Made by a program: the position numbers and the translations under genes
In this document: piece after piece, positions 1-64,000 of the stretch
Position numbering within the stretch: the stretch's first letter is position 1
Layout of the letters: the number at the start of each line of letters is the position of its first letter
Origin: Candidatus Poseidoniaceae archaeon
GTDB lineage: Archaea > Thermoplasmatota > Poseidoniia > Poseidoniales > Poseidoniaceae
Direction of reading: 5' to 3'
Assembly (NCBI GenBank): GCA_949372875.1
Contig: CASIAW010000009.1
Span: 1-64,000 of the forward strand
DNA: 64,000 nt
The notes under the pieces: generated by a model
What the model saw: only the letters and a program-made list of their open reading frames with translations
Told to the model about the DNA's origin: nothing
Databases searched by the model: none

Positions 1-1329
1 TGGATACTCAAAATTATATCCGCTTTCAAGGAGGCGGTTTGGCATTACTTTCGCACTGTCAGTTGCAAGCGTAACACCCATTTTACCGAACAAGAACCAA
101 ATGCCAAATGGGGGAACGGGCATGAATGAAGGCCTCCATAGGACCTTACCCAATACTTTTGCAAAAGTCTTTTGGCGAAGGGGATTAGGGGATGAGAAAT
201 TGTAGATTCCTTCGCATTCTTGAGTCATCATGACGTGATGTATGCCATACACTTGGTCATCCATTGACATCCAAGAATACCATTGCTTACCCCAGCCAAT
301 AGGGCCACCTGCTCCGAGTTGCGCAGGTAGGAGCATCTTTTGTAAGGCTCCGCCGGTTGCATCCAAGACTAAACTGGTCCTGCAATGAATCGTACGAATC
401 CCAGCATCGATTGCTGGTTGAGCTGATTGTTCCCAAGCCTGGCATAATTCTGGAAGAAATCCTTCACCAAGGTCCGAGTTCTCGGTGAGTTCTTCATCGC
501 CACGACTTCCATAGAAGCCAATGGCGCTAGCAACAATGAACACTTCCGGCTTCTTTTCCAATTTTGATAAGGTCGATGAGAGAAGTTCTGTACTTTTGGT
601 TCTACTCTCTTCGAGAATCACTTTTCGTTTCTTAGTCCAGCGCTTATCTCCAATTCCGGCTCCACCAAGATGTATTACTGCATCAAACCCTTCGAGGTCT
701 TCTGAGTTTATTTTCCCTTCACTTGGCTTCCAAAATATCTCTTTGCCTTTAGGCTCTTTACGGACCAGTCGCCAAACATCATGACCTACGGTATCGAAAA
801 AGGCGATAAGTTGTCTTCCAATGAGGCCTGAAGAGCCTGCAATGAGAATCTTTTTCCTCTTCATGTGCGCAAAATCTTGAAATCTTTTTGCATCTTTAAC
901 CAAACGAATTTCACGAGCACGAAACATTCTTTTCAATCGGCGTTTGATGTTGCCACTACCAAAAACTCGACCAAGTATCCCCATTGGTAGCGTATACTGC
1001 ACGTGGTCATCGACACGACATGCACCATCCTCGGTTTCGATAAATGAATGAACGTGATGCCATTTCTTGAAAGGTCCACTAACCATAGTGTCTTCAAAAG
1101 CATGAGGTGGATTATATCCTGAATGTTCTGCAACCCATTTCATGTGAACAGGGCCGAGTATAGGGATTTTGAACGTTAACCGTGTCCCGTTTTCGAGTGA
1201 AGAAAGTTTACCAACTTGCTCAGCTTTTTCCCACGGCGGCATGAGTCTTCGAAAGGCGCCTTGCCTTTCGTGCCATGCAAAGGTATCTTCTACATTCGTT
1301 ACGACCTTGGTTGAATGATTGTATTCCAT
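1..1329 (-). CDS. SRPBCC domain fused to TIGR01777-family epimerase (partial)
   Basis: The frame is open from the ATG at 1329 to the left edge, so the C-terminus is missing (443 codons visible). Residues 1 to about 150 look like an SRPBCC/START-type hydrophobic-ligand domain. At residue 156 a second domain begins with MKRKKILIAGSSGLIGRQL, a Rossmann NAD(P) motif, followed by HLGGAGIGDKRW and ASAIGFYGSRGDEELTE, typical of TIGR01777 (YfcH-like) nucleotide-sugar-epimerase-related SDR proteins. This two-domain architecture exists in the family; the substrate is unknown. It starts 12 bp after the photolyase stop on the same strand, so it is probably the last gene of a nudix-photolyase-epimerase operon. 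Confidence 0.85.
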   Translation of the reverse strand, partial: MEYNHSTKVVTNVEDTFAWHERQGAFRRLMPPWEKAEQVGKLSSLENGTRLTFKIPILGPVHMKWVAEHSGYNPPHAFEDTMVSGPFKKWHHVHSFIETEDGACRVDDHVQYTLPMGILGRVFGSGNIKRRLKRMFRAREIRLVKDAKRFQDFAHMKRKKILIAGSSGLIGRQLIAFFDTVGHDVWRLVRKEPKGKEIFWKPSEGKINSEDLEGFDAVIHLGGAGIGDKRWTKKRKVILEESRTKSTELLSSTLSKLEKKPEVFIVASAIGFYGSRGDEELTENSDLGEGFLPELCQAWEQSAQPAIDAGIRTIHCRTSLVLDATGGALQKMLLPAQLGAGGPIGWGKQWYSWMSMDDQVYGIHHVMMTQECEGIYNFSSPNPLRQKTFAKVLGKVLWRPSFMPVPPFGIWFLFGKMGVTLATDSAKVMPNRLLESGYNFEYP

Positions 1330-1341
1330 GGCTTCACCTCT

Positions 1342-2835
1342 TTAACGAAATTCTTGCAGATATGGCTTGAGGTCGAACTTTCGGCGGGTATTCGCAGATG
1401 ACATGTATCGGATTTTTCCAAAAATCGCACGCTCAGGGCCCCAAGCACGGTCGTGTCTGCCGAGAACCCAAAAGATGCCTGTATAGGAGTTTGGATCACG
1501 TCCATCCAACGCATACGTGTCATTGAGTTCAATCATCCATTCAGCAGCTATTTGTGGTGATGGGGACCATTCGAGAATGCGCTTTCCCCACAGCATCCGA
1601 AGATAATTGTGGATTATTCCGTCACGTAACAATTGTCGTTGTGCTGCATTCCAAATCTCATCATGAGTATCTGCTTCCTTGATTTGTTCAAATGTATATT
1701 GAACTCGCTCATCACTCGCATGTTCGAGCAGTGTGGTTTTTGCCCAGTTTGGAATTGATTCGTATTTGTCATGTTCTGGATTATGGTATGCATTGTTGAA
1801 ACCTAATTCTCGCCATGTTATGATTTGGTCGAGGAAACTTTCGACTGCTCGATCGAGGTTCCACCAACCTTCGCGAGCACCCCTGCGTGAAGTTTGGATT
1901 GATTCCGGGTCCCATGCATTAGCTTGGAGGATTTGTTGGATAACTTCAACAGTAGATAAATGGCCAAAATGAAACCAAGGAGAGAGTCCGCTGGTAGCGG
2001 GCTTGCTCACAGCATTTCGGTCATCTGCATACCGATACAGTCGATTTGATAGGAATTCGTGCATCATTCGAACACTGGTGCTTCGGCCACCCGTCGCATG
2101 AGGCACAGCGGGAACTGTGTGGTCGATGTCTATTGTTGACAATGCTTCTCGACCAGAACTTCCTACCTCTCCTACTCTCCATAGCCATTCAAATGGAGTT
2201 ACATGGAAAGGCCATTTTTCAGAGAGTTGACGGAATAATTCATCATCAAGCCAGACATCTTTGCCTTCAGGAATCGGATGATGTTGGGGCCAGGTCTCCA
2301 TACATTCTACGAATCGTTCATGAACAAAACGTCTGAAGCCATGAGCAGTTGGATACGGGCGTTCGCTCCATGACATGGGGAACACGCCATTTGAATCGAC
2401 TGCAACAACTCTGCGATTTGAGGTTTTGCTCGCATGACGGACTGCCTTGAGCGGGAAGTATGTCGGATAGTCGTCCGTGATGACCATTACTGCCTCGTTT
2501 GAGAGTTCATGCAGAATTCCTCTCATTCCACTCAATGGGGTTTCAACCCAAGGAATATAGCGAATATTATTGTCTTTGAATAGTTGAATATTTTCGAGCA
2601 TTCCTTGTATCATGAAGGTGCAAACCCGATCGTTTGAGAATTTGTGACTTGTGGATATTTCTTCGAGTACGAGAAGAGGAACATTGTGCAACACAGCCAT
2701 TTCAGCGGCGTATTCAAGAGCAGCATTGTAGTTTAATCTGCGGTTAGCAATCATCCAGTAAAGGACGTATTTACCATCGTTGTTAATCGGTTGGTCATTA
2801 CAAGAGCGGACTCTGTCTATGAGTTTAGAGTTCAT
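1342..2835 (-). CDS. phr: Class II CPD photolyase
   Basis: About 497 residues, full length for class II deoxyribodipyrimidine photolyases, which use FAD and light to reverse cyclobutane pyrimidine dimers. The N-terminal antenna domain has the class II signature YVLYWMIANRRLNYNAAL. The C-terminal FAD/DNA-binding region carries WWNLDRAVESFLDQIITWRE and LRMLWGKRILEWSPSP, then GIFWVLGRHDRAWGPERAIFG, all close to class II enzymes. An in-frame ATG exists at 2850, but the ATG at 2835 overlaps the nudix stop (ATGA) and is the likelier start. The operon position with a nudix hydrolase and SRPBCC-epimerase suggests a sunlight-stress set, fitting a surface-ocean archaeon. Confidence 0.93.
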   Translation of the reverse strand: MNSKLIDRVRSCNDQPINNDGKYVLYWMIANRRLNYNAALEYAAEMAVLHNVPLLVLEEISTSHKFSNDRVCTFMIQGMLENIQLFKDNNIRYIPWVETPLSGMRGILHELSNEAVMVITDDYPTYFPLKAVRHASKTSNRRVVAVDSNGVFPMSWSERPYPTAHGFRRFVHERFVECMETWPQHHPIPEGKDVWLDDELFRQLSEKWPFHVTPFEWLWRVGEVGSSGREALSTIDIDHTVPAVPHATGGRSTSVRMMHEFLSNRLYRYADDRNAVSKPATSGLSPWFHFGHLSTVEVIQQILQANAWDPESIQTSRRGAREGWWNLDRAVESFLDQIITWRELGFNNAYHNPEHDKYESIPNWAKTTLLEHASDERVQYTFEQIKEADTHDEIWNAAQRQLLRDGIIHNYLRMLWGKRILEWSPSPQIAAEWMIELNDTYALDGRDPNSYTGIFWVLGRHDRAWGPERAIFGKIRYMSSANTRRKFDLKPYLQEFR

Positions 2836-3323
2836 GCTTCGCCCCCCCATTTCTTGGATAGAGTATGGAGCATGTAAGGATGACCCCGTTCGTTTTGGTA
2901 GTCGATTGTTTCCAAGGATTGGTTTGAATTAACTGCTGATTTCGCCATTGACAGCATAGCATCGCTTATCCATTCAAGTTTATCAAATTCCTCCGAGTGA
3001 ACAAAACGAACCTCAGATACTTCTTCGCCTTGTGAAGGCATTTCACCTTCGAGTAACTGGACTCTGTAAGCGATGAAAATTGCTGGTATCCCGTTGTTTA
3101 AACGTTCACGAATGGCTTGAACTCCAAGTATTTCGCCTTTGACTAGGCACTCTTCTTGGAGCTCTCGTAAGACGGCGTGGCTTGGAAGTTCGTTTTCATT
3201 CACGTATCCCTTCGGAAGTCCCCAGCAGTCCTTGTAGCGGCCGTGTGCCTCTTTGACCAGTAGAATGGACCGCGCTTGTCGGACAATTGCCGCTACACCT
3301 ACATCGCAGTCCACTGTGTGCAT
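2832..3323 (-). CDS. NUDIX hydrolase
   Basis: 163 residues with a complete Nudix box, beginning GYVNENELPSHAVL and continuing RELQEEC, matching GX5EX7REUXEEXGU. Such enzymes hydrolyse nucleoside diphosphates linked to another moiety; substrate cannot be told from sequence. It precedes the photolyase with a 4-base stop/start overlap, so the two are probably translated together. Candidate roles are cleaning oxidised nucleotides or trimming FAD/NAD-type dinucleotides, but this is inference from context. The promoter would lie in the 94-bp divergent gap shared with ribA. Confidence 0.9.
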   Translation of the reverse strand: MHTVDCDVGVAAIVRQARSILLVKEAHGRYKDCWGLPKGYVNENELPSHAVLRELQEECLVKGEILGVQAIRERLNNGIPAIFIAYRVQLLEGEMPSQGEEVSEVRFVHSEEFDKLEWISDAMLSMAKSAVNSNQSLETIDYQNERGHPYMLHTLSKKWGGEA

Positions 3324-3419
3324 AGATTTACATTTACCAACCGAGGATATAAAGAAGTGTTTTTGAAAACCAAGGATTCATACACTCGTTTATATCTAAA
3401 TCGATGTATGTAGATACAT
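3324..3419. promoter_or_regulatory. Divergent promoter with palindrome over the ribA start
   Basis: This gap separates the nudix (minus) and ribA (plus) genes. A TATA-like TTTATATC lies near 3390-3397 for ribA and, on the minus strand, CTTTATATCC near 3347-3356 for the nudix operon. The inverted repeat ATGTAT-GTAG-ATACAT spans 3404-3419, with six perfect pairs, and its right arm includes the first two bases of the ribA start codon. It could be an operator or an RNA hairpin at the start. No regulator is identified. Confidence 0.5.
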
Positions 3420-4026
3420 GAAGCAAAAAATCAATCCTTCCGAAATTAAGTCTGATGCAATGCTCCCTACCGAACAGGGAAACTTCCGGATACGTGTGTT
3501 TGTCGATGATAAAGGAGCAGAGCATTCTATACTCTCCGTGGGTCTCGATGACTCCACGAAATCTCCGTTAGTTCGAATTCACTCAGAATGCCTTACTGGT
3601 GATGCATTTGGATCTTTAAAGTGCGACTGTGGACCTCAACTAAAGGCTGCAATGGCACGAATCCAAGAAGAAGGAAGTGGCGCTATTGTCTACATGCGAC
3701 AAGAAGGTCGAGGAATTGGACTTGAAGCCAAAATACGAGCCTACGCGCTCCAAGACGTCGGATACGACACTCTTGATGCGAATCTCGCACTCAACCTTCC
3801 AGCGGATGGACGTGAATACGATTTCAGCGCACACATGCTCAAGCAAGTCGGCGTAGACAGCGTTCGGCTCATGACGAACAACCCTCTCAAAATTGAAGGA
3901 TTGCGCTCAAACGGGATTCAAATTGAAGAACGACTACCACACATTAGCGGCCGATGCAAAACGAACAACCATTACCTTTCTACTAAGGCAGAGAGAATGG
4001 GCCACCTTATTCCAGAACAAGCATAG
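3418..4026 (+). CDS. ribA: GTP cyclohydrolase II
   Basis: 202 residues, matching monofunctional RibA, which converts GTP to 2,5-diamino-6-ribosylamino-pyrimidinone 5'-phosphate, the first step of riboflavin synthesis. The zinc-binding signature RIHSECLTGDAFGSLKCDCG is intact (Cys58, Cys69, Cys71). MRQEGRGIGLEAKIRAY is the conserved catalytic stretch, and MTNNPLKIEGLRSNGI the nucleotide-binding C-terminal motif. Many archaea use the unrelated GTP cyclohydrolase III/ArfA route, so this bacterial-type enzyme suggests old transfer. It faces the flavin-dependent photolyase operon across a shared promoter. Confidence 0.95.
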   Translation: MKQKINPSEIKSDAMLPTEQGNFRIRVFVDDKGAEHSILSVGLDDSTKSPLVRIHSECLTGDAFGSLKCDCGPQLKAAMARIQEEGSGAIVYMRQEGRGIGLEAKIRAYALQDVGYDTLDANLALNLPADGREYDFSAHMLKQVGVDSVRLMTNNPLKIEGLRSNGIQIEERLPHISGRCKTNNHYLSTKAERMGHLIPEQA

Positions 4027-4061
4027 TACCACTTTACATGCCGGACTCTTGAGGGATATAC

Positions 4062-4541
4062 ATGGGAAGTCAACTTGTAGGCGAAAAAGCCCCGAATTTT
4101 ACACTGCCATCTTCGACAGAAGAAATGGTCTCGCTAGCTGATTATGACGGTAAATGGAAAGTCTTGTTCTTTTACGCCAAAGACGGCTCACCAACCTGTA
4201 AACGTGGTTGCCTCACTTTCAAACAACAATATGACCTCTTCCAATCACTCACACCTCCTGTAGAGGTCATTGGTATCAGTCAAGATTCACTCGAAGATCA
4301 CCGTCGCTTCAAGAAAGAATTGGAACTGCCTTTCTCTCTCTTGAGCGACCCTGAGAGAGAAGTTGCTGATGCATACGGCGTACCGATACATCTCGGATTA
4401 TTCCCCGCTAAGTCCTCGTTCTTGATAGGACCAGATAGGTCTGTGCATTACTGTTATGATTGGCTGTTTAGGCCACGAAGGCACGTTGCCCGAATCCTCG
4501 ACGCCTTCAGTGAACTCTCTTCTGGAGGGACCATGAAATGA
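4062..4541 (+). CDS. Peroxiredoxin, Bcp/PrxQ-like
   Basis: 159 residues with an AhpC/TSA thioredoxin-like fold. The start region GEKAPNFTLPS and the active-site stretch FFYAKDGSPTCKRGC match PrxQ/Bcp enzymes, which reduce peroxides. Cys46 is the likely peroxidatic cysteine and Cys50 a possible resolving one; typical PrxQ spacing is five residues, here four. The expected P-G before the cysteine is P-T. LLSDPEREVADAYGVP is the usual following motif. The stop overlaps the start of the TrmB-like gene (ATGA), so they are probably cotranscribed. Confidence 0.9.
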   Translation: MGSQLVGEKAPNFTLPSSTEEMVSLADYDGKWKVLFFYAKDGSPTCKRGCLTFKQQYDLFQSLTPPVEVIGISQDSLEDHRRFKKELELPFSLLSDPEREVADAYGVPIHLGLFPAKSSFLIGPDRSVHYCYDWLFRPRRHVARILDAFSELSSGGTMK

Positions 4542-5941
4542 ATTGGGCTGAATTATTCCAAGATGCAGGCTTGTCCGAACGTGAGGCCAAGTCGGTAGTC
4601 ATTCTCTCTTCTTCCAAAGAACTCAAAGCAAGTGAATTGGCTAAAAAATTAGGAACGAATCGATTGGACGCATACAATTCCCTTTCACGGTTGACCGAAA
4701 TCGGCCTTGTTAGCGTTACTGCTGACAGACCAATGCGCTTTTCCTGCTCCTCTCTGCCAGTCTTGTTTGAGCGCCTTATCAAGGATCAACGAGAGCGCAT
4801 CGACCGAACGAGCCAGTCATTTGAGAAACTCATGTCGGGTGCAAAACCGGATTATGATAAAGAAGACGAGTCGCTAACAGCCGATACAAACGCTCGTTTT
4901 GCAGTCCTCAAAGGGCGAGAACATATCCACAAGAAGATAGCTAATTTTGCTGACGAGGCTGAAGAACGACTTGTTCTTCTTCTTGGCCGGTTTGGAATCC
5001 TTCACTTGTGCCGCTCTTCTGGATTAGAAGAAGTTAATTCAGCAGCAAAAAGAGGAGTCGTCGTTACCGTTCTTGCTCAACTTGATCGTCGAACAACGCG
5101 ATTTTATGACCAACTCGAGGACTCGATTGAAATCCGCCATACAGATGAAATAAGTTCACTGGGAGTTCTTCAAGACATGAATCAAGTTATTCAATTCCTT
5201 CATGTTGAGGAAAATCCTGTGGGTAGAGGGCGCGAGGATGCAGCATTAGTGATTCATTCAGACGTGTTTAGCAGTTCGCACTCAGATTTTGTCTCAGCAA
5301 TTTGGAGTAAGGCAGTTGATTTTGAAAGCGCAAAGAAGCGATTCACAGAAGAACGTATTGTTGACCCACTCCGATTAACTGTAGGACAAGGTTCATTCCT
5401 CGACCAGTTTAGAAACGCTCTTGAAGTCAGCACTGAATTGCCCGAAAACGATACTCCTTTCAATCCTAAGTCCTTCCTTGATTCAACTAAGGAAATCAAC
5501 CAAGCCCGTGCAGCACTGCAAGATGGGACTGTGCTCAGTCTCAATCAACTCGGTATTGACATAAACACAATGCTGCGTCAAGTTGGTCAAAGAATCGGTG
5601 AAGAATTAACGTTTAGTCTTCGAAAAATCGAAGGCCATGTTGAGTATCTCAGCGAACTGATGGACTGGTGGGAGCATGCAGGTTTGGGCGAGTTGGATTA
5701 CGATAGTGACCCTTTCTTCCATATCATCGTCAAACTTGCTCATCCGGAAAAGATTGGTGAAACCGATTCTCTTCCACTTTGGGAGCTCGACGACGGTATT
5801 ATCGAAGGAGCACTTATGGCGCGATACCCTGAAACAGGAAATGTTCGTATTCGACGAGAGATGTTGGAAGAAGACGATGGGCCTACATGGCGTTATACCT
5901 TGATTTTTGTTGATGAAGATTTAGAAGAAAAATCTGAATGA
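4538..5941 (+). CDS. TrmB-like transcriptional regulator
   Basis: 467 residues. Residues about 8-65 form a winged helix of TrmB type (LSEREAKSVVILSSSKELKA then SELAKKLGTNRLDAYNSLSRL), the DNA-binding head used by archaeal TrmB sugar-responsive regulators. Residues about 70-270 resemble a TrmB middle region. The C-terminal part (about 290-467) is charged and not recognised. The gene overlaps the peroxiredoxin by 4 bases and precedes a UbiB-like kinase by 18 bp. A redox-linked regulon is a guess from neighbours only. Confidence 0.75.
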   Translation: MNWAELFQDAGLSEREAKSVVILSSSKELKASELAKKLGTNRLDAYNSLSRLTEIGLVSVTADRPMRFSCSSLPVLFERLIKDQRERIDRTSQSFEKLMSGAKPDYDKEDESLTADTNARFAVLKGREHIHKKIANFADEAEERLVLLLGRFGILHLCRSSGLEEVNSAAKRGVVVTVLAQLDRRTTRFYDQLEDSIEIRHTDEISSLGVLQDMNQVIQFLHVEENPVGRGREDAALVIHSDVFSSSHSDFVSAIWSKAVDFESAKKRFTEERIVDPLRLTVGQGSFLDQFRNALEVSTELPENDTPFNPKSFLDSTKEINQARAALQDGTVLSLNQLGIDINTMLRQVGQRIGEELTFSLRKIEGHVEYLSELMDWWEHAGLGELDYDSDPFFHIIVKLAHPEKIGETDSLPLWELDDGIIEGALMARYPETGNVRIRREMLEEDDGPTWRYTLIFVDEDLEEKSE

Positions 5942-5959
5942 GGCAATCCAAAAAAGAAT

Positions 5960-7189
5960 GTGGTGAACGTTATGCGAATGCTGACATTCTTTCGGTTTAT
6001 GCGTCAAATATTGCGCAAAAAACCAGCAGACCTCGATTGGATCCAAAAACAGGGACTTATTGCAGTAAAACTCGCTCAAATCTTTGCTCTTCGACCCGAC
6101 TTATTAGGTGTTGAAAAGTGTCGGCAATTACAGCAATTGTATCAGCATGCTGCCTCTATTGAGTCGGAAAACCTTCATGAAACCATAGCAAAGAAAGCGC
6201 CAGCTGGTTTTTCTGACGCCTTCGAATTTATTGATGATGAGCCACTTGCCGCAGCCTCTGTCGGTCAAGTACATCGTGGGCGACTAAAATCCGGAGAAGA
6301 GGTTGTCATTAAATTCATCAAGCAAACAAATGCTGTAGAATTCAAAAAAGAAGTCGTTCGTATGAGACGCTGGCTGCGAATTTTCCTTATTTTCGCCCCC
6401 AAATTACGGAAAGTGGGCAATCCAATGGCTCTCATTAACCACGTTGCAGATTACACTCTAAGAGAACTCGACCTTCGTAATGAGATTCTAGGTGCTAATG
6501 AACTGAAAGAGATTCAATCCTCCGTGGCTAAGAATTTTGACATGTCTTTACTGAGGTTCCCAATATATTATCCCGAACTTTCGAATGAAGATATCCTTGT
6601 ATCAGAATTTATTGAAGGTATGTCACTGGAAGAGGGGATTGAAAAGAAGGCGTTGAGTTGGGACTTCCTCCTTCAATTCTTTAGAATCCATGGAGCCTAT
6701 TTGTTTGGAATTGGAACATTCCATGGAGATTTGCACCCTGGTAACTGTATTATCGACACGGATGGAAAGTTTGTCTTTATTGATAATGGGGCAATCTGTC
6801 ATGCACCACAGCATGTCGCTCATTCATTATTCACCTTTTTTGACCATCTCTCACGCCAAGAAAGAAACGAAGCATTTACTGCTTTGCTTTCGATGACCGA
6901 GTTACCTCCAAAACCAAAAAAACTCGAAAAGTATTATTCAACAATGACGGAAATCTATCAGGACTTTGAACTCAAACCAGTTGGAGAGCAGAGTTTAACG
7001 AGAATTATGATGAAAACAGTTCGTGCTGCTGTTGAGCATGCAGGAGCAAACTTTGGTGAAGAGGCCTTCCCAATTATTCGCGCTCTCATGTATCTCGACG
7101 GATTAGTGATTCGGACTCATCCAGATGCACTTCTTATTCAATCAATGGGCCCATTCTTGGAAGAGTTCAAAACAAAACTGAATATTTGA
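5960..7189 (+). CDS. ABC1/UbiB-family atypical kinase
   Basis: 409 residues of the ABC1/AarF/UbiB family, atypical ATP-binding proteins that support isoprenoid quinone metabolism. KLAQIFALRPDLL corresponds to the N-terminal KxGQ region, AAASVGQVHRG is the alanine-rich nucleotide loop, VVIKFIK holds the kinase lysine, FHGDLHPGNCII is the catalytic loop and FIDNGAI replaces DFG with DNG. The listed start is GTG; an ATG lies at 5972. It sits between the TrmB-like gene and a flavin-dependent desaturase-like gene, consistent with an isoprenoid or quinone role. Confidence 0.9.
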   Translation: MVNVMRMLTFFRFMRQILRKKPADLDWIQKQGLIAVKLAQIFALRPDLLGVEKCRQLQQLYQHAASIESENLHETIAKKAPAGFSDAFEFIDDEPLAAASVGQVHRGRLKSGEEVVIKFIKQTNAVEFKKEVVRMRRWLRIFLIFAPKLRKVGNPMALINHVADYTLRELDLRNEILGANELKEIQSSVAKNFDMSLLRFPIYYPELSNEDILVSEFIEGMSLEEGIEKKALSWDFLLQFFRIHGAYLFGIGTFHGDLHPGNCIIDTDGKFVFIDNGAICHAPQHVAHSLFTFFDHLSRQERNEAFTALLSMTELPPKPKKLEKYYSTMTEIYQDFELKPVGEQSLTRIMMKTVRAAVEHAGANFGEEAFPIIRALMYLDGLVIRTHPDALLIQSMGPFLEEFKTKLNI

Positions 7190-7200
7190 GGTGGTCAGTG

Positions 7201-8445
7201 ATGCAATCAGTTGCTATCATTGGAGCAGGAATTGCAGGATTACGTTGCGCTCTATTACTCAAAGAGTCCGGAATTAACGTACAGGTTTTTGAGCGTGAGA
7301 GCCATGTTGGTGGGCGAATGCTCACCGACCATGTTGACGGTTTCCTAATTGATCACGGCTTTCATGTCATGCAAACTGCTTATCCCACTTCTCAGCGTGT
7401 TTTTGATTTTAAACTCCTTGGAGCCAAAGCCTTTGAACCCGGAGCAATCGTCGTTAAGAAGAAAGAACAGAAAGCCAAATTTTGGCGTTTAGCAGACCCT
7501 TTTCGGCGACCAGTGCAGGGTTTGCTTACCGGATTGAACGGTTTTGCATCTCCTTTTAATCTGCTTCGAATTGCTTTCCTTCGAGCGAAAGTCCGACGCG
7601 GACCTCTCTCGAACGTATTTTCTGAAGGCGATGAATCCTCCGAAGCATGGCTCTTGAAGCGAGGTTTTTCACAATCGATGATTGATGAGTTCTTCCACCC
7701 ACTTTTTTCTGGAATTTTTCTAGAAAACGAGTTGAGAACAAGTGAGCGTATGCTTCGTTTTGTGTTCCGAATGATGTCCAGTGGTGACATGGTACTCCCC
7801 AAAGAAGGCATTTCAGCAGCACCGCGTTTTCTTGCCGATCAATTAGGTTCTGAGCGAATACATCTCAATTCAAACGTGAAACAAATTGACGATTCCACGT
7901 TATCAGTAAACGGCCAAAATCAAAATTTTGACGTCATTGTTCATGCATATAACCCTCATAGAAAAGAGAGTAATCGTCATGTATGGACGTTGCACTTTGA
8001 TGCACCTCAATCACCCCTCTCTTCCAAACATATTGTACTCAACGGTGATGTCAAAACCAAAAGCCAATTAATCGCTCATGTAGCAGTTCCTTCTGATATT
8101 CAACCGAGTTACGCACCAGATGGCCGTAGTTTAGTTACCGTTACCATTGTTGGTGAAGCAGCACAGAAGCTTGGTTTGTCGAAAAAAGAAGAGATTCAAA
8201 ACAAAGCGTTGTTGGAATTGACAGACTGGTTTGGGACCCAGGTCGATGATTGGAGTATCTTAGCGATCCAACATATTGAACACGCTTTACCTGAATTTGG
8301 CCCTCAGAGCGGTCTTTCGAAAGAACCAACAATGAAAGAGGGAGGTTTTGAATGTGGGGATCATATGATGCATGGAAGCGTCGAGGGGGCTCTTCTTTCG
8401 GCGGAATCTACATTCCAACGTGTCCTTTCATCACTTCAAAATTAG
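7201..8445 (+). CDS. FAD-dependent desaturase/amine oxidase-like protein
   Basis: 414 residues. IIGAGIAGLRCALLL is a dinucleotide-binding Rossmann motif, followed by the acidic ribose-binding strand FERESHVGGRM; this is the amine-oxidase/phytoene-desaturase superfamily. The C-terminal HALPEFGP and CGDHMMHGSVEGALLSAE resemble the FAD-closing region of carotenoid desaturases and protoporphyrinogen-oxidase-like proteins. The ATG at 7201 follows a GAGGTGG ribosome-binding site; an earlier TTG at 7186 overlaps the UbiB stop. Its substrate is not evident, but the UbiB neighbour points to isoprenoids. Confidence 0.85.
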   Translation: MQSVAIIGAGIAGLRCALLLKESGINVQVFERESHVGGRMLTDHVDGFLIDHGFHVMQTAYPTSQRVFDFKLLGAKAFEPGAIVVKKKEQKAKFWRLADPFRRPVQGLLTGLNGFASPFNLLRIAFLRAKVRRGPLSNVFSEGDESSEAWLLKRGFSQSMIDEFFHPLFSGIFLENELRTSERMLRFVFRMMSSGDMVLPKEGISAAPRFLADQLGSERIHLNSNVKQIDDSTLSVNGQNQNFDVIVHAYNPHRKESNRHVWTLHFDAPQSPLSSKHIVLNGDVKTKSQLIAHVAVPSDIQPSYAPDGRSLVTVTIVGEAAQKLGLSKKEEIQNKALLELTDWFGTQVDDWSILAIQHIEHALPEFGPQSGLSKEPTMKEGGFECGDHMMHGSVEGALLSAESTFQRVLSSLQN

Positions 8446-8537
8446 TTCCTTTTTTGATTGCCTTAATCGCAAAAGAGAACAATTTGATGAACCATTTGGA
8501 CCGATGATGAGAAGAAGTCTGTCCTGTTCGTCAATCC

Positions 8538-9326
8538 ATGGCGCAGGAGGTACGGATGCTAGGGACTGGAAATGCTTTCATGCCTTATGGACGATACCAT
8601 TCCTTTGCAATGATTGATGGAAAACATATCATTGACTGCCCCCCGACTGCACTAGCAAGCTTACGAAGAGCAGGGGTTCCTTTGAGTGATATTGAAACCA
8701 TTTTTATTACGCACATTCACGGTGATCACGTTTTTGGCTTTCCTTTCTTTCTCCTTGAACGGCGATATATTTCAGATAGAGAAATGCAAAAACCTCTCAC
8801 TGTTGTTGCTTCAAAGGGAGTAAAAGAGCATTTGTATCACTTATGCGAGTTGGCTTATCCAGGAAGCCTTGAAGAAATATTTGCCACAGTTAAATGGAAA
8901 ACTGAAGTTGAAGGTACCCTCGTATCCGGATTAACTTGGAAACGTTTTCGAGTTTATCATGATGAATCAGTTGACCCTTATGGTTATCATTTCAATATTG
9001 GAAGGCCCGGAAGTTTTGTTCACAGTGGGGATTCAGGTCCTTGTGAATCTCTACACAATGAAATCCTTTCAGCAGATATGGCGATTTTAGAAATGGGTTT
9101 GCCTGAGTGGGTTGACTCAGACCACCATCACAAACCTTCAGATATACAATCACTTGCTGAGCGTGCGAAAAACACCCCGCTCATCATAACGCATACCTTT
9201 GTCGATCAGCCTGGAATAAATCCCGTTCCAACAGTTACTGATGTGTATCCGAAACATCCTCCAAACGTCCATCATGCGGAGGATGGCCTTCGGATTGTCC
9301 ATGGGGAAAGTGGTTGGACTTTCTGA
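8538..9326 (+). CDS. Metallo-beta-lactamase fold hydrolase, RNase Z-like
   Basis: 262 residues. LGTGNAF at the N-terminus and THIHGDHVFG (HxHxDH zinc motif) define the metallo-beta-lactamase fold. HSGDSG and the late ITHTF histidine supply remaining ligands in RNase Z style. It may process tRNA 3' ends or be a related hydrolase; the RNase Z exosite is not obvious. A strong AGGAGG at 8545-8550 sits 5 bases before an internal ATG at 8556, but starting there would cut into the first beta strand, so 8538 is kept with some doubt. Confidence 0.8.
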   Translation: MAQEVRMLGTGNAFMPYGRYHSFAMIDGKHIIDCPPTALASLRRAGVPLSDIETIFITHIHGDHVFGFPFFLLERRYISDREMQKPLTVVASKGVKEHLYHLCELAYPGSLEEIFATVKWKTEVEGTLVSGLTWKRFRVYHDESVDPYGYHFNIGRPGSFVHSGDSGPCESLHNEILSADMAILEMGLPEWVDSDHHHKPSDIQSLAERAKNTPLIITHTFVDQPGINPVPTVTDVYPKHPPNVHHAEDGLRIVHGESGWTF

Positions 9327-9580
9327 GCTGTGTCATTCGTTTCAATTTCTTTTTTCAAATAGCCGGAAATCGGTAAGAGTTTGTGTTATTTTTACAAAAA
9401 ACTGTATTTAAATCTAGACCCTTTATAATAGAGGAAATATTTGAGAAGAGAATCAAAATCCTTCTCTCCATCTGCGAGCGACGGTCATACTTATGAGGGG
9501 GACTCGGACTAACCCACATTATCGCGCAAGGCCGACTTCGGCGTCTGTTCGATATCGCAATTGAGAAAGGGGCAACCGAC
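9327..9580. other. AT-rich gap before orc1/cdc6, candidate replication origin
   Basis: 254 bp without a gene, directly upstream of the replication initiator gene. The segment about 9340-9450 is very AT-rich, with runs such as TTATTTTTACAAAAAAC and TTTATAATA (9422-9430, also a plausible TATA box). The part from 9500 is GC-richer, with GCCGACTTCGGC (about 9531-9542). Archaeal origins often lie beside orc1/cdc6 and contain an AT-rich unwinding element flanked by origin recognition boxes; I could not find a convincing repeated box here, so this is only a candidate. Confidence 0.35.
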
Positions 9581-10822
9581 ATGAACAGAAACATTTTCGA
9601 CGATTTTCTCTCTCGTCAAACACTGTTCATAAACAAAGAAATCCTACGCCATGACCACTTGCCACAACACCTCCCACACCGAGACAAAGAGATTGAGGCC
9701 ATTGCTTTCAATTTGGTTGAGGCATTAAACGGTCAAATCCCATCCAATATGACTCTGTATGGTGTGACAGGTGCAGGAAAAACTGCTGTTACGAAATTTG
9801 TTTGCAATCAACTGGAAGAGAAAGGAGCCGAAAAGAATCGGAGTGTACGCTCAATTATGGTGAATTGCCGTCAGATTGATACGCAATACCGAGTATTGAC
9901 TCACCTCGGAAACTCTCTACGTGAAGAGCATGAAATTGATGAGATTCCATTCACAGGTTGGCCCACTGACCGAGTGTTTGGTGAACTCGTTCGTCGCATG
10001 GATGAAAAAGGCGGAGTTTACATTCTTGTTCTTGATGAAATCGACCATCTGGTTCGTAAAGTAGGCGATGATCTCTTATACAATCTTACCAGCCTCAATG
10101 CTTCGCTGAAATCCGCTCGCACATGTGTGATTGGGATTTCCAATGACCTTAAGTTTACAGATTTCCTTGACCCTCGTGTCCGTTCAAGGCTCGGACAATT
10201 GGATATTGTATTCAACCCATATGATGCTGCTCAGTTACAAGATATTCTACGACAGCGCTCAGAGGGCTCACTCAAAGAAGAAATCCTTGATGATGGCGTC
10301 ATTGCTCTTTGTGCTGCTTTAGCTGCTCAAGAACACGGGGATGCGCGCTGTGCCCTTGATTTGCTTCGCGTATCAACCGAAAAGGCTGAACAAAACGGTG
10401 ATTCAACTGTCGCACAGCGCCACGTCCGTATGGCTCAGCATCAAATCGAGCGAGATCAAATGATTCCAGTAATCTCATCATTGCCGAGTCAACAGAAACT
10501 CGTGCTTGCTTCAGTTCTTCTGAATGAAAAGAATGGCCTGCGAAACATCCAGACAGGGGAAGTTTACGATGTCTATCAGCAGGCTTGCCGCTATATTGGA
10601 CATAATGCACTTACCCAACGCAGGGTCTCAGGATTGATTTCAAACCTCGATATGCTCGGTTTAATTACTGCTCGCACAATCAGTAAGGGGCGGTATGGTC
10701 GTTCAAAACAAATCAATTCCTGCATTCCTCAGAATGTCGATGTTCATTCAATTATGATTGAATCAGAAGCGGAAATGGAAGAAGTTTTCACCCGCCCATA
10801 TCGTCATCAATCACGACTTTGA
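9581..10822 (+). CDS. cdc6: Orc1/Cdc6 replication initiator
   Basis: 413 residues, standard size. The AAA+ ATPase module has Walker A GVTGAGKTA (about residues 61-69) and Walker B VLDEID, sensor-like GISNDLKF and the arginine-rich DPRVRSRLGQ. The C-terminal part (about 290-400) is a winged helix with QACRYIGHNALTQRRVSGLI. Archaeal Orc1/Cdc6 binds origin recognition boxes and loads MCM. The spaced AAAGGGG upstream of the ATG could act as ribosome-binding site. It is the main reason to look for an origin in the adjacent AT-rich gap. Confidence 0.95.
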   Translation: MNRNIFDDFLSRQTLFINKEILRHDHLPQHLPHRDKEIEAIAFNLVEALNGQIPSNMTLYGVTGAGKTAVTKFVCNQLEEKGAEKNRSVRSIMVNCRQIDTQYRVLTHLGNSLREEHEIDEIPFTGWPTDRVFGELVRRMDEKGGVYILVLDEIDHLVRKVGDDLLYNLTSLNASLKSARTCVIGISNDLKFTDFLDPRVRSRLGQLDIVFNPYDAAQLQDILRQRSEGSLKEEILDDGVIALCAALAAQEHGDARCALDLLRVSTEKAEQNGDSTVAQRHVRMAQHQIERDQMIPVISSLPSQQKLVLASVLLNEKNGLRNIQTGEVYDVYQQACRYIGHNALTQRRVSGLISNLDMLGLITARTISKGRYGRSKQINSCIPQNVDVHSIMIESEAEMEEVFTRPYRHQSRL

Positions 10823-10834
10823 TGCTCAAGAATC

Positions 10835-10840
10835 TATAAA
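10835..10840 (+). promoter_or_regulatory. TATA box for the membrane protein at 10897
   Basis: TATAAA in the 62-bp gap between cdc6 and the next gene, about 57 bases before the start codon, which would leave a leader of about 30 bases. Confidence 0.45.
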
Positions 10841-10896
10841 TTGAGAAATCTAGAGGTTTCGGTGTTCTTATATCCAAAAGGCAGGTGGGCGAGTTC

Positions 10897-11463
10897 ATGA
10901 GCACAGAAGAGAGCGAACCTTCCGACAGTGTAGTTTCGATGTTATTGAATCCTTCACGAACAATGGCAAACTGGTATGCCGGTCTTGGAATGCTTGGAAT
11001 TTTCCTTGCTATTCTCAATATTCTCGGATTCATTCATCCAACTTATCACCTTTCTTGGGGTGGCCTGTTCACCTTTGAAGCAACAAATTCTGCCTTTGGG
11101 ACAAAGAGTGACTCGCCACAATTTGTGCTATCAGATGTGGTTTTCATCGCCTTTTGCTCAGTCATCACATCGATTGGTTTCCGTACCTTCAGTAACGATG
11201 AAGCCGGAATCGGCGGCTGGTTCAAAGGTTTGCTCATCAATGAGACATGGCCCGCTTTGGTTGACCCTGAAGTTGGAGGTTGGAACAAACTCTTCGGAGC
11301 ATGGTCTCTCCTACTCGGATTTGTCTTCTACTTCTTTTATGGAATCGTTTACACCGGTTGGATTGATATCGGTGTCTATTCAATGAGTATTGCTCTCATT
11401 GCCTTCGGACTTGCGCTTTTGATGGCTGCAAACGCTCCAGAAGGCGACGAAAATTTAGATTGA
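10897..11463 (+). CDS. Four-helix membrane protein of unknown function
   Basis: About 188 residues, not recognised. An acidic N-terminus is followed by four clear hydrophobic segments, near residues 24-46, 78-98, 132-156 and 160-180, and an acidic tail. Between the second and third helix lies a glycine- and tryptophan-containing soluble loop (GIGGWFKGLL, PEVGGWNKLFG). An in-frame GTG at 10885 is an alternative start. The gene ends 2 bp from the convergent glycosyltransferase stop. No functional clue comes from neighbours. Confidence 0.75.
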   Translation: MSTEESEPSDSVVSMLLNPSRTMANWYAGLGMLGIFLAILNILGFIHPTYHLSWGGLFTFEATNSAFGTKSDSPQFVLSDVVFIAFCSVITSIGFRTFSNDEAGIGGWFKGLLINETWPALVDPEVGGWNKLFGAWSLLLGFVFYFFYGIVYTGWIDIGVYSMSIALIAFGLALLMAANAPEGDENLD

Positions 11464-11465
11464 AC

Positions 11466-12593
11466 TCATTTGAGTTTCTTTCCAAAGAGTTTCCGATGAC
11501 CGTTCTTCCCGCGTAGAGCATCGGTCAATCCGAGGAGCATACCCTGCCACAAGGCAATACTCCATCGAAGGGTGAGGTTTCGTATTTTGAAAATAGCCAC
11601 GAGAGACCATTTACCTTGTTTGATAGCCCCTCGATTAACCACGCCAAGTGGTCCTCTCCATAGGATGAATTCATGCAAGGCCATCAAACAAATTGTTGCC
11701 AGTAAAAGTTGAGTCTGCCATCGTATTTTAGCATCCTCCCATGTCCAATCTGGTTGAGTAATGAGTGAAAAGAAGAAAGGAATTCCAGAGATGAGGGCCA
11801 TTACCCAAAGTGGGAAAATCGTCAAGACAAGTGTTGAACTGCCAATAAAATCTAATCCCGGACCTTTCCGTTTACTTCGAGGAAAGTGGCGTACTATCCG
11901 CATGTGTGCCCGTGCATCACGTCTTCGTTTTGCTAAAAATCGTGGAGATTCTACCTCTGGGACGTGATGAACAACTGCGTCTGGTGCGTAGATTATCGCT
12001 CCACCTTTGGAAATGAGCCGAAGGCTTACCTCCATATCTTCTGCATGATACCATTCGGGGTTGAAACCTCCTATTTCGAGTAAGCTTTCTCTTTCAAACA
12101 TGGAGCAGGGGCCATTGGCTAGACTTGTACGTCGCGGTCTTGAACGATATTTCGTTGCAATTTCAACTGAACGTACCCGACTCACGATGTCCCCTTCATG
12201 CTCAAAGATTGTTCTTCCAGTAACGGCCACAATTTTCTCTTGGCCATCAATCGGATGGATTTCGGAAACCATATTGCTGATCCAGTCAGGTTCAGGTCGA
12301 ACATCAATGTCGGTAATTGCGACCCATTTTCCTTTTGCCTGCTCGACCGCTTTTTGTCGACCAGCAGACAATCCTTTTGCTTCTTGTGTGAGTATGAGAA
12401 TTGGAACTTCGCCAGTTCTTTCTTTCCAATCAAGTAATTTCTCTCTTGAACCATCTGTGGAACCGTCATCGATGGCAATCACTTCCAACGGCCTGTAGGA
12501 TTGTGCGATGAGTGATTCTAAACATCCATCAATCCAATCCACACCATCACGGACACATACCGTGATGCTCACCATTGGATTTTCGTCACTCAT
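11466..12593 (-). CDS. Family 2 glycosyltransferase with C-terminal membrane segments
   Basis: 375 residues. The GT-A domain shows VSITVCVRDG, EVIAIDDGSTDGS, the metal-binding TDIDVRP and a late HAEDMEVSLRL acceptor motif, as in processive or membrane-linked GT2 enzymes. Two or three hydrophobic segments follow (about residues 245-270, 295-315 and near 350), so the enzyme is probably anchored in the membrane and acts on lipid-linked sugar or exopolysaccharide. Its start overlaps the stop of the upstream CoA-synthesis gene by 4 bases. Confidence 0.88.
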   Translation of the reverse strand: MSDENPMVSITVCVRDGVDWIDGCLESLIAQSYRPLEVIAIDDGSTDGSREKLLDWKERTGEVPILILTQEAKGLSAGRQKAVEQAKGKWVAITDIDVRPEPDWISNMVSEIHPIDGQEKIVAVTGRTIFEHEGDIVSRVRSVEIATKYRSRPRRTSLANGPCSMFERESLLEIGGFNPEWYHAEDMEVSLRLISKGGAIIYAPDAVVHHVPEVESPRFLAKRRRDARAHMRIVRHFPRSKRKGPGLDFIGSSTLVLTIFPLWVMALISGIPFFFSLITQPDWTWEDAKIRWQTQLLLATICLMALHEFILWRGPLGVVNRGAIKQGKWSLVAIFKIRNLTLRWSIALWQGMLLGLTDALRGKNGHRKLFGKKLK

Positions 12594-13612
12594 GATACCA
12601 CTTCAAACAGAGATAAGAGATGTCGACAGCGTTGTTTCACTTCTAATGAGGTATACTGGACAACGACCCCTTTTCTTGGTTGCCCATACAGGACGAGCGT
12701 TCCAATTGGAGCAAGGCAATGAATCACAAGAGGTGCTAAATCCTCTTCACCGTCGACTTCTAGCACCAGAGTTTCCTCAGCGAGTAATGCTTTTGCTATC
12801 GCTTCATGCAGAGATGGCGTGAGGTATCCAGCAGGGTTTTCGGCATGGAGATGGTGGTGGAAAATACTTGGATTTACTTGGAGTTCTTCATCAAGTTTTG
12901 CTCGTTTGGTGAATCCATCGATGAGGGCTATGTCCGGAGTGAGACCCATCTCGAGCATTGTTTTCGTGGTAACATCACCTACGGTAATTATTGCTCCGTG
13001 AGGTGTAGGGAGTCCGTCCAAAGCAGCTGCCATCCCAATTTCGGGGTCGTCTTCAGGCCCTTCAAACAATATTCCCATTGGCGTTTTGAGTTCTTCATCC
13101 AGAGCAGCCGCCATTTTCAAGTGACTGTTACGTATTTTCTCAGACATCCAGGGGTGCCCTTCTTGATCCATGTGACCGTTTCTAATTGCAGAGGAACTAA
13201 TGATTCCTCCCTCAATGCTGTCAAGATGCATGACTTCAATGATATGCAATTCAATCAATCCATTTTTCTCCCGCTCTTCGTTTATCGAACGACACATGCC
13301 GCGAGTTTCCGGTGTTGCGACAATTGCATCTGCAGTTGGATGTTGAGGGGCTGGGCCATGGACATCATTGAGTTGGTGAACAGAAATTTTACAATTTGAA
13401 TATCCTTCCGCCCAATTCAGCAATTGATCCATACGGTCATCAAAAGATTGAATGAAAGGAGATTTCCCCTCTGCCATGACGTCTGAAGTTATGTGAATCT
13501 CTACAGAATCTGAGTTTTTACATGCAGCATTGAGCAACAAACGATGTCCAGCATGAAGTCTGTCAAAAGTTCCTCCAACAAGACAGCAGCGAAATCGCCG
13601 AGCAGAGGTCAT
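12590..13612 (-). CDS. coaD: Fused phosphopantetheine adenylyltransferase / GTP-dependent dephospho-CoA kinase
   Basis: 340 residues with two enzymes in one chain. Residues about 8-155 are archaeal PPAT (COG1019): GGTFDRLHAGHRLLL nucleotide-binding motif and the ISSSAIRNG motif. Residues about 165-340 match DUF359, the archaeal GTP-dependent dephospho-CoA kinase: GDVTTKTMLEMGLTPDIALI then DGFTKR, NPAGYLT, and VDGEEDLAPLVIHCLAPIGT then LVLYGQPRKGVV. Together they would turn 4'-phosphopantetheine into CoA. In most archaea these are separate genes, so the fusion is notable. It overlaps the glycosyltransferase start by 4 bases. Confidence 0.92.
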   Translation of the reverse strand: MTSARRFRCCLVGGTFDRLHAGHRLLLNAACKNSDSVEIHITSDVMAEGKSPFIQSFDDRMDQLLNWAEGYSNCKISVHQLNDVHGPAPQHPTADAIVATPETRGMCRSINEEREKNGLIELHIIEVMHLDSIEGGIISSSAIRNGHMDQEGHPWMSEKIRNSHLKMAAALDEELKTPMGILFEGPEDDPEIGMAAALDGLPTPHGAIITVGDVTTKTMLEMGLTPDIALIDGFTKRAKLDEELQVNPSIFHHHLHAENPAGYLTPSLHEAIAKALLAEETLVLEVDGEEDLAPLVIHCLAPIGTLVLYGQPRKGVVVQYTSLEVKQRCRHLLSLFEVVS

Positions 13613-14004
13613 GAATCGATGTGGAATGAACCGCTCTTTGATTGCATCGCTTCTTTTGAAGTGAAAGAAAGCAGTTTAGAACGGTATGAGAATCTACGAA
13701 GAGCTGTACCCCGACGCGTAACGGCCCTTTTCATCGCAATGCTCGAGGGCCTGACCCAGCGTCAGGGTTTGCTGTCCAGAAGGTTGGTTGTCTCGTGTTC
13801 ATTCTGTCGTCGCACGAGGACCCATTACCTACCGGTTGGTTTACCGCCTTGCACCGAAGGTCATTCCCCGAAGGGTCACTTCAGTCTTCGATAGCGGACC
13901 GTACCATTGGTATCAGACTTCACAGCAATTTTCACAGTAGCTCTGCCAGATGTTGCGGGTACGGCAATCGAATCCACCGGACAACCCCTTTTCAAGTCAT
14001 CGAA
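13613..14004. other. 392-bp gap with hairpins; no assigned gene
   Basis: No long open frame is convincing here. The region is GC-rich and structured: GGCCC/GGGCC arms at 13723-13727 and 13747-13751, CCTGAC-CCAGC-GTCAGG at 13750-13766, CTCGTG/CACGAG with a 15-base loop at 13792-13818, and near-direct repeats of CGAAGG(G)TCA around 13856-13878. GGTTGGTT occurs twice. This looks like a structured RNA gene, strand uncertain. I could not match it to RNase P, SRP RNA, 5S or tRNA. A possible 33-codon frame lies at its right end. Confidence 0.4.
13876..13977 (-). CDS. Possible 33-residue small protein
   Basis: A GTG-started frame of 33 residues in the gap just after the 840-residue gene. It ends TVRYRRLK and has a purine-rich AAAAGGGG upstream. 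The composition (alternating small, hydrophobic and basic residues) looks protein-like, and a TTG start nine bases or more upstream is possible. It is not recognised and could equally be a chance frame in a structured RNA. Its stop is followed at once by CCCTTCGGGG, a short hairpin-forming sequence. Confidence 0.25.
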   Translation of the reverse strand: MDSIAVPATSGRATVKIAVKSDTNGTVRYRRLK

Positions 14005-16527
14005 TTATTCTAATTTAGATGCAAAGGAGCGGGCATAAAGCAATGCACCAATTTCTGGTTCACCCTGATGAAGGATTTCCAGACCCATAGCAGGCCATGT
14101 TTCGACTGAACGAGCCAGCCACCCAACGAGGGGATGTGTTCGTCCGTAGTGGACAGGTTCTTGACGCTCCAAAGTAGCAAGCATGTCATAGACGTCTAAT
14201 AGAGCAGGCTTCCCTTGATTTTCCTCAAGTAACAAGATATGCAATACCTCATCCAATCCTAAACGCCCTGATGGGTAGGGCACAGACCAAGCAGGTAAAC
14301 CTCCACGTTCTCCAGCAGGGCGAGTGAGTAAGGCAGGCCAGGGTAGGGGCGTCATTGCTAGCCATCGACGGCCAGAATTGGACGAGAGTTGGATTTGCAA
14401 CCAATCTCCAGCCCATGCACGCCACCATGAGGAGGGTAATTTTGACATTATGTTGCGGAGAAACTCCGGTGAGAGAGGCTCATTGGATTCCATTGTATGA
14501 AGCAAAGCACCCCAAAGAAAGAACACAGATTCTTTTGGATGAACTTTTGCAGCAGCCTTACATTTAATCAGGCATTCTTCGAGATGACTGGCGAGTGGCA
14601 TTCCGAGAGGGAATAAAGATTCCAATACTCGTTCAGGTTGTCGAGGTGCGTCGACCCATAGACTGCATGCCCGTTCAAGCAATGGGTGGAATTCTTCTGG
14701 TAATTGGCTTGTTGAAAGTAAGACGGCGGTAGCCATCCATGACCCGAGCGATTCGTCATTGAAGAAATATTCATAATTCAGTATTGATTCCACATTCTTG
14801 GTAAAACGTTGACGAGTTTTTTCCAGCGCTTCTAGGCTCCATTCCTCAGACCCTTTTGGCATAGCACTGATGAGTGTAGCGGTTTCACATTGCTCAATTG
14901 GTAATAAATCAGCCCAACCGTCGGGGAGAATTGTTCGTAGTCGGATCCAACGGGAAGTGCGATGCTTCAGAGGTGTTGCAATCCAAGCTGGTAAAGGGTC
15001 CGTACTTTCATTCAGGTTTGCCCAGTTTTCATCACCTTGAGGATATGTGGAAAGGGCATACCATATCGATTTCTGACGGGCATTATCGGGCTCACGACCG
15101 CTAAAGTTTTCTTTTTTCCAACCGTCTTTGTTGTCCCATGCACTCAACATCTCCTTCGCCGAAGAAGGTATTTCTTGATGCATATGTTGTAACGAAGGTC
15201 CAAGATTCGACTGAAGTAATGTGAGGGGTATAATTTTCCCTCTGCCAAGATGAATCTCCGCTTCCATCAATTTTTTTCGAGTTCGTAGCACAGAAGTTGC
15301 TGAAGGAAGAGACACATAATTTCCATTTGAGGTAATAAGAATTCTACAACGGCCGGAGGAAAGGATTCGTTCGAGTATCCTTTGATTTTCTTCGATTCCA
15401 TAGGGCCACTCAACCACACACTCGATTGAAGTTCGTTGAAAATACCATTCAAACAAAGCAAGTGCTCCGGCATTTGAAACCCCAGAGAGGTTCACCGATG
15501 TCATTGATTCTCCTCCTTTCCATTCAACGACTCCAAAATCGGCGAGTAATTGGCGTTGCAGGGTGATTGAAGGGGCGTTTGCAGTTGAATCAATCAGAAA
15601 CTTCGTCAAATCTTCACTACGTTGTACGAGTTTCTCTTCACTTAACCGGGGGTGTTTCCCTCTTAACCAAAACAGAAGCACTTCGTAAGGCAGGTGTCGA
15701 GTCGTGCTTTGCTGCGGATTTTCTTCGAACACGAGTGCATTCTTCTTCACTGAATTCATTGCCATGATGCGATTAACTGGTAGAGGGAGGTGGGCATGAA
15801 TTCCAATTTGCGGAGAAAGAGCAATTTCCGTTCCTGTAGCAATCCCGAGAAAATGTTCTCCCTGTAGCAGTGAATTCGGCAGAGGTGGTGGGCTGACTGC
15901 TTCAGTATACCATGTCCCCGGACTCAATACCCATTCGCTACTCCAGTCGAGTAAGGTGGCATGCACAATACCGATTCTGTCAATCTCTCCAGTCCAATCG
16001 CCAAGAGTACCGCGTAAATTTTGTTGAACCGGTGCAACAGTCAATTCGTAGTCTGGCAATGTATACCAACGGATTTGCTCTTCTCTTTGAACAGCCCATC
16101 GCCCCCCCTGCCTTCCATTGGAGAAGGTGGAGGTCCGAATCTCAGTAGAAATGCCTTGGTTTGGCAGTGAGAGGAGCTGTGAACGAGGTGGTTTCACATA
16201 ACCAAGTAAGAGGTGAGGCCCGTCTTGACTGAGCACAATGGCTTCTGCTCCAGAGGGCACTTCGTTGATATGTGAACGGGCACGGGCTACCGCATCTTGT
16301 GACAAACGCCCTCTACCGACCTCATTAAGGCGATGAATGGCTCCGCGAATACTTCCTTGCTCATCTCTGCTAACTTCATTACGTTCACGCAGTTGACGTA
16401 AAGCCAAAGATGCGTGTGGCATTCTCAATTCCAAGGACTCTGCAATTTCAGAAACAGTCCCGCCACCGTCCATTAGCCAGTTGAGAACTCGGCGTTGATG
16501 GCCGCTTCGAATCTTTTCACCTGACAT
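14005..16527 (-). CDS. Large winged-helix-headed protein of unknown function
   Basis: About 840 residues. The first 75 residues form a winged helix (GHQRRVLNWLMDGGGTVSEI, SLALRQLRERNEV), suggesting DNA binding or a MarR/ArsR-like fold. The rest has no motif I recognise; it is rich in tryptophan and leucine, and its last third looks helical and repeat-like, possibly TPR/HEAT-like (LLERACSLWVDAPRQPERVL). No membrane segment or signal peptide is visible. The ATG at 16527 is preferred over TTG at 16530. It is divergent from a small winged-helix gene, with repeated GTTACA elements between them. Confidence 0.75.
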   Translation of the reverse strand: MSGEKIRSGHQRRVLNWLMDGGGTVSEIAESLELRMPHASLALRQLRERNEVSRDEQGSIRGAIHRLNEVGRGRLSQDAVARARSHINEVPSGAEAIVLSQDGPHLLLGYVKPPRSQLLSLPNQGISTEIRTSTFSNGRQGGRWAVQREEQIRWYTLPDYELTVAPVQQNLRGTLGDWTGEIDRIGIVHATLLDWSSEWVLSPGTWYTEAVSPPPLPNSLLQGEHFLGIATGTEIALSPQIGIHAHLPLPVNRIMAMNSVKKNALVFEENPQQSTTRHLPYEVLLFWLRGKHPRLSEEKLVQRSEDLTKFLIDSTANAPSITLQRQLLADFGVVEWKGGESMTSVNLSGVSNAGALALFEWYFQRTSIECVVEWPYGIEENQRILERILSSGRCRILITSNGNYVSLPSATSVLRTRKKLMEAEIHLGRGKIIPLTLLQSNLGPSLQHMHQEIPSSAKEMLSAWDNKDGWKKENFSGREPDNARQKSIWYALSTYPQGDENWANLNESTDPLPAWIATPLKHRTSRWIRLRTILPDGWADLLPIEQCETATLISAMPKGSEEWSLEALEKTRQRFTKNVESILNYEYFFNDESLGSWMATAVLLSTSQLPEEFHPLLERACSLWVDAPRQPERVLESLFPLGMPLASHLEECLIKCKAAAKVHPKESVFFLWGALLHTMESNEPLSPEFLRNIMSKLPSSWWRAWAGDWLQIQLSSNSGRRWLAMTPLPWPALLTRPAGERGGLPAWSVPYPSGRLGLDEVLHILLLEENQGKPALLDVYDMLATLERQEPVHYGRTHPLVGWLARSVETWPAMGLEILHQGEPEIGALLYARSFASKLE

Positions 16528-16560
16528 CAAAAGACACCTTGTTCTCGCCCTAGTGTGTCT

Positions 16561-16703
16561 AGTTGATAAAAGTTACATTATAATTGATTACTTAGTTACA
16601 TTTAGTTACACATTTCCACTGGAGAAAGTTTCTTTTTACTTACATTCAATTTCTTAGGTGTGAAAAAAACACCCGAAATGCATATCAATTGTAACTATCA
16701 ACT
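16561..16703. repeat. GTTACA repeats and long inverted repeat in divergent promoter
   Basis: TTAGTTACA occurs in tandem at 16592-16600 and 16602-16610, exactly 10 bp (one helical turn) apart. AGTTGATAAAAGTTACA at 16561-16577 has a nearly exact inverted copy at 16689-16703 (TTGTAACTATCAACT), differing by two bases of spacing. A GGTGT-gaaaaaa-ACACC hairpin lies at 16657-16673. A minus-strand TATAAT-like site (about 16576-16584) for the 840-residue gene falls between the repeats. The pattern looks like operator sites for a transcription factor. Confidence 0.55.
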
Positions 16704-16720
16704 GATTCTCACGGCAAGGG

Positions 16721-16726
16721 TTATAT
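16721..16726 (+). promoter_or_regulatory. TATA box for the 109-residue winged-helix gene
   Basis: TTATAT located 75-80 bp upstream of the ATG at 16801, giving a transcript leader of about 50 bases. The leader ends in a good ribosome-binding site GGAGG (16789-16793) before the start. Confidence 0.45.
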
Positions 16727-16800
16727 GAGCACCCTCGGTCATCTGTCATAGTGGCCCCTCCCCTAAACGGGAAACGGCCTCATGACAGGAGGAATAACAC

Positions 16801-17130
16801 ATGAAAACAACTAGAATCAGAGAGAAAATTAAGAAATTCTTAGGAGACCGACCACGTAATACCGCCGAGATTCTGGAACACATCAACAGTACCATGCGTC
16901 ACGGCACCACCAGTCAACAACTTGGTAACGTTCTCTCAAAAGACAAAGACATCGTCAAAGTCGGATACATTAAGCGCTCAGGAATTCTTTCTGGCGGCTA
17001 TGATATCTGTGAATGGGCCACCCGTAACTGGGTTTCTTCAAACTGCCCTGGATGGCAAGAAGGAACACCAATTATCATCGATAATGATGGCAATGTCACG
17101 ACCGGTGCAAGCACGGGCCGTTCTCTTTGA
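16801..17130 (+). CDS. Small winged-helix-like protein
   Basis: 109 residues. Residues 1-70 are predicted to be a winged helix: KIKKFLGDRPRNTAEILEHI followed by TTSQQLGNVLSKDKDIVKVG and a beta-wing. The C-terminal 40 residues are tryptophan-, glycine- and asparagine-rich. No family name is recognised. It has its own TATA box and a strong GGAGG ribosome-binding site, and lies 81 bp upstream of ahcY. It may bind the repeats upstream of it, but that is only inference. Confidence 0.75.
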   Translation: MKTTRIREKIKKFLGDRPRNTAEILEHINSTMRHGTTSQQLGNVLSKDKDIVKVGYIKRSGILSGGYDICEWATRNWVSSNCPGWQEGTPIIIDNDGNVTTGASTGRSL

Positions 17131-17169
17131 GTTCACTCCTCCTTCAAAACCTTCCTCGAGATCATTGAA

Positions 17170-17211
17170 CCCCAACGGGGGATTCAATAAGGGGGAGCAT
17201 TTGGCTCCGCC
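17170..17211 (+). promoter_or_regulatory. Hairpins in the ahcY leader masking its ribosome-binding site
   Basis: CCCC-AAC-GGGG (17170-17180) is followed by GGAGC-ATTTG-GCTCC (17194-17208), which ends three bases before the ahcY ATG at 17212. The only purine-rich ribosome-binding-site-like stretch (GGGGGAG, 17191-17197) is inside the left arm. The first hairpin could end the upstream transcript; the second could hide the ribosome-binding site. Confidence 0.4.
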
Positions 17212-18486
17212 ATGGATAACTTGGATAAGACTGAGAACTACACCGTCCGCGACATGAGTTTGGCTGAACAAGGTGCACTTCGTGTCGATTGGGCTCGAGC
17301 ACGTATGCCTGTCATGGCCAAAATCAAGGAAGAAGCTGAACGTACGAAACCTCTTGCAGGCATGCGTGTTGCGGGATGCCTTCACGTCACAAAAGAGACA
17401 GCAGTTTTGATTGAAACCATCGGTGCAGCAGGTGCTGAAATTTCATGGTCTGGATGTAACCCACTTTCAACACAAGATGATGTAGCCGCTTGGCTTGCCG
17501 CTGAAGGATACTCCGTTCACGCTTGGCACGGGCAATCAAACGAGGATTTCTACTGGTGCATCGACCGTACTCTTGAGTTCAAACCAACACTGACTCTTGA
17601 TGACGGTGCAGACTTGATTGTTCGGGTACACGGAGAAAAGTCAGAATACGCCGCCGGTGTGATTGGTGGAACAGAAGAAACCACAACAGGTGTTCACCGA
17701 CTTCGTGCTATGGCCGCTGCTGGTGACTTGCGTTACCCAGTTCTCGCAGTCAACGATGCAGTCACCAAATGGGACTTTGACAATGTTTACGGCACCGGTC
17801 AATCAACCATCGACGGAATTCTACGAGCAACCTCGGTCCTCATTGCTGGAAAAACATTCGTCGTTTCAGGATACGGCCACTGTGGAAGTGGACTAGCAAT
17901 GCGTGCCCGTGGAATGGGTGCAAATGTCGTCATTACTGAAGTCGACCCGCTCCCTGCTCTGCGAGCGGTTATGGAAGGCTACACGGTTATGACCATGGAA
18001 GAAGCAGCCAAGATTGGCGATATATTCTGCACTGCAACTGGAATGGAGGACGTCATTTACGGCCCACACTTTGACTCGATGAAAGATGGAGCCATTATCG
18101 CAAATACTGGTCACTACGATTGTGAAATCAAGATTACTGACCTTGAAGAGCGAGCAACCTCCGTTCGAACTATTCGTCCTAACAATGAAGAATTCCTTAT
18201 GCCAGACGGTCGACGTATCTTCCTACTTGCTCGTGGCCGATTGGTCAACCTAGCAGCAGCGGAAGGTCACCCATCAGAAGTGATGGACATGTCTTTTGCG
18301 AACCAATTCCTTTCGCTTTGCCGCTTGGCAAAGGAAGGCGCTTCAATGGGTAAAGAAGTCTATGACATCACCAAAGAACAAGATCAAGATTTGGCCACAA
18401 CCAAACTTGAGACACTCGGTTTCAGCATCGATGTTCTTACAGATGCTCAACTTGCTTACCTTGACGACTATACAGTCGGCACATGA
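17212..18486 (+). CDS. ahcY: S-adenosylhomocysteine hydrolase
   Basis: 424 residues, standard archaeal length. Converts S-adenosylhomocysteine to adenosine and homocysteine, closing the methyl cycle, with tightly bound NAD. Motifs: Y-TVRDMSLAEQG at the start (which supports ATG 17212), AGCLHVTKETAVLIETI, SGCNPLSTQDD, WDFDNVYGTGQSTIDGI, NAD loop SGYGHCGSGLA, TGMEDVI and NTGHYDCEI. It stands alone downstream of the small winged-helix gene and has a structured leader. Confidence 0.97.
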   Translation: MDNLDKTENYTVRDMSLAEQGALRVDWARARMPVMAKIKEEAERTKPLAGMRVAGCLHVTKETAVLIETIGAAGAEISWSGCNPLSTQDDVAAWLAAEGYSVHAWHGQSNEDFYWCIDRTLEFKPTLTLDDGADLIVRVHGEKSEYAAGVIGGTEETTTGVHRLRAMAAAGDLRYPVLAVNDAVTKWDFDNVYGTGQSTIDGILRATSVLIAGKTFVVSGYGHCGSGLAMRARGMGANVVITEVDPLPALRAVMEGYTVMTMEEAAKIGDIFCTATGMEDVIYGPHFDSMKDGAIIANTGHYDCEIKITDLEERATSVRTIRPNNEEFLMPDGRRIFLLARGRLVNLAAAEGHPSEVMDMSFANQFLSLCRLAKEGASMGKEVYDITKEQDQDLATTKLETLGFSIDVLTDAQLAYLDDYTVGT

Positions 18487-18503
18487 GAAAGATTTCTCGA
18501 AAT

Positions 18504-18549
18504 GCTGTCGCAATGACAGCCCCGCTCAATAGACTAGACTTTTTGTCTA
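18504..18549. terminator. Convergent terminator hairpins
   Basis: Between the convergent ahcY and DUF4149 genes. GCTGTC-GCAAT-GACAGC at 18504-18520 is a perfect 6-bp hairpin; TAGAC-TTTTT-GTCTA at 18535-18549 is a second, with a T-run in its loop. They may serve both directions; archaeal termination depends mainly on T-runs. Confidence 0.5.
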
Positions 18550-18930
18550 TTAAACAAACAAATATCCAATGTTTGCTAGTAGGATGACTACGGTTAGGTA
18601 TACACTAATTTTGTGAAGTATATTGAACAGTTTTTGATTTCCTTCATCTGTTGCTCGGTTCGTAGCTGGAATGATGAGATAGCATGTAAGTGCAAGCAAT
18701 GCGGTAGATCCTGCAATTCCGTAATGAATCACGTTTGGATTCTCATGGAAATAAAGATCAATAACTGAAGCGACGCCTAAAACGGTCAGACAAATGAAGA
18801 ATTTAGGCCAGAGTGCTCGAATGACGACTCCAAAGTCCTTTATCTCGAGTTTTTTAAACAATGTTGGGGCGACGATGGCCGTTTGTAAAAGAATGAAGCC
18901 GACAATCATGCCAGGGAAATAGTAGTGCAT
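18550..18930 (-). CDS. DUF4149-like membrane protein
   Basis: 126 residues with four transmembrane segments. The first carries VAPTLFKKLE, the second ALWPKFFICLTVLG, the last part has IIPATNRATDEG before KLFNILHKISVYL, a layout that resembles DUF4149/TMEM205-type proteins. Function of that family is not established. It is convergent with ahcY and 60 bp downstream of the aldolase stop on the opposite reading side, so it is probably monocistronic. Confidence 0.6.
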   Translation of the reverse strand: MHYYFPGMIVGFILLQTAIVAPTLFKKLEIKDFGVVIRALWPKFFICLTVLGVASVIDLYFHENPNVIHYGIAGSTALLALTCYLIIPATNRATDEGNQKLFNILHKISVYLTVVILLANIGYLFV

Positions 18931-18990
18931 AATTTATCCAAGTGAGAGCAGCATAAAAATTAGGTCGCCCTAAAGAGTCAGCATCAATCT

Positions 18991-19911
18991 TCAATTTCCG
19001 TTGAAGATTTCCATTGCTTTTTCTACAGAAGCGCCTTCACAGATGATGGCGTGACAAGCAGCAGTCATACGAACAGCAGATTCTGTGTCGCGCTGGTGAA
19101 TGTTTCGTCCTGTAGCAGCTCCCATGCAGTTTCCAACAGTCATTTGGTCATGCAGGCGCTGCAAAAATGCATCAGCAGGTAGTGAGCCACCGCCCGAGCA
19201 AATAATTCCACATCGGCCAGCCGCTTCAGCGGCAACAGCAAGAGATTCAGGTTCGGTCATTCCGTCAAATGCAGATGGATAGTTGACCTTAGCAAAGTCA
19301 GCACCAATACATGCAGCAACACCAGCAGCTCCAGAGATGAGTTGCGGGTCTTTTTCATTAGAGACCGCTTTACCTCGCGGATACATCCACACAACAGCAA
19401 TCATTCCAAGCTCGTGTGCTTGACGAATAAATTGAGCCGCTTCTGAAAGCATTTCATGCTCAAATTCACTACCGATGTAAATGGTGTAGCCAATTCCAAC
19501 AACATTTATTCCGTTGTGAGTTAATGCCATGACGTCGTCCATATCCCACATTGCTTGGGAAATAGGATCTCTTTGGTTTGTTTTTACCATGTGAGATTTT
19601 GAGTTCAATTTGACCAAATATGGCAGGTTTGGATAGTCTCGAGCATAGTGTGAAATGAGTCCCAGTTGACCAGCAAGAACACCAAGGGTTCCAGCATCAT
19701 GACAGCGCTGTCCAATTTCAAAAAGGTGCCCTGGGTCGTTTGATGTTGCAGGGATGCCTTCGCCGTAAAAATCATCATTGAGGTGCTCAATTTTTTGGTC
19801 ACAGGCAAAGAGATTCATTTTACCCGTACCAGCAGTGGCAGCATCCATGTTTTGGATGTAGGTATCAATTAGATCATTTGGGACATCTGCTGGGACATTG
19901 TACTTCGACAT
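18991..19911 (-). CDS. Class I fructose-bisphosphate aldolase, archaeal FbaB/DeoC type
   Basis: About 306 residues of the DeoC/LacD/FbaB aldolase family. The Schiff-base lysine lies in GADFAKVNYPS; CSGGGSLPADAFL and GRNIHQRD form the phosphate-binding and C-terminal motifs. It cleaves or forms fructose 1,6-bisphosphate. The ATG at 19911 gives the normal N-terminus; the open frame extends to 20067 but overlaps the TPMT gene. With the class II FBPase in this window it supplies separate aldolase and phosphatase steps of gluconeogenesis. Confidence 0.88.
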   Translation of the reverse strand: MSKYNVPADVPNDLIDTYIQNMDAATAGTGKMNLFACDQKIEHLNDDFYGEGIPATSNDPGHLFEIGQRCHDAGTLGVLAGQLGLISHYARDYPNLPYLVKLNSKSHMVKTNQRDPISQAMWDMDDVMALTHNGINVVGIGYTIYIGSEFEHEMLSEAAQFIRQAHELGMIAVVWMYPRGKAVSNEKDPQLISGAAGVAACIGADFAKVNYPSAFDGMTEPESLAVAAEAAGRCGIICSGGGSLPADAFLQRLHDQMTVGNCMGAATGRNIHQRDTESAVRMTAACHAIICEGASVEKAMEIFNGN

Positions 19912-20030
19912 TATCTCACCTGTATTTGGGCGAAACGCGATGAGGACTTCAAGACTACGGCTTTGAACTCTGAGGAAAAACTTCCATTTACATCTTTTTT
20001 TAATGCTCAAATTATTCAGATCTCGATTAT

Positions 20031-20666
20031 TTATCGGCGGGTCAAAATGAATACAGAAAGACTGCATCGACTCAATCCTCTGTCTTCTTCTTCAGTTAAA
20101 TCAGTGAATTGTACGCGTTCAATTTCAAAATAGGGGCTAAACAAGTGTTCCACATCCGCATCTGAAAGGGCGAACGGAGGCCCTTGCATCTCTTCTTTCG
20201 GATAATCAAAAGTAACCATCAATCCTTTAGCTCGGACTGTCGTGAACTTGCGTAATTGTTCGACATATTGCGACCGCAAAGATGGCGGTAGAGCAACCAA
20301 TGCAGCTCGATCATACCAAGCAGAGAACGGTGCATCATCTGGTTGAACTTTGAAGAAGTCAGCTTGATACAACGTGATGCTTTCGGCAGTAAATTTTTTG
20401 GCTGACTTGACTGAAGAGTGAATCGGTACTTTCAACCATTCTTCAAAAAATTCGTCCACTGCTTTTTCAACAAATTCTATTCCGCTTACGGGATGTCCTT
20501 GTTGAGCAAGCCAGTGCATGTCGAGAGATTTCCCACATAGTGGAACCAAAACGTGACTGGATGAATCCAGTTCAAGTTTAGACCAATGCTCCGTTAATGC
20601 CGGGTTTGCCATGGAGCGATGAAAACCGATTCGGTTCTCATCCCAACGCTGATGCCAAATGGACAT
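20031..20666 (-). CDS. Thiopurine S-methyltransferase family protein
   Basis: 211 residues. The TPMT signature is clear: W-QRWDENRIGFHRSMANP at the start, SAM-binding VLVPLCGKSLDMHWLA, SGIEFVEKAVDEFF, and YDRAALVALPPSLRSQY. In bacteria such enzymes methylate selenium, tellurium or thiol compounds using S-adenosylmethionine. It is more common in bacteria than archaea, so transfer is plausible. It starts 4 bp downstream of the enoyl-CoA hydratase stop, suggesting cotranscription. Confidence 0.92.
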   Translation of the reverse strand: MSIWHQRWDENRIGFHRSMANPALTEHWSKLELDSSSHVLVPLCGKSLDMHWLAQQGHPVSGIEFVEKAVDEFFEEWLKVPIHSSVKSAKKFTAESITLYQADFFKVQPDDAPFSAWYDRAALVALPPSLRSQYVEQLRKFTTVRAKGLMVTFDYPKEEMQGPPFALSDADVEHLFSPYFEIERVQFTDLTEEEDRGLSRCSLSVFILTRR

Positions 20667-20670
20667 TCAA

Positions 20671-21537
20671 TCACTGGCCAGTGAAGTTTGCAACACGCTT
20701 TTCGACGTAAGCAGCAATACCTTCTTTTGCGTCACTGCTGTTGAAGAGAGATGCTTGCAATTCTCGCTCGAGAGCCAAGTGGTATTCGAAAGGAATCTCT
20801 GGTCCAGTTTGGCAGGAGCGCTTGATGTTTCCTACAGCCTTGACTGCCTTGTTTGGAAGTGTAAATTGACTGCACCAGTCGAGGATATCACGTCGGAAAT
20901 CTTCAGCAGAGCCTTCCCAAATGTGGTTGATAAGATTACATCCATGTGCATCCTCAAAAGACATGAGTTCGCCAGTTACCATCATTTCAAGAGCCATTGC
21001 CTTACCAATAAGACGGGTCAGTCGAGCGGTTCCACCTGTTCCTGCAAGCACACCAAGGTTGATTTCAGGAAGTCCGACTTTTCCAGCATTCTTTCGAGCA
21101 ATTCGAATATCTGCAGCCATTGCAATTTCAAGACCGCCGCCAACAGCGTGGCCGTTGATAGCGCAAACAACGAGTTTCGATGTTTGCTCGAGTCGAGAAA
21201 GGGTCTCGTTAGCGTGAAGACAGAAGTTATACTTGAAACCTGGAGTGACGCTGTTCAACATTTGAATTGAAGCGCCAGCGGAAAAGAAAGATGCTCCATT
21301 ACCAGTCAATACGATGCATGTGACATCGTCATCGAATCGTGCTTTGACAACTGCAGTGTCAATATCTCTCATCATTTCGTGAGTATAGGTATTCGGGGAA
21401 CGGTCGTTAGCACCTTCTAAAGGAGCACCAGCAGAGTCAGAAGTCAGTTCAATAACAGCAATGCCATTTGTGGTGACACCGTAGTTGACTAAGCGGTTAG
21501 GCATGGGTTCAAGTTTGAGTCCGTAGAGGTCGCTCAT
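20671..21537 (-). CDS. Enoyl-CoA hydratase/isomerase family protein
   Basis: About 288 residues, crotonase fold. The oxyanion-hole segments are FFSAGASIQML and NGHAVGGGLEIAMAADIRIA; GLPEINLGVLAGTGGTARLT follows as usual. It should hydrate or isomerise a CoA thioester, substrate unknown. The ATG at 21537 is preferred; the open frame upstream to 21699 overlaps the flavoprotein. The second of the two usual catalytic glutamates is present in PEINLG. It forms a minus-strand operon with a flavoprotein upstream and TPMT downstream. Confidence 0.9.
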   Translation of the reverse strand: MSDLYGLKLEPMPNRLVNYGVTTNGIAVIELTSDSAGAPLEGANDRSPNTYTHEMMRDIDTAVVKARFDDDVTCIVLTGNGASFFSAGASIQMLNSVTPGFKYNFCLHANETLSRLEQTSKLVVCAINGHAVGGGLEIAMAADIRIARKNAGKVGLPEINLGVLAGTGGTARLTRLIGKAMALEMMVTGELMSFEDAHGCNLINHIWEGSAEDFRRDILDWCSQFTLPNKAVKAVGNIKRSCQTGPEIPFEYHLALERELQASLFNSSDAKEGIAAYVEKRVANFTGQ

Positions 21538-21577
21538 ACCCCTACCACAGGTATTCGCATTAAGAACAAATCGCCTC

Positions 21578-22831
21578 TCATTTCTGCGATGCTTTTTCGG
21601 TTTCAGTGTCTTTAGCAAACGAAACCTTTGCCCCTTTTCGCCTGAATTCGTTCCATTGTTCACCAATCGCTCTCGCTTCCGCAGAAGGCTCCCAAACATC
21701 GCGCTTGAGGGCTTTGCGGAAAGGCATGCGTCGAACGCCCCGGCCCATTGCTTTCGGATCTTTCGAGAGCATGAAGGGATTCACAATTCGATAGAGGAGT
21801 GATTTGAAAAATGAAGGTGCGAACAATTTGCCAATCCATACCAAACCATCACCTCGCTTTTTTTGGTCTTTCATCCAAGCCTTGCACATTCGCTTGAAGG
21901 TTCGATCACCGACCCGATTCATGAGCCATCGATTTGCGACACTGGTTCGAACATAGGGCATCAGATGTTTTCGAACATCGTCTTCATAATCGCTGTTACC
22001 AAGAATATCATTTGCAGCTAAAACTCCGGACCAGACTGCCATACGCATTCCAAAACCCCACATGAAGTCTTGAAGACCGCCCGATTCTCCAACGTAATAT
22101 CGTCCGTCTTGTTTGTAGTTACTGTTGATAGTGAAATCACCCTTTCCACCAACTCTCTTAATTGGTATTCTGTTGAGATTTGGATAGTGTGCTTCATACC
22201 AAGCGATGGTCTCGTTGAGAAAACGGTCGCTTTTCTTTTGTTTACGCCATAAACATGTGCAAATCAAACCCACGCCATCAATGATGATGAGGTAGGAGTA
22301 TGATCCGGGTGCTAATTTATCGTTGAGTTGGAATCCAATATGATTCGGATGGTCGGTCTTGAAAATCTCTCCGTATGCTACAGCTGAGGTTCCTTTAGGA
22401 CCACAAGCTATGATGGTGCAATCTTCTTCTTTGACTCGTGACTTGTAATGGATTTGCGCACCCGCTGCCAGAGCCTGTCGTTTGAAACCTTGATCGATGG
22501 TATGTTCCGAGGTTCCTCGTTCAACGATTCGATAAGCAATGCTTGGAGTTGTAGCTTGCGTAACAACATCATCTGGGTGTATTAAATCGACAACATCAAA
22601 CTCGGTTGCCTTGAATTCAGATAAATCGAACCCCCATTCTTTCAACTGGTCGAAAAAGTCGACACCCATGCTCCAGTTTTCAAGTGCTTGGAAGTCGCCA
22701 TCAAATCGAGAGCCTGAATCTTCACGGATATCGTGGACATGAACTTCTCTTCCTGCCTTTGCCAACACGGTTGCAGCAGCAAGACCCGAAAGTCCAGCGC
22801 CCATGATATGGATGGCAGAATCATCGCCCAT
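21578..22831 (-). CDS. FAD-dependent oxidoreductase, geranylgeranyl-reductase-like
   Basis: About 417 residues. IHIMGAGLSGLAAATVLAKAG is followed by an acidic strand VHVHDIRED, the FAD-binding Rossmann motif of the p-hydroxybenzoate hydroxylase/geranylgeranyl reductase superfamily. QGFKRQALAAGAQIHYKSRV and YVGESGGLQDFMWGFGMRMA (FAD-ribityl region) support this. A role in saturating archaeal lipid isoprenoids is possible but not shown. GGGAGA lies before the ATG at 22831; an alternative ATG is at 22843. Confidence 0.8.
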   Translation of the reverse strand: MGDDSAIHIMGAGLSGLAAATVLAKAGREVHVHDIREDSGSRFDGDFQALENWSMGVDFFDQLKEWGFDLSEFKATEFDVVDLIHPDDVVTQATTPSIAYRIVERGTSEHTIDQGFKRQALAAGAQIHYKSRVKEEDCTIIACGPKGTSAVAYGEIFKTDHPNHIGFQLNDKLAPGSYSYLIIIDGVGLICTCLWRKQKKSDRFLNETIAWYEAHYPNLNRIPIKRVGGKGDFTINSNYKQDGRYYVGESGGLQDFMWGFGMRMAVWSGVLAANDILGNSDYEDDVRKHLMPYVRTSVANRWLMNRVGDRTFKRMCKAWMKDQKKRGDGLVWIGKLFAPSFFKSLLYRIVNPFMLSKDPKAMGRGVRRMPFRKALKRDVWEPSAEARAIGEQWNEFRRKGAKVSFAKDTETEKASQK

Positions 22832-22884
22832 GATATCTCCCATACAGGCGTGAGGTTTGAATGATGCGTTCCCTTCGTGTGTCT

Positions 22885-23310
22885 ATGTCGGGCACAATTC
22901 TCATTGAAGAGGCGCCCAAAATCCTTGACGATGTTGCTTTAAAATCCAAACTACCAACCGAGGGATGTGGTGCAGTAGTCTCTTTTTTAGGAATCACTCG
23001 TGGTAAAGAAGGCGATGCTGATGTTCTTCGACTCGAATTCGATGCATGGCAAGAGCAATTGACGCCAGTTTTGCATTCATTAGCTGAACAAGCAATTTCC
23101 AAGTTCGGTGTTCTCGCCATCGCAATGGCTCATCGCGTAGGTAGCGTTGGGCCCCAGGAACCAATTGTTGCGATTCATGTTGGAAGCCCTCACCGCAAAG
23201 AGGCGTTTCAAGCGTGTGAATGGCTCATCGACGAACTGAAAAAGCAAGCGCCTCTATGGAAAAAAGAAGTCACGAGTGCCGGCGAGTCTTGGAAGGCTGG
23301 TTTGGGATAA
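22885..23310 (+). CDS. moaE: Molybdopterin synthase catalytic subunit
   Basis: About 141 residues. The MoaE core motifs are intact: GAVVSFLGITRGKEG, AHRVGSVGPQEPIVAIHVGS, HRKEAFQACEWLIDELKKQA and PLWKKE with the catalytic lysines. With MoaD it inserts the dithiolene sulphurs into precursor Z. An upstream ATG pair at 22861 exists, but 22885 gives the usual N-terminus. moaC follows 13 bp later, so they form an operon. MoaD is not in this window. Confidence 0.93.
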   Translation: MSGTILIEEAPKILDDVALKSKLPTEGCGAVVSFLGITRGKEGDADVLRLEFDAWQEQLTPVLHSLAEQAISKFGVLAIAMAHRVGSVGPQEPIVAIHVGSPHRKEAFQACEWLIDELKKQAPLWKKEVTSAGESWKAGLG

Positions 23311-23323
23311 AGGAGTCGATAAA

Positions 23324-23788
23324 ATGGAAAAAGAAATCGAAGGTATTGTAGAAATTGGTTCTAAACCAATAGTGGAACGTCGAGCAACTGCTACTGGTTT
23401 ACTCAACCTGACTCAACAATCAACTGAAGCAATTCAAAACAAAGCGGTCAAGAAAGGAGATGTGCTTGAAGCTTCTACTATCGCTGCAATTCAAGCAGTC
23501 AAGGAAACGCCTCGTATTGTCCCACACTGCCATCCAATCCCTCTAGAAGGGTGCAAAGTGAATTGGTCCTGGGAGGGAAATTCTCTTCGTTGCACAGTTC
23601 AAGTTTCAGCACACTACAAGACGGGTATTGAGATGGAAGCGCTCACCGGTGTTAGCGCAGGGCTACTTTGTGCTCTTGATATGGTGAAGTCGATGGAAAA
23701 AGATGATCAGGGACAATATCCAAAAACATCGATTTCAGATATTGTCGTGGTCGAGAAGTACAAGGGAAACGAATTCATTGCTGAGTAA
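23324..23788 (+). CDS. moaC: Cyclic pyranopterin monophosphate synthase
   Basis: About 154 residues, normal for MoaC, which with MoaA makes cyclic pyranopterin monophosphate. TPRIVPHCHPIPLEGCKVNW and TGIEMEALTGVSAGLLCALD then MVKSMEKDD are diagnostic; HCHP and the late lysine are active-site residues. AGGAG at 23311 precedes the ATG at 23324. Its last 14 bp overlap the end of the convergent GNAT-aminotransferase gene. Confidence 0.95.
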   Translation: MEKEIEGIVEIGSKPIVERRATATGLLNLTQQSTEAIQNKAVKKGDVLEASTIAAIQAVKETPRIVPHCHPIPLEGCKVNWSWEGNSLRCTVQVSAHYKTGIEMEALTGVSAGLLCALDMVKSMEKDDQGQYPKTSISDIVVVEKYKGNEFIAE

Positions 23789-25478
23789 GGACTTCTTTGA
23801 CGCATTGGATTATTCGTTGATTTTCGTCTCTTGAACGTATAGCAAATCGAACAGCGTTATTTCCAAGTGTGATGCCCATGTTTTGAGCATCTCGGATGAA
23901 CACGCCTTTTTGCTTGCAAGCCTCGATGAAACTGGAAGACGTATGCTGGGAATCCTCGGGGAGGAATGTCAAAAGGAAGTTAGCCACGCCGGGTAAGACA
24001 CTGAAGTTTTGTTGCGTTAGTTGTTGCCCCATCTGCTTTCTTTGTTCATGGATTACTGCATATTGTTCGCTGTAATAATCGGGATTCTTCAACGCAGCAA
24101 CTGCTGCTAATTGGCCGGGTAAACTAACTGCCCACGGCGGAATAAAACGTCGTAAGTCGGAGACTTTTTGACTCGCTGCATAAGCGACTCTTAAACCTGA
24201 TAACGCGTAACATTTACTCATGCTTTTGCAAACGATCAAACTCGGAATCTCGGCAACCAGTGCTTCTAGTGAATGAGCGTCGGGAATATAATCGATGTAT
24301 GTTTCATCAACCCAGATCATTTTGCACCGTGTAGGAGATTCGCTTTCATCTTGGATCCGATGGACAATTTCACCCATTTCTTCTGAATATACACCAGTAG
24401 GGCTGTTTGGATTAACGAAGATGACAGCATCATGTAAGCGAGCTTGGGATACTAAATCATCGCTGTTAATTTCAAAACCATTCTCACGATGGAGTATGAA
24501 ATTCGTCATTTCACACCCGATTACATGTGTGAGGATATGACTGTATTCTCCATACATTGGAGAAAGAACGAGAACTCTTGAATCTGCATTGAGAAGGCGA
24601 GGTAAGAAAGAAAACATGAGTGAGGATGAGCCCGAAGAAACGGCGACGTTGTTTGATTCAATGCCCCGAACTTCCGCTATAGTCTGAATCAATTCTTCAC
24701 ATTGCGTTGGTGGTGATTCTTGGCAGCAACGTTCAAGTTGTTCTCGAAGTATTCCCAGTGCTTCAGGGCATGGTGGGAAAGGGCTGTCCAATACATCAGC
24801 AACAATCAGTGAATCTCGAACTTCAAAATCAAATTTAGATGCGTCCCAAGACTTTCCGCCATGATAACACACATCTCCATCTTCGATGTCGAGAGGGTCA
24901 ACTTTAGAGATTTTTTCAGGATGCATACTGAGGGCTTTCTGTGGATTAAGATGCATAGGGTAATAGTGCGTTTCACCGTAATGAACGCCATATTCTTCAA
25001 AAACAGTCATGCCGATTTTCTTATACAACTCGACAACGTTTGAATGCCCCATCGCAATGATATCAGTTCCTTCAAACTGGAGCACGTATTGAAGGGCATA
25101 AGCCATCAATTTTTCAGAAATCTGTTTGCCTCTAAATTCCGGTGATACGGTTAATGCTCGAACTTCATATGTTGAGGAAAGTCTGTCATCGCATAGTGGG
25201 TATAATGTATTTTGCAAAACTTCTTGCGAAAAATATTGGTTCAACCTGAAAGGCTGATTTTCTGGAGGATTCAAACTGATATAGCCCGCAAGGGTTTTTC
25301 CAACCATGCAGGCGATAAAATTCCGACCAGGGTCCTCTATCTGTCTCTCTGAATTCACTTCATATTGCCGTAATTCACTGGCATAGACATCGTGTCTTAA
25401 ACTGGAAATTTGATTCCAAATGTCGGTTATTTCTGAGTTGTATGGGAGAGGGTAATTGAAAAAAACAAACTCAGTCAT
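23775..25478 (-). CDS. Fused GNAT acyltransferase - class I/II aminotransferase
   Basis: About 567 residues. Residues 1-180 resemble a GNAT acyltransferase of the N-acyl-amino-acid or autoinducer-synthase-like kind: LRHDVYASELRQYEVNS, AGYISLNPP, and the acyl-CoA loop TVSPEFRGKQISEKLMAY. Residues about 210-567 are a PLP aminotransferase like histidinol-phosphate aminotransferase: SSGSSSLMFSFLPRL, NPNSPTGVYS, WVDETYIDY and the PLP lysine in KSMSKCYALSGLRVAY. GAGGAG precedes ATG 25478; another ATG is at 25538. A coupled acyl transfer and transamination on one substrate is inferred only from the fusion. Confidence 0.85.
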   Translation of the reverse strand: MTEFVFFNYPLPYNSEITDIWNQISSLRHDVYASELRQYEVNSERQIEDPGRNFIACMVGKTLAGYISLNPPENQPFRLNQYFSQEVLQNTLYPLCDDRLSSTYEVRALTVSPEFRGKQISEKLMAYALQYVLQFEGTDIIAMGHSNVVELYKKIGMTVFEEYGVHYGETHYYPMHLNPQKALSMHPEKISKVDPLDIEDGDVCYHGGKSWDASKFDFEVRDSLIVADVLDSPFPPCPEALGILREQLERCCQESPPTQCEELIQTIAEVRGIESNNVAVSSGSSSLMFSFLPRLLNADSRVLVLSPMYGEYSHILTHVIGCEMTNFILHRENGFEINSDDLVSQARLHDAVIFVNPNSPTGVYSEEMGEIVHRIQDESESPTRCKMIWVDETYIDYIPDAHSLEALVAEIPSLIVCKSMSKCYALSGLRVAYAASQKVSDLRRFIPPWAVSLPGQLAAVAALKNPDYYSEQYAVIHEQRKQMGQQLTQQNFSVLPGVANFLLTFLPEDSQHTSSSFIEACKQKGVFIRDAQNMGITLGNNAVRFAIRSRDENQRIIQCVKEVLTQQ

Positions 25479-25574
25479 GACGATTACATTCTCCTCTAGC
25501 CCTTCAATGATTCGCCGGTTAATTGTCAAATACTCCATCGCAAAGACATTATTGTATTGCTTGTTGCGAACAAC

Positions 25575-27146
25575 ATGCGAGTCAAGGCACTTTACATGGT
25601 TGTCCTCATGCTAACCTTTTCCTTAGCCGGTTGTTTTGGTTCAAACCCAGTTGAAGAAATGGCCGAAATTGAGCCTGAGATGGATCAACGGGTCTTTGTT
25701 ACCGACAGCAGTGGGATGGCAGTGAATGAAGTCCCGCTTGTCATGGACTTTGTATTCAGTGATGTTGGTGAAACAGGCAAAGAACCGAGCATTGGAATCA
25801 CTTCGAGTGGTTGTATGTTTTTCATTGCCATGGAAAAACCGATGCGTTCATGCGATTATGGAGAAAGTTGGGAAAATACTGCCGACATCACTCAAGCTCC
25901 ATTCACCAGCGACCCGTATGGATGGGTCGACCCAGTAACAGACCGAATTTTCAACATCCACATGATGGGACTTGCGACCACTTGGATTGGTTGGTCTGAT
26001 GACGATGGAGAGTCTTGGCTTGGTAATCCATATGACAGCGGCCCAATACCTCTTAACGACCACATTAAATTGGGTTCTGGGCCTTGGACTGATTCAGGTT
26101 ATGGTGGATTAGGACAACTCAGTCCGCTTTACTCTGAAGCAGTGTATTTCTGTTACAATAAATTGGCTGGAATCTTCTGCTATACCAGCTACGATGGTGG
26201 AGCTACTTTCCCAACTGGAGGCCAAATATACGGACTCGCAACAAGTGATGGAGGCCTGCATGGAGCCATTACTACTGCTCCCGATGGAACGGTCTATGTG
26301 ACTCCAAGAGTTGCAATACCTGCAATAATTTACTCGAAGGATAACGGTCTTACTTGGGATACTCGAGAAATGGGACAGGACGCATTAACTCCTAATCCGC
26401 GTAAAAATTCCGAAGTAGCAACCGACAGTGAATCCAACGCATACCACGTATGGACAGGAGGCGATCAAGGGATTTACATGGCTCGAAGTACCGATTCAGG
26501 AGACACTTGGGACTCCGAAAGCATTCGTATCAGTCCAGCAGGTGTCATTTCGACGACATTCCCTCAAACAGATGCTGGCGATCCAGGAAGAATTGCTATA
26601 ACTTACCTTGGAAGTGAAAACGTGTCCTTGCTCAATACAACGGACATTGATGGTAATAACTGGAACGGAAATGGTCATTATGCGCCAAGTGGGGTGCATT
26701 ACCACCTTTACGTCACCTACAGTCTGAATGCACTGGATGAGAACCCAACTTTCCACACCTATCGAGTTTCTGATGACCCTGTTCAAATCGGAAGCATGTG
26801 CTTAAACAGCGGAGATTGCCGTACAGATGACGGGGGTTCGAATCGAAACCTTTTGGATTTCAACGACCTTACCATCGACCTTGATGGCCGAGTTTACATT
26901 GCATTTGCAGACGGATGCATTGATGCATGTGCAACCGGAAATAATTCTCAACCTGAAGATTCCAGAGCAGGAAGAGGGTCGGTCTACTTCATGGCGAACG
27001 GTCCAAGTCTCTATGTCGATAAAGGGGATTTAACATCACCCGTGTCCCCTCCAGCTGAATCACTCAATGCTTCCTCCCTCCCGCAGATTTGTGAAGCTGA
27101 ACAATGTAGGACTGAAGATCAAGAAATCCTCCTCATCGAATCATAG
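25575..27146 (+). CDS. Secreted Asp-box (sialidase/BNR-type) lipoprotein
   Basis: About 523 residues. A type II signal peptide ends in the lipobox LAGC, so the mature protein is probably lipid-anchored outside the cell. Several Asp-box/BNR repeats S-x-D-x-G-x-x-W are visible: CDYGESWENT, SDDDGESWLG, SYDGGATFPT, SKDNGLTWDT and STDSGDTWDS. This indicates a six-bladed propeller of sialidase type; sialidase catalytic residues were not identified. It is divergent from the fusion gene with about 96 bp between their start codons. It may bind or cut polysaccharide. Confidence 0.85.
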   Translation: MRVKALYMVVLMLTFSLAGCFGSNPVEEMAEIEPEMDQRVFVTDSSGMAVNEVPLVMDFVFSDVGETGKEPSIGITSSGCMFFIAMEKPMRSCDYGESWENTADITQAPFTSDPYGWVDPVTDRIFNIHMMGLATTWIGWSDDDGESWLGNPYDSGPIPLNDHIKLGSGPWTDSGYGGLGQLSPLYSEAVYFCYNKLAGIFCYTSYDGGATFPTGGQIYGLATSDGGLHGAITTAPDGTVYVTPRVAIPAIIYSKDNGLTWDTREMGQDALTPNPRKNSEVATDSESNAYHVWTGGDQGIYMARSTDSGDTWDSESIRISPAGVISTTFPQTDAGDPGRIAITYLGSENVSLLNTTDIDGNNWNGNGHYAPSGVHYHLYVTYSLNALDENPTFHTYRVSDDPVQIGSMCLNSGDCRTDDGGSNRNLLDFNDLTIDLDGRVYIAFADGCIDACATGNNSQPEDSRAGRGSVYFMANGPSLYVDKGDLTSPVSPPAESLNASSLPQICEAEQCRTEDQEILLIES

Positions 27147-27197
27147 TTTGAGTTTTTACAAGTCAACGACTAAGAACTCCACTGTAAAGCGGAGTTC

Positions 27198-27869
27198 ATG
27201 TTTAACCGGTTCGACCTTACCAAACCCACTCGCTGGCATCTTGTACTATCGGATAAAGAATTGAACTCTCTTGAACGGGCGATTGGCATCTCTTTTTTCG
27301 CAGGCTTAACTGCGCTGTGTGCACAATTTTCTTTACCAGTGAACTGGACTCCAGTCCCTTATACATTCCAGACATTTGCAGTAATGGCAACCGGAGTGTA
27401 TCTTCGTCGAAACGATGCCTTTCTATCAGGTGGCCTGTATTTGCTTGTCGGGGCATTAGGAGCGCCGGTCTTTGCCGGTGGTGGCGATGCTTTGTTTTCA
27501 GAAAACATGCTCGTTGCAACTGGAGGTTACCTCATCGCTTTCCCTTTTGCATCTGCTCTTGTGGCAGAAGGTCTCGATCGTTCACGAAAAGCGGGTGTTG
27601 CTGACTTCAAGGCCCAAATCATGTGCTGGTCTTTAGCGATGATTCCAGTGTATGTGTTTGGAACTCTCTGGTTAGATTATGCAATTACCTCACCAGGTTA
27701 TGACCTTTCGTGGGCATTTGAGAATGGGACTTTACCATTTTTACTTTGGGACTTTGGTAAAATTGTTTTACTCGCTTTGGTGACGACAAAGGTCTGGTCG
27801 TATGAACCGTTTAATGAACAACCTCCAGAGGAAGTTTCTGAACAGAAGCCGGCGAGCGAAATCGTTTGA
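27198..27869 (+). CDS. bioY: BioY biotin transporter
   Basis: 223 residues with about six hydrophobic segments. VNWTPVPYTFQTFAVMATGV and LVGALGAPVFAGG match BioY, the substrate-binding S component of ECF biotin transporters. No ECF ATPase or T component is nearby; solitary BioY proteins are known. GGAG precedes the ATG. A following GlpX gene overlaps in frame only if its upstream extension is used, so the true start of that gene is set at 27886. Confidence 0.92.
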   Translation: MFNRFDLTKPTRWHLVLSDKELNSLERAIGISFFAGLTALCAQFSLPVNWTPVPYTFQTFAVMATGVYLRRNDAFLSGGLYLLVGALGAPVFAGGGDALFSENMLVATGGYLIAFPFASALVAEGLDRSRKAGVADFKAQIMCWSLAMIPVYVFGTLWLDYAITSPGYDLSWAFENGTLPFLLWDFGKIVLLALVTTKVWSYEPFNEQPPEEVSEQKPASEIV

Positions 27870-27885
27870 ACATACCGTTTCATTC

Positions 27886-28866
27886 ATGGATGGGGCGCGC
27901 CCGTCTCCACTCATGGGCAGCGTAGGCGACCTTTACCACCATTTCTTAGAAGCCGTAGACCAAGCTGCTATTTCCAGTGCTGCATGGCGCGGATTGGGAG
28001 AGAAAGACAAAGCCGATGAGGCTGCAGTTGAAGCAATGCGTCGTACTTTCGATAACGTTCCTTTTGACGGCCGAGTTGCTATCGGTGAAGGAGAGCGAGA
28101 TGAGGCTCCTATGCTCTACATTGGTGAAGAGATTGGTAGTATGGTTGGTGTAGCCGGAGCACCTCAAATCGATATTGCAGTCGACCCTCTCGAGTGCACA
28201 AACAACTGTGCATCAAATTCTCCAAACTCAATTGCAGTTCTTGCAGCAGCCCCTCGAGGTACCTTACTTCACGCACCTGATTGTTACATGGATAAAATTG
28301 CGGGTGGCTCCGAACTTGTAGGGCATATCAGCCTTGACGGTGGTGTTGCTTACAACCTTGAGCAAACCGCTGCCGCCCTTGACAAATCGATTTCTGACGT
28401 CCGTGTCGTTGCTTTAGATCGCGAACGCCACACGCAGCTGTTCCAAGAAATACGAGCCACTGGAGCACAATTAGAGTTAATGGGTGATGGAGATGTTTCT
28501 GCCGCAATCTGGGCGGCACAACCCGAGGGTCCTTTTGATCTACTCATGGGTATTGGAGCAGCACCGGAGGGCGTTATCTCGGCTACGGCACTTCGTGGTC
28601 TCGGTGGTGTTTTTGAAGGACGTCTCGTGTTCCGTTCTGCCGAAGAAGAGGCTCGGGCTGAGAACATGGTTGGCGATGATTTGACTCGTTTATGGGAAGC
28701 CCATGATTTGTGCAAGAGTGAAAATGCAATCTTTGCTGCCTCCGGCGTTTGTGATGGATATCTGCCGGCTGCCATTCTTGGAGAAAAGCACACGACTACA
28801 TTCGGTGAAATCATCGATGTCGAGACTGGAACGGTCCGCCAAATCCAAACGACTCGCTCAATTTGA
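27886..28866 (+). CDS. glpX: Class II fructose-1,6-bisphosphatase
   Basis: About 326 residues of the GlpX family. FDGRVAIGEGERDEAPMLYI, then IDIAVDPLECTNNCA and SNSPNSIAVLAA, are diagnostic metal- and phosphate-binding motifs; the usual DPLEGT is DPLECT here. GVCDGYLP closes the C-terminus. It removes phosphate 1 of fructose 1,6-bisphosphate. Many archaea use the bifunctional FBPA/P instead; here a separate class I aldolase is in the same window. The ATG at 27886 is chosen because the earlier frame runs through bioY. Confidence 0.92.
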   Translation: MDGARPSPLMGSVGDLYHHFLEAVDQAAISSAAWRGLGEKDKADEAAVEAMRRTFDNVPFDGRVAIGEGERDEAPMLYIGEEIGSMVGVAGAPQIDIAVDPLECTNNCASNSPNSIAVLAAAPRGTLLHAPDCYMDKIAGGSELVGHISLDGGVAYNLEQTAAALDKSISDVRVVALDRERHTQLFQEIRATGAQLELMGDGDVSAAIWAAQPEGPFDLLMGIGAAPEGVISATALRGLGGVFEGRLVFRSAEEEARAENMVGDDLTRLWEAHDLCKSENAIFAASGVCDGYLPAAILGEKHTTTFGEIIDVETGTVRQIQTTRSI

Positions 28867-28908
28867 GGCGTTCGCGAACTTCAAGTGGGTCGATGCCGAC
28901 ACATGTTC

Positions 28909-29535
28909 ATGGCCGTGCAACAAGTTCGCATTGAGGTACGGTTACCGGAGGGGCATTGGGCTGGTGATGTGACTCGCAGTCACCCATCTGCTGTTCTTCG
29001 CATTGAGGAACATATGCCGTTACAGAAAGGGCGTGGGACTGCACGTGCTTCATGCAGTGAAGAGATTTTTGCAACAGTTTCAGCACACTCAGGCATTGAA
29101 GAAGTTCGAAGTTTTGGTAAGCAGAGTTTTGTCGTTGACATCATTGCAGGTGGCGGTGGGTTTCTCAAACCTCTTTTGAAAGTCGGCGTTATACCTCATA
29201 CTCCGTTTGAAGTTCGAGATGGCTGGGTAGAATGGACTCTTTCCTGCGCACGAGAGAAAGTTCGAGACTTGCTTTCGGGATTTGATGAAGAAAGTATTCC
29301 TTATCATTTGGTTTCAACACGAGGCGTAACAAGCCGTTTGCTCACTCCTAGGCAACGCTTTGTGTTCGATACTGCCATGCAAGAAGGATTCTATGACGTG
29401 CCTCGCAGAATAACGCTCACTGAGTTGGCAGTGGTTCTGGATGTGGCTAAATCAACGCTTTCAGCGCAGCTACAAAGAATCGAGTCTTCGGTTCATCATG
29501 CCTTTGCGGATGACATACGCAGGCGTAGCCCCTAA
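28909..29535 (+). CDS. HTH_10 (bacterio-opsin activator-type) transcriptional regulator
   Basis: About 208 residues. The C-terminus is an HTH_10 domain: LTPRQRFVFDTAMQEGFYDV then PRRITLTELAVVLDVAKSTL and SAQLQRIESSV, as in archaeal Bat-type regulators. The N-terminal 130 residues resemble the sensor-like half of this group. The open frame begins at GTG 28885, and ATGs at 28903 and 28909 are alternatives. It lies between glpX and the epoxidase gene and is the best candidate to control the latter. Confidence 0.88.
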   Translation: MAVQQVRIEVRLPEGHWAGDVTRSHPSAVLRIEEHMPLQKGRGTARASCSEEIFATVSAHSGIEEVRSFGKQSFVVDIIAGGGGFLKPLLKVGVIPHTPFEVRDGWVEWTLSCAREKVRDLLSGFDEESIPYHLVSTRGVTSRLLTPRQRFVFDTAMQEGFYDVPRRITLTELAVVLDVAKSTLSAQLQRIESSVHHAFADDIRRRSP

Positions 29536-29593
29536 CATGTGCGTGCGAACATGTTCGCAAAGGCAATAAGGTAGACCCGAGCATCCGAACAAC

Positions 29594-30754
29594 ATGGACA
29601 ACCTACCGAATACATGGGAAGACTGGATTTCCAACTTTACTGAATGGCAAGATCGCGTCGGCTTCGACCGTGAGTGGATGGGTGATTTCGACCTCTCCAT
29701 TCAATTTGACTGGGACCGAGCAGGTGACGTCATCGAATTCGGCGACTATGCTGGCCGTCCTAAGTGGGAACGTTCCCTTCAAGTTCCTCAACAAAGTATG
29801 CGTGATGCTCTGGTAAGTATGATTACAGTTCAAGGAGATACTGAATTCGCTTCCGTTGAACAACAACGCCACCTTCTTGCATCTGCCCCTACCGATTACG
29901 ACCGCTATGCTGCCGCTCGTATTATGGCGGAAGAACAACGCCACGGCTGGCAAATGGCTTATCTCTTGATGACATACTTTGGTCAACAAGGACGTCGTGA
30001 GGCACAAAAACTCCTCGAGCGCAATGCTCAAGATGGCGACAGATTGCTGGGTGCATTTAACCGCCCAATGCCTCATTGGCTGGATTTCTTCTGCTACACC
30101 ATGTTTGTTGACCGAGATGGAAAGTTCCAACTCGGTATGCTTTCAACCTCAGCTTTCAAGCCACTAGCAGCCTCTATGGGACCTATGCTCAAAGAAGAAT
30201 CATTCCACCTTGGAACCGGATCTAACGGACTGCGTCGTGTCATCAAGGCAGGAATCATTCCACTTGACATGCTTCAGAGATTCTTCAACAAGTGGGTTTC
30301 TACCGCACATGACCTGTTCGGTGTTGATGCATCCTCATCTGCGCATTGGTCGTATGTTTGGGGAGTTAAAGGACGCTGGGATGAACGTAAGAAACTCGAA
30401 GCGGGTCTTGAAGTCGACAAAGAAGTTCTCAATGAAGAAGCTCGTGGGCACTACCACGATGAAATCGTCAGAGAAGTGGAGAAGTTGAACGGATACTTGC
30501 CTGAAGGAAGTCCTCGGCTATTTGTTCCACATGAAAACTTCCATCGTGACATTGGTGCATTCAAGCGTCAAAAGTTCACCACAGAGGGAACTCTGTTTGA
30601 AGGCAGTGACGAAGAATGGGAAGCATACATTCATGCCGCCCTCCCATCGGCTCAAGACGAAGCAGACCTCAAAGAACTCTTCAAGCAAGAATGGGTTGCA
30701 AACAAGCCTATGTCTGCTCGACAGATAGCCTCTGGAATTGGCGCTAAAGTTTGA
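29594..30754 (+). CDS. PaaA/BoxB-type di-iron acyl-CoA epoxidase
   Basis: 386 residues, of the di-iron oxygenase family that holds phenylacetyl-CoA epoxidase subunit PaaA and benzoyl-CoA epoxidase BoxB. Likely ligands follow the ExxH pattern twice: Glu84, Glu114/His117 (EEQRHGWQM), Asp173 and Glu202/His205 (EESFHLGTG). The spacing is closest to BoxB as I recall it. No signal peptide; soluble. These enzymes epoxidise an aromatic CoA ester with oxygen and need a reductase partner (PaaE/BoxA-like), which is not seen here. The true substrate is unknown. Confidence 0.85.
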   Translation: MDNLPNTWEDWISNFTEWQDRVGFDREWMGDFDLSIQFDWDRAGDVIEFGDYAGRPKWERSLQVPQQSMRDALVSMITVQGDTEFASVEQQRHLLASAPTDYDRYAAARIMAEEQRHGWQMAYLLMTYFGQQGRREAQKLLERNAQDGDRLLGAFNRPMPHWLDFFCYTMFVDRDGKFQLGMLSTSAFKPLAASMGPMLKEESFHLGTGSNGLRRVIKAGIIPLDMLQRFFNKWVSTAHDLFGVDASSSAHWSYVWGVKGRWDERKKLEAGLEVDKEVLNEEARGHYHDEIVREVEKLNGYLPEGSPRLFVPHENFHRDIGAFKRQKFTTEGTLFEGSDEEWEAYIHAALPSAQDEADLKELFKQEWVANKPMSARQIASGIGAKV

Positions 30755-30781
30755 AGTAACTACTTTACTCGGGGTGACACG

Positions 30782-31318
30782 ATGATTCCAGTATCACTGT
30801 TTGGAATCGATGTCGAACAATGTGAGGCATTCTATGCCGCTCTTCCAGGCCTTGTTGCCGACACCGTTGATGACGAAATCTATGCGAACGCACTTTTCTC
30901 AATTGAAAGTGAAGCATCTTTAGAACACATTCGAGTTGCTGATCTTTGGGCTAAGTACAACCCTTTCGCATGGCCGGAAGATATCTCGAATGAGGTGGAA
31001 ATGACCATTCGAACGGTGAATTATCCCGATGTCTCGTTGCTTGAACATTTACTCACATTAGACAATGTTGATGCTACTCGGGTGTCCGGATGGATGCATT
31101 TCTCAACGAACCTGTTCCCACTATACAGCGAATCTGCTTGTGCTACTCTCACTCGCATGGGCGTTCCAACACCTTATGACCCAACCGATATCGCCAGTTA
31201 TGGCTTGTATGTCTCACGCATTGAAGGACTGAAACTGTATGCACCTGCTGCAGGATTACCTGAAATCGGATTACCTCGCTCGCGCATGCTCCAACTGGGA
31301 TTGGAGCGGTTTCAATGA
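30782..31318 (+). CDS. Unknown soluble protein in the epoxidase operon
   Basis: 178 residues, not recognised. No membrane segment or cofactor motif. It is acidic, with several tryptophans (LWAKYNPFAWP, VSGWMHFS), and would fit a small accessory or chaperone-like partner. It begins 28 bp after the epoxidase stop with GGGGTGA upstream, and its stop overlaps the exporter start (ATGA), so it is in the same operon. Confidence 0.75.
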   Translation: MIPVSLFGIDVEQCEAFYAALPGLVADTVDDEIYANALFSIESEASLEHIRVADLWAKYNPFAWPEDISNEVEMTIRTVNYPDVSLLEHLLTLDNVDATRVSGWMHFSTNLFPLYSESACATLTRMGVPTPYDPTDIASYGLYVSRIEGLKLYAPAAGLPEIGLPRSRMLQLGLERFQ

Positions 31319-32238
31319 AACATCTTTTGATTCACATCAAATTGATTATCGTTGTAGCAATATGGGGAGTTGGATGGCCAGCAGGACGAGTAATTGCTCA
31401 AGAAGTTGCACCATTCGCAGCATCTTGGATTCGCTATATATTCGCAGTATTGCTCTTCCTCGTCTATCTTCGAATGTCGAATCAATGGATGTATCCAACA
31501 CGTGATGAGTGGAAACGCGTCGCTTGGATTGGCTTCTTTTCGACATGTTTGTATCAAGCCTTTTTCATGGTTGGAATGAAATATACCGCCGCTGGCGATG
31601 CATCTCTTATGATCACATTTAATCCGTTTTTTACTGCATTGTTAGCAATCGTTTTTCTCAAAGAAGCAATGCACTGGAGGCTAGGTCTTGGCATTGCTTT
31701 GGGCATTAGCGGAGTTGGGGTTTTGTTTTTTTATTCCCCCAATGTCGACATTCCTTTCTATGACCGAGCACTTGGAGACATACTCATTGCGGGTGCCGCA
31801 TTTGCCTGGGCTTGTAATACGATTCAAATGAAAAAGGCAATGACAGAACCCGCTAAAGATTCGGGACGTTGTCTTTCACCACTTCAATTGACAGTTTGGT
31901 CTTCGGTTATTGGATTATTGATGCTTACACCGGTAATGGTGGTCGAGACATGGGTTGTCGGTCTTCCTTCTCCATCCATGAACGGTTGGATTGCAATGCT
32001 CTTTCTGGCGATTTTTTCAACAGTAATTGCGTATGTATGGTTCGCTGATGGAATCTTGACGATTGGTGCAGGAAAGAGTGCATTGTATGTTTACTTGGTT
32101 CCTATATTTGGAATACTGAGTGGTTATCTCCTTCTTGATGAAAAGCTCGGGGCTTCTCTTGCCCTCGCGTTTTTACTGATTGTAGGTGGTGTTCTTCTTG
32201 CTCAGAGTAAGCAACCGTCTTCCAAGCAATCATCATGA
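31315..32238 (+). CDS. EamA/DMT-family transporter
   Basis: 307 residues with about ten hydrophobic segments in two repeats. AIWGVGWPAGRVIAQEVAPF at the first helix and YTAAGDASLMITFNPFFTAL are typical of EamA/RhaT-like drug-metabolite transporters, which often export amino acids or metabolites. Direction and substrate cannot be told. The 4-base overlap with the unknown gene places it in the epoxidase operon, and the next gene begins 22 bp later. Confidence 0.9.
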   Translation: MKHLLIHIKLIIVVAIWGVGWPAGRVIAQEVAPFAASWIRYIFAVLLFLVYLRMSNQWMYPTRDEWKRVAWIGFFSTCLYQAFFMVGMKYTAAGDASLMITFNPFFTALLAIVFLKEAMHWRLGLGIALGISGVGVLFFYSPNVDIPFYDRALGDILIAGAAFAWACNTIQMKKAMTEPAKDSGRCLSPLQLTVWSSVIGLLMLTPVMVVETWVVGLPSPSMNGWIAMLFLAIFSTVIAYVWFADGILTIGAGKSALYVYLVPIFGILSGYLLLDEKLGASLALAFLLIVGGVLLAQSKQPSSKQSS

Positions 32239-32260
32239 AGTTGAACCCCTTGGCCTAGTC

Positions 32261-33148
32261 ATGGAGATTCACTGCGTTGCTGTAATCGGTGCGGGCACAA
32301 TGGGTGCTGGAATTGCACAAGTCTGTGCTCAGAGTGGTTGGAAGACACATTTGTTTGATGCTTTCCCTGAGGGACTTGAACGAGGTATGCAGCGTATTGA
32401 CGCGTTCTGGGACAAAGGAATTGCCAGAGGAAAAACAACCCTCAAACAAAAAGAGGAGTGGTCACAAAACCTGCATTCCTTTTCCGATATGGCTCAGGCA
32501 GTTGCTGAAGCGGACATGATTATCGAAGCGGTACCCGAGATACCAGAACTCAAACATTCCATTTTCTCAGAACTCGATCGCTTAGCCCCATCTCATGCGA
32601 TTCTTGGCACAAACACCTCTTCTCTATCGATTGCAGAGATTGCCGCAGCCACTTCACGTCCAGAAAGCGTTATTGGAATGCATTTCTTTAATCCAGTTCC
32701 TATTATGAAATTACTCGAACTCGTTCGTCATGATTCAACCAGCGATTCGACAATCGCTGCAGCTCAAGCAGCAGGAGAGGCAATGGGAAAAACCTCAATT
32801 CTTGTCAAAGATATTCCTGGCTTTGCAACCAGTCGACTCGGTGTTGTACTCGGTAATGAAGCCATTCGAATGCTTGCTGACGGTGTAGCCAGTGCTAAAG
32901 ACATCGACACTGCCATGGTTCTGGGCTACAAGCACCCCATGGGTCCACTTGCTCTGACTGATTTAGTTGGTCTTGATGTTCGAAGAGATATTCTCAAAAA
33001 TTTACAATCTTCATTTGGAGATGATGCTTATGCACCTCATCCTTTGCTTGAGAAATTAGTTGCAGAAGGGCGCCTTGGAAGGAAGACAGAATTGGGGATT
33101 TACGACTGGACTTCAGGACAAGCCGAAGAAACTGAAATGCCTGAATGA
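32261..33148 (+). CDS. 3-hydroxyacyl-CoA dehydrogenase
   Basis: About 295 residues. The NAD-binding motif VIGAGTMGAGIAQVCAQSGW, DMIIEAVPEIPELK with GTNTSSLSIAEIA, and GMHFFNPVPIMKLLELV are diagnostic of 3-hydroxybutyryl-CoA dehydrogenase (PaaH/Hbd). The C-terminal domain has KDIDTAMVLGYKHPMGPLAL. It oxidises 3-hydroxyacyl-CoA to 3-oxoacyl-CoA. The gene follows the exporter and may belong to the same transcript. The ATG at 32261 gives the standard N-terminus. Confidence 0.95.
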   Translation: MEIHCVAVIGAGTMGAGIAQVCAQSGWKTHLFDAFPEGLERGMQRIDAFWDKGIARGKTTLKQKEEWSQNLHSFSDMAQAVAEADMIIEAVPEIPELKHSIFSELDRLAPSHAILGTNTSSLSIAEIAAATSRPESVIGMHFFNPVPIMKLLELVRHDSTSDSTIAAAQAAGEAMGKTSILVKDIPGFATSRLGVVLGNEAIRMLADGVASAKDIDTAMVLGYKHPMGPLALTDLVGLDVRRDILKNLQSSFGDDAYAPHPLLEKLVAEGRLGRKTELGIYDWTSGQAEETEMPE

Positions 33149-33187
33149 GATTTGAATTCTACCGCAAGGTGGCTCTCATTCACTCGG

Positions 33188-33967
33188 TTAAAATTGAGGT
33201 TTCCTTTTTTCGATAAAAGCAGCCACACCTTCTCTGAAAGCAGATGTCGTTCCTGCTGCTTCTATCAGTGTTCGCTCGTGTTTAAGATGTGTTTCAAAAT
33301 CCTGAACCGACTGAACATCGAGTAAGTGCTTAGTGGCTTCTTTGGTATGATCGCCCCATTGGCTCCATCGTATTGACATTGCACAGGCAGCAGTAATGAG
33401 GTTTTCAGCCTCGACAACTGCGTCGATAGCACCAACTGATACACATTGTTCAGCATCCCAAACTTCATTTTCAAAAAAGAATCTTCGACTTACCTGATTT
33501 CCAACAAGTCGAGGTAAGAGCCAGGTCGTACCACCGTCTGGTGACAAACCCATTCCGGAATATGAGGCAGCCATTTTCGCCTTTGGCGAAGCAATACGTG
33601 CATCACAAGCCAAAGCTAGCCCGAGTCCGCCTCCGGCGCATGCACCGTTAATTGCAGCTATGGTGACTGTAGAGGATTGCCGCATTCGTAGCAAGAGCGG
33701 GTGAAGGATTCCTGTCAAATCCCGAATTAATTGCGGTGCTTCATCTTGTTCAATGGCTTGAGCAAAAGCATGAATGTCCGCTCCTGCAGAGAAGAACTTC
33801 CCTTCACCAGTCAAGACAATAGCACGAATATTCGGATGTTTAAGTCCAGCATCAATTGCTTGAGCAATCTGAGGCAAAAATTCTCTTGAAAAAGACTGCG
33901 TTGCTGATTGACCTGAAAACTGAATCAGCCTGAGGCCGCCTTCAAGGTCATTTGATGTAACAGACAT
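33188..33967 (-). CDS. Enoyl-CoA hydratase/isomerase family protein
   Basis: About 259 residues, crotonase fold. FFSAGADIHAFAQ and NGACAGGGLGLALACDARIA are the oxyanion-hole segments; GLSPDGGTTWLLPR follows, a form common in PaaG-type isomerases and hydratases. GAGGG lies 6 bases before the ATG at 33967. It is downstream of the aldehyde dehydrogenase on the minus strand, 9 bp apart, so these two form an operon convergent with the 3-hydroxyacyl-CoA dehydrogenase gene. Confidence 0.9.
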   Translation of the reverse strand: MSVTSNDLEGGLRLIQFSGQSATQSFSREFLPQIAQAIDAGLKHPNIRAIVLTGEGKFFSAGADIHAFAQAIEQDEAPQLIRDLTGILHPLLLRMRQSSTVTIAAINGACAGGGLGLALACDARIASPKAKMAASYSGMGLSPDGGTTWLLPRLVGNQVSRRFFFENEVWDAEQCVSVGAIDAVVEAENLITAACAMSIRWSQWGDHTKEATKHLLDVQSVQDFETHLKHERTLIEAAGTTSAFREGVAAFIEKRKPQF

Positions 33968-33976
33968 TCTCATCCC

Positions 33977-35413
33977 TCAAAGTTTGATGTTAACGTTCTT
34001 GACCTTGGTATAGAATCGCATTGCATCTTGGCTTTGCTCGACACCAATACCGGACTGCTTCCATCCGGTGAATGCTGTTTGTGGGAATGTAATTGGGAAT
34101 TCATTAATCGAAACCATGCCGCTTTCTAAATCACGAGCCATATTATGTGCTCGACTCAAATTATTGGTCCATATGCCGTTCAATAATCCGAAAGGTGAAT
34201 CATTCGCCAATGCCAATGCCTCGGCGTCTTCACTAAATGTCGTTACAGCTAACACCGGTCCAAACAATTCTTCATTGAATAACAGATTTTTACTGTCGAC
34301 TCCTGTTACAACGGTTGCTTCCATGAACGCTCCATCACCTTCGATGATGCTTCCACCACAGACAATCTTACCACCCATAGCGAGTCCAGCCGATAATTTC
34401 TCCATGACTTCATCGCGATGATTTTGATGGACAAGGCTTCCAATTCGGACGCCTTCTTCCATACCTGGTCCAACTTTCCATTTGCTGACTTCAGCAACGA
34501 CGGCTTCTACCAATTCGTCATGAACCTCTTCGTGAACAATAAGGCGAGAACCTGCCCAGCACATTTGACCAGCATTCATGAAAATACCGAAACAAATGGC
34601 TTTTGCTGCGTATCGTAGATTTGCATCCGGGAAGATAATGTTCGCCCCTTTCCCACCAAGTTCTAGCGTTACGGGCGTGAGGTTTTCACTTGCCTTGGCC
34701 ATGACGGTTTGTCCGGTAGGGACGCCACCGGTCAAGACGATTCCATCTACGCCTTTGTGTCCGGCAAGTGCATCACCAATCAGTCCACCTGAGCCAGTAA
34801 TGACTTGGAAAACTCCGGATGGGAGTCCAACTTCTGCTTCCTCCATTGCTTTGGCCCATGCAAGCAAAGAGAGTGGTGTCCATGATGCTGGTTTTGCGAT
34901 CACAGTACAGCCTGCTGCAAGGGCTGGGGCGATGGAGCGAATTGCGAGTTGAAGCGGGAAGTTCCAAGGGATAATATGAACGGTAACACCAAGCGGTTGA
35001 CGCAGAGTGTAATTGAGTCGGTTACCAGGCACCGGGATTGTGCTACCTTCTATTTTATCAGAGAGTCCGGCGAAATATTCCAGAGTCCAAGCACCATAGC
35101 GAATTTCAGAGAGTGCTTCTCGGAAGGTTTTCCCGTTGTTATTGGATTCAATGGCTGCTAGTTCCTTGGCTTTAGCATAAGTTGCCTGAGCCATCTTGTT
35201 GAGGATACGACCTCGCTGTGCCGGGTCCATATTCTTCCAAGATGAGTCCTCAAACGCTGCACGTGAGGCTTCAACACAGCGGTTAACATCGCTAAGGGTT
35301 GCTTTTGGAGTCGTCGCCATGACTTCTCCAGTGGCTGGGTTAAGTATCTCCGCTGTATTACCATCTTCCGCATCGCACCATTCTCCGGCAATCGACATTT
35401 GTTTTGCGCTCAT
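33977..35413 (-). CDS. Aldehyde dehydrogenase family protein
   Basis: About 478 residues, normal for NAD(P)-dependent aldehyde dehydrogenases. HIIPWNFPLQLAIRSIAPAL, VTLELGGKGANIIFPDA (general-base glutamate), FMNAGQMCWAGSRLIVHEEV (catalytic cysteine) and ELFGPVLAVTTF are all present. The substrate cannot be told from sequence; the closest group looks like betaine- or succinate-semialdehyde-type enzymes. The ATG at 35413 gives the standard N-terminus; the longer frame to 35593 is not needed. Neighbouring CoA enzymes suggest an intermediate semialdehyde. Confidence 0.93.
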   Translation of the reverse strand: MSAKQMSIAGEWCDAEDGNTAEILNPATGEVMATTPKATLSDVNRCVEASRAAFEDSSWKNMDPAQRGRILNKMAQATYAKAKELAAIESNNNGKTFREALSEIRYGAWTLEYFAGLSDKIEGSTIPVPGNRLNYTLRQPLGVTVHIIPWNFPLQLAIRSIAPALAAGCTVIAKPASWTPLSLLAWAKAMEEAEVGLPSGVFQVITGSGGLIGDALAGHKGVDGIVLTGGVPTGQTVMAKASENLTPVTLELGGKGANIIFPDANLRYAAKAICFGIFMNAGQMCWAGSRLIVHEEVHDELVEAVVAEVSKWKVGPGMEEGVRIGSLVHQNHRDEVMEKLSAGLAMGGKIVCGGSIIEGDGAFMEATVVTGVDSKNLLFNEELFGPVLAVTTFSEDAEALALANDSPFGLLNGIWTNNLSRAHNMARDLESGMVSINEFPITFPQTAFTGWKQSGIGVEQSQDAMRFYTKVKNVNIKL

Positions 35414-35472
35414 ATTACGCTCCAAGTGTTGTCCCCTCAAAGGTATTCGCTTGACATGACTTGCTTCAAAGA

Positions 35473-36198
35473 ATGGTGAAGCAACTGTATTCGGCGAAAA
35501 GACTCTTGAGGCGAGTTCACTGTGCGTATAGTATGGCTCGAGAGGTTGGTTTAGCAGATGCGGCTGCTCGAACCCTCGCAGACCGTGCTCCAAGGCTCCT
35601 TGTCATCGCTGGAGCCACCGGTACTGGAAAGTCGACTGCTTCGGTACAACTTGCAGCCGAAATTGGTTTTGCTCGACTTCTTTCCACCGATGCAGTCCGG
35701 GAGATTATGCGTTCTTGTGATGAAGAGAGAACAGAATCTGCTTTGCATCGTTCCTCTTTTTCAAATGGCGATTCCGGAGAGCCGGTCATTGATTGGCTCG
35801 ATACATGCCAAGCCGTGGAAGGGGGAATTCTCGCAACTATTGACCGTGCTCGGCGCGAGGGAATCGATTTGTTGATTGAAGGCGTTCACATCAACCCGAG
35901 TGAACGTTTGCTTCGCAGTTGGCGTGAAGCGGGTGGGATTGCAATAGGACTGGTCATGACTGTTGGTGAAGAAGATCGTCACCGTTCGATGATTCGTTCG
36001 AGAGATGCTCACTCATTTCGTAGAGCAGACCGGTATTTGGCCGCTTTCCCACGTATCCGTGCCATCCAAGATGGATTAATTGAGCGAGCAAAAATTGCTT
36101 CATGGCCAGTTGTTGACCTTTCACGAGTGAGCAAAGATACCGACCGAATCAAGCATTTACTCGACTTGGCGTGGAATGAACACGTTCAACGACGTTAA
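35473..36198 (+). CDS. 2-phosphoglycerate kinase-like P-loop kinase
   Basis: About 241 residues. LLVIAGATGTGKSTASVQLAA is a P-loop; STDAVREIMRS, LLIEGVHINPSERLL and the conserved C-terminal part match archaeal 2-phosphoglycerate kinases, the first step toward cyclic 2,3-diphosphoglycerate, a solute of thermophilic methanogens. In a mesophile its product may differ. It starts 60 bp from the divergent aldehyde dehydrogenase. Its TAA stop overlaps the stop of the convergent pilin-like gene. An ATG at 35530 could be the true start. Confidence 0.75.
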   Translation: MVKQLYSAKRLLRRVHCAYSMAREVGLADAAARTLADRAPRLLVIAGATGTGKSTASVQLAAEIGFARLLSTDAVREIMRSCDEERTESALHRSSFSNGDSGEPVIDWLDTCQAVEGGILATIDRARREGIDLLIEGVHINPSERLLRSWREAGGIAIGLVMTVGEEDRHRSMIRSRDAHSFRRADRYLAAFPRIRAIQDGLIERAKIASWPVVDLSRVSKDTDRIKHLLDLAWNEHVQRR

Positions 36199-36647
36199 GC
36201 GTGAATCACATCAAACGAAAGCGGGATTGTTAGCATTGCCGAACCATCGGAAATGCCTAACTCACCAGTGAAGTGAAGTGTGGTAGCTGAAGTTTCATTC
36301 ACCTGCATATCAATCAACTTAATTTCGATTCCACGTAATTCCCCATGATGGAGTAAATCATCATGGACACTTTGAAACGCTGTTTCACCAGCATCAAGCG
36401 GATCTAAGCCACCATTAATCCAGAGTTGGGTTCGAGCATCTGTAAGTTCAGGTATCGCTTCGACCGTCTCCAGAGATGTCACGAGGACTCCATCCGAAGC
36501 AGTATCGTATGGCATCGTCAATCCAGCGACTTTCACTCCAAAAATTGCCATAGAAAGTAAAGACATCAGTAAAACCACACCTGTAGCAAGGAGCATCTGA
36601 CCAGCATCACGGTCTTCATCGGTAGAGTCAGATCTGAGAAGCATCAT
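36195..36647 (-). CDS. Pilin-like single-pass membrane protein
   Basis: About 150 residues. A short acidic leader (DSTDEDRDAG) is followed by QMLLATGVVLLMSLLSMAIF, a single hydrophobic helix, then an extracellular beta-rich domain. The G-Q junction resembles a class III signal peptide cleavage site (prepilin peptidase type). The ATG overlaps the stop of the upstream pilin-like gene. It is the last gene of the secretion operon and is probably a minor subunit. Confidence 0.65.
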   Translation of the reverse strand: MMLLRSDSTDEDRDAGQMLLATGVVLLMSLLSMAIFGVKVAGLTMPYDTASDGVLVTSLETVEAIPELTDARTQLWINGGLDPLDAGETAFQSVHDDLLHHGELRGIEIKLIDMQVNETSATTLHFTGELGISDGSAMLTIPLSFDVIHA

Positions 36648-37084
36648 GCTCCACCTCCTCTGTTCCATACATCTAAAGTGACTGTCCAAGAGTTTTCATC
36701 AATGGCTAGAAGGTGATGCACTGTAACTGTTTCACCAGCAGGAGTGCCAGTATTCCCATAGGGTACGGCCGTCCCACTGTTCTGGGCTAGCCAACAGTTC
36801 GCCTCTTTTCCTGCAGCAATTTGATTTTGAAGTAAAAGGCACGCTTCATCGAGTTCGCCATTGTTCAATAGTTCACTCAAGCGGTTCTCACCAGAGATTT
36901 CGGCCTCCAAACTCAAGCCATATCGAAATGCATCATCGCCTGTTGTTTCTAGTGCTGCATCATGAGCCACAGATGGGGCATCCGGGACATGGATGCGAAT
37001 GAGGAACGTTGCGGACATGAAGAAAAGCCAAAACAGCGTCAACATCTCAAGAATGTGTACTTGCGCTTCTTCTTCATGACGCAT
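36644..37084 (-). CDS. Pilin-like single-pass membrane protein
   Basis: 146 residues. The N-terminus MRHEEEAQVHILEMLTLFWL resembles the GQAHTLE-type leaders of haloarchaeal pilin-like proteins (from memory). One hydrophobic helix spans about residues 14-32, and the remainder is an acidic, extracellular-looking domain with two cysteines in CLLLQNQ and CWLAQN. It is 4 bp downstream of the TadC-like gene and overlaps the next pilin-like gene, so it belongs to the same assembly operon. Confidence 0.65.
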   Translation of the reverse strand: MRHEEEAQVHILEMLTLFWLFFMSATFLIRIHVPDAPSVAHDAALETTGDDAFRYGLSLEAEISGENRLSELLNNGELDEACLLLQNQIAAGKEANCWLAQNSGTAVPYGNTGTPAGETVTVHHLLAIDENSWTVTLDVWNRGGGA

Positions 37085-37088
37085 TCAA

Positions 37089-38666
37089 TCACCCGAAGAA
37101 CAGTGGAGACGGTACGAAGGTACCCGATGAAGGGTTGAGTCCAGGCACATCAGTAATTCCAATCAAATTCGGCGTGAATGCTAAGAAGTTAAACACCACT
37201 AAGGAAACGAGAATCATCATTCCTGAGTGCTTAAATCCAGTTGAAAACCGACCAGTTGACATGAGTCCAGCCATGGTTCCATTTCCAACAGCCTGCATCG
37301 TCACTCCATAATAGAACACAGTAAGGAAAAACAAGGGGTCAATGTTACGAATCGTCATGTTTCCAATCGTTTGACCTCCACTATCACCGGCATCTCCGCC
37401 GCTGGAGTTGGAGCCTGCAATCGCAGGAATAAAGACTACAGCGAGTGTGACAATAACGCCTAGGAAAACGAAGTAAGAGGTCCAAATAACCGCAATGTAA
37501 GAGCCAATAGCCCGTCTTCTTTCACCCTCAAGGAACTTTAATTCTCGGGAGTCATTGGCTGCAGTAACCAGAATATCCGAAATTTTACCTCCTGCTCGGT
37601 CTGCTTCAGCAATGAGCGCAATCGCTCTTTGAACTAATGGAGTTCCAACACGGTCTGCAAATTGCTTGATAACATCGCTAAACTTGATACCCCAACTCAG
37701 TTGGTCAGACATTTTTTTGACTTCGTCATTGAGTGCACCGTATTCGGAAGTTGCAAGCGTTTGAATTGCTACTGTCATGGAAAGACCACCCTTCCAGTAT
37801 TCAGCAAGATCTCGTAAGAAATCCGGGAATTTTTCTTCGACTTCATTCTTGGCATTCTCAACTCGTTCCCAGTAGTAAGAGGCTGGGTAGAGGAAGAAGA
37901 AGAACATCATTCCAAAGAAGTTGAGGAAAATGAATGGACGCACTGATTTTGGCCCAAGTTCCAGTTCAGGTCCGAGCCAGAAGGATTTATTGTTCATGTT
38001 TGAAGGGATTCCGTCATAATAGTGAACAGTCATATCAAAAGTAATTTTCGAGAGTCTCTTTCCTTCTTCTTCAGAGAATACAAGGAATTCATACCGAGTG
38101 TCAGGGGGAATCGTAACCATTTCAATCTTACAATTGTCATTTGCAGTATCGGTCGTGCCGGAATAATAATCCATTATTTCTCCACTCTGGGAACGTATTG
38201 CCACAATGTAATCAGTTTGAGTGTCGGCGGATACGCTACAATTCACCCATAGGGGCTGTAGGACCGTCACGCCGCCAGTCATTGTAGAATCGACACCAGG
38301 AACGTCGAAATTCTTTCCTTGTTTGGTGATAGCAGTCCATTCTTCATCCTCCCAGACGACTCGGTCTGGAGCATCTTGAAGAATTGAACATGATTGGTTC
38401 GCGGCATAATCTGGTTTGACATTGGTGTTGAATTGATCTCCGACGGAGTTTCCTTGCGAATCTTTTGCGGTCAGTCCACAATATAAATTCGTAAACATTG
38501 GTTCTCCATTAGTTGTGGCGATAAATCCAGAGTTTGTAGCCCATACAGTGGCAGTGCAAAGTCCGAGTAATATAGAAACAAAGAGAATTGCGTAGAGTTT
38601 TGTCAAAGTGGAATCGTCTTTAGGTAAGTCAAGCTTGACTATGATCTTCTCCTTTTTACGTGCCAT
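37089..38666 (-). CDS. TadC/FlaJ-like type II secretion membrane protein
   Basis: About 525 residues. Two GSPII_F-like parts: helix near residues 20-40, a large beta-rich extracytoplasmic region (about 45-210) between the first helix and the rest, then DLAEYWKGGLSMTVAIQTLA, RVGTPLVQRAIALIAEADRA and three or four C-terminal helices. The ring platform of archaeal pili and secretion systems is built from such proteins. AGGAGG lies before ATG 38666. The large outside domain is unusual for the family. Confidence 0.85.
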   Translation of the reverse strand: MARKKEKIIVKLDLPKDDSTLTKLYAILFVSILLGLCTATVWATNSGFIATTNGEPMFTNLYCGLTAKDSQGNSVGDQFNTNVKPDYAANQSCSILQDAPDRVVWEDEEWTAITKQGKNFDVPGVDSTMTGGVTVLQPLWVNCSVSADTQTDYIVAIRSQSGEIMDYYSGTTDTANDNCKIEMVTIPPDTRYEFLVFSEEEGKRLSKITFDMTVHYYDGIPSNMNNKSFWLGPELELGPKSVRPFIFLNFFGMMFFFFLYPASYYWERVENAKNEVEEKFPDFLRDLAEYWKGGLSMTVAIQTLATSEYGALNDEVKKMSDQLSWGIKFSDVIKQFADRVGTPLVQRAIALIAEADRAGGKISDILVTAANDSRELKFLEGERRRAIGSYIAVIWTSYFVFLGVIVTLAVVFIPAIAGSNSSGGDAGDSGGQTIGNMTIRNIDPLFFLTVFYYGVTMQAVGNGTMAGLMSTGRFSTGFKHSGMMILVSLVVFNFLAFTPNLIGITDVPGLNPSSGTFVPSPLFFG

Positions 38667-38680
38667 TTTTTCACCTCCTC

Positions 38681-39700
38681 TCACATTTCTTGTTCCTTAC
38701 TGCTGGTCCAAACGAGAATCGCATAAGCAATGTGAATCATTGGCACAAACCCGAGCACGATTCCATACAGCATGCCTTCTGACATTTGCGCACCTGAGCC
38801 TGAAACCCAGAACATAATGACCAGCATGACAATCAAAAACAGAGGCATTGCAACTGCAACAACAATGTATGATTCTGCGAGAAGCGCTATTGATTCAAGG
38901 AACATTTGCAGTCGAGTTCTGTTCTCACGCATGTAGTGTTCTGCGCGATTTAAGAAGTATAGTTTGAGTTGACCACCAGCAGTCAAGGTGCCGACCATTC
39001 CTTGGAAAAACTCGGTCAGCCAAACGGATGCTGCTCTGTCAACACTCATTTTCATGGCCGTGATTAAGTCATAGCCGAGTAAAGTCACATCACGGTAAAC
39101 CATCGCTGCATCATCAGCCACGTCTCCGTAAATGTCCTTATTCATCGCTAATGATCTGAAAATCTTCGACGGTGTCGCATTTGCAGCAGACATTGCAGCA
39201 GTGTATGAAGCAGCATATGGAAGGTATTTCTCAATCATTGTTCCACGTCGGTCTGCTTCTCTCTTCGCACCATTCTTGTTGTAATTAAAAGCAAAGTAAG
39301 GAATGAGGAGACCGCCAAAGAATGCGATGAGGACTTTGAGGAAAGGTGGAAATACTTGGTATTCAAAACCATCACAACCGTTTCCCGGCTTAGAAGGGTC
39401 AATTAAATCAGAATTCCAATACTCCCATTGGAAGCAATACTCGATAGTCGATGGGTCTTGAATACCTTCCCAATAAGCAATGATTCCAATGTCTGGGATG
39501 AAAAACAGTGCGACAAAAGCCCAACAAATGAGTGCTATAGCAATCGAAGTCATGATGGCAGTGGCCAAGTAAACTTCGGGCATCATTGGCATGGAACCTT
39601 TGACTAAACTTTCTGACAATTCCTTGTCACGGCGTGCGCGCTTACGAAGTAAACGCCCGAGGAGTCGGTTACAAATCCTCTGCCATGTGGTCAAGTCCAT
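38681..39700 (-). CDS. TadB/FlaJ-like type II secretion membrane protein
   Basis: 339 residues with GSPII_F-type features: a helix pair near residues 48-70, cytoplasmic YLPYAASYTAAMSAANATPS (the helical F domain), and C-terminal helices from about 265. It is the partner of the following TadC-like protein, as in archaeal Tad-like systems with two FlaJ-type proteins. It starts 21 bp after the ATPase stop. Confidence 0.88.
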   Translation of the reverse strand: MDLTTWQRICNRLLGRLLRKRARRDKELSESLVKGSMPMMPEVYLATAIMTSIAIALICWAFVALFFIPDIGIIAYWEGIQDPSTIEYCFQWEYWNSDLIDPSKPGNGCDGFEYQVFPPFLKVLIAFFGGLLIPYFAFNYNKNGAKREADRRGTMIEKYLPYAASYTAAMSAANATPSKIFRSLAMNKDIYGDVADDAAMVYRDVTLLGYDLITAMKMSVDRAASVWLTEFFQGMVGTLTAGGQLKLYFLNRAEHYMRENRTRLQMFLESIALLAESYIVVAVAMPLFLIVMLVIMFWVSGSGAQMSEGMLYGIVLGFVPMIHIAYAILVWTSSKEQEM

Positions 39701-39721
39701 AGAATCACTCTCATGTATCCT

Positions 39722-41248
39722 TCAGCGCAGTCCGTCAACACGAGCCAAGATTTCAGTTGGTCGCACGTAGTATTCTGTTACGATTTGAGAAACTTGGTCT
39801 GCCTTTCGAATGTCGTTTAATACCATCCATTCCAATATACGCTTGCGTGTTCGTAGTTCACGACGCATGTCGTCTTGAGAATAGTTGAGTTTTACCATAA
39901 TCTTTTCCAATACATATGACTTACCACTAAAGATGAAATCATCAGTGTTGACGTCCCATCGGAACACTTCATTGGTGATTATTTCGAGAGAGTTCGGGTC
40001 GATTCCAACAATTTCAACCAGTTGTTTGGTTCGACGAACACGCTTTCCGTTAATACGAGTTTGAATCTGAATTGCACATGCTTCCAGTGCCGGCAAAAGA
40101 ACTCGAGGAATGTCAATAGGTTTGTTTTCTAATCTGTGGACCAGTGACGGAACTGAGTCGGCGTGGACAGTGGAATATGCACAGTGACCGGTTGCCATTG
40201 CTTGGAACAGAACGTATGCTTCTGCACCACGAATCTCACCGACAATGATGTATTCTGGCCGTTCACGAAGAGCTGCTTTGAGCAATTCGAACTCTCCAAT
40301 GACACCCTCCGTTGATTCTCCTCCGAAACCTTGCCGTGTCAAACCAGGAACCCAGTTTGGCTGCGGAATGTTCACTTCACGTGTAGATTCTATTGAAACA
40401 ATTTTCATCTGCCAAGGAATAAAAATGCACATGGCGTTGAGCGTAGTCGTCTTACCTGAAGCAGTTCCTCCGACAAACAGCATTGGGACTTCATTTTGGA
40501 ATCCAATCCAGAGGTAAGCCACCATCAATGATGACATGGTTCGGAACGCAACAATATCTGCTGGGGAGAACGGGTCATCCTTGAACCGTCGGATACAGAA
40601 AGCAGAACCTCTTGTAGAGATTTCATGACCCAGTTTCATAACAATTCTCGAACCATCCATGAGGGTTGCGTCGAGTAATGGGTCAGCAACTGAAATATGC
40701 TTTCCACAACGCTGGGCGAGTTTGATGACGTAAGATTCGAGTTCATGGTCGGTGTTCCAAACACATGTCGTTTCGACAGATTCGAACTTTCTGTGGTAAG
40801 CAAAGATCGGAACGCCAGTTCCGTCCAAGGAGATATCTTCAACGTTAATATCGTTCATGAGGACATCCATTTGGCCGTATCCAATGAGGTCTCGACGCAG
40901 GTAATAGAAAATCTTTGATTTCGACTTTTTGTTAATCTTCATGCCGTATGCCTTGATGACTTTATCCATAGCTGTGCGAATATAAGCTTCTGGATTTGCA
41001 TCGATTTCCTCAATATTTGCGGTTAAGGAACGGATGAAAATATCAAGAATCTCATCCCTGTATTCTTGTTCTCTTTTGGTCATAGGTGGTTCGATGATTT
41101 GGTAAATAATGTTCAGTGTTTGTTTGTCACGAACGATGCGAGCAAAGGCATGCGGTGGCAAGACCGGATACTTGTCAAGTTCGTCGTACTGGGCACGTTG
41201 TTTTGCCCGCTGACGCTTGCCTCCACCTTTGTTTTGTTTTCTCGCCAT
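39722..41248 (-). CDS. TadA/FlaI-type secretion ATPase
   Basis: 508 residues. The N-terminal domain is about 150 residues, then the ATPase core: Walker A FVGGTASGKTTTLNAM, the Asp box region and Walker B IIVGEIRGAEAYVLFQAMAT with GHCAYSTVHADS (His box). It should power assembly of the pilus or secretion fibre. It is the first gene of the operon and is preceded by a strong GAGGGTG; a TATA-like element may lie near 41290-41300. Confidence 0.93.
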   Translation of the reverse strand: MARKQNKGGGKRQRAKQRAQYDELDKYPVLPPHAFARIVRDKQTLNIIYQIIEPPMTKREQEYRDEILDIFIRSLTANIEEIDANPEAYIRTAMDKVIKAYGMKINKKSKSKIFYYLRRDLIGYGQMDVLMNDINVEDISLDGTGVPIFAYHRKFESVETTCVWNTDHELESYVIKLAQRCGKHISVADPLLDATLMDGSRIVMKLGHEISTRGSAFCIRRFKDDPFSPADIVAFRTMSSLMVAYLWIGFQNEVPMLFVGGTASGKTTTLNAMCIFIPWQMKIVSIESTREVNIPQPNWVPGLTRQGFGGESTEGVIGEFELLKAALRERPEYIIVGEIRGAEAYVLFQAMATGHCAYSTVHADSVPSLVHRLENKPIDIPRVLLPALEACAIQIQTRINGKRVRRTKQLVEIVGIDPNSLEIITNEVFRWDVNTDDFIFSGKSYVLEKIMVKLNYSQDDMRRELRTRKRILEWMVLNDIRKADQVSQIVTEYYVRPTEILARVDGLR

Positions 41249-41380
41249 GCGTGCACCCTCTGCCGAAGCAATTTATCACAGCCTATGGCCGACTATAACA
41301 CTTGGGTGAAAAACACCCCTAAAACCGCCACCCTGCGGCTCAAATAGATTGACCGTAAATCCCTTGATTCACATGAGGGT
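41249..41380. promoter_or_regulatory. Upstream region of the secretion operon
   Basis: 132 bp between the secretion ATPase and the UPF0200 gene, both on the minus strand. On the minus strand it contains GTTATAGTC near 41292-41300 as a weak TATA-like element and GAGGGTG as ribosome-binding site before the ATG. No repeats or other features seen. Confidence 0.35.
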
Positions 41381-41965
41381 TCATTCATGGTTTGTGAATG
41401 ATTCAAGCCAAGAATGACATGACTTACGAAAGGTTTCCAAGTCAACATTGTTATCGATTAGAAAGTCTGACTCTGTTATAATTTCTTCTAAACCCCATCC
41501 GCGTTCTCGTGTGTCTCGGACTTCAAAGGCTTGGCGATCTCCGTCTTCCGACCGTCCACGGTTTTGGATACGAGTGAATCGGATATCAGCGGATGCGGCA
41601 ACTGCTAAGGAAAAGAATTCCTTCCCCCATCGTTGTTCAAACACGCTTCGTTCAGCAGTACCTCGCATTCCTTCAATTAACACAATTGAATTCGATTCTC
41701 GATGTGAATCTACAGCATCCGCTAAGCGAACGGCAAGAACATCTTCTCCGTGCTGTTTTCGGAGAAGCGCTGCAATTTCGCCAAAAATACCCGGGCTTTC
41801 CTCGAGTTCTAAACGTCGTACTTCAGCCCGCACCATATCTCCCATCGAAAGAACAGGGATGTTGCTTTCTGACAGAACTTGAGCAAACTCGCCTTTACCG
41901 GAACCCGGCATTCCGCATACTGCAACGACTCGGGCCATGTTTGATGGGCGGAGGCGAATGCTCAT
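41381..41965 (-). CDS. UPF0200 nucleoside-kinase-like ATPase
   Basis: About 194 residues. VVAVCGMPGSGKGEFAQVL is a P-loop; MGDMVRAEVRR, DAVDSHRESNSIVLIEGMRG and the arginine-rich SADIRFTRIQNRGRSEDGDR then SDFLIDNN are typical of the archaeal UPF0200 family, related to dephospho-CoA and adenylate kinases. Substrate is unknown. The window also encodes a DUF359 dephospho-CoA kinase, so this need not supply CoA. ATG at 41938 is an alternative start. Stop of the ABC permease is 42001, overlapping only the upstream leader. Confidence 0.85.
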   Translation of the reverse strand: MSIRLRPSNMARVVAVCGMPGSGKGEFAQVLSESNIPVLSMGDMVRAEVRRLELEESPGIFGEIAALLRKQHGEDVLAVRLADAVDSHRESNSIVLIEGMRGTAERSVFEQRWGKEFFSLAVAASADIRFTRIQNRGRSEDGDRQAFEVRDTRERGWGLEEIITESDFLIDNNVDLETFRKSCHSWLESFTNHE

Positions 41966-42000
41966 CAAGATACCTCCATTCGCATGGAGTTCGTAGTGAT

Positions 42001-43701
42001 TCAATTGGAGAACTCAGCACGGCCCCAACGTCGATCCATCAATTTCCACAACAATGCTGATGCGAAAATCAATCCTACCGATATAGCAATCATTCCCTTG
42101 TAGCCTTGTTCGACCATACCTTGGTCATACATTGTTGCAGTTGCTGCCAAACCATCTTGTGAGGCTCGTTCCCACCAATTTCCATACAGGGATACATCAC
42201 CTTGCGTGAAGGAAAGAAGGAATAAAAGGAGCAGAGGAATAACCGTTCCAATCCAAAACCAAATCATTATTGAAGCATCAAATATTGCTTTATTCGGCCT
42301 TAAGCCCATTAAGAACGCAGTTAGGGCAACAATGTAAATTGAATTCGCAAACATTACGATAATGCTTGTTGGTAGTGCTCCCCATTCATCCAGCCTCCAG
42401 GCCATGAGGACAATGAAAATGAGAGATATCCATGAAGTGGCGAGGAAGTAGACGACAACTTTTGCTCTGATTAATTGCGGAACTCGGAGTGGGAGGCCAT
42501 TCATGAATTCAGGAGAATCTAGTATTGTGAGCCATGAATAAAAATTGAAACCAAAAAAGCCGAGGAATGGAGCATATGAAAGCAAATTGATGGGGATTGG
42601 TGCTTCAGCAAAATCAACTAACCATGCCATTCCGAGTAAAACCAGAAGTGGAATCGCATACGATACGGTCATTTTTTTAATCGATCCTGAGCGAATTAAA
42701 TCTACAAATTCCTTTGCTACAATCAATCGAATTTCACCCTTGCCTAGGAATCCTAAGCGGTTGTAAATCGGTGTGAACAGTTCGGCTCTTTCTACGACAG
42801 ATACATCAAAATCATCGATGATTAATGCCGAGGCTAAGAGCCCGATTCCTAGGCTTGCCAACAATGCCATGGCAGTTCCTAGGACATTCTGAGAACTTTG
42901 AACACCCAACCCCCAGAGCATTGTACCAATGTCAAATTTACCAAGACCAATCGTTATGCCGAGCGCCACTATGAGCACGGGTCCAACAATCGTATACGGT
43001 CTGCCACGCATCCACAATGCGGAAGCAAGGAAAGCAATTGAGAGGCCCTGTGCTAATGTAATAATCATTGCCAACCATGTCCAGGGTAGGCTAGCCCACT
43101 CAAGTGGTGTCGATATGCCAGCGATTGATTCGAGTAAGATTCCAACTGCCATTCCTGCAACGACTGGAGAGAGGATAAGCATGACATAGAAGCATAAATC
43201 CTTGGCAAAATATGCGAAATGGGCCACGGAATTAGGGAGTGGCTGAAGTGCTGGAGCAGCTAAAAGATAATTTTTCGTTCCTGCCCGGTGCACGATGGCA
43301 TCATGGCCCATGAATGCAAAAGTGCCCATTCCCAAACTGAACATCAAAAGTGGCAGATGAAGTGCAAATCGTAACTCTTGCCAAGTGAAGGTTTTGGAAT
43401 CAATATCTGCGACTTGGGCGGATGAATCTCCAACAAGAAATTGAAGGCCGATAGTTGTTATCGCAGTCACCAAAGTAAGAAGTAATGGAAAGAGTACCAT
43501 TTGACGTTTCTTGGCGAATTCCATACTCTTTCGCCCTTCCTCTTTGAACATCACTCGAAACGTGGCAGAAAATGCACCCCACCCCCGTAAAGGCTCGTGT
43601 AATTTTTGGTCGTGAGCACTGGTTCCCATCGTGGTAAGTACGGTCGACTTTTCGTCGACTACCTCGTCCCAATCGCGAGAAACAACGCTCACACCTGACA
43701 C
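42001..43701 (-). CDS. ABC-2-type transporter permease
   Basis: 566 residues with about twelve hydrophobic segments in two halves, matching large archaeal ABC-2 exporters. A soluble N-terminal stretch of about 60 residues includes VFKEEGRKSMEFAKKRQ, a coupling-helix-like region. It starts 2 bp after the stop of the ABC ATPase gene, so both make one exporter. The substrate is unknown; lipids, polysaccharides or drugs are typical for the class. Confidence 0.85.
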   Translation of the reverse strand: MSGVSVVSRDWDEVVDEKSTVLTTMGTSAHDQKLHEPLRGWGAFSATFRVMFKEEGRKSMEFAKKRQMVLFPLLLTLVTAITTIGLQFLVGDSSAQVADIDSKTFTWQELRFALHLPLLMFSLGMGTFAFMGHDAIVHRAGTKNYLLAAPALQPLPNSVAHFAYFAKDLCFYVMLILSPVVAGMAVGILLESIAGISTPLEWASLPWTWLAMIITLAQGLSIAFLASALWMRGRPYTIVGPVLIVALGITIGLGKFDIGTMLWGLGVQSSQNVLGTAMALLASLGIGLLASALIIDDFDVSVVERAELFTPIYNRLGFLGKGEIRLIVAKEFVDLIRSGSIKKMTVSYAIPLLVLLGMAWLVDFAEAPIPINLLSYAPFLGFFGFNFYSWLTILDSPEFMNGLPLRVPQLIRAKVVVYFLATSWISLIFIVLMAWRLDEWGALPTSIIVMFANSIYIVALTAFLMGLRPNKAIFDASIMIWFWIGTVIPLLLLFLLSFTQGDVSLYGNWWERASQDGLAATATMYDQGMVEQGYKGMIAISVGLIFASALLWKLMDRRWGRAEFSN

Positions 43702-43703
43702 GC

Positions 43704-44540
43704 TTACTCCTCCTCAGCATCCTTGTCTTTGACACCTTCATTGCTTAGGCGTTCTACGTCTTCTATCGAACGTCCAACCAGTCGGATGAAGACATCTTCC
43801 AATGTTTCGTCATCAGACTTTTTGAGTCCCTTTACAGTTCCCGCAGCCAGCACTTTACCGTTGTTGATTATTGCCATTCGATTGCACATACGCTCTGCCA
43901 TTTCCAATACGTGAGAGCAGAGGAAAATAGTTCCGCCATTCTTTACGTGTTCAAGGAGCCATTGGCGGCATTTTCGTTGATATATCGGGTCAAGGTTAGC
44001 AAATGGTTCGTCCAAGAAAAGTAATTTTGGTTTGTGAATGAAAGCAGCAGCAAGCATGACTTTTTGACGCTGCCCTTTTGATAGATCTTTACACATTGTG
44101 TCGCGCTTTTCTTCTAATCCAAACCATTCAATCCAATGTTCGACTTTTTCATGTATTTCTTCTACAGTGCGTAATTTCGCTACAAATTCAAGAAATTCAT
44201 AGGGTGTGAGAAAAGAGGGTGGAGATTCAGATTCAGGGACAATACCAATGTTTGCCTTTACTTTCTGAGGATTGGTTACAGCATCGACTCCAAGTACTTC
44301 GATTCGTCCTTTACTCGGCCTCAATTGGCCTGTCAGGAGTTTGATGAATGTGGATTTACCAGCCCCGTTTGGCCCAAAAACTCCAAAAAACTCACCTGAA
44401 TGAACTTCCACATTCAAGGGATGTAGCGCGATAAAGTCGCCATATTTCTTTGCCATATCTTCTGCCTTCACCAGCGCTGGAACTGATTCAACCATAGCGT
44501 TACGAAACCGTCGTGGTCTTTGAGTTCTTGGTTTCTTCAT
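43704..44540 (-). CDS. ABC transporter ATPase subunit
   Basis: 278 residues. FGPNGAGKSTFIKLLTGQ (Walker A), LSKGQRQKVMLAAAFIHKPK (signature), LLFLDEPFANLDP (Walker B) and CSHVLEMAERMC (switch histidine) are intact. It pairs with the permease 2 bp downstream. The ATG at 44540 adds a basic N-terminal stretch; ATG 44495 is an alternative, and neither has a clear ribosome-binding site. Divergent from an enoyl-CoA hydratase gene, with 54 bp between starts. Confidence 0.93.
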   Translation of the reverse strand: MKKPRTQRPRRFRNAMVESVPALVKAEDMAKKYGDFIALHPLNVEVHSGEFFGVFGPNGAGKSTFIKLLTGQLRPSKGRIEVLGVDAVTNPQKVKANIGIVPESESPPSFLTPYEFLEFVAKLRTVEEIHEKVEHWIEWFGLEEKRDTMCKDLSKGQRQKVMLAAAFIHKPKLLFLDEPFANLDPIYQRKCRQWLLEHVKNGGTIFLCSHVLEMAERMCNRMAIINNGKVLAAGTVKGLKKSDDETLEDVFIRLVGRSIEDVERLSNEGVKDKDAEEE

Positions 44541-44594
44541 TCAGAGACAGGGTTTCGGCTCGGTCGGTGAAATGATGAACTGAAACCCTCTGGG

Positions 44595-45443
44595 ATGAAC
44601 ATGGACGCGCCACAGAGTAATGTACTTTTGATTGAAGAAATCCCCGCCAGTGAACATGAAGATATGGGTACTGTAGCACTCATTACGATGAATCGCCCGG
44701 ATAAACTCAATGCCCTCAATGCCGATGTCATGACGAGTTTGAAAGCAATGGTGGCTTGGGTAGAAGCAACTGACCGAGTCCGTGTTGTTGTGCTCACTGG
44801 AGCCCAACCCAATGAGCCTCCGGAGGGGAAAAGGGCCAAACCTAACGCCTTTGTTGCAGGTGCTGATATTACTGAATTTGTCGGGAAAAAGAGTGATGAT
44901 ATCCGTGTCATGTTCGCTAACAATGCTGTTGAAGCACTGTGGAATTTGAGTAAGCCAACCATTGCCATGGTCGATGGTTTTGCTCTTGGTGGTGGATGTG
45001 AAGTCGCTTGTTCGTGCGACCTTCGTATTGCAAGTAAGCGATCTCGGTTTGGCACACCGGAAATCAATCTCGGTTTGATTCCAGGATATGGGGCTACCCA
45101 GCGTTTAGTGCGCCTCATTGGTTATGGCAAAACGATGGAGATGATCATGACTGGTGAAATGATATCGGCAGAAGACGCTTCCCGAATCGGTTTGGTAAAT
45201 CACGTTTGTTCAAGTGAAGAACTTCGTGAATATACGCTTGACATGGCTCGCCTCATTGCAAGTAAATCTTCGAATACATTACGAGTAGGAAAACAGACTA
45301 TCCGAGCAGCACTTGATGTCGGCTTAACTGAAGGAGTGGCTGTTGAAGCAGAAGCATTTGCAAGTTTATTTGACTCAAAAGACAAAGAAATTGGTGTTCA
45401 TGCTTTCTTGAACCGAGAAACTCCAAAGTGGGAACATAAGTAA
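44595..45443 (+). CDS. Enoyl-CoA hydratase/isomerase family protein
   Basis: 282 residues, crotonase fold. AFVAGADITEFVGKK and DGFALGGGCEVACSCDLRIA are oxyanion-hole segments; GTPEINLGLIPGYGATQRLV supplies the catalytic glutamate, and the usual crotonase C-terminus follows. This is the third such paralogue in the window; it has the canonical PEINLGLIPGYG form of short-chain enoyl-CoA hydratases. The alternative ATG at 44601 is also possible. It stands alone on the plus strand. Confidence 0.92.
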   Translation: MNMDAPQSNVLLIEEIPASEHEDMGTVALITMNRPDKLNALNADVMTSLKAMVAWVEATDRVRVVVLTGAQPNEPPEGKRAKPNAFVAGADITEFVGKKSDDIRVMFANNAVEALWNLSKPTIAMVDGFALGGGCEVACSCDLRIASKRSRFGTPEINLGLIPGYGATQRLVRLIGYGKTMEMIMTGEMISAEDASRIGLVNHVCSSEELREYTLDMARLIASKSSNTLRVGKQTIRAALDVGLTEGVAVEAEAFASLFDSKDKEIGVHAFLNRETPKWEHK

Positions 45444-45515
45444 TGTTGCTTTCGCTCAATGAATAAAGCGAAGTCAGGTTCTCCTGAAGGGGAAATGGCG
45501 TCAGCAACCTATGAT

Positions 45516-45911
45516 TCACAGGTTTCTGTAACCGTTTTCGCGTGCAAAGTCGCGAAAGTGGGTCATGTGTACCGCATGTGTACGTACAAAGGAGCGAGGA
45601 ATGACACCTTCCCAGCGTCCGAGTTCATTGTTCCACACACGGTCACACACCGTTGCTTGCAATACCTTGAGCAAGCGCTTGTTAGTGGCCGTTCTAGCAG
45701 TATCAGATGAACAACAAGGCCCATCATGAGGTCGTCCGTCACGTTCAGCACGTTGCTTTAACTTAGCAGCAACCCATGCGAGGCGAACTTCTTCTGCCTG
45801 AGGGTTGTTTGCTGTTGCCGGCCCTTGGTGAGTTCTTCGACCACCAACTTGGCGTCCAGTTCGTCGGTCCTTGCCGTTATGGAACGGCTTGATGTTTCGG
45901 TTTCTTTTCAT
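45516..45911 (-). CDS. Small basic protein of unknown function
   Basis: About 131 residues, not recognised. Its N-terminal 40 residues are lysine/arginine-, asparagine- and glycine-rich (MKRNRNIKPFHNGKDRRTGR), as in RNA- or DNA-binding or ribosome-associated proteins; the C-terminus has two cysteines, CC, and several histidines. CTGGAG lies before the ATG at 45911, and TATTAAAT around 45975-45982 could be its TATA box. The two predicted features together support it as a real gene. Confidence 0.55.
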   Translation of the reverse strand: MKRNRNIKPFHNGKDRRTGRQVGGRRTHQGPATANNPQAEEVRLAWVAAKLKQRAERDGRPHDGPCCSSDTARTATNKRLLKVLQATVCDRVWNNELGRWEGVIPRSFVRTHAVHMTHFRDFARENGYRNL

Positions 45912-46105
45912 GATATTTTCTCCAGTTTGTATGGCGTCGCCAAAGCTAAGCCGTTTCAAACATCTTAATTGGAGATTTAATACGTCATGATTTCACTTTT
46001 TCCTGTCTATCGGGGCCTGCCGTAGCATCCCCGACTCAACGAAAATACATGTTGTCGACAGTATATAAAACGGGCGAAGGCTTGCCCAAAAAAGCTTGAT
46101 TTGGG

Positions 46106-46837
46106 TTAGAAACCGATAATAATCTTCCAAGCAATTGCAAATATGGCGATGTCAGCACAGGCATGAGCAACCCACGCAATCCAGATGCTTCGATATTCCA
46201 AATACAGCCATGAGAATATGGTTCCACCTATGAAGACCCCTAAGGATGCGATTACTGCACCTATTGGGTCTAAGAAATAGATGAGTGCAATGCTATGATG
46301 GAGTGTAAAAACTGCTGATGAAAGGAAGGCTGAACGCCACTTTCCACCGACAAGTTGTTCGATCTTCGAGGTGATAAACCAGCGGAACACATATTCTTCC
46401 AAAACAGAATTAATAAAAACCCAAAACACAATTGCTGCTGCGAGCTTCCAAGGTACCGTCAATCCCACGGGGTCCAGAATTGCTTTCAGAGCATCGGGTT
46501 GTAGCATTTGTTCTCCGAGGAGGAAATAGGCGAGCCAAATGACAAGAATCATCCCAACCCCAAGTGTTAGAGACATGCCCCATCCTCCTTTTTCGACGGG
46601 GGACCAAGAGAACTCTTGTTGTTCCATTCGCAGATGCCAGAAGGCAGGCAATCCAAAAACCCAAATTTTTGTGAAAACGAAGACGATGACTGCTAAAACT
46701 CCAGCTTGGAAAACGAATCCTGTGGTGACCGATATGCTTGGTGCTATGCTAACAAGTATGAGCCCCAACAGAGCGAGATTACGTTTTGAAACTTGATTGG
46801 ATGACTGCTCGAACACCTCATCAGTCATAGAAAACAT
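46106..46837 (-). CDS. CPBP-family intramembrane metalloprotease
   Basis: 243 residues with at least six hydrophobic segments. The three CPBP/CAAX protease motifs are present: EEYVFRWFI (EExxxR), FTLHHSIALI (FxxxH) and WVAHACADI. Such proteins cut in the membrane or act as scaffolds; target not known. ATG at 46828 is an alternative start. It lies on its own, 47 bp downstream of the next gene's stop. Confidence 0.88.
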   Translation of the reverse strand: MFSMTDEVFEQSSNQVSKRNLALLGLILVSIAPSISVTTGFVFQAGVLAVIVFVFTKIWVFGLPAFWHLRMEQQEFSWSPVEKGGWGMSLTLGVGMILVIWLAYFLLGEQMLQPDALKAILDPVGLTVPWKLAAAIVFWVFINSVLEEYVFRWFITSKIEQLVGGKWRSAFLSSAVFTLHHSIALIYFLDPIGAVIASLGVFIGGTIFSWLYLEYRSIWIAWVAHACADIAIFAIAWKIIIGF

Positions 46838-46884
46838 TTGTCACTAACAGGCGACACTCTTCAATGTTGACACGTTTTTCTGCG

Positions 46885-47811
46885 TCAATCTTCCATTTCT
46901 TCTTTCATCAGCGCCAAAGCGTCACTTGCTGATGGAACGATTGGCGGGAGGGCGAGTGGCGAACCATCAATTCCAACAAGTGGAGGGAGTGGATTACCAT
47001 CTGGGCCAAGGAGTTGAGGCAATTCTGGCTCTTTCCGACTCTGAACCTTTTCAAAACCATCATCAAGAGCAGTTCGAAGTTTGAGGATTCGAGTGTCGTC
47101 GATTCGAATAAATGTGGCTCCGTATATGTGGCCCGTTTCTGGATGCTCGGGTGAAACCATGACCGATTGACCATGGCCAGGTGTTTGCAGGAGTGAGACG
47201 AGGTCTTCACCAGCGGTCTGCTCCTCCCATAGACGAGCAGTTGAAGCCCGAATGTCAGCAAGTTGTCCACGGCGACGTAATTCAATTTTCTGCCGAATTT
47301 GGTCATGTTTGATTCTTCGATTACTAATAGAAGATTCAATATCTGCATTTTCAACAGATTCCGGACTTACTTCGACAACAAACTCATCTGCGACGTGGAT
47401 GTCTTCCATTTCCAAAGTGACTTCCACCACTTCTTCAGTATTGGTTTCGTTTTCTGTCGTTTCAGCTAACAGTAATTCTTGTCTTTTGGATTCAGCAGCT
47501 TGCATTTTAGCAAGTTTACGTTCGCGTAATGTTGCCCCATCTAATTCATCTTCCGTCACAGGCTGTGGGATATCTCTCTCACTTTCAGTCGCTTCTTCTT
47601 TGGATTCAACAGCTGGGGTTGGGGTGAGAGTAGCGTGTTGGCTACGAGCGACAGGTTTTGATGAACCCATCATGATCCAAGCGAACGAGAATACAAGGAT
47701 TATTGCAATACTCATCCATTTTTCAGAATCGTTGAGTTCACCTGCCTTCAGGAGGTAATACCCTGCTACAGCGAGAGCACAGAGTCCAGTAACCGTACGC
47801 GCGATTCCCAT
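46885..47811 (-). CDS. Unknown protein with two N-terminal membrane helices
   Basis: About 308 residues. Two hydrophobic helices near residues 5-20 and 33-48 form a hairpin; the rest is cytoplasmic-like or extracellular, with an acidic, low-complexity stretch (about 60-160) and a helical region rich in basic residues (IRQKIELRRRGQLADIRAST). The C-terminal part is glycine/proline-rich with repeated GPDGNPLPPL and GIDGSPLALPP, which suggests a calcium- or collagen-like linker. Not assigned to a family. Confidence 0.65.
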   Translation of the reverse strand: MGIARTVTGLCALAVAGYYLLKAGELNDSEKWMSIAIILVFSFAWIMMGSSKPVARSQHATLTPTPAVESKEEATESERDIPQPVTEDELDGATLRERKLAKMQAAESKRQELLLAETTENETNTEEVVEVTLEMEDIHVADEFVVEVSPESVENADIESSISNRRIKHDQIRQKIELRRRGQLADIRASTARLWEEQTAGEDLVSLLQTPGHGQSVMVSPEHPETGHIYGATFIRIDDTRILKLRTALDDGFEKVQSRKEPELPQLLGPDGNPLPPLVGIDGSPLALPPIVPSASDALALMKEEMED

Positions 47812-47844
47812 GTCCCTCACACCACTCCAATTGGTTTTAACTTA

Positions 47845-48510
47845 TCATGCTGATGGCAGTTGTCTTAGTAAGTCATTCAGTGCTCGACTGCGGTGACTGT
47901 AGGCCTGCTTTTCCTCAATTGAAAGTACACCGAAGGTTTTGCCATGAGCGCTTTTCTCACCGTATGTGCCCGGTGGTAAAGGCTCCCCAAAAGCATCCAG
48001 ATCGTTTGGAGTAAAAACAGGGTCAAATCCGAATCCTTCATCTCCACTGTTTTCAAGCGCAATCCACCCCGGACATTTACCGTTTCCGTAAATGATTTTT
48101 CCGTTCATCCACATTGCAGCTACGGCTTGAAATTGTGCCGAACGCAGTTGTGCGCATTGGATGGTATCTTCACTCTGCAGATGGTCAAGAAGGCGAAGAA
48201 TGCCATTACAGCCTATTGTATCCAATACATAGGATGAGTAGACACCAGGGAATCCATTGAGTGCATCAACAAATAAACCAGCATCTTCGACCATGACCAT
48301 ATCTTCAGAATGTTCGCCATCTGGAAGATGGAGTAAGGCTTGTGCGATTTTCGACTGAGCAACTTCTTCTAAAGAGTCCACTTGAGGCTCTACAATTTCG
48401 CCCTCTGCAACGATTAATTGTCGGACCTCATAGCCCAAAGGTTGGAGATGATGTGTTGCTTCTTTCAGTTTTCCAGAGTTGCCCGTAAGGAACCAAATAG
48501 TGCGCGTCAT
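47845..48510 (-). CDS. rdgB: RdgB/HAM1-type XTP/dITP diphosphatase
   Basis: 221 residues. FLTGNSGKLKEATHHL, VEDAGLFVDALNGFPGVYSS and the C-terminal SHRSRAL are the conserved motifs of inosine triphosphate pyrophosphatases (RdgB/HAM1), which hydrolyse non-canonical purine nucleotides to keep them out of DNA. The acidic FGFDPVFTP element is present. It is alone on the minus strand and divergent from crcB, with about 104 bp between the start codons. Confidence 0.93.
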   Translation of the reverse strand: MTRTIWFLTGNSGKLKEATHHLQPLGYEVRQLIVAEGEIVEPQVDSLEEVAQSKIAQALLHLPDGEHSEDMVMVEDAGLFVDALNGFPGVYSSYVLDTIGCNGILRLLDHLQSEDTIQCAQLRSAQFQAVAAMWMNGKIIYGNGKCPGWIALENSGDEGFGFDPVFTPNDLDAFGEPLPPGTYGEKSAHGKTFGVLSIEEKQAYSHRSRALNDLLRQLPSA

Positions 48511-48538
48511 GAATCACGCTACCGGTTTTGCATATTGA

Positions 48539-48613
48539 GGTGATGGGCAAAAACGCTCGTAAAAGCACTCTTTGCAAGCGAGCATTGAAAGACCATCATT
48601 ATGAGCCAGTGAC
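48539..48613 (+). promoter_or_regulatory. Structured leader region upstream of crcB
   Basis: GGTGATGG (48539-48546) can pair with CCATCATT (48593-48600), closing an inner hairpin GCTCG (48555-48559)/CGAGC (48579-48583). The set lies directly upstream of the fluoride channel gene. I could not confirm a match to the known crcB (fluoride) riboswitch, so this is only a possible regulatory RNA. Confidence 0.3.
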
Positions 48614-48985
48614 ATGTTACAGCAACTTGGTATTGTCGCTCTGGGAGGTGCTATTGGGGCTGTATTGCGTTACGGTTTAGGGGAATGGGTGACGAACGAT
48701 TCTTTTCCGTATGCTACCCTTTCCGTAAATCTCATCGGTTCCTTTTTGTTGGGAGTCCTCGCAGTTGGATTAGCTCAAAACTTGCTTTCCGCTAATATGG
48801 CATTATTACTTGGAACAGGGGTTCTCGGTGCATTTACGACGATGTCTACCTTTTCCGTAGAAACAGTCGAAATGTTTGACCAAGGTCAAGGGAGTTCTGC
48901 AATGCTGTATATCGCTTTAACGATGGTTCTCGGACCTCTCCTTGCCCTGCTTGGATGGAAACTCGGAGAAACAATTTTTGTATAA
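48614..48985 (+). CDS. crcB: CrcB/Fluc fluoride channel
   Basis: 123 residues with four helices. GGAIGAVLRYGLGEWV, TLSVNLIGSFLLGVL and GVLGAFTTMSTFSVETV are the conserved Fluc fluoride-channel motifs (the polar track NxxGS and TTFSTF-type stretch). It forms an inverted homodimer and lowers cytoplasmic fluoride. It sits divergent from rdgB; its leader may be structured. Confidence 0.93.
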   Translation: MLQQLGIVALGGAIGAVLRYGLGEWVTNDSFPYATLSVNLIGSFLLGVLAVGLAQNLLSANMALLLGTGVLGAFTTMSTFSVETVEMFDQGQGSSAMLYIALTMVLGPLLALLGWKLGETIFV

Positions 48986-49072
48986 GTGGATGCCTTTATG
49001 TAGGGCCTCTTTCTTCATGCTATTCAAGGGACACAGAGGAATATTTTTTCGTTTGCCCTAAGAGTTGAGTAA

Positions 49073-49492
49073 ATGCCAGAACACAATTTAATTAAAATTT
49101 TGAATGAAGCACTTGGATGGGAATTACGCGCAACCAACATGTATGCGCATTATGCTGCCAATATACGAGGGATTCACCGACTTCAACTCTCTCCAATGTT
49201 CACGGAAGAAGCGACAGAATCTACCATGCATGCGGATATTGTTCGAAAAGCAATTGTAAAACTCGGAGGCATTCCAGTAACAGAACGAAACCCGCATGTA
49301 ATTATTCATACCACTCAGTATGATGAAATGTTGATTCACTCACTTGAAACTGAAACCAAAGCAGCTGCAGTTTATGCTGAAATTATGATAGAGATAGAAT
49401 CGATAGGCGACCAAGACTTGTATGATGCAATCGAACAGATTTATCTCGCTGAAGTGAGAAGCCTGGAAGAATTGCGACTCCTTATGGAATAA
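49073..49492 (+). CDS. Ferritin-like protein
   Basis: 139 residues with a four-helix-bundle pattern. Iron-ligand-like residues appear in NEALGWELRATNMYAHYAA, FTEEATESTMHADIV (E-x-x-x-x-H) and LETETKAAAVYAEI, matching ferritin/bacterioferritin-like or Dps-related proteins. It may store or detoxify iron. A purine-rich region (TGAGTAA) is before the ATG. Its end abuts the convergent bud32 stop. Confidence 0.85.
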   Translation: MPEHNLIKILNEALGWELRATNMYAHYAANIRGIHRLQLSPMFTEEATESTMHADIVRKAIVKLGGIPVTERNPHVIIHTTQYDEMLIHSLETETKAAAVYAEIMIEIESIGDQDLYDAIEQIYLAEVRSLEELRLLME

Positions 49493-50176
49493 TCATCCGT
49501 GATATCGAACACGTGACCGAACTTCCTCCAGTCGTTTGAGAACACTGGAGGCTGTTGGAACCGCCCCCCCTGATTGTTCCGGTGGCGCACCCAAACGTTC
49601 CTCCTCGGAACTGTATCCTTCGAGTAGCACTTCGATAGCATGCGTATGCTCAGGATGTGAGGCTCCTAGGATTTCGTCGATGACATGGAGGTCAATTCCA
49701 AATCGTTCAATTTCATAATCGATAGCTGCAAGGCCGAAATCGATGAGAGATGGTTCAGCATTTTCATCGACAAGAATATTGTTGGTTGAGAGATCTCCAT
49801 GCGTTATTGCTTCACGGTGAAGTCGCCGAATTAAAGAGCCTGTATTACGCAATGCCATCCGAATGAAATCTTGAGAGAATTCCTTGTTTCGTAAGATTTC
49901 AATCAACGGCAATCCCGGCATTCGTTCAAGAATCATTCTCCCTGATTTAGGGTCTAAATCCCATACTGCTGGGACATTCAAGCCCCGCCTTTTGAGTCTG
50001 ATAAGAAGCCGTGACTCGCTCATCATTCGACGATATCCTAGCCTGATATCCAAGTCTGGATGGCGCCATTTTCGTGGACGGCGGAGTTTTCGGACAGCAT
50101 CTTGGCCCATCCATGTCCCAGCCCAAACCTCTGCTTCAGCACCTCGGTGCAATCGCTCTGTCGGAACAAAGGCCAT
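49493..50176 (-). CDS. bud32: KEOPS kinase Bud32
   Basis: 227 residues. HRGAEAEVW (nucleotide loop), the invariant lysine region AVRKLRRPRKWRHPDLD, GLNVPAVWDLDP, THGDLSTNNILVD (catalytic loop) and LIDFGLA (DFG) identify the Bud32/PRPK atypical kinase of the KEOPS complex, needed for threonylcarbamoyl-adenosine (t6A) modification of tRNA. In some archaea it is fused to Kae1; here it is separate, and Kae1 is not in this window. Confidence 0.93.
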   Translation of the reverse strand: MAFVPTERLHRGAEAEVWAGTWMGQDAVRKLRRPRKWRHPDLDIRLGYRRMMSESRLLIRLKRRGLNVPAVWDLDPKSGRMILERMPGLPLIEILRNKEFSQDFIRMALRNTGSLIRRLHREAITHGDLSTNNILVDENAEPSLIDFGLAAIDYEIERFGIDLHVIDEILGASHPEHTHAIEVLLEGYSSEEERLGAPPEQSGGAVPTASSVLKRLEEVRSRVRYHG

Positions 50177-50297
50177 GACAAGCCCTTTTGTTCCCCATTT
50201 ATCAACACTTCAGCAAAGGTTTGCTTCAAAAAGGAGAACATCGTGCCAGTGTTGAAGCAAGATGACAGTATCTCTACCAATGTGTTCCGTGGACTTC

Positions 50298-51416
50298 ATG
50301 GATACTTCACTTTCTCCAGAAGAACAAGCGATAGCGGACCGGATTGAAGAGTTACGTGAACAACTTGGAGACCAATTATTGATACTTGGTCATCACTATC
50401 AGCGAGACAGTATTGTCATGCATGCTGATTTCCTTGGAGATTCGTTCATGTTGAGCCAAATGGCAGCAGAATCGAAGGCAAAATACATCGTGTTTTGTGG
50501 TGTTCATTTCATGGCAGAATCCGCAGACATTCTCACAAATGATGACCAAGTTGTCGTTCTTCCAAACATGAGGGCAGGTTGTTCCATGGCTGACATGGCC
50601 ACACTGGTTGAGGTTGAATCCGCTTGGGATACGCTTCTACTTGAAGCCGGACTTGACGACCCTATTGACCGAGAAGACCCAACTGCTCTCGCATCTGACG
50701 GTGACAAATTTTTGGTCCCTGTGACCTACATGAACAGCAGTGCAGATTTGAAAGACTTTGTTGGACGTCACGGTGGAATTGTATGTACTTCAAGCAATGC
50801 TCAAGGTGTGCTGAACTGGGCATTTGAACGCGCAGGCAAGAACGGTGCAGTGCTGTTTTTCCCAGATCAACACCTCGGCCGAAATACAGGAAACGCCATG
50901 GGTATTTCTCTTGATTTAATGCCAACATGGACACCGGGGATTGGTGCAATGGGTGAATTGAAAGGCAGTCGTATCATTTTGTGGCATGGATTCTGTTCTG
51001 TCCATAAACGATTTACGAAAGCCCAAATTGATGATTTCCGAGTACGTCACACCGACGGGATTGTCGTCGTTCATCCAGAATGTCCTATTGAGACAGTTGA
51101 GGCGAGTGATGCCAATGGTTCAACACAATTTATTCGAAATTTTGTTGCCGAACAACCTTCAGGTTCTAAAATCGCTATTGGAACTGAAATTAACATGGTT
51201 GCCCGATTGGCAGATGAACATCCCGACAAATTGATTGAATGCTTAGATGAAGAAATTTGTCCTTGCTCGACGATGTATATGATTCACCCCGCTTATTTGA
51301 TGGATGTGCTCGAACGAATTATCGATGGAGAAAAACCAAATCAAATTCAAGTCCCTCCTTCTATTCAAGAAGGTTCTCTTTGGGCATTAGAACGAATGTT
51401 GAGTGTTAAGAAGTGA
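50298..51416 (+). CDS. nadA: Quinolinate synthase
   Basis: About 372 residues. NadA joins iminoaspartate and dihydroxyacetone phosphate to form quinolinate, using a 4Fe-4S cluster. Motifs: LILGHHYQRD, FCGVHFMAESADIL, VVLPNMRAGCSMADMA, LWHGFCSVHKRF and EEICPCSTMYMI carry the cluster cysteines. VHPECPIETVEASDANGST is the phosphate-binding loop region. The open frame begins at 50262; ATG 50298 gives the standard N-terminus. Convergent with the PAP2 gene, with no spacing. Confidence 0.95.
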   Translation: MDTSLSPEEQAIADRIEELREQLGDQLLILGHHYQRDSIVMHADFLGDSFMLSQMAAESKAKYIVFCGVHFMAESADILTNDDQVVVLPNMRAGCSMADMATLVEVESAWDTLLLEAGLDDPIDREDPTALASDGDKFLVPVTYMNSSADLKDFVGRHGGIVCTSSNAQGVLNWAFERAGKNGAVLFFPDQHLGRNTGNAMGISLDLMPTWTPGIGAMGELKGSRIILWHGFCSVHKRFTKAQIDDFRVRHTDGIVVVHPECPIETVEASDANGSTQFIRNFVAEQPSGSKIAIGTEINMVARLADEHPDKLIECLDEEICPCSTMYMIHPAYLMDVLERIIDGEKPNQIQVPPSIQEGSLWALERMLSVKK

Positions 51417-53504
51417 TTATTCTTCTTCAGAGCGGCTCATCGTTTTCCTTGATTCTGATTGTCTTTGGACAATGTGTGTAAATACGAGAAATACCCCTAA
51501 AATCATTCCAATCTGGAGTATCACATTGGAATATACGGTAAGTGCAGGTTCCCAAGAATGAATCTGGATGGTGACTTCCCCATCAATAGACTCTTCAAAA
51601 TAGACAAGATGATTTTCTAAAACCTGAGGTCCCCATTGATGTAAATCATCTGAAGTGAGTAACTGAGTATGATTGTTGGTAAGGTTGACGAATTGAATTT
51701 CACCATCCATGTACTTCTCAATTGGATTTGTTGGGTCTAAGTGGTCACGAATCGACCAAGCTAAGATTCCATTTTTTATTGATGGATCACTTACGGCATA
51801 CTTTGCATCACTTGCAAGCCATTGTAGCCCATTTGAACGGTTATAGACAACCAAACGTTCCGTGGCTGAGACATTCACAGTGACTGCTATGAAGTTCTCA
51901 TCGAATACAAAGTCAGTGATTGTAGCGTTTTCCATATCGACTGGAGTGCCCCATGATTCAAGGATTTCATCTTGCTCGGGAGTTGAAGATGCATTGATAT
52001 TTTCGATAGTGATAGAGCCTGCAGAACCGATTCGTGAGAGAAGTACACTGGTTGGCTCGTTCTCGAGAACCATTGCGATTTCAATTCCATTTGCTCGAAC
52101 AAGGTCAATGTCTGCGACATCGAAACCGAGAGGGATTTCTATTCCTAAGCTGTTGTATGCACTCAATAATCCATTCATTTTCGCTATAATGTATGCAGAC
52201 TCTCCAGTTCCAGTGAGCAAGATATAATCCGGGCGCTCCATTTGAATGCTCAGTATCGGACTCGTGGAGGAATGCAGCATATCGAGATTGAATACTGACA
52301 ATGTTGTCAAATTCGCAATTGCCAGTTTAGATCCACTGAGTGCATAGGGTGAATCAGTTTCAATACTACCATTCATGAGCTCCCAGTTTAGATTTAAATC
52401 TGCTAAATTGTGAACGACAACAACTGGCCCAGTTAATCGATTATCAATGGTTGCCATCCATCCATCACTGGTTGCTACGCCTTGAGGTGCTTCAATTCCA
52501 TCAGCGGGTAAGGATTGACTACTCAAATCCCATGTGATGACAGAAAAGAGCAGCAAAAATACAACGATTGCCATAACGCCTGTTTCTCGACTCTTGGGGT
52601 TCCGATAGCGGTGGTAAATACTGGAACACCGACTCTTGATAATCCCGAATGCTTTTTTTGGATTTGTCAAAAGTGTCACAATACGGGCGTTCATCGTTCG
52701 TTCATCAAACACTTTCCACCATGATTCAGATGTTCTGTCAGCAACTGAAACAGCCAGTGCTGCAATCAACATTCCTCCGATGATGTCTGAAAACCAGTGA
52801 ATTCCGAGATAGATAATAGCAAAAGCAGTAATCAATGTGTAGGTGAGGACCAATGCTCGATAATTGTTCCACCTTCTGTCCTCATCAAACCGAGTTAGAC
52901 ACAACCACACCGCAAACGGAATACCAATATGGAGCGAGGGCATTCCGTTGGTGAATGGATCAATGCGTCGGAACCAATCACTAATTTCTGGCGTTAAATC
53001 ATATGCCAAAGTTTCCATTCCAGGGATGTAGTCCCCCGTTACTCGAACATTGAAAAACAGATAGAAAGGTATCGCTAGAATGTAGACCCATGCAATGCTC
53101 AATGTCATTCGGTCAGCAATCCATCGGTCATCGAAAAAGGCAAAGTAGAAGATAGAAACGTAGCAAATAAACATGAACCCTGACACATAAAAATGGGTGA
53201 GAGCAACGGTCAACCATTTTGCTTCAAACAGTTTCTGGACTTCTAAAACAAGGTCTCCTTCAATTCCATAAATCAATGGCGTCATGTCCAAACCAGTGTT
53301 TGCAATGATGATTCGGTCTAACTGGTCTAGAATATCTTTGGAATTGTAAATCACGAATACAATCAAGATGTGAATCCAATACCTTCGAAAGAAATCCACA
53401 AAAGTAGGTAATGTGATTTTCATCCATGGTGGTTTAAACACAGGCAATAAGATGACGCCAAGCGCTAATGCACTGACCAGCCAACTGAGATATATGCCGT
53501 CCAT
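51417..53504 (-). CDS. PAP2-type membrane phosphatase with extracytoplasmic domain
   Basis: 695 residues. About six hydrophobic helices in the first 270 residues hold the PAP2 motifs: NGMPSLHIGIPFAVW (SxxH form) and GIHWFSDIIGGML (conserved H-x-x-x-D). Such proteins dephosphorylate lipid phosphates or transfer head groups. A long extracytoplasmic region (about 330-655) is beta-rich and repeat-like, with propeller-like segments (GSKLAIANLTTLSVFNLD), then a final helix. The fusion is unusual. The stop abuts the convergent nadA stop. Confidence 0.85.
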   Translation of the reverse strand: MDGIYLSWLVSALALGVILLPVFKPPWMKITLPTFVDFFRRYWIHILIVFVIYNSKDILDQLDRIIIANTGLDMTPLIYGIEGDLVLEVQKLFEAKWLTVALTHFYVSGFMFICYVSIFYFAFFDDRWIADRMTLSIAWVYILAIPFYLFFNVRVTGDYIPGMETLAYDLTPEISDWFRRIDPFTNGMPSLHIGIPFAVWLCLTRFDEDRRWNNYRALVLTYTLITAFAIIYLGIHWFSDIIGGMLIAALAVSVADRTSESWWKVFDERTMNARIVTLLTNPKKAFGIIKSRCSSIYHRYRNPKSRETGVMAIVVFLLLFSVITWDLSSQSLPADGIEAPQGVATSDGWMATIDNRLTGPVVVVHNLADLNLNWELMNGSIETDSPYALSGSKLAIANLTTLSVFNLDMLHSSTSPILSIQMERPDYILLTGTGESAYIIAKMNGLLSAYNSLGIEIPLGFDVADIDLVRANGIEIAMVLENEPTSVLLSRIGSAGSITIENINASSTPEQDEILESWGTPVDMENATITDFVFDENFIAVTVNVSATERLVVYNRSNGLQWLASDAKYAVSDPSIKNGILAWSIRDHLDPTNPIEKYMDGEIQFVNLTNNHTQLLTSDDLHQWGPQVLENHLVYFEESIDGEVTIQIHSWEPALTVYSNVILQIGMILGVFLVFTHIVQRQSESRKTMSRSEEE

Positions 53505-53585
53505 TGGTGAACCTCAACCCCTACGGGGTTGGGTATTACACATGAAACCTCGCAGTAAAAATGCCGAGATTGGTCATTCCTTGAC

Positions 53586-53939
53586 TTACCATGCGCCGTG
53601 GACGTATGGTTTGCCGTTGTCAGGATCTCTTCGGTTCGCTAAATCCCAAATTCGTTCGAAACGATAGATTCCACTTGAGCATCCTTGAGTCCATTCAAAT
53701 CCAAGAGCATAATTCCCAACAGTTCGAACTTTGGGCTTTTCTTTTGGCAAGGCTTCAACTTGTCTTCGAAGATTTTTGCTCGCTTCATCCACGTTTCGTA
53801 ATGGAGAGCATTTCGCACATGGGCAAGCATGACGTAGGTCATCGTAGGTAATCTGAAATTCCGAGCCATCTTCATATGTCACGACGACATCCAATTCTCG
53901 ACGTTCAAAACGCTTCATGTTGGGCAGTTCATCGGTCAT
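53586..53939 (-). CDS. DUF971 (GBBH-like N-terminal) protein
   Basis: About 117 residues. FERRELDVVVTYEDGSEFQI, then DDLRHACPCAKCSPLRN, is the DUF971 pattern; Cys39, Cys41 and Cys44 (CPCAKC) could bind a metal or iron-sulphur cluster. In plant HCF101 a DUF971 domain follows an Mrp ATPase domain in one chain; here it is the gene immediately downstream of the Mrp gene (10 bp gap). It is probably an Fe-S carrier partner of it. Confidence 0.88.
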   Translation of the reverse strand: MTDELPNMKRFERRELDVVVTYEDGSEFQITYDDLRHACPCAKCSPLRNVDEASKNLRRQVEALPKEKPKVRTVGNYALGFEWTQGCSSGIYRFERIWDLANRRDPDNGKPYVHGAW

Positions 53940-53949
53940 AATGTCACCT

Positions 53950-54957
53950 TCAAATAATTTCAAGACCTGAACCAGAGTCTTCGACAATTTGCTCTTGCAA
54001 TGCAGAAACTACGGCGGCAAAGGCAATTGCAGATGGTCCTTCAGGTTCACTTACGATTCGATGGACTCCGTCATCTCCTCCACGAACAAATCCGGGGTCA
54101 AACGGTAGAGCGCCGAGGAAGGGCACTCCAAATTCTTCAGCGGTAAGTTTCCCTCCACCTTCTTTGAAAATATCCAGTGTCACACTAAATGCGCCACTGT
54201 CATCAGCTGTGGTCTTCAATGTCTTGCCTGCGGGAGCCGCAATCTCAATTTCTGAACCAGGTTTTGCTTTACCCGATATGGTATATCCACTCATATTTTC
54301 GACAACTCCGAGTACGGGGACTTTGAGTGATTCAGAAAAGGTAATCGATTTTCTACTGTCAAGAAGGGCAACTTCTTGAGGCGTGGTTACAATGACCATT
54401 CCATCAATGTCTGGAAGTGATTGAGCGACAGTCAATGGCTCATCAGAGGTGCCTGGAGGGAAGTCAATGATGAGGTAATCGAGATTCCCCCATTCGACAT
54501 CTCCAATAAATTGCTGAATTGCACCGAGTTTAATCGGTCCTCGCCAAACGACTGGAGTATCTTCATTATCGAGTAAAAACGCCATAGAGATAACTTTGAC
54601 TCCAAGGTGGCCTTGAGCCGGATGTATTCGTCCTGATTCGACATGAAGTCGGCGTCCGTCAAGTCCCATCATTTTCGGAACATTTGGCCCTGTTATGTCG
54701 ATATCCAGAATACCGACCGATAGGCCTTGTTGAGCGAGAGAAAGTGCAAGGCCGGTAGATACGGTGGATTTCCCAACGCCACCTTTTCCTGAAAGGACCA
54801 TGACCTTGTGTTTGATTTTCTTACTTATTTCTTCCATCGACATCTTACGCTTCATTTGTGCGTAAGCCTGTTCCATTTTCTTTTGTTCTTGTGGCGATGC
54901 TTCTGCAGGCGCGACATCCCCTTTGGGGTCATGAGTAGAGACGGGTGAATCCGACAT
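53950..54957 (-). CDS. Mrp/NBP35-type P-loop ATPase lacking the CxxC motif
   Basis: About 335 residues. MVLSGKGGVGKSTVSTGLAL (deviant Walker A), GILDIDITGPNVPKMMGL, MAFLLDNEDTPVVWRGP and YLIIDFPPGTSDEPL are diagnostic of Mrp/ApbC Fe-S cluster carriers. After ENMSGY (about residue 221-225), where the cluster-binding CPxC normally sits, there is instead about 38 residues like a bacterial Ig-like repeat (GKAKPGSEIEIAAPAGKTLK), then DIFKEGGG. The usual C-terminus follows. The ATG at 54957 is used; the longer frame to 55002 overlaps the next gene. Confidence 0.9.
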   Translation of the reverse strand: MSDSPVSTHDPKGDVAPAEASPQEQKKMEQAYAQMKRKMSMEEISKKIKHKVMVLSGKGGVGKSTVSTGLALSLAQQGLSVGILDIDITGPNVPKMMGLDGRRLHVESGRIHPAQGHLGVKVISMAFLLDNEDTPVVWRGPIKLGAIQQFIGDVEWGNLDYLIIDFPPGTSDEPLTVAQSLPDIDGMVIVTTPQEVALLDSRKSITFSESLKVPVLGVVENMSGYTISGKAKPGSEIEIAAPAGKTLKTTADDSGAFSVTLDIFKEGGGKLTAEEFGVPFLGALPFDPGFVRGGDDGVHRIVSEPEGPSAIAFAAVVSALQEQIVEDSGSGLEII

Positions 54958-54982
54958 GTTCCTTGGACCGCTCGACGGTACT

Positions 54983-55435
54983 TCAACCCATCTTTTCGGC
55001 ATGCATTTGATTTAACAGTCTTCGATGATACAAATGCACAAGCGATGTGATGAATAGAAAACTTAGTGTGAGTGTGATATCAATGGACTGGTCGGCATAT
55101 GCCCATGCTAAGGCAACAGCCAGCAGTAGAGAGATTGCGTGTCCCGTTGAGTTGGCAACTCGTTTTTCTTTCAAGACCACGACTCGTCCGAACATGATGA
55201 TGCAGGGGCCGATGATAAACGTCAGCAATGTAATGCTGCCTGCAACGAGTGTAAAGGCAAGGTCCCAATCCTGAGCAGCTGCGATGATGTGCGCAAAGAA
55301 TAAGCCAGCGTAAAGGGTAGCTGAAAAACAAATGCCACGGAGGAGGCTCGGAGCATTTCGTAACATACTTTTTCCAGTTCTTTCTCCTTTGAGAACTCTT
55401 CTATATTGGGAATAAATAAATACGCTTGCTTGCAT
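54983..55435 (-). CDS. Four-helix membrane protein of unknown function
   Basis: About 150 residues, not recognised. Four hydrophobic segments: GICFSATLYAGLFFAHIIAA, LVAGSITLLTFIIGPCIIMF, ISLLLAVALAWAY and LTLSFLFITSLVHLYH, with a basic N-terminus (YRRVLKGERTGK). It begins 8 bp from the divergent arsC-like start and ends 26 bp before the Mrp start, and could be cotranscribed with Mrp and DUF971. Confidence 0.65.
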   Translation of the reverse strand: MQASVFIYSQYRRVLKGERTGKSMLRNAPSLLRGICFSATLYAGLFFAHIIAAAQDWDLAFTLVAGSITLLTFIIGPCIIMFGRVVVLKEKRVANSTGHAISLLLAVALAWAYADQSIDITLTLSFLFITSLVHLYHRRLLNQMHAEKMG

Positions 55436-55443
55436 GGCAAAGT

Positions 55444-55806
55444 ATGCGCCTCTTATTCGTCTGCGTTGGTAATTCATGTCGTTCACAAATGGCTGAAGGA
55501 ATCGCTCGCTCAATGGGCTTTTCAGCAGATTCTGCGGGTACCCATCCGGCAGCAAGTATTGCCAGTAACGCCGTGGTTGTTCTGAACAACAGAGGCATCT
55601 CTACCGAGGGCATGGTGCCGAAGAGTGTAGATGGCTTTTCTGCAGAGGATTACGACATGGTTATATCGATGGGTTGTGGTGTCCATTGTCCATTAATGAG
55701 AATTGATCAAGACTGGGAACTTGAAGATCCAGTCGGACAAGAATTATCCGTGTATCAGTCGACTGCTGCGCAAATAGAAAAGAACCTCAACTCCTTATTG
55801 GAGTGA
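55444..55806 (+). CDS. Arsenate reductase/LMW protein-tyrosine-phosphatase-like
   Basis: About 120 residues. CVGNSCRSQMAEGIAR is the CX5R phosphatase loop shared by thioredoxin-type ArsC and low-molecular-weight phosphatases; VISMGCGVHCP and DWELEDPVGQ are more like ArsC. It may reduce arsenate or dephosphorylate proteins. It starts 8 bp from the divergent membrane protein gene, with AATAAATAAAT about 25 bp upstream as a TATA-like stretch, which suggests a leaderless transcript. Confidence 0.88.
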   Translation: MRLLFVCVGNSCRSQMAEGIARSMGFSADSAGTHPAASIASNAVVVLNNRGISTEGMVPKSVDGFSAEDYDMVISMGCGVHCPLMRIDQDWELEDPVGQELSVYQSTAAQIEKNLNSLLE

Positions 55807-56124
55807 TTATTCTTCTTCGCTCGGGACTTCTCCTACGCCGTCGATTTCGATGGTAAGGACGCTAACAGTCCGATCTCTGTTATCTTGAGTGAGTGTCTCA
55901 GAGGCGCAATGAATGTTGCCAATGATTACTTCTTCAGGTAAGCCTTGAGCGATGATTCCATTTCTTCTTCGACATATTTCTGCCACATCGACAGCTCGAC
56001 CAATTGTGGCGCCTCGTGCAACGAGTTGAACCTGACGGTTTCCTTCTTCCATTGCCATGACGACTGCTCGAACATATGCATGCAATGGTTTTTTACCAAT
56101 AAAAATAGAACGTCGCTCACCCAC
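55807..56124 (-). CDS. albA: Alba family DNA/RNA-binding protein
   Basis: 105 residues. IFIGKKPLHAYVRAVVMAME and LVARGATIGRAVDVAEICRR are the Alba fold motifs (the glycine-lysine loop and ARG). Archaeal chromatin protein that coats DNA or RNA. The start is GTG with a GGGAG ribosome-binding site. Its acidic C-terminus (GEVPSEEE) is longer than in typical Alba. The gene lies between the arsC-like gene and a tRNA on the same strand. Confidence 0.95.
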   Translation of the reverse strand: MGERRSIFIGKKPLHAYVRAVVMAMEEGNRQVQLVARGATIGRAVDVAEICRRRNGIIAQGLPEEVIIGNIHCASETLTQDNRDRTVSVLTIEIDGVGEVPSEEE

Positions 56125-56230
56125 AATACTCCCTCAAAATTGACTGGGCGTCACTTGCGGTTAATGCTTCGCTTTGAATCGAGGTGAAAAAGCCCAAAAA
56201 ACAAAGCAAAAATGGGGAATTAAGTGGTGA

Positions 56231-56305
56231 TGGTACGGACGCCGGGATTTGAACCCGGGTTCAAGCGTTGGCAACGCTCGGTGATAACCGCTACACTACG
56301 TCCGT
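56231..56305 (-). tRNA. tRNA-Gly(GCC)
   Basis: 75 bases with CCA encoded. The acceptor arm ACGGACG/CGTCCGT is fully paired. D arm GTGT..TCAC, anticodon arm GAGCG-TTGCCAA-CGCTT with anticodon GCC, variable loop GAAC, T arm CCGGG-TTCAAAT-CCCGG. Discriminator A73. No intron. It stands between the Alba gene and the large surface protein, on the minus strand. Confidence 0.93.
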
Positions 56306-56361
56306 AGATGTAATCACCCCAAAGTGCGGCAGTATAAACGGTTGTCGGCTCGACTGAGTGC

Positions 56362-59300
56362 TCAATTAAATCCGAAACGGTCCTGGCCCTGTTCATTTTC
56401 TGGTCTGTTGCGAATTGAGATAAACACGACGACCGCAACTCCGATGCCAAAGACGGCGAGGATTCCGATTAATACACCCGTAGTGAGTATCTGACCGCCC
56501 ACGCCGGGCAGGGTCGTTTGTTCTTCAACAAGCTGTATGGCGACAGAGGTCGTAGGGCTTACTTCACCATAGACATCAGATGCCTGAATCAAAACCTCAT
56601 GAGTCCCAAGTGGAATGCTGCTTCGGACTTGCATTTCTGTTGTGTATATTCCGTCATTTGCAGTCACATCTCCGTTGGTTCCATCATCATACATCCTTTG
56701 CCATGTGGCTTGTGATGTAAAGGGAGTAAAGACTCCCAAATTCGCTTGAGCGACGAGGACTCCATCATCATCATTGATTTCAACTTCAAGCAGAAACGTT
56801 GACCCCTCTCCATTTCTCTCTAGAGTTTGAAGCCCGGGAGAAATGATGCTTGGGCCAGTGTTGATGACACGTATGCTCATCTCTTTCATGATCAAATCTG
56901 AAACATGGTGAGGTCCATATATGGCTTGAAGAGAAGAATTCATCCCATCAGCATGCCAGAGAGTGGTGAACACTTTTTCACCTAAACCATCGGTCAAAAC
57001 AAAGGGTAACACTTGCTGCCCAGGTGTCATAGATTCTGGGACTGTGAAAGAACCAATCCAGACGCCACCTGACTGGGTTAACGTAATCAACTCCCCTCCC
57101 GAATCTCTCAAGTCAATGATTATTTCTTCGACTCCGTGTCCATCATAGGCTTGCGCATTTACAATCATGACCGTGCCTCGAGGACCGGTATCCGGTAAAA
57201 TTTCAAAGGCATGCAGGCGTGGCCCTTGATTAATTACTTCAATCTCCCCAAATCCGATAGAAGTAAGGCCCCAAGTGTCAGTTGCTGTAATATTCAGCGT
57301 AATGTTTCCGACTTCAAGGCCTTGAACTAGAATCTGTGTCGTAAAGCGATTGTCTCCAACGGTTGCGTCTCCATCAAGTCCTCTGTCATTCATGCTCACG
57401 GTATCTCCTCCAATGGGCGATAAATCGATTGTAACTGCGTCGACGTTCATTTCTTGGTCGGAGATGTGAGCAACTAGGGTGCCTACGCTTCCTCCTTCGC
57501 CATAAATGAGGCCTTCTTCAATATAAAGCTCGACGAGTGTTGGAGCAGTGTTATTTTCAGCAGTGATTACCGATGGAGAGAGAATACGTTCGACCATCTG
57601 GCTTTCAGTGAAGTTTGCAGTTTCATTTTCGCTGCCATAAGGTATCTCTAAAATTCGATTAACACTTGAAATTAAACCCATCAATGGACCTTGGTCAATG
57701 ATTGAACCAGAGGCAGAACCGCTCCCGTCATAATTTCCAGTCCAGTTTGTAACGTGCAAATTAAAGCCGTCACGAGGGTCATTACCAGTAGATTCTGCAG
57801 TAATGACCAGAGACAAACCTTCTTGTTCTGCGAGCCTGATTGTATCTCCAGGAATGAGCGGTATTGGCATTAACCCCGTTTCTCTAGAAATGGTAATTTC
57901 ACCCAAAATATCTTCTGTTTCAGGTTGCGTTGTGTTGACTTGAATTGGACTGTTTTCCGGCCGTTCATCACCGCTTGAAGGGTCAGCTCCAGTTTCCTCC
58001 CATACGATTCGAACGGTTTTGTTTTCCCATTCTGACTGTACGACTTGGTAATCCCACGATTCGTTATGGTTCGCACCAACACCTTGTCCGTCGAAAAAGT
58101 TTCCACCGTTGACTCCAGTAATATTGAACCAAGTTTCCTGATGAATTACATTGACTAAAAAGACAACTTGCGTTGCGTTCGCTTGGTCTCCAGTTTCTTC
58201 AATTCCACGAACAATTCCAAAGGTACCTTGAGCATCGCCAGTAATGACGCCATCCATGTGCAAGTCATCTTTCAAGGTGATTCCATCTTCGGTCAACCAA
58301 TGCAAGTCATGAATGGTTCCATTGATCATGATACTCGAGTTCTCGTCTTCCTCATTTAAGCCAAAAGTACCTTGGCCGATAAATTCGCTTTTTTGGTCGG
58401 TACGAATACCGTCTTCCCAGCGGTCAAGGAAAGTCAAACCGTCTAAAGAGACATCCATTCGGAAATCATCATCGTCAAGAATCATATCAGCAAGAGCCTC
58501 AAATTGGGTATGCTGTAATCTTCGGACTCCATTTTCATCCCACGTTTCTAAGAAAAAAACACTCACTTCCCCAGTGACATTGAGACCTTCAACACCGTCC
58601 TCATCCTCTTCACTGATGAGCAAGTCCCCGGTTGCTTCAATTCGCAACCTCTCGGAAAGGTTACCATCAATCATTGACCGGTTGAACCATCCTTCAGAGA
58701 CATTGGCAGTAACTTCACTCTGTGAATCGCCATCGAGGGTTACAAGGTGAAGTAAGCCACTTCCTCGTGCATCGAAAACTTGAGATGTCAACACGCCAGA
58801 TTGAATGGTTTCATTCTTCCAAATTGAATCTAAACGTAGATTGAGGCTTGTAGTACTCTCATTTGTATTCTCTAATGTCGTGAGATTACCATCTCCCAAC
58901 TCCCACGAGTTAAGCACAGTTCCTTGACGCATCTGCCAGCCCTGGCCATCGAAGTCCAAGGAGAACCCTTGTTCTCCCTCTGATGTAGTATACGTCTGAT
59001 CTAGGTCCCATGACGTCTTGAGCAACACCTCATGATCGGCCATTGGTTGGTTCCAAGTTCCGACGGTAAAACTCCGAACCGTTTGAACAGGTTCTGTGAG
59101 TACTGTTCCATCCCAGCCGTTTATAGCAACGGTGATTGTAATTTCATCCCCCCATTCCAAAGTCGTATTGAGCACTGCATGGGCAACCCGGTTCTCATCA
59201 ATCGAATCCCATGTGATGAATACATCTGTGGCTTGGAGAGAGCCGTTTTGAACATGAATGACATCGACGTCAATGTCATAGGATCCGTTGTCGGCAAAAG

Positions 59301-59460
59301 TAATCAGGTATGCATGTTCATTCAAACCTCCATTTCCTTCAAGCCACGCTGTATTAATGGTAGGTGAGGTCGGTTGGTCTTCGGCACTTGCAGAGAATAC
59401 CAGAGGTAGAATCATCATCACAAAAAGGGTGATTGCCAGTCTCGGTTTCTGGTTCCTCAT
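56362..59460 (-). CDS. Very large secreted, membrane-anchored surface protein
   Basis: 1032 residues. An N-terminal signal peptide (MRNQKPRLAITLFVMMILPL, end VFSASA) and one C-terminal helix (VLIGILAVFGIGVAVVVFI) before a basic tail indicate a surface-anchored protein. The middle region is beta-rich, asparagine/threonine-rich with many potential N-glycosylation sequons. Two choice-of-anchor-like repeats are visible: RGLDGDATVGDNRFTTQ and YDDGTNGDVTANDGIYTTEM. Ig-like domains are likely. Function is not known; similar proteins are common in MGII. Minus strand, upstream of the tRNA. Confidence 0.8.
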   Translation of the reverse strand: MRNQKPRLAITLFVMMILPLVFSASAEDQPTSPTINTAWLEGNGGLNEHAYLITFADNGSYDIDVDVIHVQNGSLQATDVFITWDSIDENRVAHAVLNTTLEWGDEITITVAINGWDGTVLTEPVQTVRSFTVGTWNQPMADHEVLLKTSWDLDQTYTTSEGEQGFSLDFDGQGWQMRQGTVLNSWELGDGNLTTLENTNESTTSLNLRLDSIWKNETIQSGVLTSQVFDARGSGLLHLVTLDGDSQSEVTANVSEGWFNRSMIDGNLSERLRIEATGDLLISEEDEDGVEGLNVTGEVSVFFLETWDENGVRRLQHTQFEALADMILDDDDFRMDVSLDGLTFLDRWEDGIRTDQKSEFIGQGTFGLNEEDENSSIMINGTIHDLHWLTEDGITLKDDLHMDGVITGDAQGTFGIVRGIEETGDQANATQVVFLVNVIHQETWFNITGVNGGNFFDGQGVGANHNESWDYQVVQSEWENKTVRIVWEETGADPSSGDERPENSPIQVNTTQPETEDILGEITISRETGLMPIPLIPGDTIRLAEQEGLSLVITAESTGNDPRDGFNLHVTNWTGNYDGSGSASGSIIDQGPLMGLISSVNRILEIPYGSENETANFTESQMVERILSPSVITAENNTAPTLVELYIEEGLIYGEGGSVGTLVAHISDQEMNVDAVTIDLSPIGGDTVSMNDRGLDGDATVGDNRFTTQILVQGLEVGNITLNITATDTWGLTSIGFGEIEVINQGPRLHAFEILPDTGPRGTVMIVNAQAYDGHGVEEIIIDLRDSGGELITLTQSGGVWIGSFTVPESMTPGQQVLPFVLTDGLGEKVFTTLWHADGMNSSLQAIYGPHHVSDLIMKEMSIRVINTGPSIISPGLQTLERNGEGSTFLLEVEINDDDGVLVAQANLGVFTPFTSQATWQRMYDDGTNGDVTANDGIYTTEMQVRSSIPLGTHEVLIQASDVYGEVSPTTSVAIQLVEEQTTLPGVGGQILTTGVLIGILAVFGIGVAVVVFISIRNRPENEQGQDRFGFN

Positions 59461-59535
59461 GGAAAGAGGTAGCGCCTGCTCCTCTTCAATACTTGCGCTT
59501 CACTGTGCGATTTGAAATGGGTTGATGCGTTGCAA

Positions 59536-60501
59536 TCATACGTCTAAAACATATCCGAAAAGAAGCGGAGCGACGATGGTCGCATCACTTTCAATCACAA
59601 ATTTAGGAGTATGTACGTCAAGTTTTCCCCAAGTAATCTTTTCATTCGGTGGAGCGCCTGAATATCCTCCGTATGAAGGTGAAGATTCACTGATTTGACA
59701 AAACCATCCCCATAAAGGGACTTCTCTCTTCAAATCTTGGTGCAATAAGGGGACCACGCAAATTGGGAAATCTCCGGCAATCCCTCCACCGATTTGCAGA
59801 AAGGCCAAAGAATCGGTTTTAGATTCATACCATTGTGCTAAATGAATCATGTATTCGATTCCGTTTTTGATGACAGTAGAACGTATTTCTCCGTCAATAC
59901 ATCGAGCTGCAAAGATATTGCCAAGAGTCGAATCCTCCCATCCAGGAACAAATAACGGAAGATTTACCTTCGCAGCAGCCAGCAACCAAGAATCCTCTGG
60001 ATTTGCTTCATAGGTCTCTTCTAGAACATCGTTCTTCAACAAGTCATAGAAGAATTGGTGGGGTAGTTTAGACTCACCCGCATCATCAGTTTGTTTCCAA
60101 GATGAGAGCATATGATGTTCCACTTTACGGAATGCTTCGTGTTCTGGAATACAAATATCGGTCACTCTGTTGAGGTTCTTCAGGAGTAATTCTGCATCGT
60201 CTTCTGCGGATAAATCTCTCCAGTTTTCAACAGATACATACGAGTTATGCGCTACGAGATTGAAGAGGTCTTCCTCGAGGTTTGCGCCCGTGCATGAGAT
60301 TCCAGCAACGTGTCCTGCCCGAATCATCGGTGCGAGGCTTCGTCCTAATTCAGCGGTACTCATTGCACCTGCAAGCGTGAGAAATATCTTGCCACCATCA
60401 GATAAAAATTGAGTCAACGATTGAGCTGCTCGAGCGAGTTCACCGGCATTGAAATGACGATAATTCTGGTCGACGAACGCTCGAACAGACATGTCATTCA
60501 T
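59536..60501 (-). CDS. dhs: Deoxyhypusine synthase family protein
   Basis: About 321 residues. LSDGGKIFLTLAGAMSTAEL, GISCTGANLEEDLFNLVAH, FLQIGGGIAGDFPICVVPLL and EKITWGK (active-site lysine) are the deoxyhypusine synthase motifs. It transfers the butylamine of spermidine to a lysine of initiation factor 5A. Start ATG 60501 overlaps the speD stop by 8 bp. Its immediate upstream genes make spermidine, its substrate. The closest subgroup may be the DHS-like one, so substrate specificity is not certain. Confidence 0.88.
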   Translation of the reverse strand: MNDMSVRAFVDQNYRHFNAGELARAAQSLTQFLSDGGKIFLTLAGAMSTAELGRSLAPMIRAGHVAGISCTGANLEEDLFNLVAHNSYVSVENWRDLSAEDDAELLLKNLNRVTDICIPEHEAFRKVEHHMLSSWKQTDDAGESKLPHQFFYDLLKNDVLEETYEANPEDSWLLAAAKVNLPLFVPGWEDSTLGNIFAARCIDGEIRSTVIKNGIEYMIHLAQWYESKTDSLAFLQIGGGIAGDFPICVVPLLHQDLKREVPLWGWFCQISESSPSYGGYSGAPPNEKITWGKLDVHTPKFVIESDATIVAPLLFGYVLDV

Positions 60502-60883
60502 CCTCGTGCAGGAAGCGGGGAACCAGTTGCCGCCGCTTGAGTGAAAGTGACGGAATATTCTGTAGAAGTTGATGATGAATGTCATCTGCAAGAGCCTCTG
60601 GGTCAGCATCTCCACAGGTGAAGCAGTCCAAAGCAAGCCATCCTTTTTGTGAATAACAGTGTGCAGTGACATGGCTTTCATCGAGCAGGACAACCGCCGC
60701 AAACCCAACTGGGGATTGCTGACCGTCGAATTGCTCAACGTGTGAATGGACATTCCGGGCTTTACTTCGTTCCACCGCCTGTTCCAGTAGTTTCAGTATC
60801 CATTTTCCATCCTCGCTGTTTGGCGAGATGTATCCGGTATAATCAAGGAATACATGGGCTCCGTGTGCTTGAAAATCCGCCAT
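60494..60883 (-). CDS. speD: S-adenosylmethionine decarboxylase proenzyme
   Basis: 129 residues, prokaryotic class 1 size. The self-cleavage site is LLDESHVTAHCY, with Ser70 the predicted pyruvoyl precursor, and DCFTCGD with Cys90 is the other conserved active-site motif. It gives decarboxylated S-adenosylmethionine, the aminopropyl donor of spermidine. It lies between agmatinase (46 bp upstream) and deoxyhypusine synthase (8-bp overlap). No spermidine synthase gene is in the window. Confidence 0.93.
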   Translation of the reverse strand: MADFQAHGAHVFLDYTGYISPNSEDGKWILKLLEQAVERSKARNVHSHVEQFDGQQSPVGFAAVVLLDESHVTAHCYSQKGWLALDCFTCGDADPEALADDIHHQLLQNIPSLSLKRRQLVPRFLHEDE

Positions 60884-60929
60884 TATTTTCCCTCCACTCC
60901 CTTCTCACACTGCTTCTTTTTTGAAAGTA

Positions 60930-62030
60930 TCATTTCACTTTCTTCTGTTGCTGGAAATAGTCCGAACTTTTGACTTCACGGTCTCTTCCTGTTTGACTGC
61001 CATGAACGTTCCATCGACCTTCTTTGCGAGCCTTGAGGTGAATCGCCATCGCCTTGGTAGCCAACATTGCTGCGGTGAATTGAGTAAGAGGTGTATCTTC
61101 CTGCGCCACAATTTCGTTCACATCAACACTGATGACTGTAGCCTTCGGGGCCGAAAAGACCGCTTCGATGGTTTCAGTTGCCTGCCAAAAAGAAAGCCCA
61201 CCTGGGACAGGAGTCCCAGTTGCTGGGACTAAACTACCATCTAATCCATCGATATCGATTGTCAAATGGACCGGTCCTTCGAGATTTCGAAGTGATTGCA
61301 AGCATGCAGCCCATGCCGCTTCTCCACTCGTTGGCGATTGAGTATCTCGAGCAAAAAAGGTCGTTATCCTCTCATCTTTTTCGATATATTCGGCTTCTTG
61401 TTTTGAATAAGCACGGATTCCAATTTGAAGAAGATGTCCTATGCCAAGGTCGAGTGAACGGCTTGCAGCACATGCATGAGAATATTCTTCACCATCCAGT
61501 TGGTCTCGCAAATCCGCATGAGCATCGATTTGAACAACTGTCAAGCGGTTCAATTCTCCGTTCACTAAGGGATGATGTAGTGATGCACGAATGATGGGCG
61601 GCAGTATTCCATGTTCTCCACCAAGAATAACTGGAAAACAATCACCTGCATACCATGGAGTGAGGTATTCACACATATTATCCAACTGTTCGGCTAAGCT
61701 TTTTCCTTCACCGTCCCATTCGGGTGCAGTAAAAATGTCTGCTCCAGCAGGTAAGTCTTCACCAAGTGATGAATCGAATAATTCGACTTGCCCGCTTGCA
61801 ATTATACAAGCAGCAGGCCCTTGGGCTGTACCTTGTCCATAGGATGTTGTGAGTTCATAGGGTAATTGTAAAACAACGATGTCGACTTTACTCCCCTTTT
61901 CAGGTAAGCCGAGAAAATTACCCTCCACGTAGACTTCGCTCACAACCTTGCCCTTGCACAGGTGTTTTTGAGGCTGTTGTTTGATGTTGTTTAAGGTGAG
62001 TCGCTGATTGGGCTGTATGTAGGGGGCCAT
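60930..62030 (-). CDS. speB: Agmatinase/arginase family ureohydrolase
   Basis: About 366 residues. Manganese-binding motifs are GGEHG, DAHADLRD and DIDGLDGSLVPATGTPVPGG. It turns agmatine into putrescine and urea (or acts on a related guanidine). The start at 62030 is supported by a GGAGG seven bases upstream; the longer frame to 62084 is not favoured. It heads the speB-speD-dhs operon. Upstream, a run of A (CCAAAAAAAGGAGG) precedes the start. Confidence 0.9.
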   Translation of the reverse strand: MAPYIQPNQRLTLNNIKQQPQKHLCKGKVVSEVYVEGNFLGLPEKGSKVDIVVLQLPYELTTSYGQGTAQGPAACIIASGQVELFDSSLGEDLPAGADIFTAPEWDGEGKSLAEQLDNMCEYLTPWYAGDCFPVILGGEHGILPPIIRASLHHPLVNGELNRLTVVQIDAHADLRDQLDGEEYSHACAASRSLDLGIGHLLQIGIRAYSKQEAEYIEKDERITTFFARDTQSPTSGEAAWAACLQSLRNLEGPVHLTIDIDGLDGSLVPATGTPVPGGLSFWQATETIEAVFSAPKATVISVDVNEIVAQEDTPLTQFTAAMLATKAMAIHLKARKEGRWNVHGSQTGRDREVKSSDYFQQQKKVK

Positions 62031-62110
62031 CCGCGGCCTCCTTTTTTTGGGTGCTGGGGGGACGAAATTGACTGACTTTTCCATATTTCATGAAATATCA
62101 TCGATGAGTC

Positions 62111-62170
62111 TATATGTGTCGGATGACAATAATATACAGTGTCTGCGAAGTGATTTAGCGGCGACGGGGG
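62111..62170 (+). promoter_or_regulatory. Promoter and leader of the 141-residue gene
   Basis: TATATG at 62111-62116 in the divergent gap, then a leader ending in GGGGG (62166-62170), a probable ribosome-binding site 8 bases before the ATG at 62178. The minus-strand speB operon promoter must also lie in this gap, but I see no clear TATA for it. Confidence 0.4.
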
Positions 62171-62177
62171 ATTACAA

Positions 62178-62603
62178 ATGACAATGACATTATCAGAACT
62201 TACTCGAGCAATTCAACAACATATCGATTTGGATATGGATGACGAAGTCGCCCAAGGAATGGCAGAACACGCTCTTGGATTCTTCGGATTTTACAACCGA
62301 ATCATTGACAATGCCTTGGAGCCTACCGACCGAAACTTGTTCTACATGTTCCAAGATTACGATCTGCTCACCACAGAATCTGAAGAAACAACCCTTTGGG
62401 ACGGTCGAGAGTGGAGAATTCACTATTGGAAATTCAAACCAGACCTCCGTGAGCGTGTCGAAGCATACATGCAACGAAATCTGGACCCAGAAGAAATTGA
62501 TCCATTCGCGGATATCTACGGTGGTCAAACCAACATCAACTCAATTTGGACTCGTGAATCTGAAAGGGTTACCAATCCAAACGCATTTACATCTGATTGG
62601 TAA
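62178..62603 (+). CDS. Small acidic protein, possibly DUF6015-like
   Basis: 141 residues. Helical, acidic and tryptophan-rich with EVAQGMAEHALGFFGFYNRI and NLFYMFQDYDLLTTESEETT followed by LWDGREWRIHYW. It resembles a short archaeal family I recall as DUF6015, but I am not certain of the name. No enzyme motif is visible. It has its own promoter and is divergent from the polyamine operon, and is followed 41 bp later by a carboxypeptidase gene. Confidence 0.65.
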   Translation: MTMTLSELTRAIQQHIDLDMDDEVAQGMAEHALGFFGFYNRIIDNALEPTDRNLFYMFQDYDLLTTESEETTLWDGREWRIHYWKFKPDLRERVEAYMQRNLDPEEIDPFADIYGGQTNINSIWTRESERVTNPNAFTSDW

Positions 62604-62644
62604 TCTACCCAAGCGTTTTTGATTGTAGCAGATTAGCGACAGCT

Positions 62645-64000
62645 ATGCGAGTAGCAGTCGGGCTCATTTTGTGCATGCTCCTTCCGCTTGTACCTCTCTC
62701 AAGCGCCTTACCGGACTCAGCCCAAGAAGAAATGTGGCCGGGTGACCCTGTCGATAACCACGTTCACATGACCTGGGCTGCAATGACGCTCGAAGTGAGC
62801 GGATGGGCAGATGATTATCCCGGAATTGTAGATTTGGCAGATGTGGGCAAATCTGAACTGGGGAAGTCCTTGTGGGTTGTTCGATTGTCTGATTGGTCAA
62901 TGGAAACAAAGGCGGATGGAACTTCTAAAGAAATCATTTACATCGATGGTGGTCACCATGGTAACGAATACTTAGGCACTGCTTTAGCTTGGTTGTCAGC
63001 AAAATGGTACATCAACGGATGGAATGAAGGTAATGAAGAAGCGATTCAAGTCTTGCAAAATTCAGAGGTTCACGTTCTTATCATGCTCAATCCAGATGGA
63101 AATGATATTGATACTCGATGGAACATCAATCAAGTCGACCTGAACAGAAATTACGACCATTACTGGAATTCATGTCCGACCACGCAGCCGGGAAGCAGTG
63201 CATTTAGTGAATCTGAAACCGCAGCGAATTCGAATTACATGAACACAGAAGTTCCAGATGCAGACCTCTATGTCACCATGCATACTGGTGTTTGGATTAT
63301 GCTTTATCCGTGGGGCAAGTGGCCTGAACAGCCCCCTGATTGGGAATTATTTCACGGAATTCGAGAAGACGTTAACGGAGGAATCTCAGAGATTCCAATC
63401 CAGAACGCAAATCAGGGATTGTATCCAAACTGTGGCACAAGCAGAGACTACGGTTACGGTGTGATGGGTTTCCCCACCTTTACGTTTGAAACTGATGACG
63501 AACAGTTTGTCCCAGGTTCTTTTGAGGCTCTCGAAGATCGATTAGGGGAAGAGATGGACGTTATGAGATACCTCATCAACAACGTTTGGTATTGGCGTGC
63601 TCGCCTCGATGTTCAATCGATTACGGTCGATGCCGAGACACTCACGCTCGATGTTGTCAATGATGGAATGGCGTCGACTGCGAACGCCAGTCTCGAATAC
63701 ATCAGCGAAAGCGGTGAAGTGGCATGGGCTTCTCCTTACTTCGAAGTGAATGCAACCAACAGTTCAACCCTCACATTCTCTGTTGACAAAGGCCTGTTTA
63801 CCGGCGACGGTATGTGGAATCTCAATTACCAAAAGCGAGTGATTAATGCTGCTACTTGGGTGAATGAAACTGTGGAAATCAATGCCAGTTTTATCGAAAA
63901 CGATGAAGAGAGTTTCCTCATAGGTTATGGTTTGTTCAATCCAGTATCTGTCCTCGTGGCTATTGTTGGCGTTGCTGCTTTTGCGAATGAGAAAGAAACT
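62645..64000 (+). CDS. Secreted M14 zinc carboxypeptidase (partial)
   Basis: 452 codons seen; the frame continues past the right edge. Signal peptide MRVAVGLILCMLLPLVPLSS is followed by a M14 carboxypeptidase domain: zinc motif GGHHGNEY (HxxE), NPDGNDIDTRWN and DLNRNYDHYW substrate-binding residues, the third zinc histidine in TMHTG, and catalytic glutamate in FTFETDDE. After about residue 320 a beta-sandwich region follows and a hydrophobic stretch near the edge. It probably degrades proteins outside the cell. Confidence 0.93.
   Translation, partial: MRVAVGLILCMLLPLVPLSSALPDSAQEEMWPGDPVDNHVHMTWAAMTLEVSGWADDYPGIVDLADVGKSELGKSLWVVRLSDWSMETKADGTSKEIIYIDGGHHGNEYLGTALAWLSAKWYINGWNEGNEEAIQVLQNSEVHVLIMLNPDGNDIDTRWNINQVDLNRNYDHYWNSCPTTQPGSSAFSESETAANSNYMNTEVPDADLYVTMHTGVWIMLYPWGKWPEQPPDWELFHGIREDVNGGISEIPIQNANQGLYPNCGTSRDYGYGVMGFPTFTFETDDEQFVPGSFEALEDRLGEEMDVMRYLINNVWYWRARLDVQSITVDAETLTLDVVNDGMASTANASLEYISESGEVAWASPYFEVNATNSSTLTFSVDKGLFTGDGMWNLNYQKRVINAATWVNETVEINASFIENDEESFLIGYGLFNPVSVLVAIVGVAAFANEKET

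Follow-up and report, generated by a model that had tools for sequence, protein, structure and literature searches.

A fused GNAT acyltransferase and CobD/HisC-like PLP-dependent enzyme in marine Poseidoniales and on Streptomyces plasmids

The window, a 64,000-nucleotide stretch of DNA from a Candidatus Poseidoniaceae archaeon, encodes a GNAT acyltransferase and a CobD/HisC-like PLP-dependent enzyme in a single polypeptide (Table 1). Both active sites are conserved, and the histidine and cobalamin contexts that might be expected of a HisC or a CobD are absent. The protein is conserved over its full length between marine archaea and Streptomyces, which counts in favor of a bifunctional small-molecule biosynthetic enzyme that would carry out PLP chemistry and then N-acylate the product, a reading that the sequences make modestly probable. 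We infer that the two domains share one molecule as their target, and likewise the order of the two steps and the product.

The open reading frame runs uninterrupted on the minus strand over 23775..25538, and the conserved start is taken to be the ATG at 25478 (MTEF...) because the homologues begin at the same place. This is also the start given by the first-pass annotation, whose two quoted motifs, LRHDVYASELRQYEVNS and KSMSKCYALSGLR, are both found in the translation, and its description of a GNAT domain fused to a PLP enzyme holds: one ORF carries Pfam domains in both halves and its homologues recur. Numbering of GNAT residues begins here at this ATG, whereas that of PLP residues begins at the upstream ATG, position 25538, an offset of 20, so that the PLP lysine K442 becomes K422 when counted from 25478. 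Three Pfam GNAT models score over their cut-offs within residues 23-168 (Acetyltransf_1, 2.2e-7; Acetyltransf_10, 2.1e-7; FeeM, 1.3e-6), which together with the GNAT fold seen in the predicted model and its Foldseek matches places the N-terminal half in the GNAT superfamily, and Aminotran_1_2 covers residues 247-558 (1.2e-30, counted from 25478).

Table 1. Coordinates of the fusion gene, its domains and motifs, and two neighboring genes (window positions unless a locus is named)
Feature	Position	Strand	Length	Basis or remark
Bifunctional gene, GNAT acyltransferase + CobD/HisC-like PLP-dependent enzyme	23775..25478	-	567 aa	ORF, Pfam, full-length family
GNAT acyltransferase domain, residues 1-177	24948..25478	-		Pfam Acetyltransf_1/10, FeeM; AlphaFold model, Foldseek
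Fold-type-I PLP domain, CobD-like, CYHGG motif to C terminus	23778..24869	-		Pfam Aminotran_1_2; NCBIfam CobD top-ranked, under cut-off; CobD PDB matches
PLP Schiff-base lysine codon, in SMSKCYALSGLR	24213..24215	-		Invariant in family; aligns with CobD/HisC lysine
HGG motif, common to CobD	24855..24863	-		Invariant in family and in Thermoplasmatota CobD-like proteins
Asp-box (BNR-like) lipoprotein	25575-27146			Divergent to fusion; core Poseidoniales gene
CdsA-like CTP transferase	L047:13731-14531		267 aa	Translationally coupled to fusion, Streptomyces plasmids

How widely is this architecture held? A search for it in other genomes recovered it in Poseidoniales and on Streptomyces plasmids. 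Full-length homologues are distributed patchily in Poseidoniales (Marine Group II) at 49-78% identity, and the Streptomyces plasmid homologues have 34-35% identity over 90-93% in pairwise comparison. The genome contigs searched contain 24 fusion loci, all with Poseidoniales or Euryarchaeota in their titles and one of them (L044) only a contig-end fragment; that scan used an archaeal query and short patterns that reach close relatives only, and the bacterial side was sampled on plasmids, where eight records, all Streptomyces, span 80% or more of the query. In a phylum sample of 390 genomes the fusion occurs in 20, including one partial copy; matches of fusion length are found only in Poseidoniales, and all others match the PLP half alone. 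Among 60 closer relatives, a complete or fragmented copy occurs in 13 of the 36 same-genus genomes and in 1 of the 24 genomes from a second family of the order. The patchiness is real, since G074, a same-genus genome assembled as a single contig and 96% complete, is without the fusion. Recurrence in 24 loci, 20 of 390 genomes and eight Streptomyces plasmid records means that the architecture is not due to chance, a frameshift or an assembly artifact, and the fusion is a patchily held accessory enzyme, outside core metabolism. No virus-borne copies were confirmed, PADLOC matched the fusion to no defense gene, and a full-text literature search found no paper on a GNAT-PLP fusion architecture. 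GNAT enzymes of SB-203208 biosynthesis take carrier-protein donors (PMC6331615), and the passages on them describe no GNAT-PLP fusion.

An alignment of 36 archaeal and bacterial sequences has approximately 100 invariant positions, spread over both halves. In the PLP half the invariant N378, D411, Y414, S441, K442, R450, R549 and R564 align with the catalytic residues of CobD and HisC, and the invariant positions of the GNAT half include R28, V31, E35, L36, Q38, E105, R107, R116 and Y152. The acyl-donor loop is less regular: compared with the pattern Q/R-x-x-G-x-G/A it reads RGKQIS in the window clade and RGTAVA or RSTAAA in Streptomyces, its arginine is invariant, its glycines are replaced in many members, and R-x-x-G-x-A is retained in L041-L043. 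Its degeneracy in the window clade and Streptomyces counts against our preferred reading, and in the window clade it would fit a GNAT domain that is dead, or that serves as a regulatory or linker element on a CobD/HisC-type enzyme. We consider this highly unlikely, as 24 columns of the GNAT half, among them E105/R107, the loop arginine and Y152, are invariant where archaeal and Streptomyces identity is only 27%, and the domain alone gives a well-formed GNAT model (pLDDT 90.2). The first-pass annotation had named an inactive GNAT part or a mere linker domain as the outcome that would undo its proposal; with catalytic residues kept in both halves, neither half looks like a dead linker. In a tree of PLP domains the family forms one clade (support 100/99) apart from eleven HisC, CobD-like and other aminotransferases, with the Streptomyces copies in one group (100/98) and the archaeal copies in the other (87/97); the outgroup branches are long, and their relative order is therefore unreliable.

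The GNAT half is near the acyl-homoserine-lactone (AHL) synthases and FeeM, and falls outside the LuxI family. The four top Foldseek matches of the domain are to BjaI, a CoA-dependent AHL synthase, with TM-scores of approximately 0.65, and other AHL synthases, PaiA, GCN5 and FeeM follow slightly behind. At such scores the BjaI match points to a kind of acyl acceptor and donor without amounting to an identification, and that AHL synthases are barely ahead of ordinary acetyltransferases counts against the N-acylation reading. The Pfam FeeM model scores 28.7 bits against a cut-off of 27 with the full protein and 32.0 bits with the domain alone, while the Streptomyces copies and L035 fall below; Autoind_synth is absent from the hits of the window protein and reaches at best 19.6 of the 24 bits required, in L035. 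The fusion resembles AHL synthases and FeeM in its GNAT fold and in a similar N-terminal R-x2-V-[YF]-x2-E segment, unlike them in that identity is 13-16% and that those enzymes are without a PLP domain. The earlier guess of an autoinducer-synthase-like GNAT is thus strengthened by the BjaI matches and by FeeM over its cut-off. In the predicted structures the well-modeled GNAT domain appears nearest BjaI and the PLP half nearest CobD; the full-length model is of moderate quality (pLDDT 76.7, pTM 0.58), poor in the linker and at the start of the PLP domain.

Of CobD (threonine-phosphate decarboxylase) and HisC, the former is closer to the PLP half, which nevertheless forms its own clade. On the NCBIfam models CobD scores best and HisC next, each far under its cut-off: 161.7-163.5 bits on TIGR01140, where 290.55 is required and a Streptomyces copy reaches 187.4, and 156.5-157.9 bits on TIGR01141, where the cut-off is 276.55. 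The CobD structures 1lc5, 1lc7 and 1lkc rank first or close to it in both sequence-profile and fold comparisons; CobD is the best PDB match of the PLP half by sequence profile and Foldseek E-value, and with the full model 1lc7 (CobD with substrate) comes first, with CobD and HisC structures nearly equal in score. Shared with CobD are the PLP fold, the HGG motif and PLP lysine, both invariant in the family, the equivalents of N157, D185 and Y188, and both C-terminal arginines. Unlike CobD, the fusion carries a GNAT domain and has Asp251 and Ser275 in all members at positions aligned by hand with Asn32 and Tyr56 of the CobD active site, so that two residues of CobD and HisC are missing; the substrate pocket therefore probably differs from that of CobD. 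HisC has the same fold and PLP residues, and the HisC-like sequences compared do not have the HGG motif at the corresponding place. The first-pass annotation had described an aminotransferase; the PLP lysine and PLP enzyme fold stand, whereas the likeness to histidinol-phosphate aminotransferase gives way to CobD.

Could the fusion nonetheless supply the histidinol-phosphate aminotransferase or the cobalamin CobD that its genome lacks? No sequence there scores higher as HisC or as CobD, although it stays below both cut-offs, and the Streptomyces copies are annotated in databases as histidinol-phosphate transaminase. Against this, histidinol dehydrogenase (HisD) was detected in none of 60 genomes, IGPD (HisB) in none of 31 and CbiB in none of 60, in searches that were positive in 13, 13 and 8 of 14 controls, respectively, and the fusion is distributed patchily within one genus. 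The HisC and cobalamin CobD roles were rejected on the absence of these partner genes, and such an identity is extremely improbable. The absence of HisD (60 genomes, the window genome G000 included) and of IGPD (31 genomes) suggests histidine auxotrophy in the Poseidoniales genomes searched.

The genes around the fusion differ between clades. In the window clade the fusion, the Asp-box lipoprotein and sometimes BioY lie between moaC and glpX in a stretch of approximately 4 kb (window 23789-27801), BioY being confined to some members of this clade. Relatives without the fusion have moaE-moaC and then glpX directly at the same site, which is therefore an occupied site in one case and an empty one in the other. 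Since the fusion-free relatives keep moaE-moaC-glpX and other clades differ in neighbors, a molybdopterin link was rejected. The divergent lipoprotein, proposed by the first-pass annotation to share the promoter, was likewise discarded as a pathway partner, being a core gene present in 54 of 60 relatives, mostly genomes without the fusion and usually at other loci; further paralogues have approximately 35% identity. In other archaeal clades the fusion adjoins riboflavin genes, aconitase and topoisomerase VI, purine and OMP-decarboxylase genes, or a type II DNA methylase. In the clade of L035 and L057 the methyltransferase gene and the beginning of the fusion ORF overlap (L035:4035-5936), and L056 has a related methyltransferase gene; at L041:3089-9227 the fusion is surrounded on its own strand by riboflavin genes, a thioredoxin-reductase-like gene and a ThiF/rhodanese gene. 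The archaeal loci compared have no constant partner gene. Nor does any neighbor there point to a pathway, which counts against our preferred reading.

The Streptomyces loci are more regular. At four of five, a CdsA-like CTP transferase gene overlaps the fusion by 4 bp, starting within its last codons; L048 has no such gene beside the fusion. This coupling would suit a lipid or head-group enzyme, with the product attached to or built into lipid and the CdsA-like enzyme activating lipid in Streptomyces. N-acyl-amino-acid and aminolipid enzymes are found among the proteins of the FeeM, LuxI and Acetyltransf_5 families, and Acetyltransf_5 scores over its cut-off in L035 and L042. The window genome and all fusion-bearing relatives are, however, without a close homologue of the CdsA-like protein, whose matches in 3 of 60 genomes are all in fusion-free ones, and with one of the five Streptomyces loci lacking the gene as well, we regard a lipid role as rather doubtful.

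That both active sites look intact and have stayed together across so wide a phylogenetic distance speaks for a bifunctional enzyme. The PLP domain, of the CobD/HisC branch with its own substrate pocket, would either decarboxylate an amino acid or transaminate an oxo compound, in each case to form an amine. The LuxI/FeeM-like GNAT domain would then acylate that amine, with CoA or a carrier protein as the source of the acyl group, giving an N-acylated amino compound. This order is favored because CobD, the closest relative of one half, makes an amine, and AHL synthases and FeeM, closest to the other, N-acylate amino compounds, and with no histidine pathway in these archaea the product would probably be an acylated amine. 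Both domains might instead be active in one pathway on different intermediates, for example the GNAT on one building block and the PLP domain on another, the fusion ensuring co-expression only. Fusions of non-consecutive pathway enzymes are common, and the linker (residues 192-231) is long and of low confidence in the model, for which reason direct channeling is not evident; on the other hand, the members found retain both domains in one order and none of them is split, and we judge this arrangement somewhat unlikely. FrbH and PntC are natural-product multidomain enzymes in which a CobD-like PLP domain is joined to another enzyme of their pathway, although their partner domain is a nucleotidyltransferase, unlike the GNAT of the fusion.

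For automatic annotation the fusion is a caution, exposing a misleading label of the histidinol-phosphate transaminase type on a gene where no histidine pathway exists. Bolder and unlikely, in our estimate, is that the family, common to abundant marine archaea and Streptomyces, couples a CobD-like PLP reaction to a subsequent autoinducer-synthase-like acylation in one polypeptide, yielding an N-acylated amine that might be a signal or an aminolipid. Acyl-amine signals and aminolipids have been studied mainly in bacteria. If true, uncultured archaea that are very abundant in the surface ocean would have a route needing a single gene, shared with cultivable Streptomyces, and this would offer a testable handle on archaeal small molecules.
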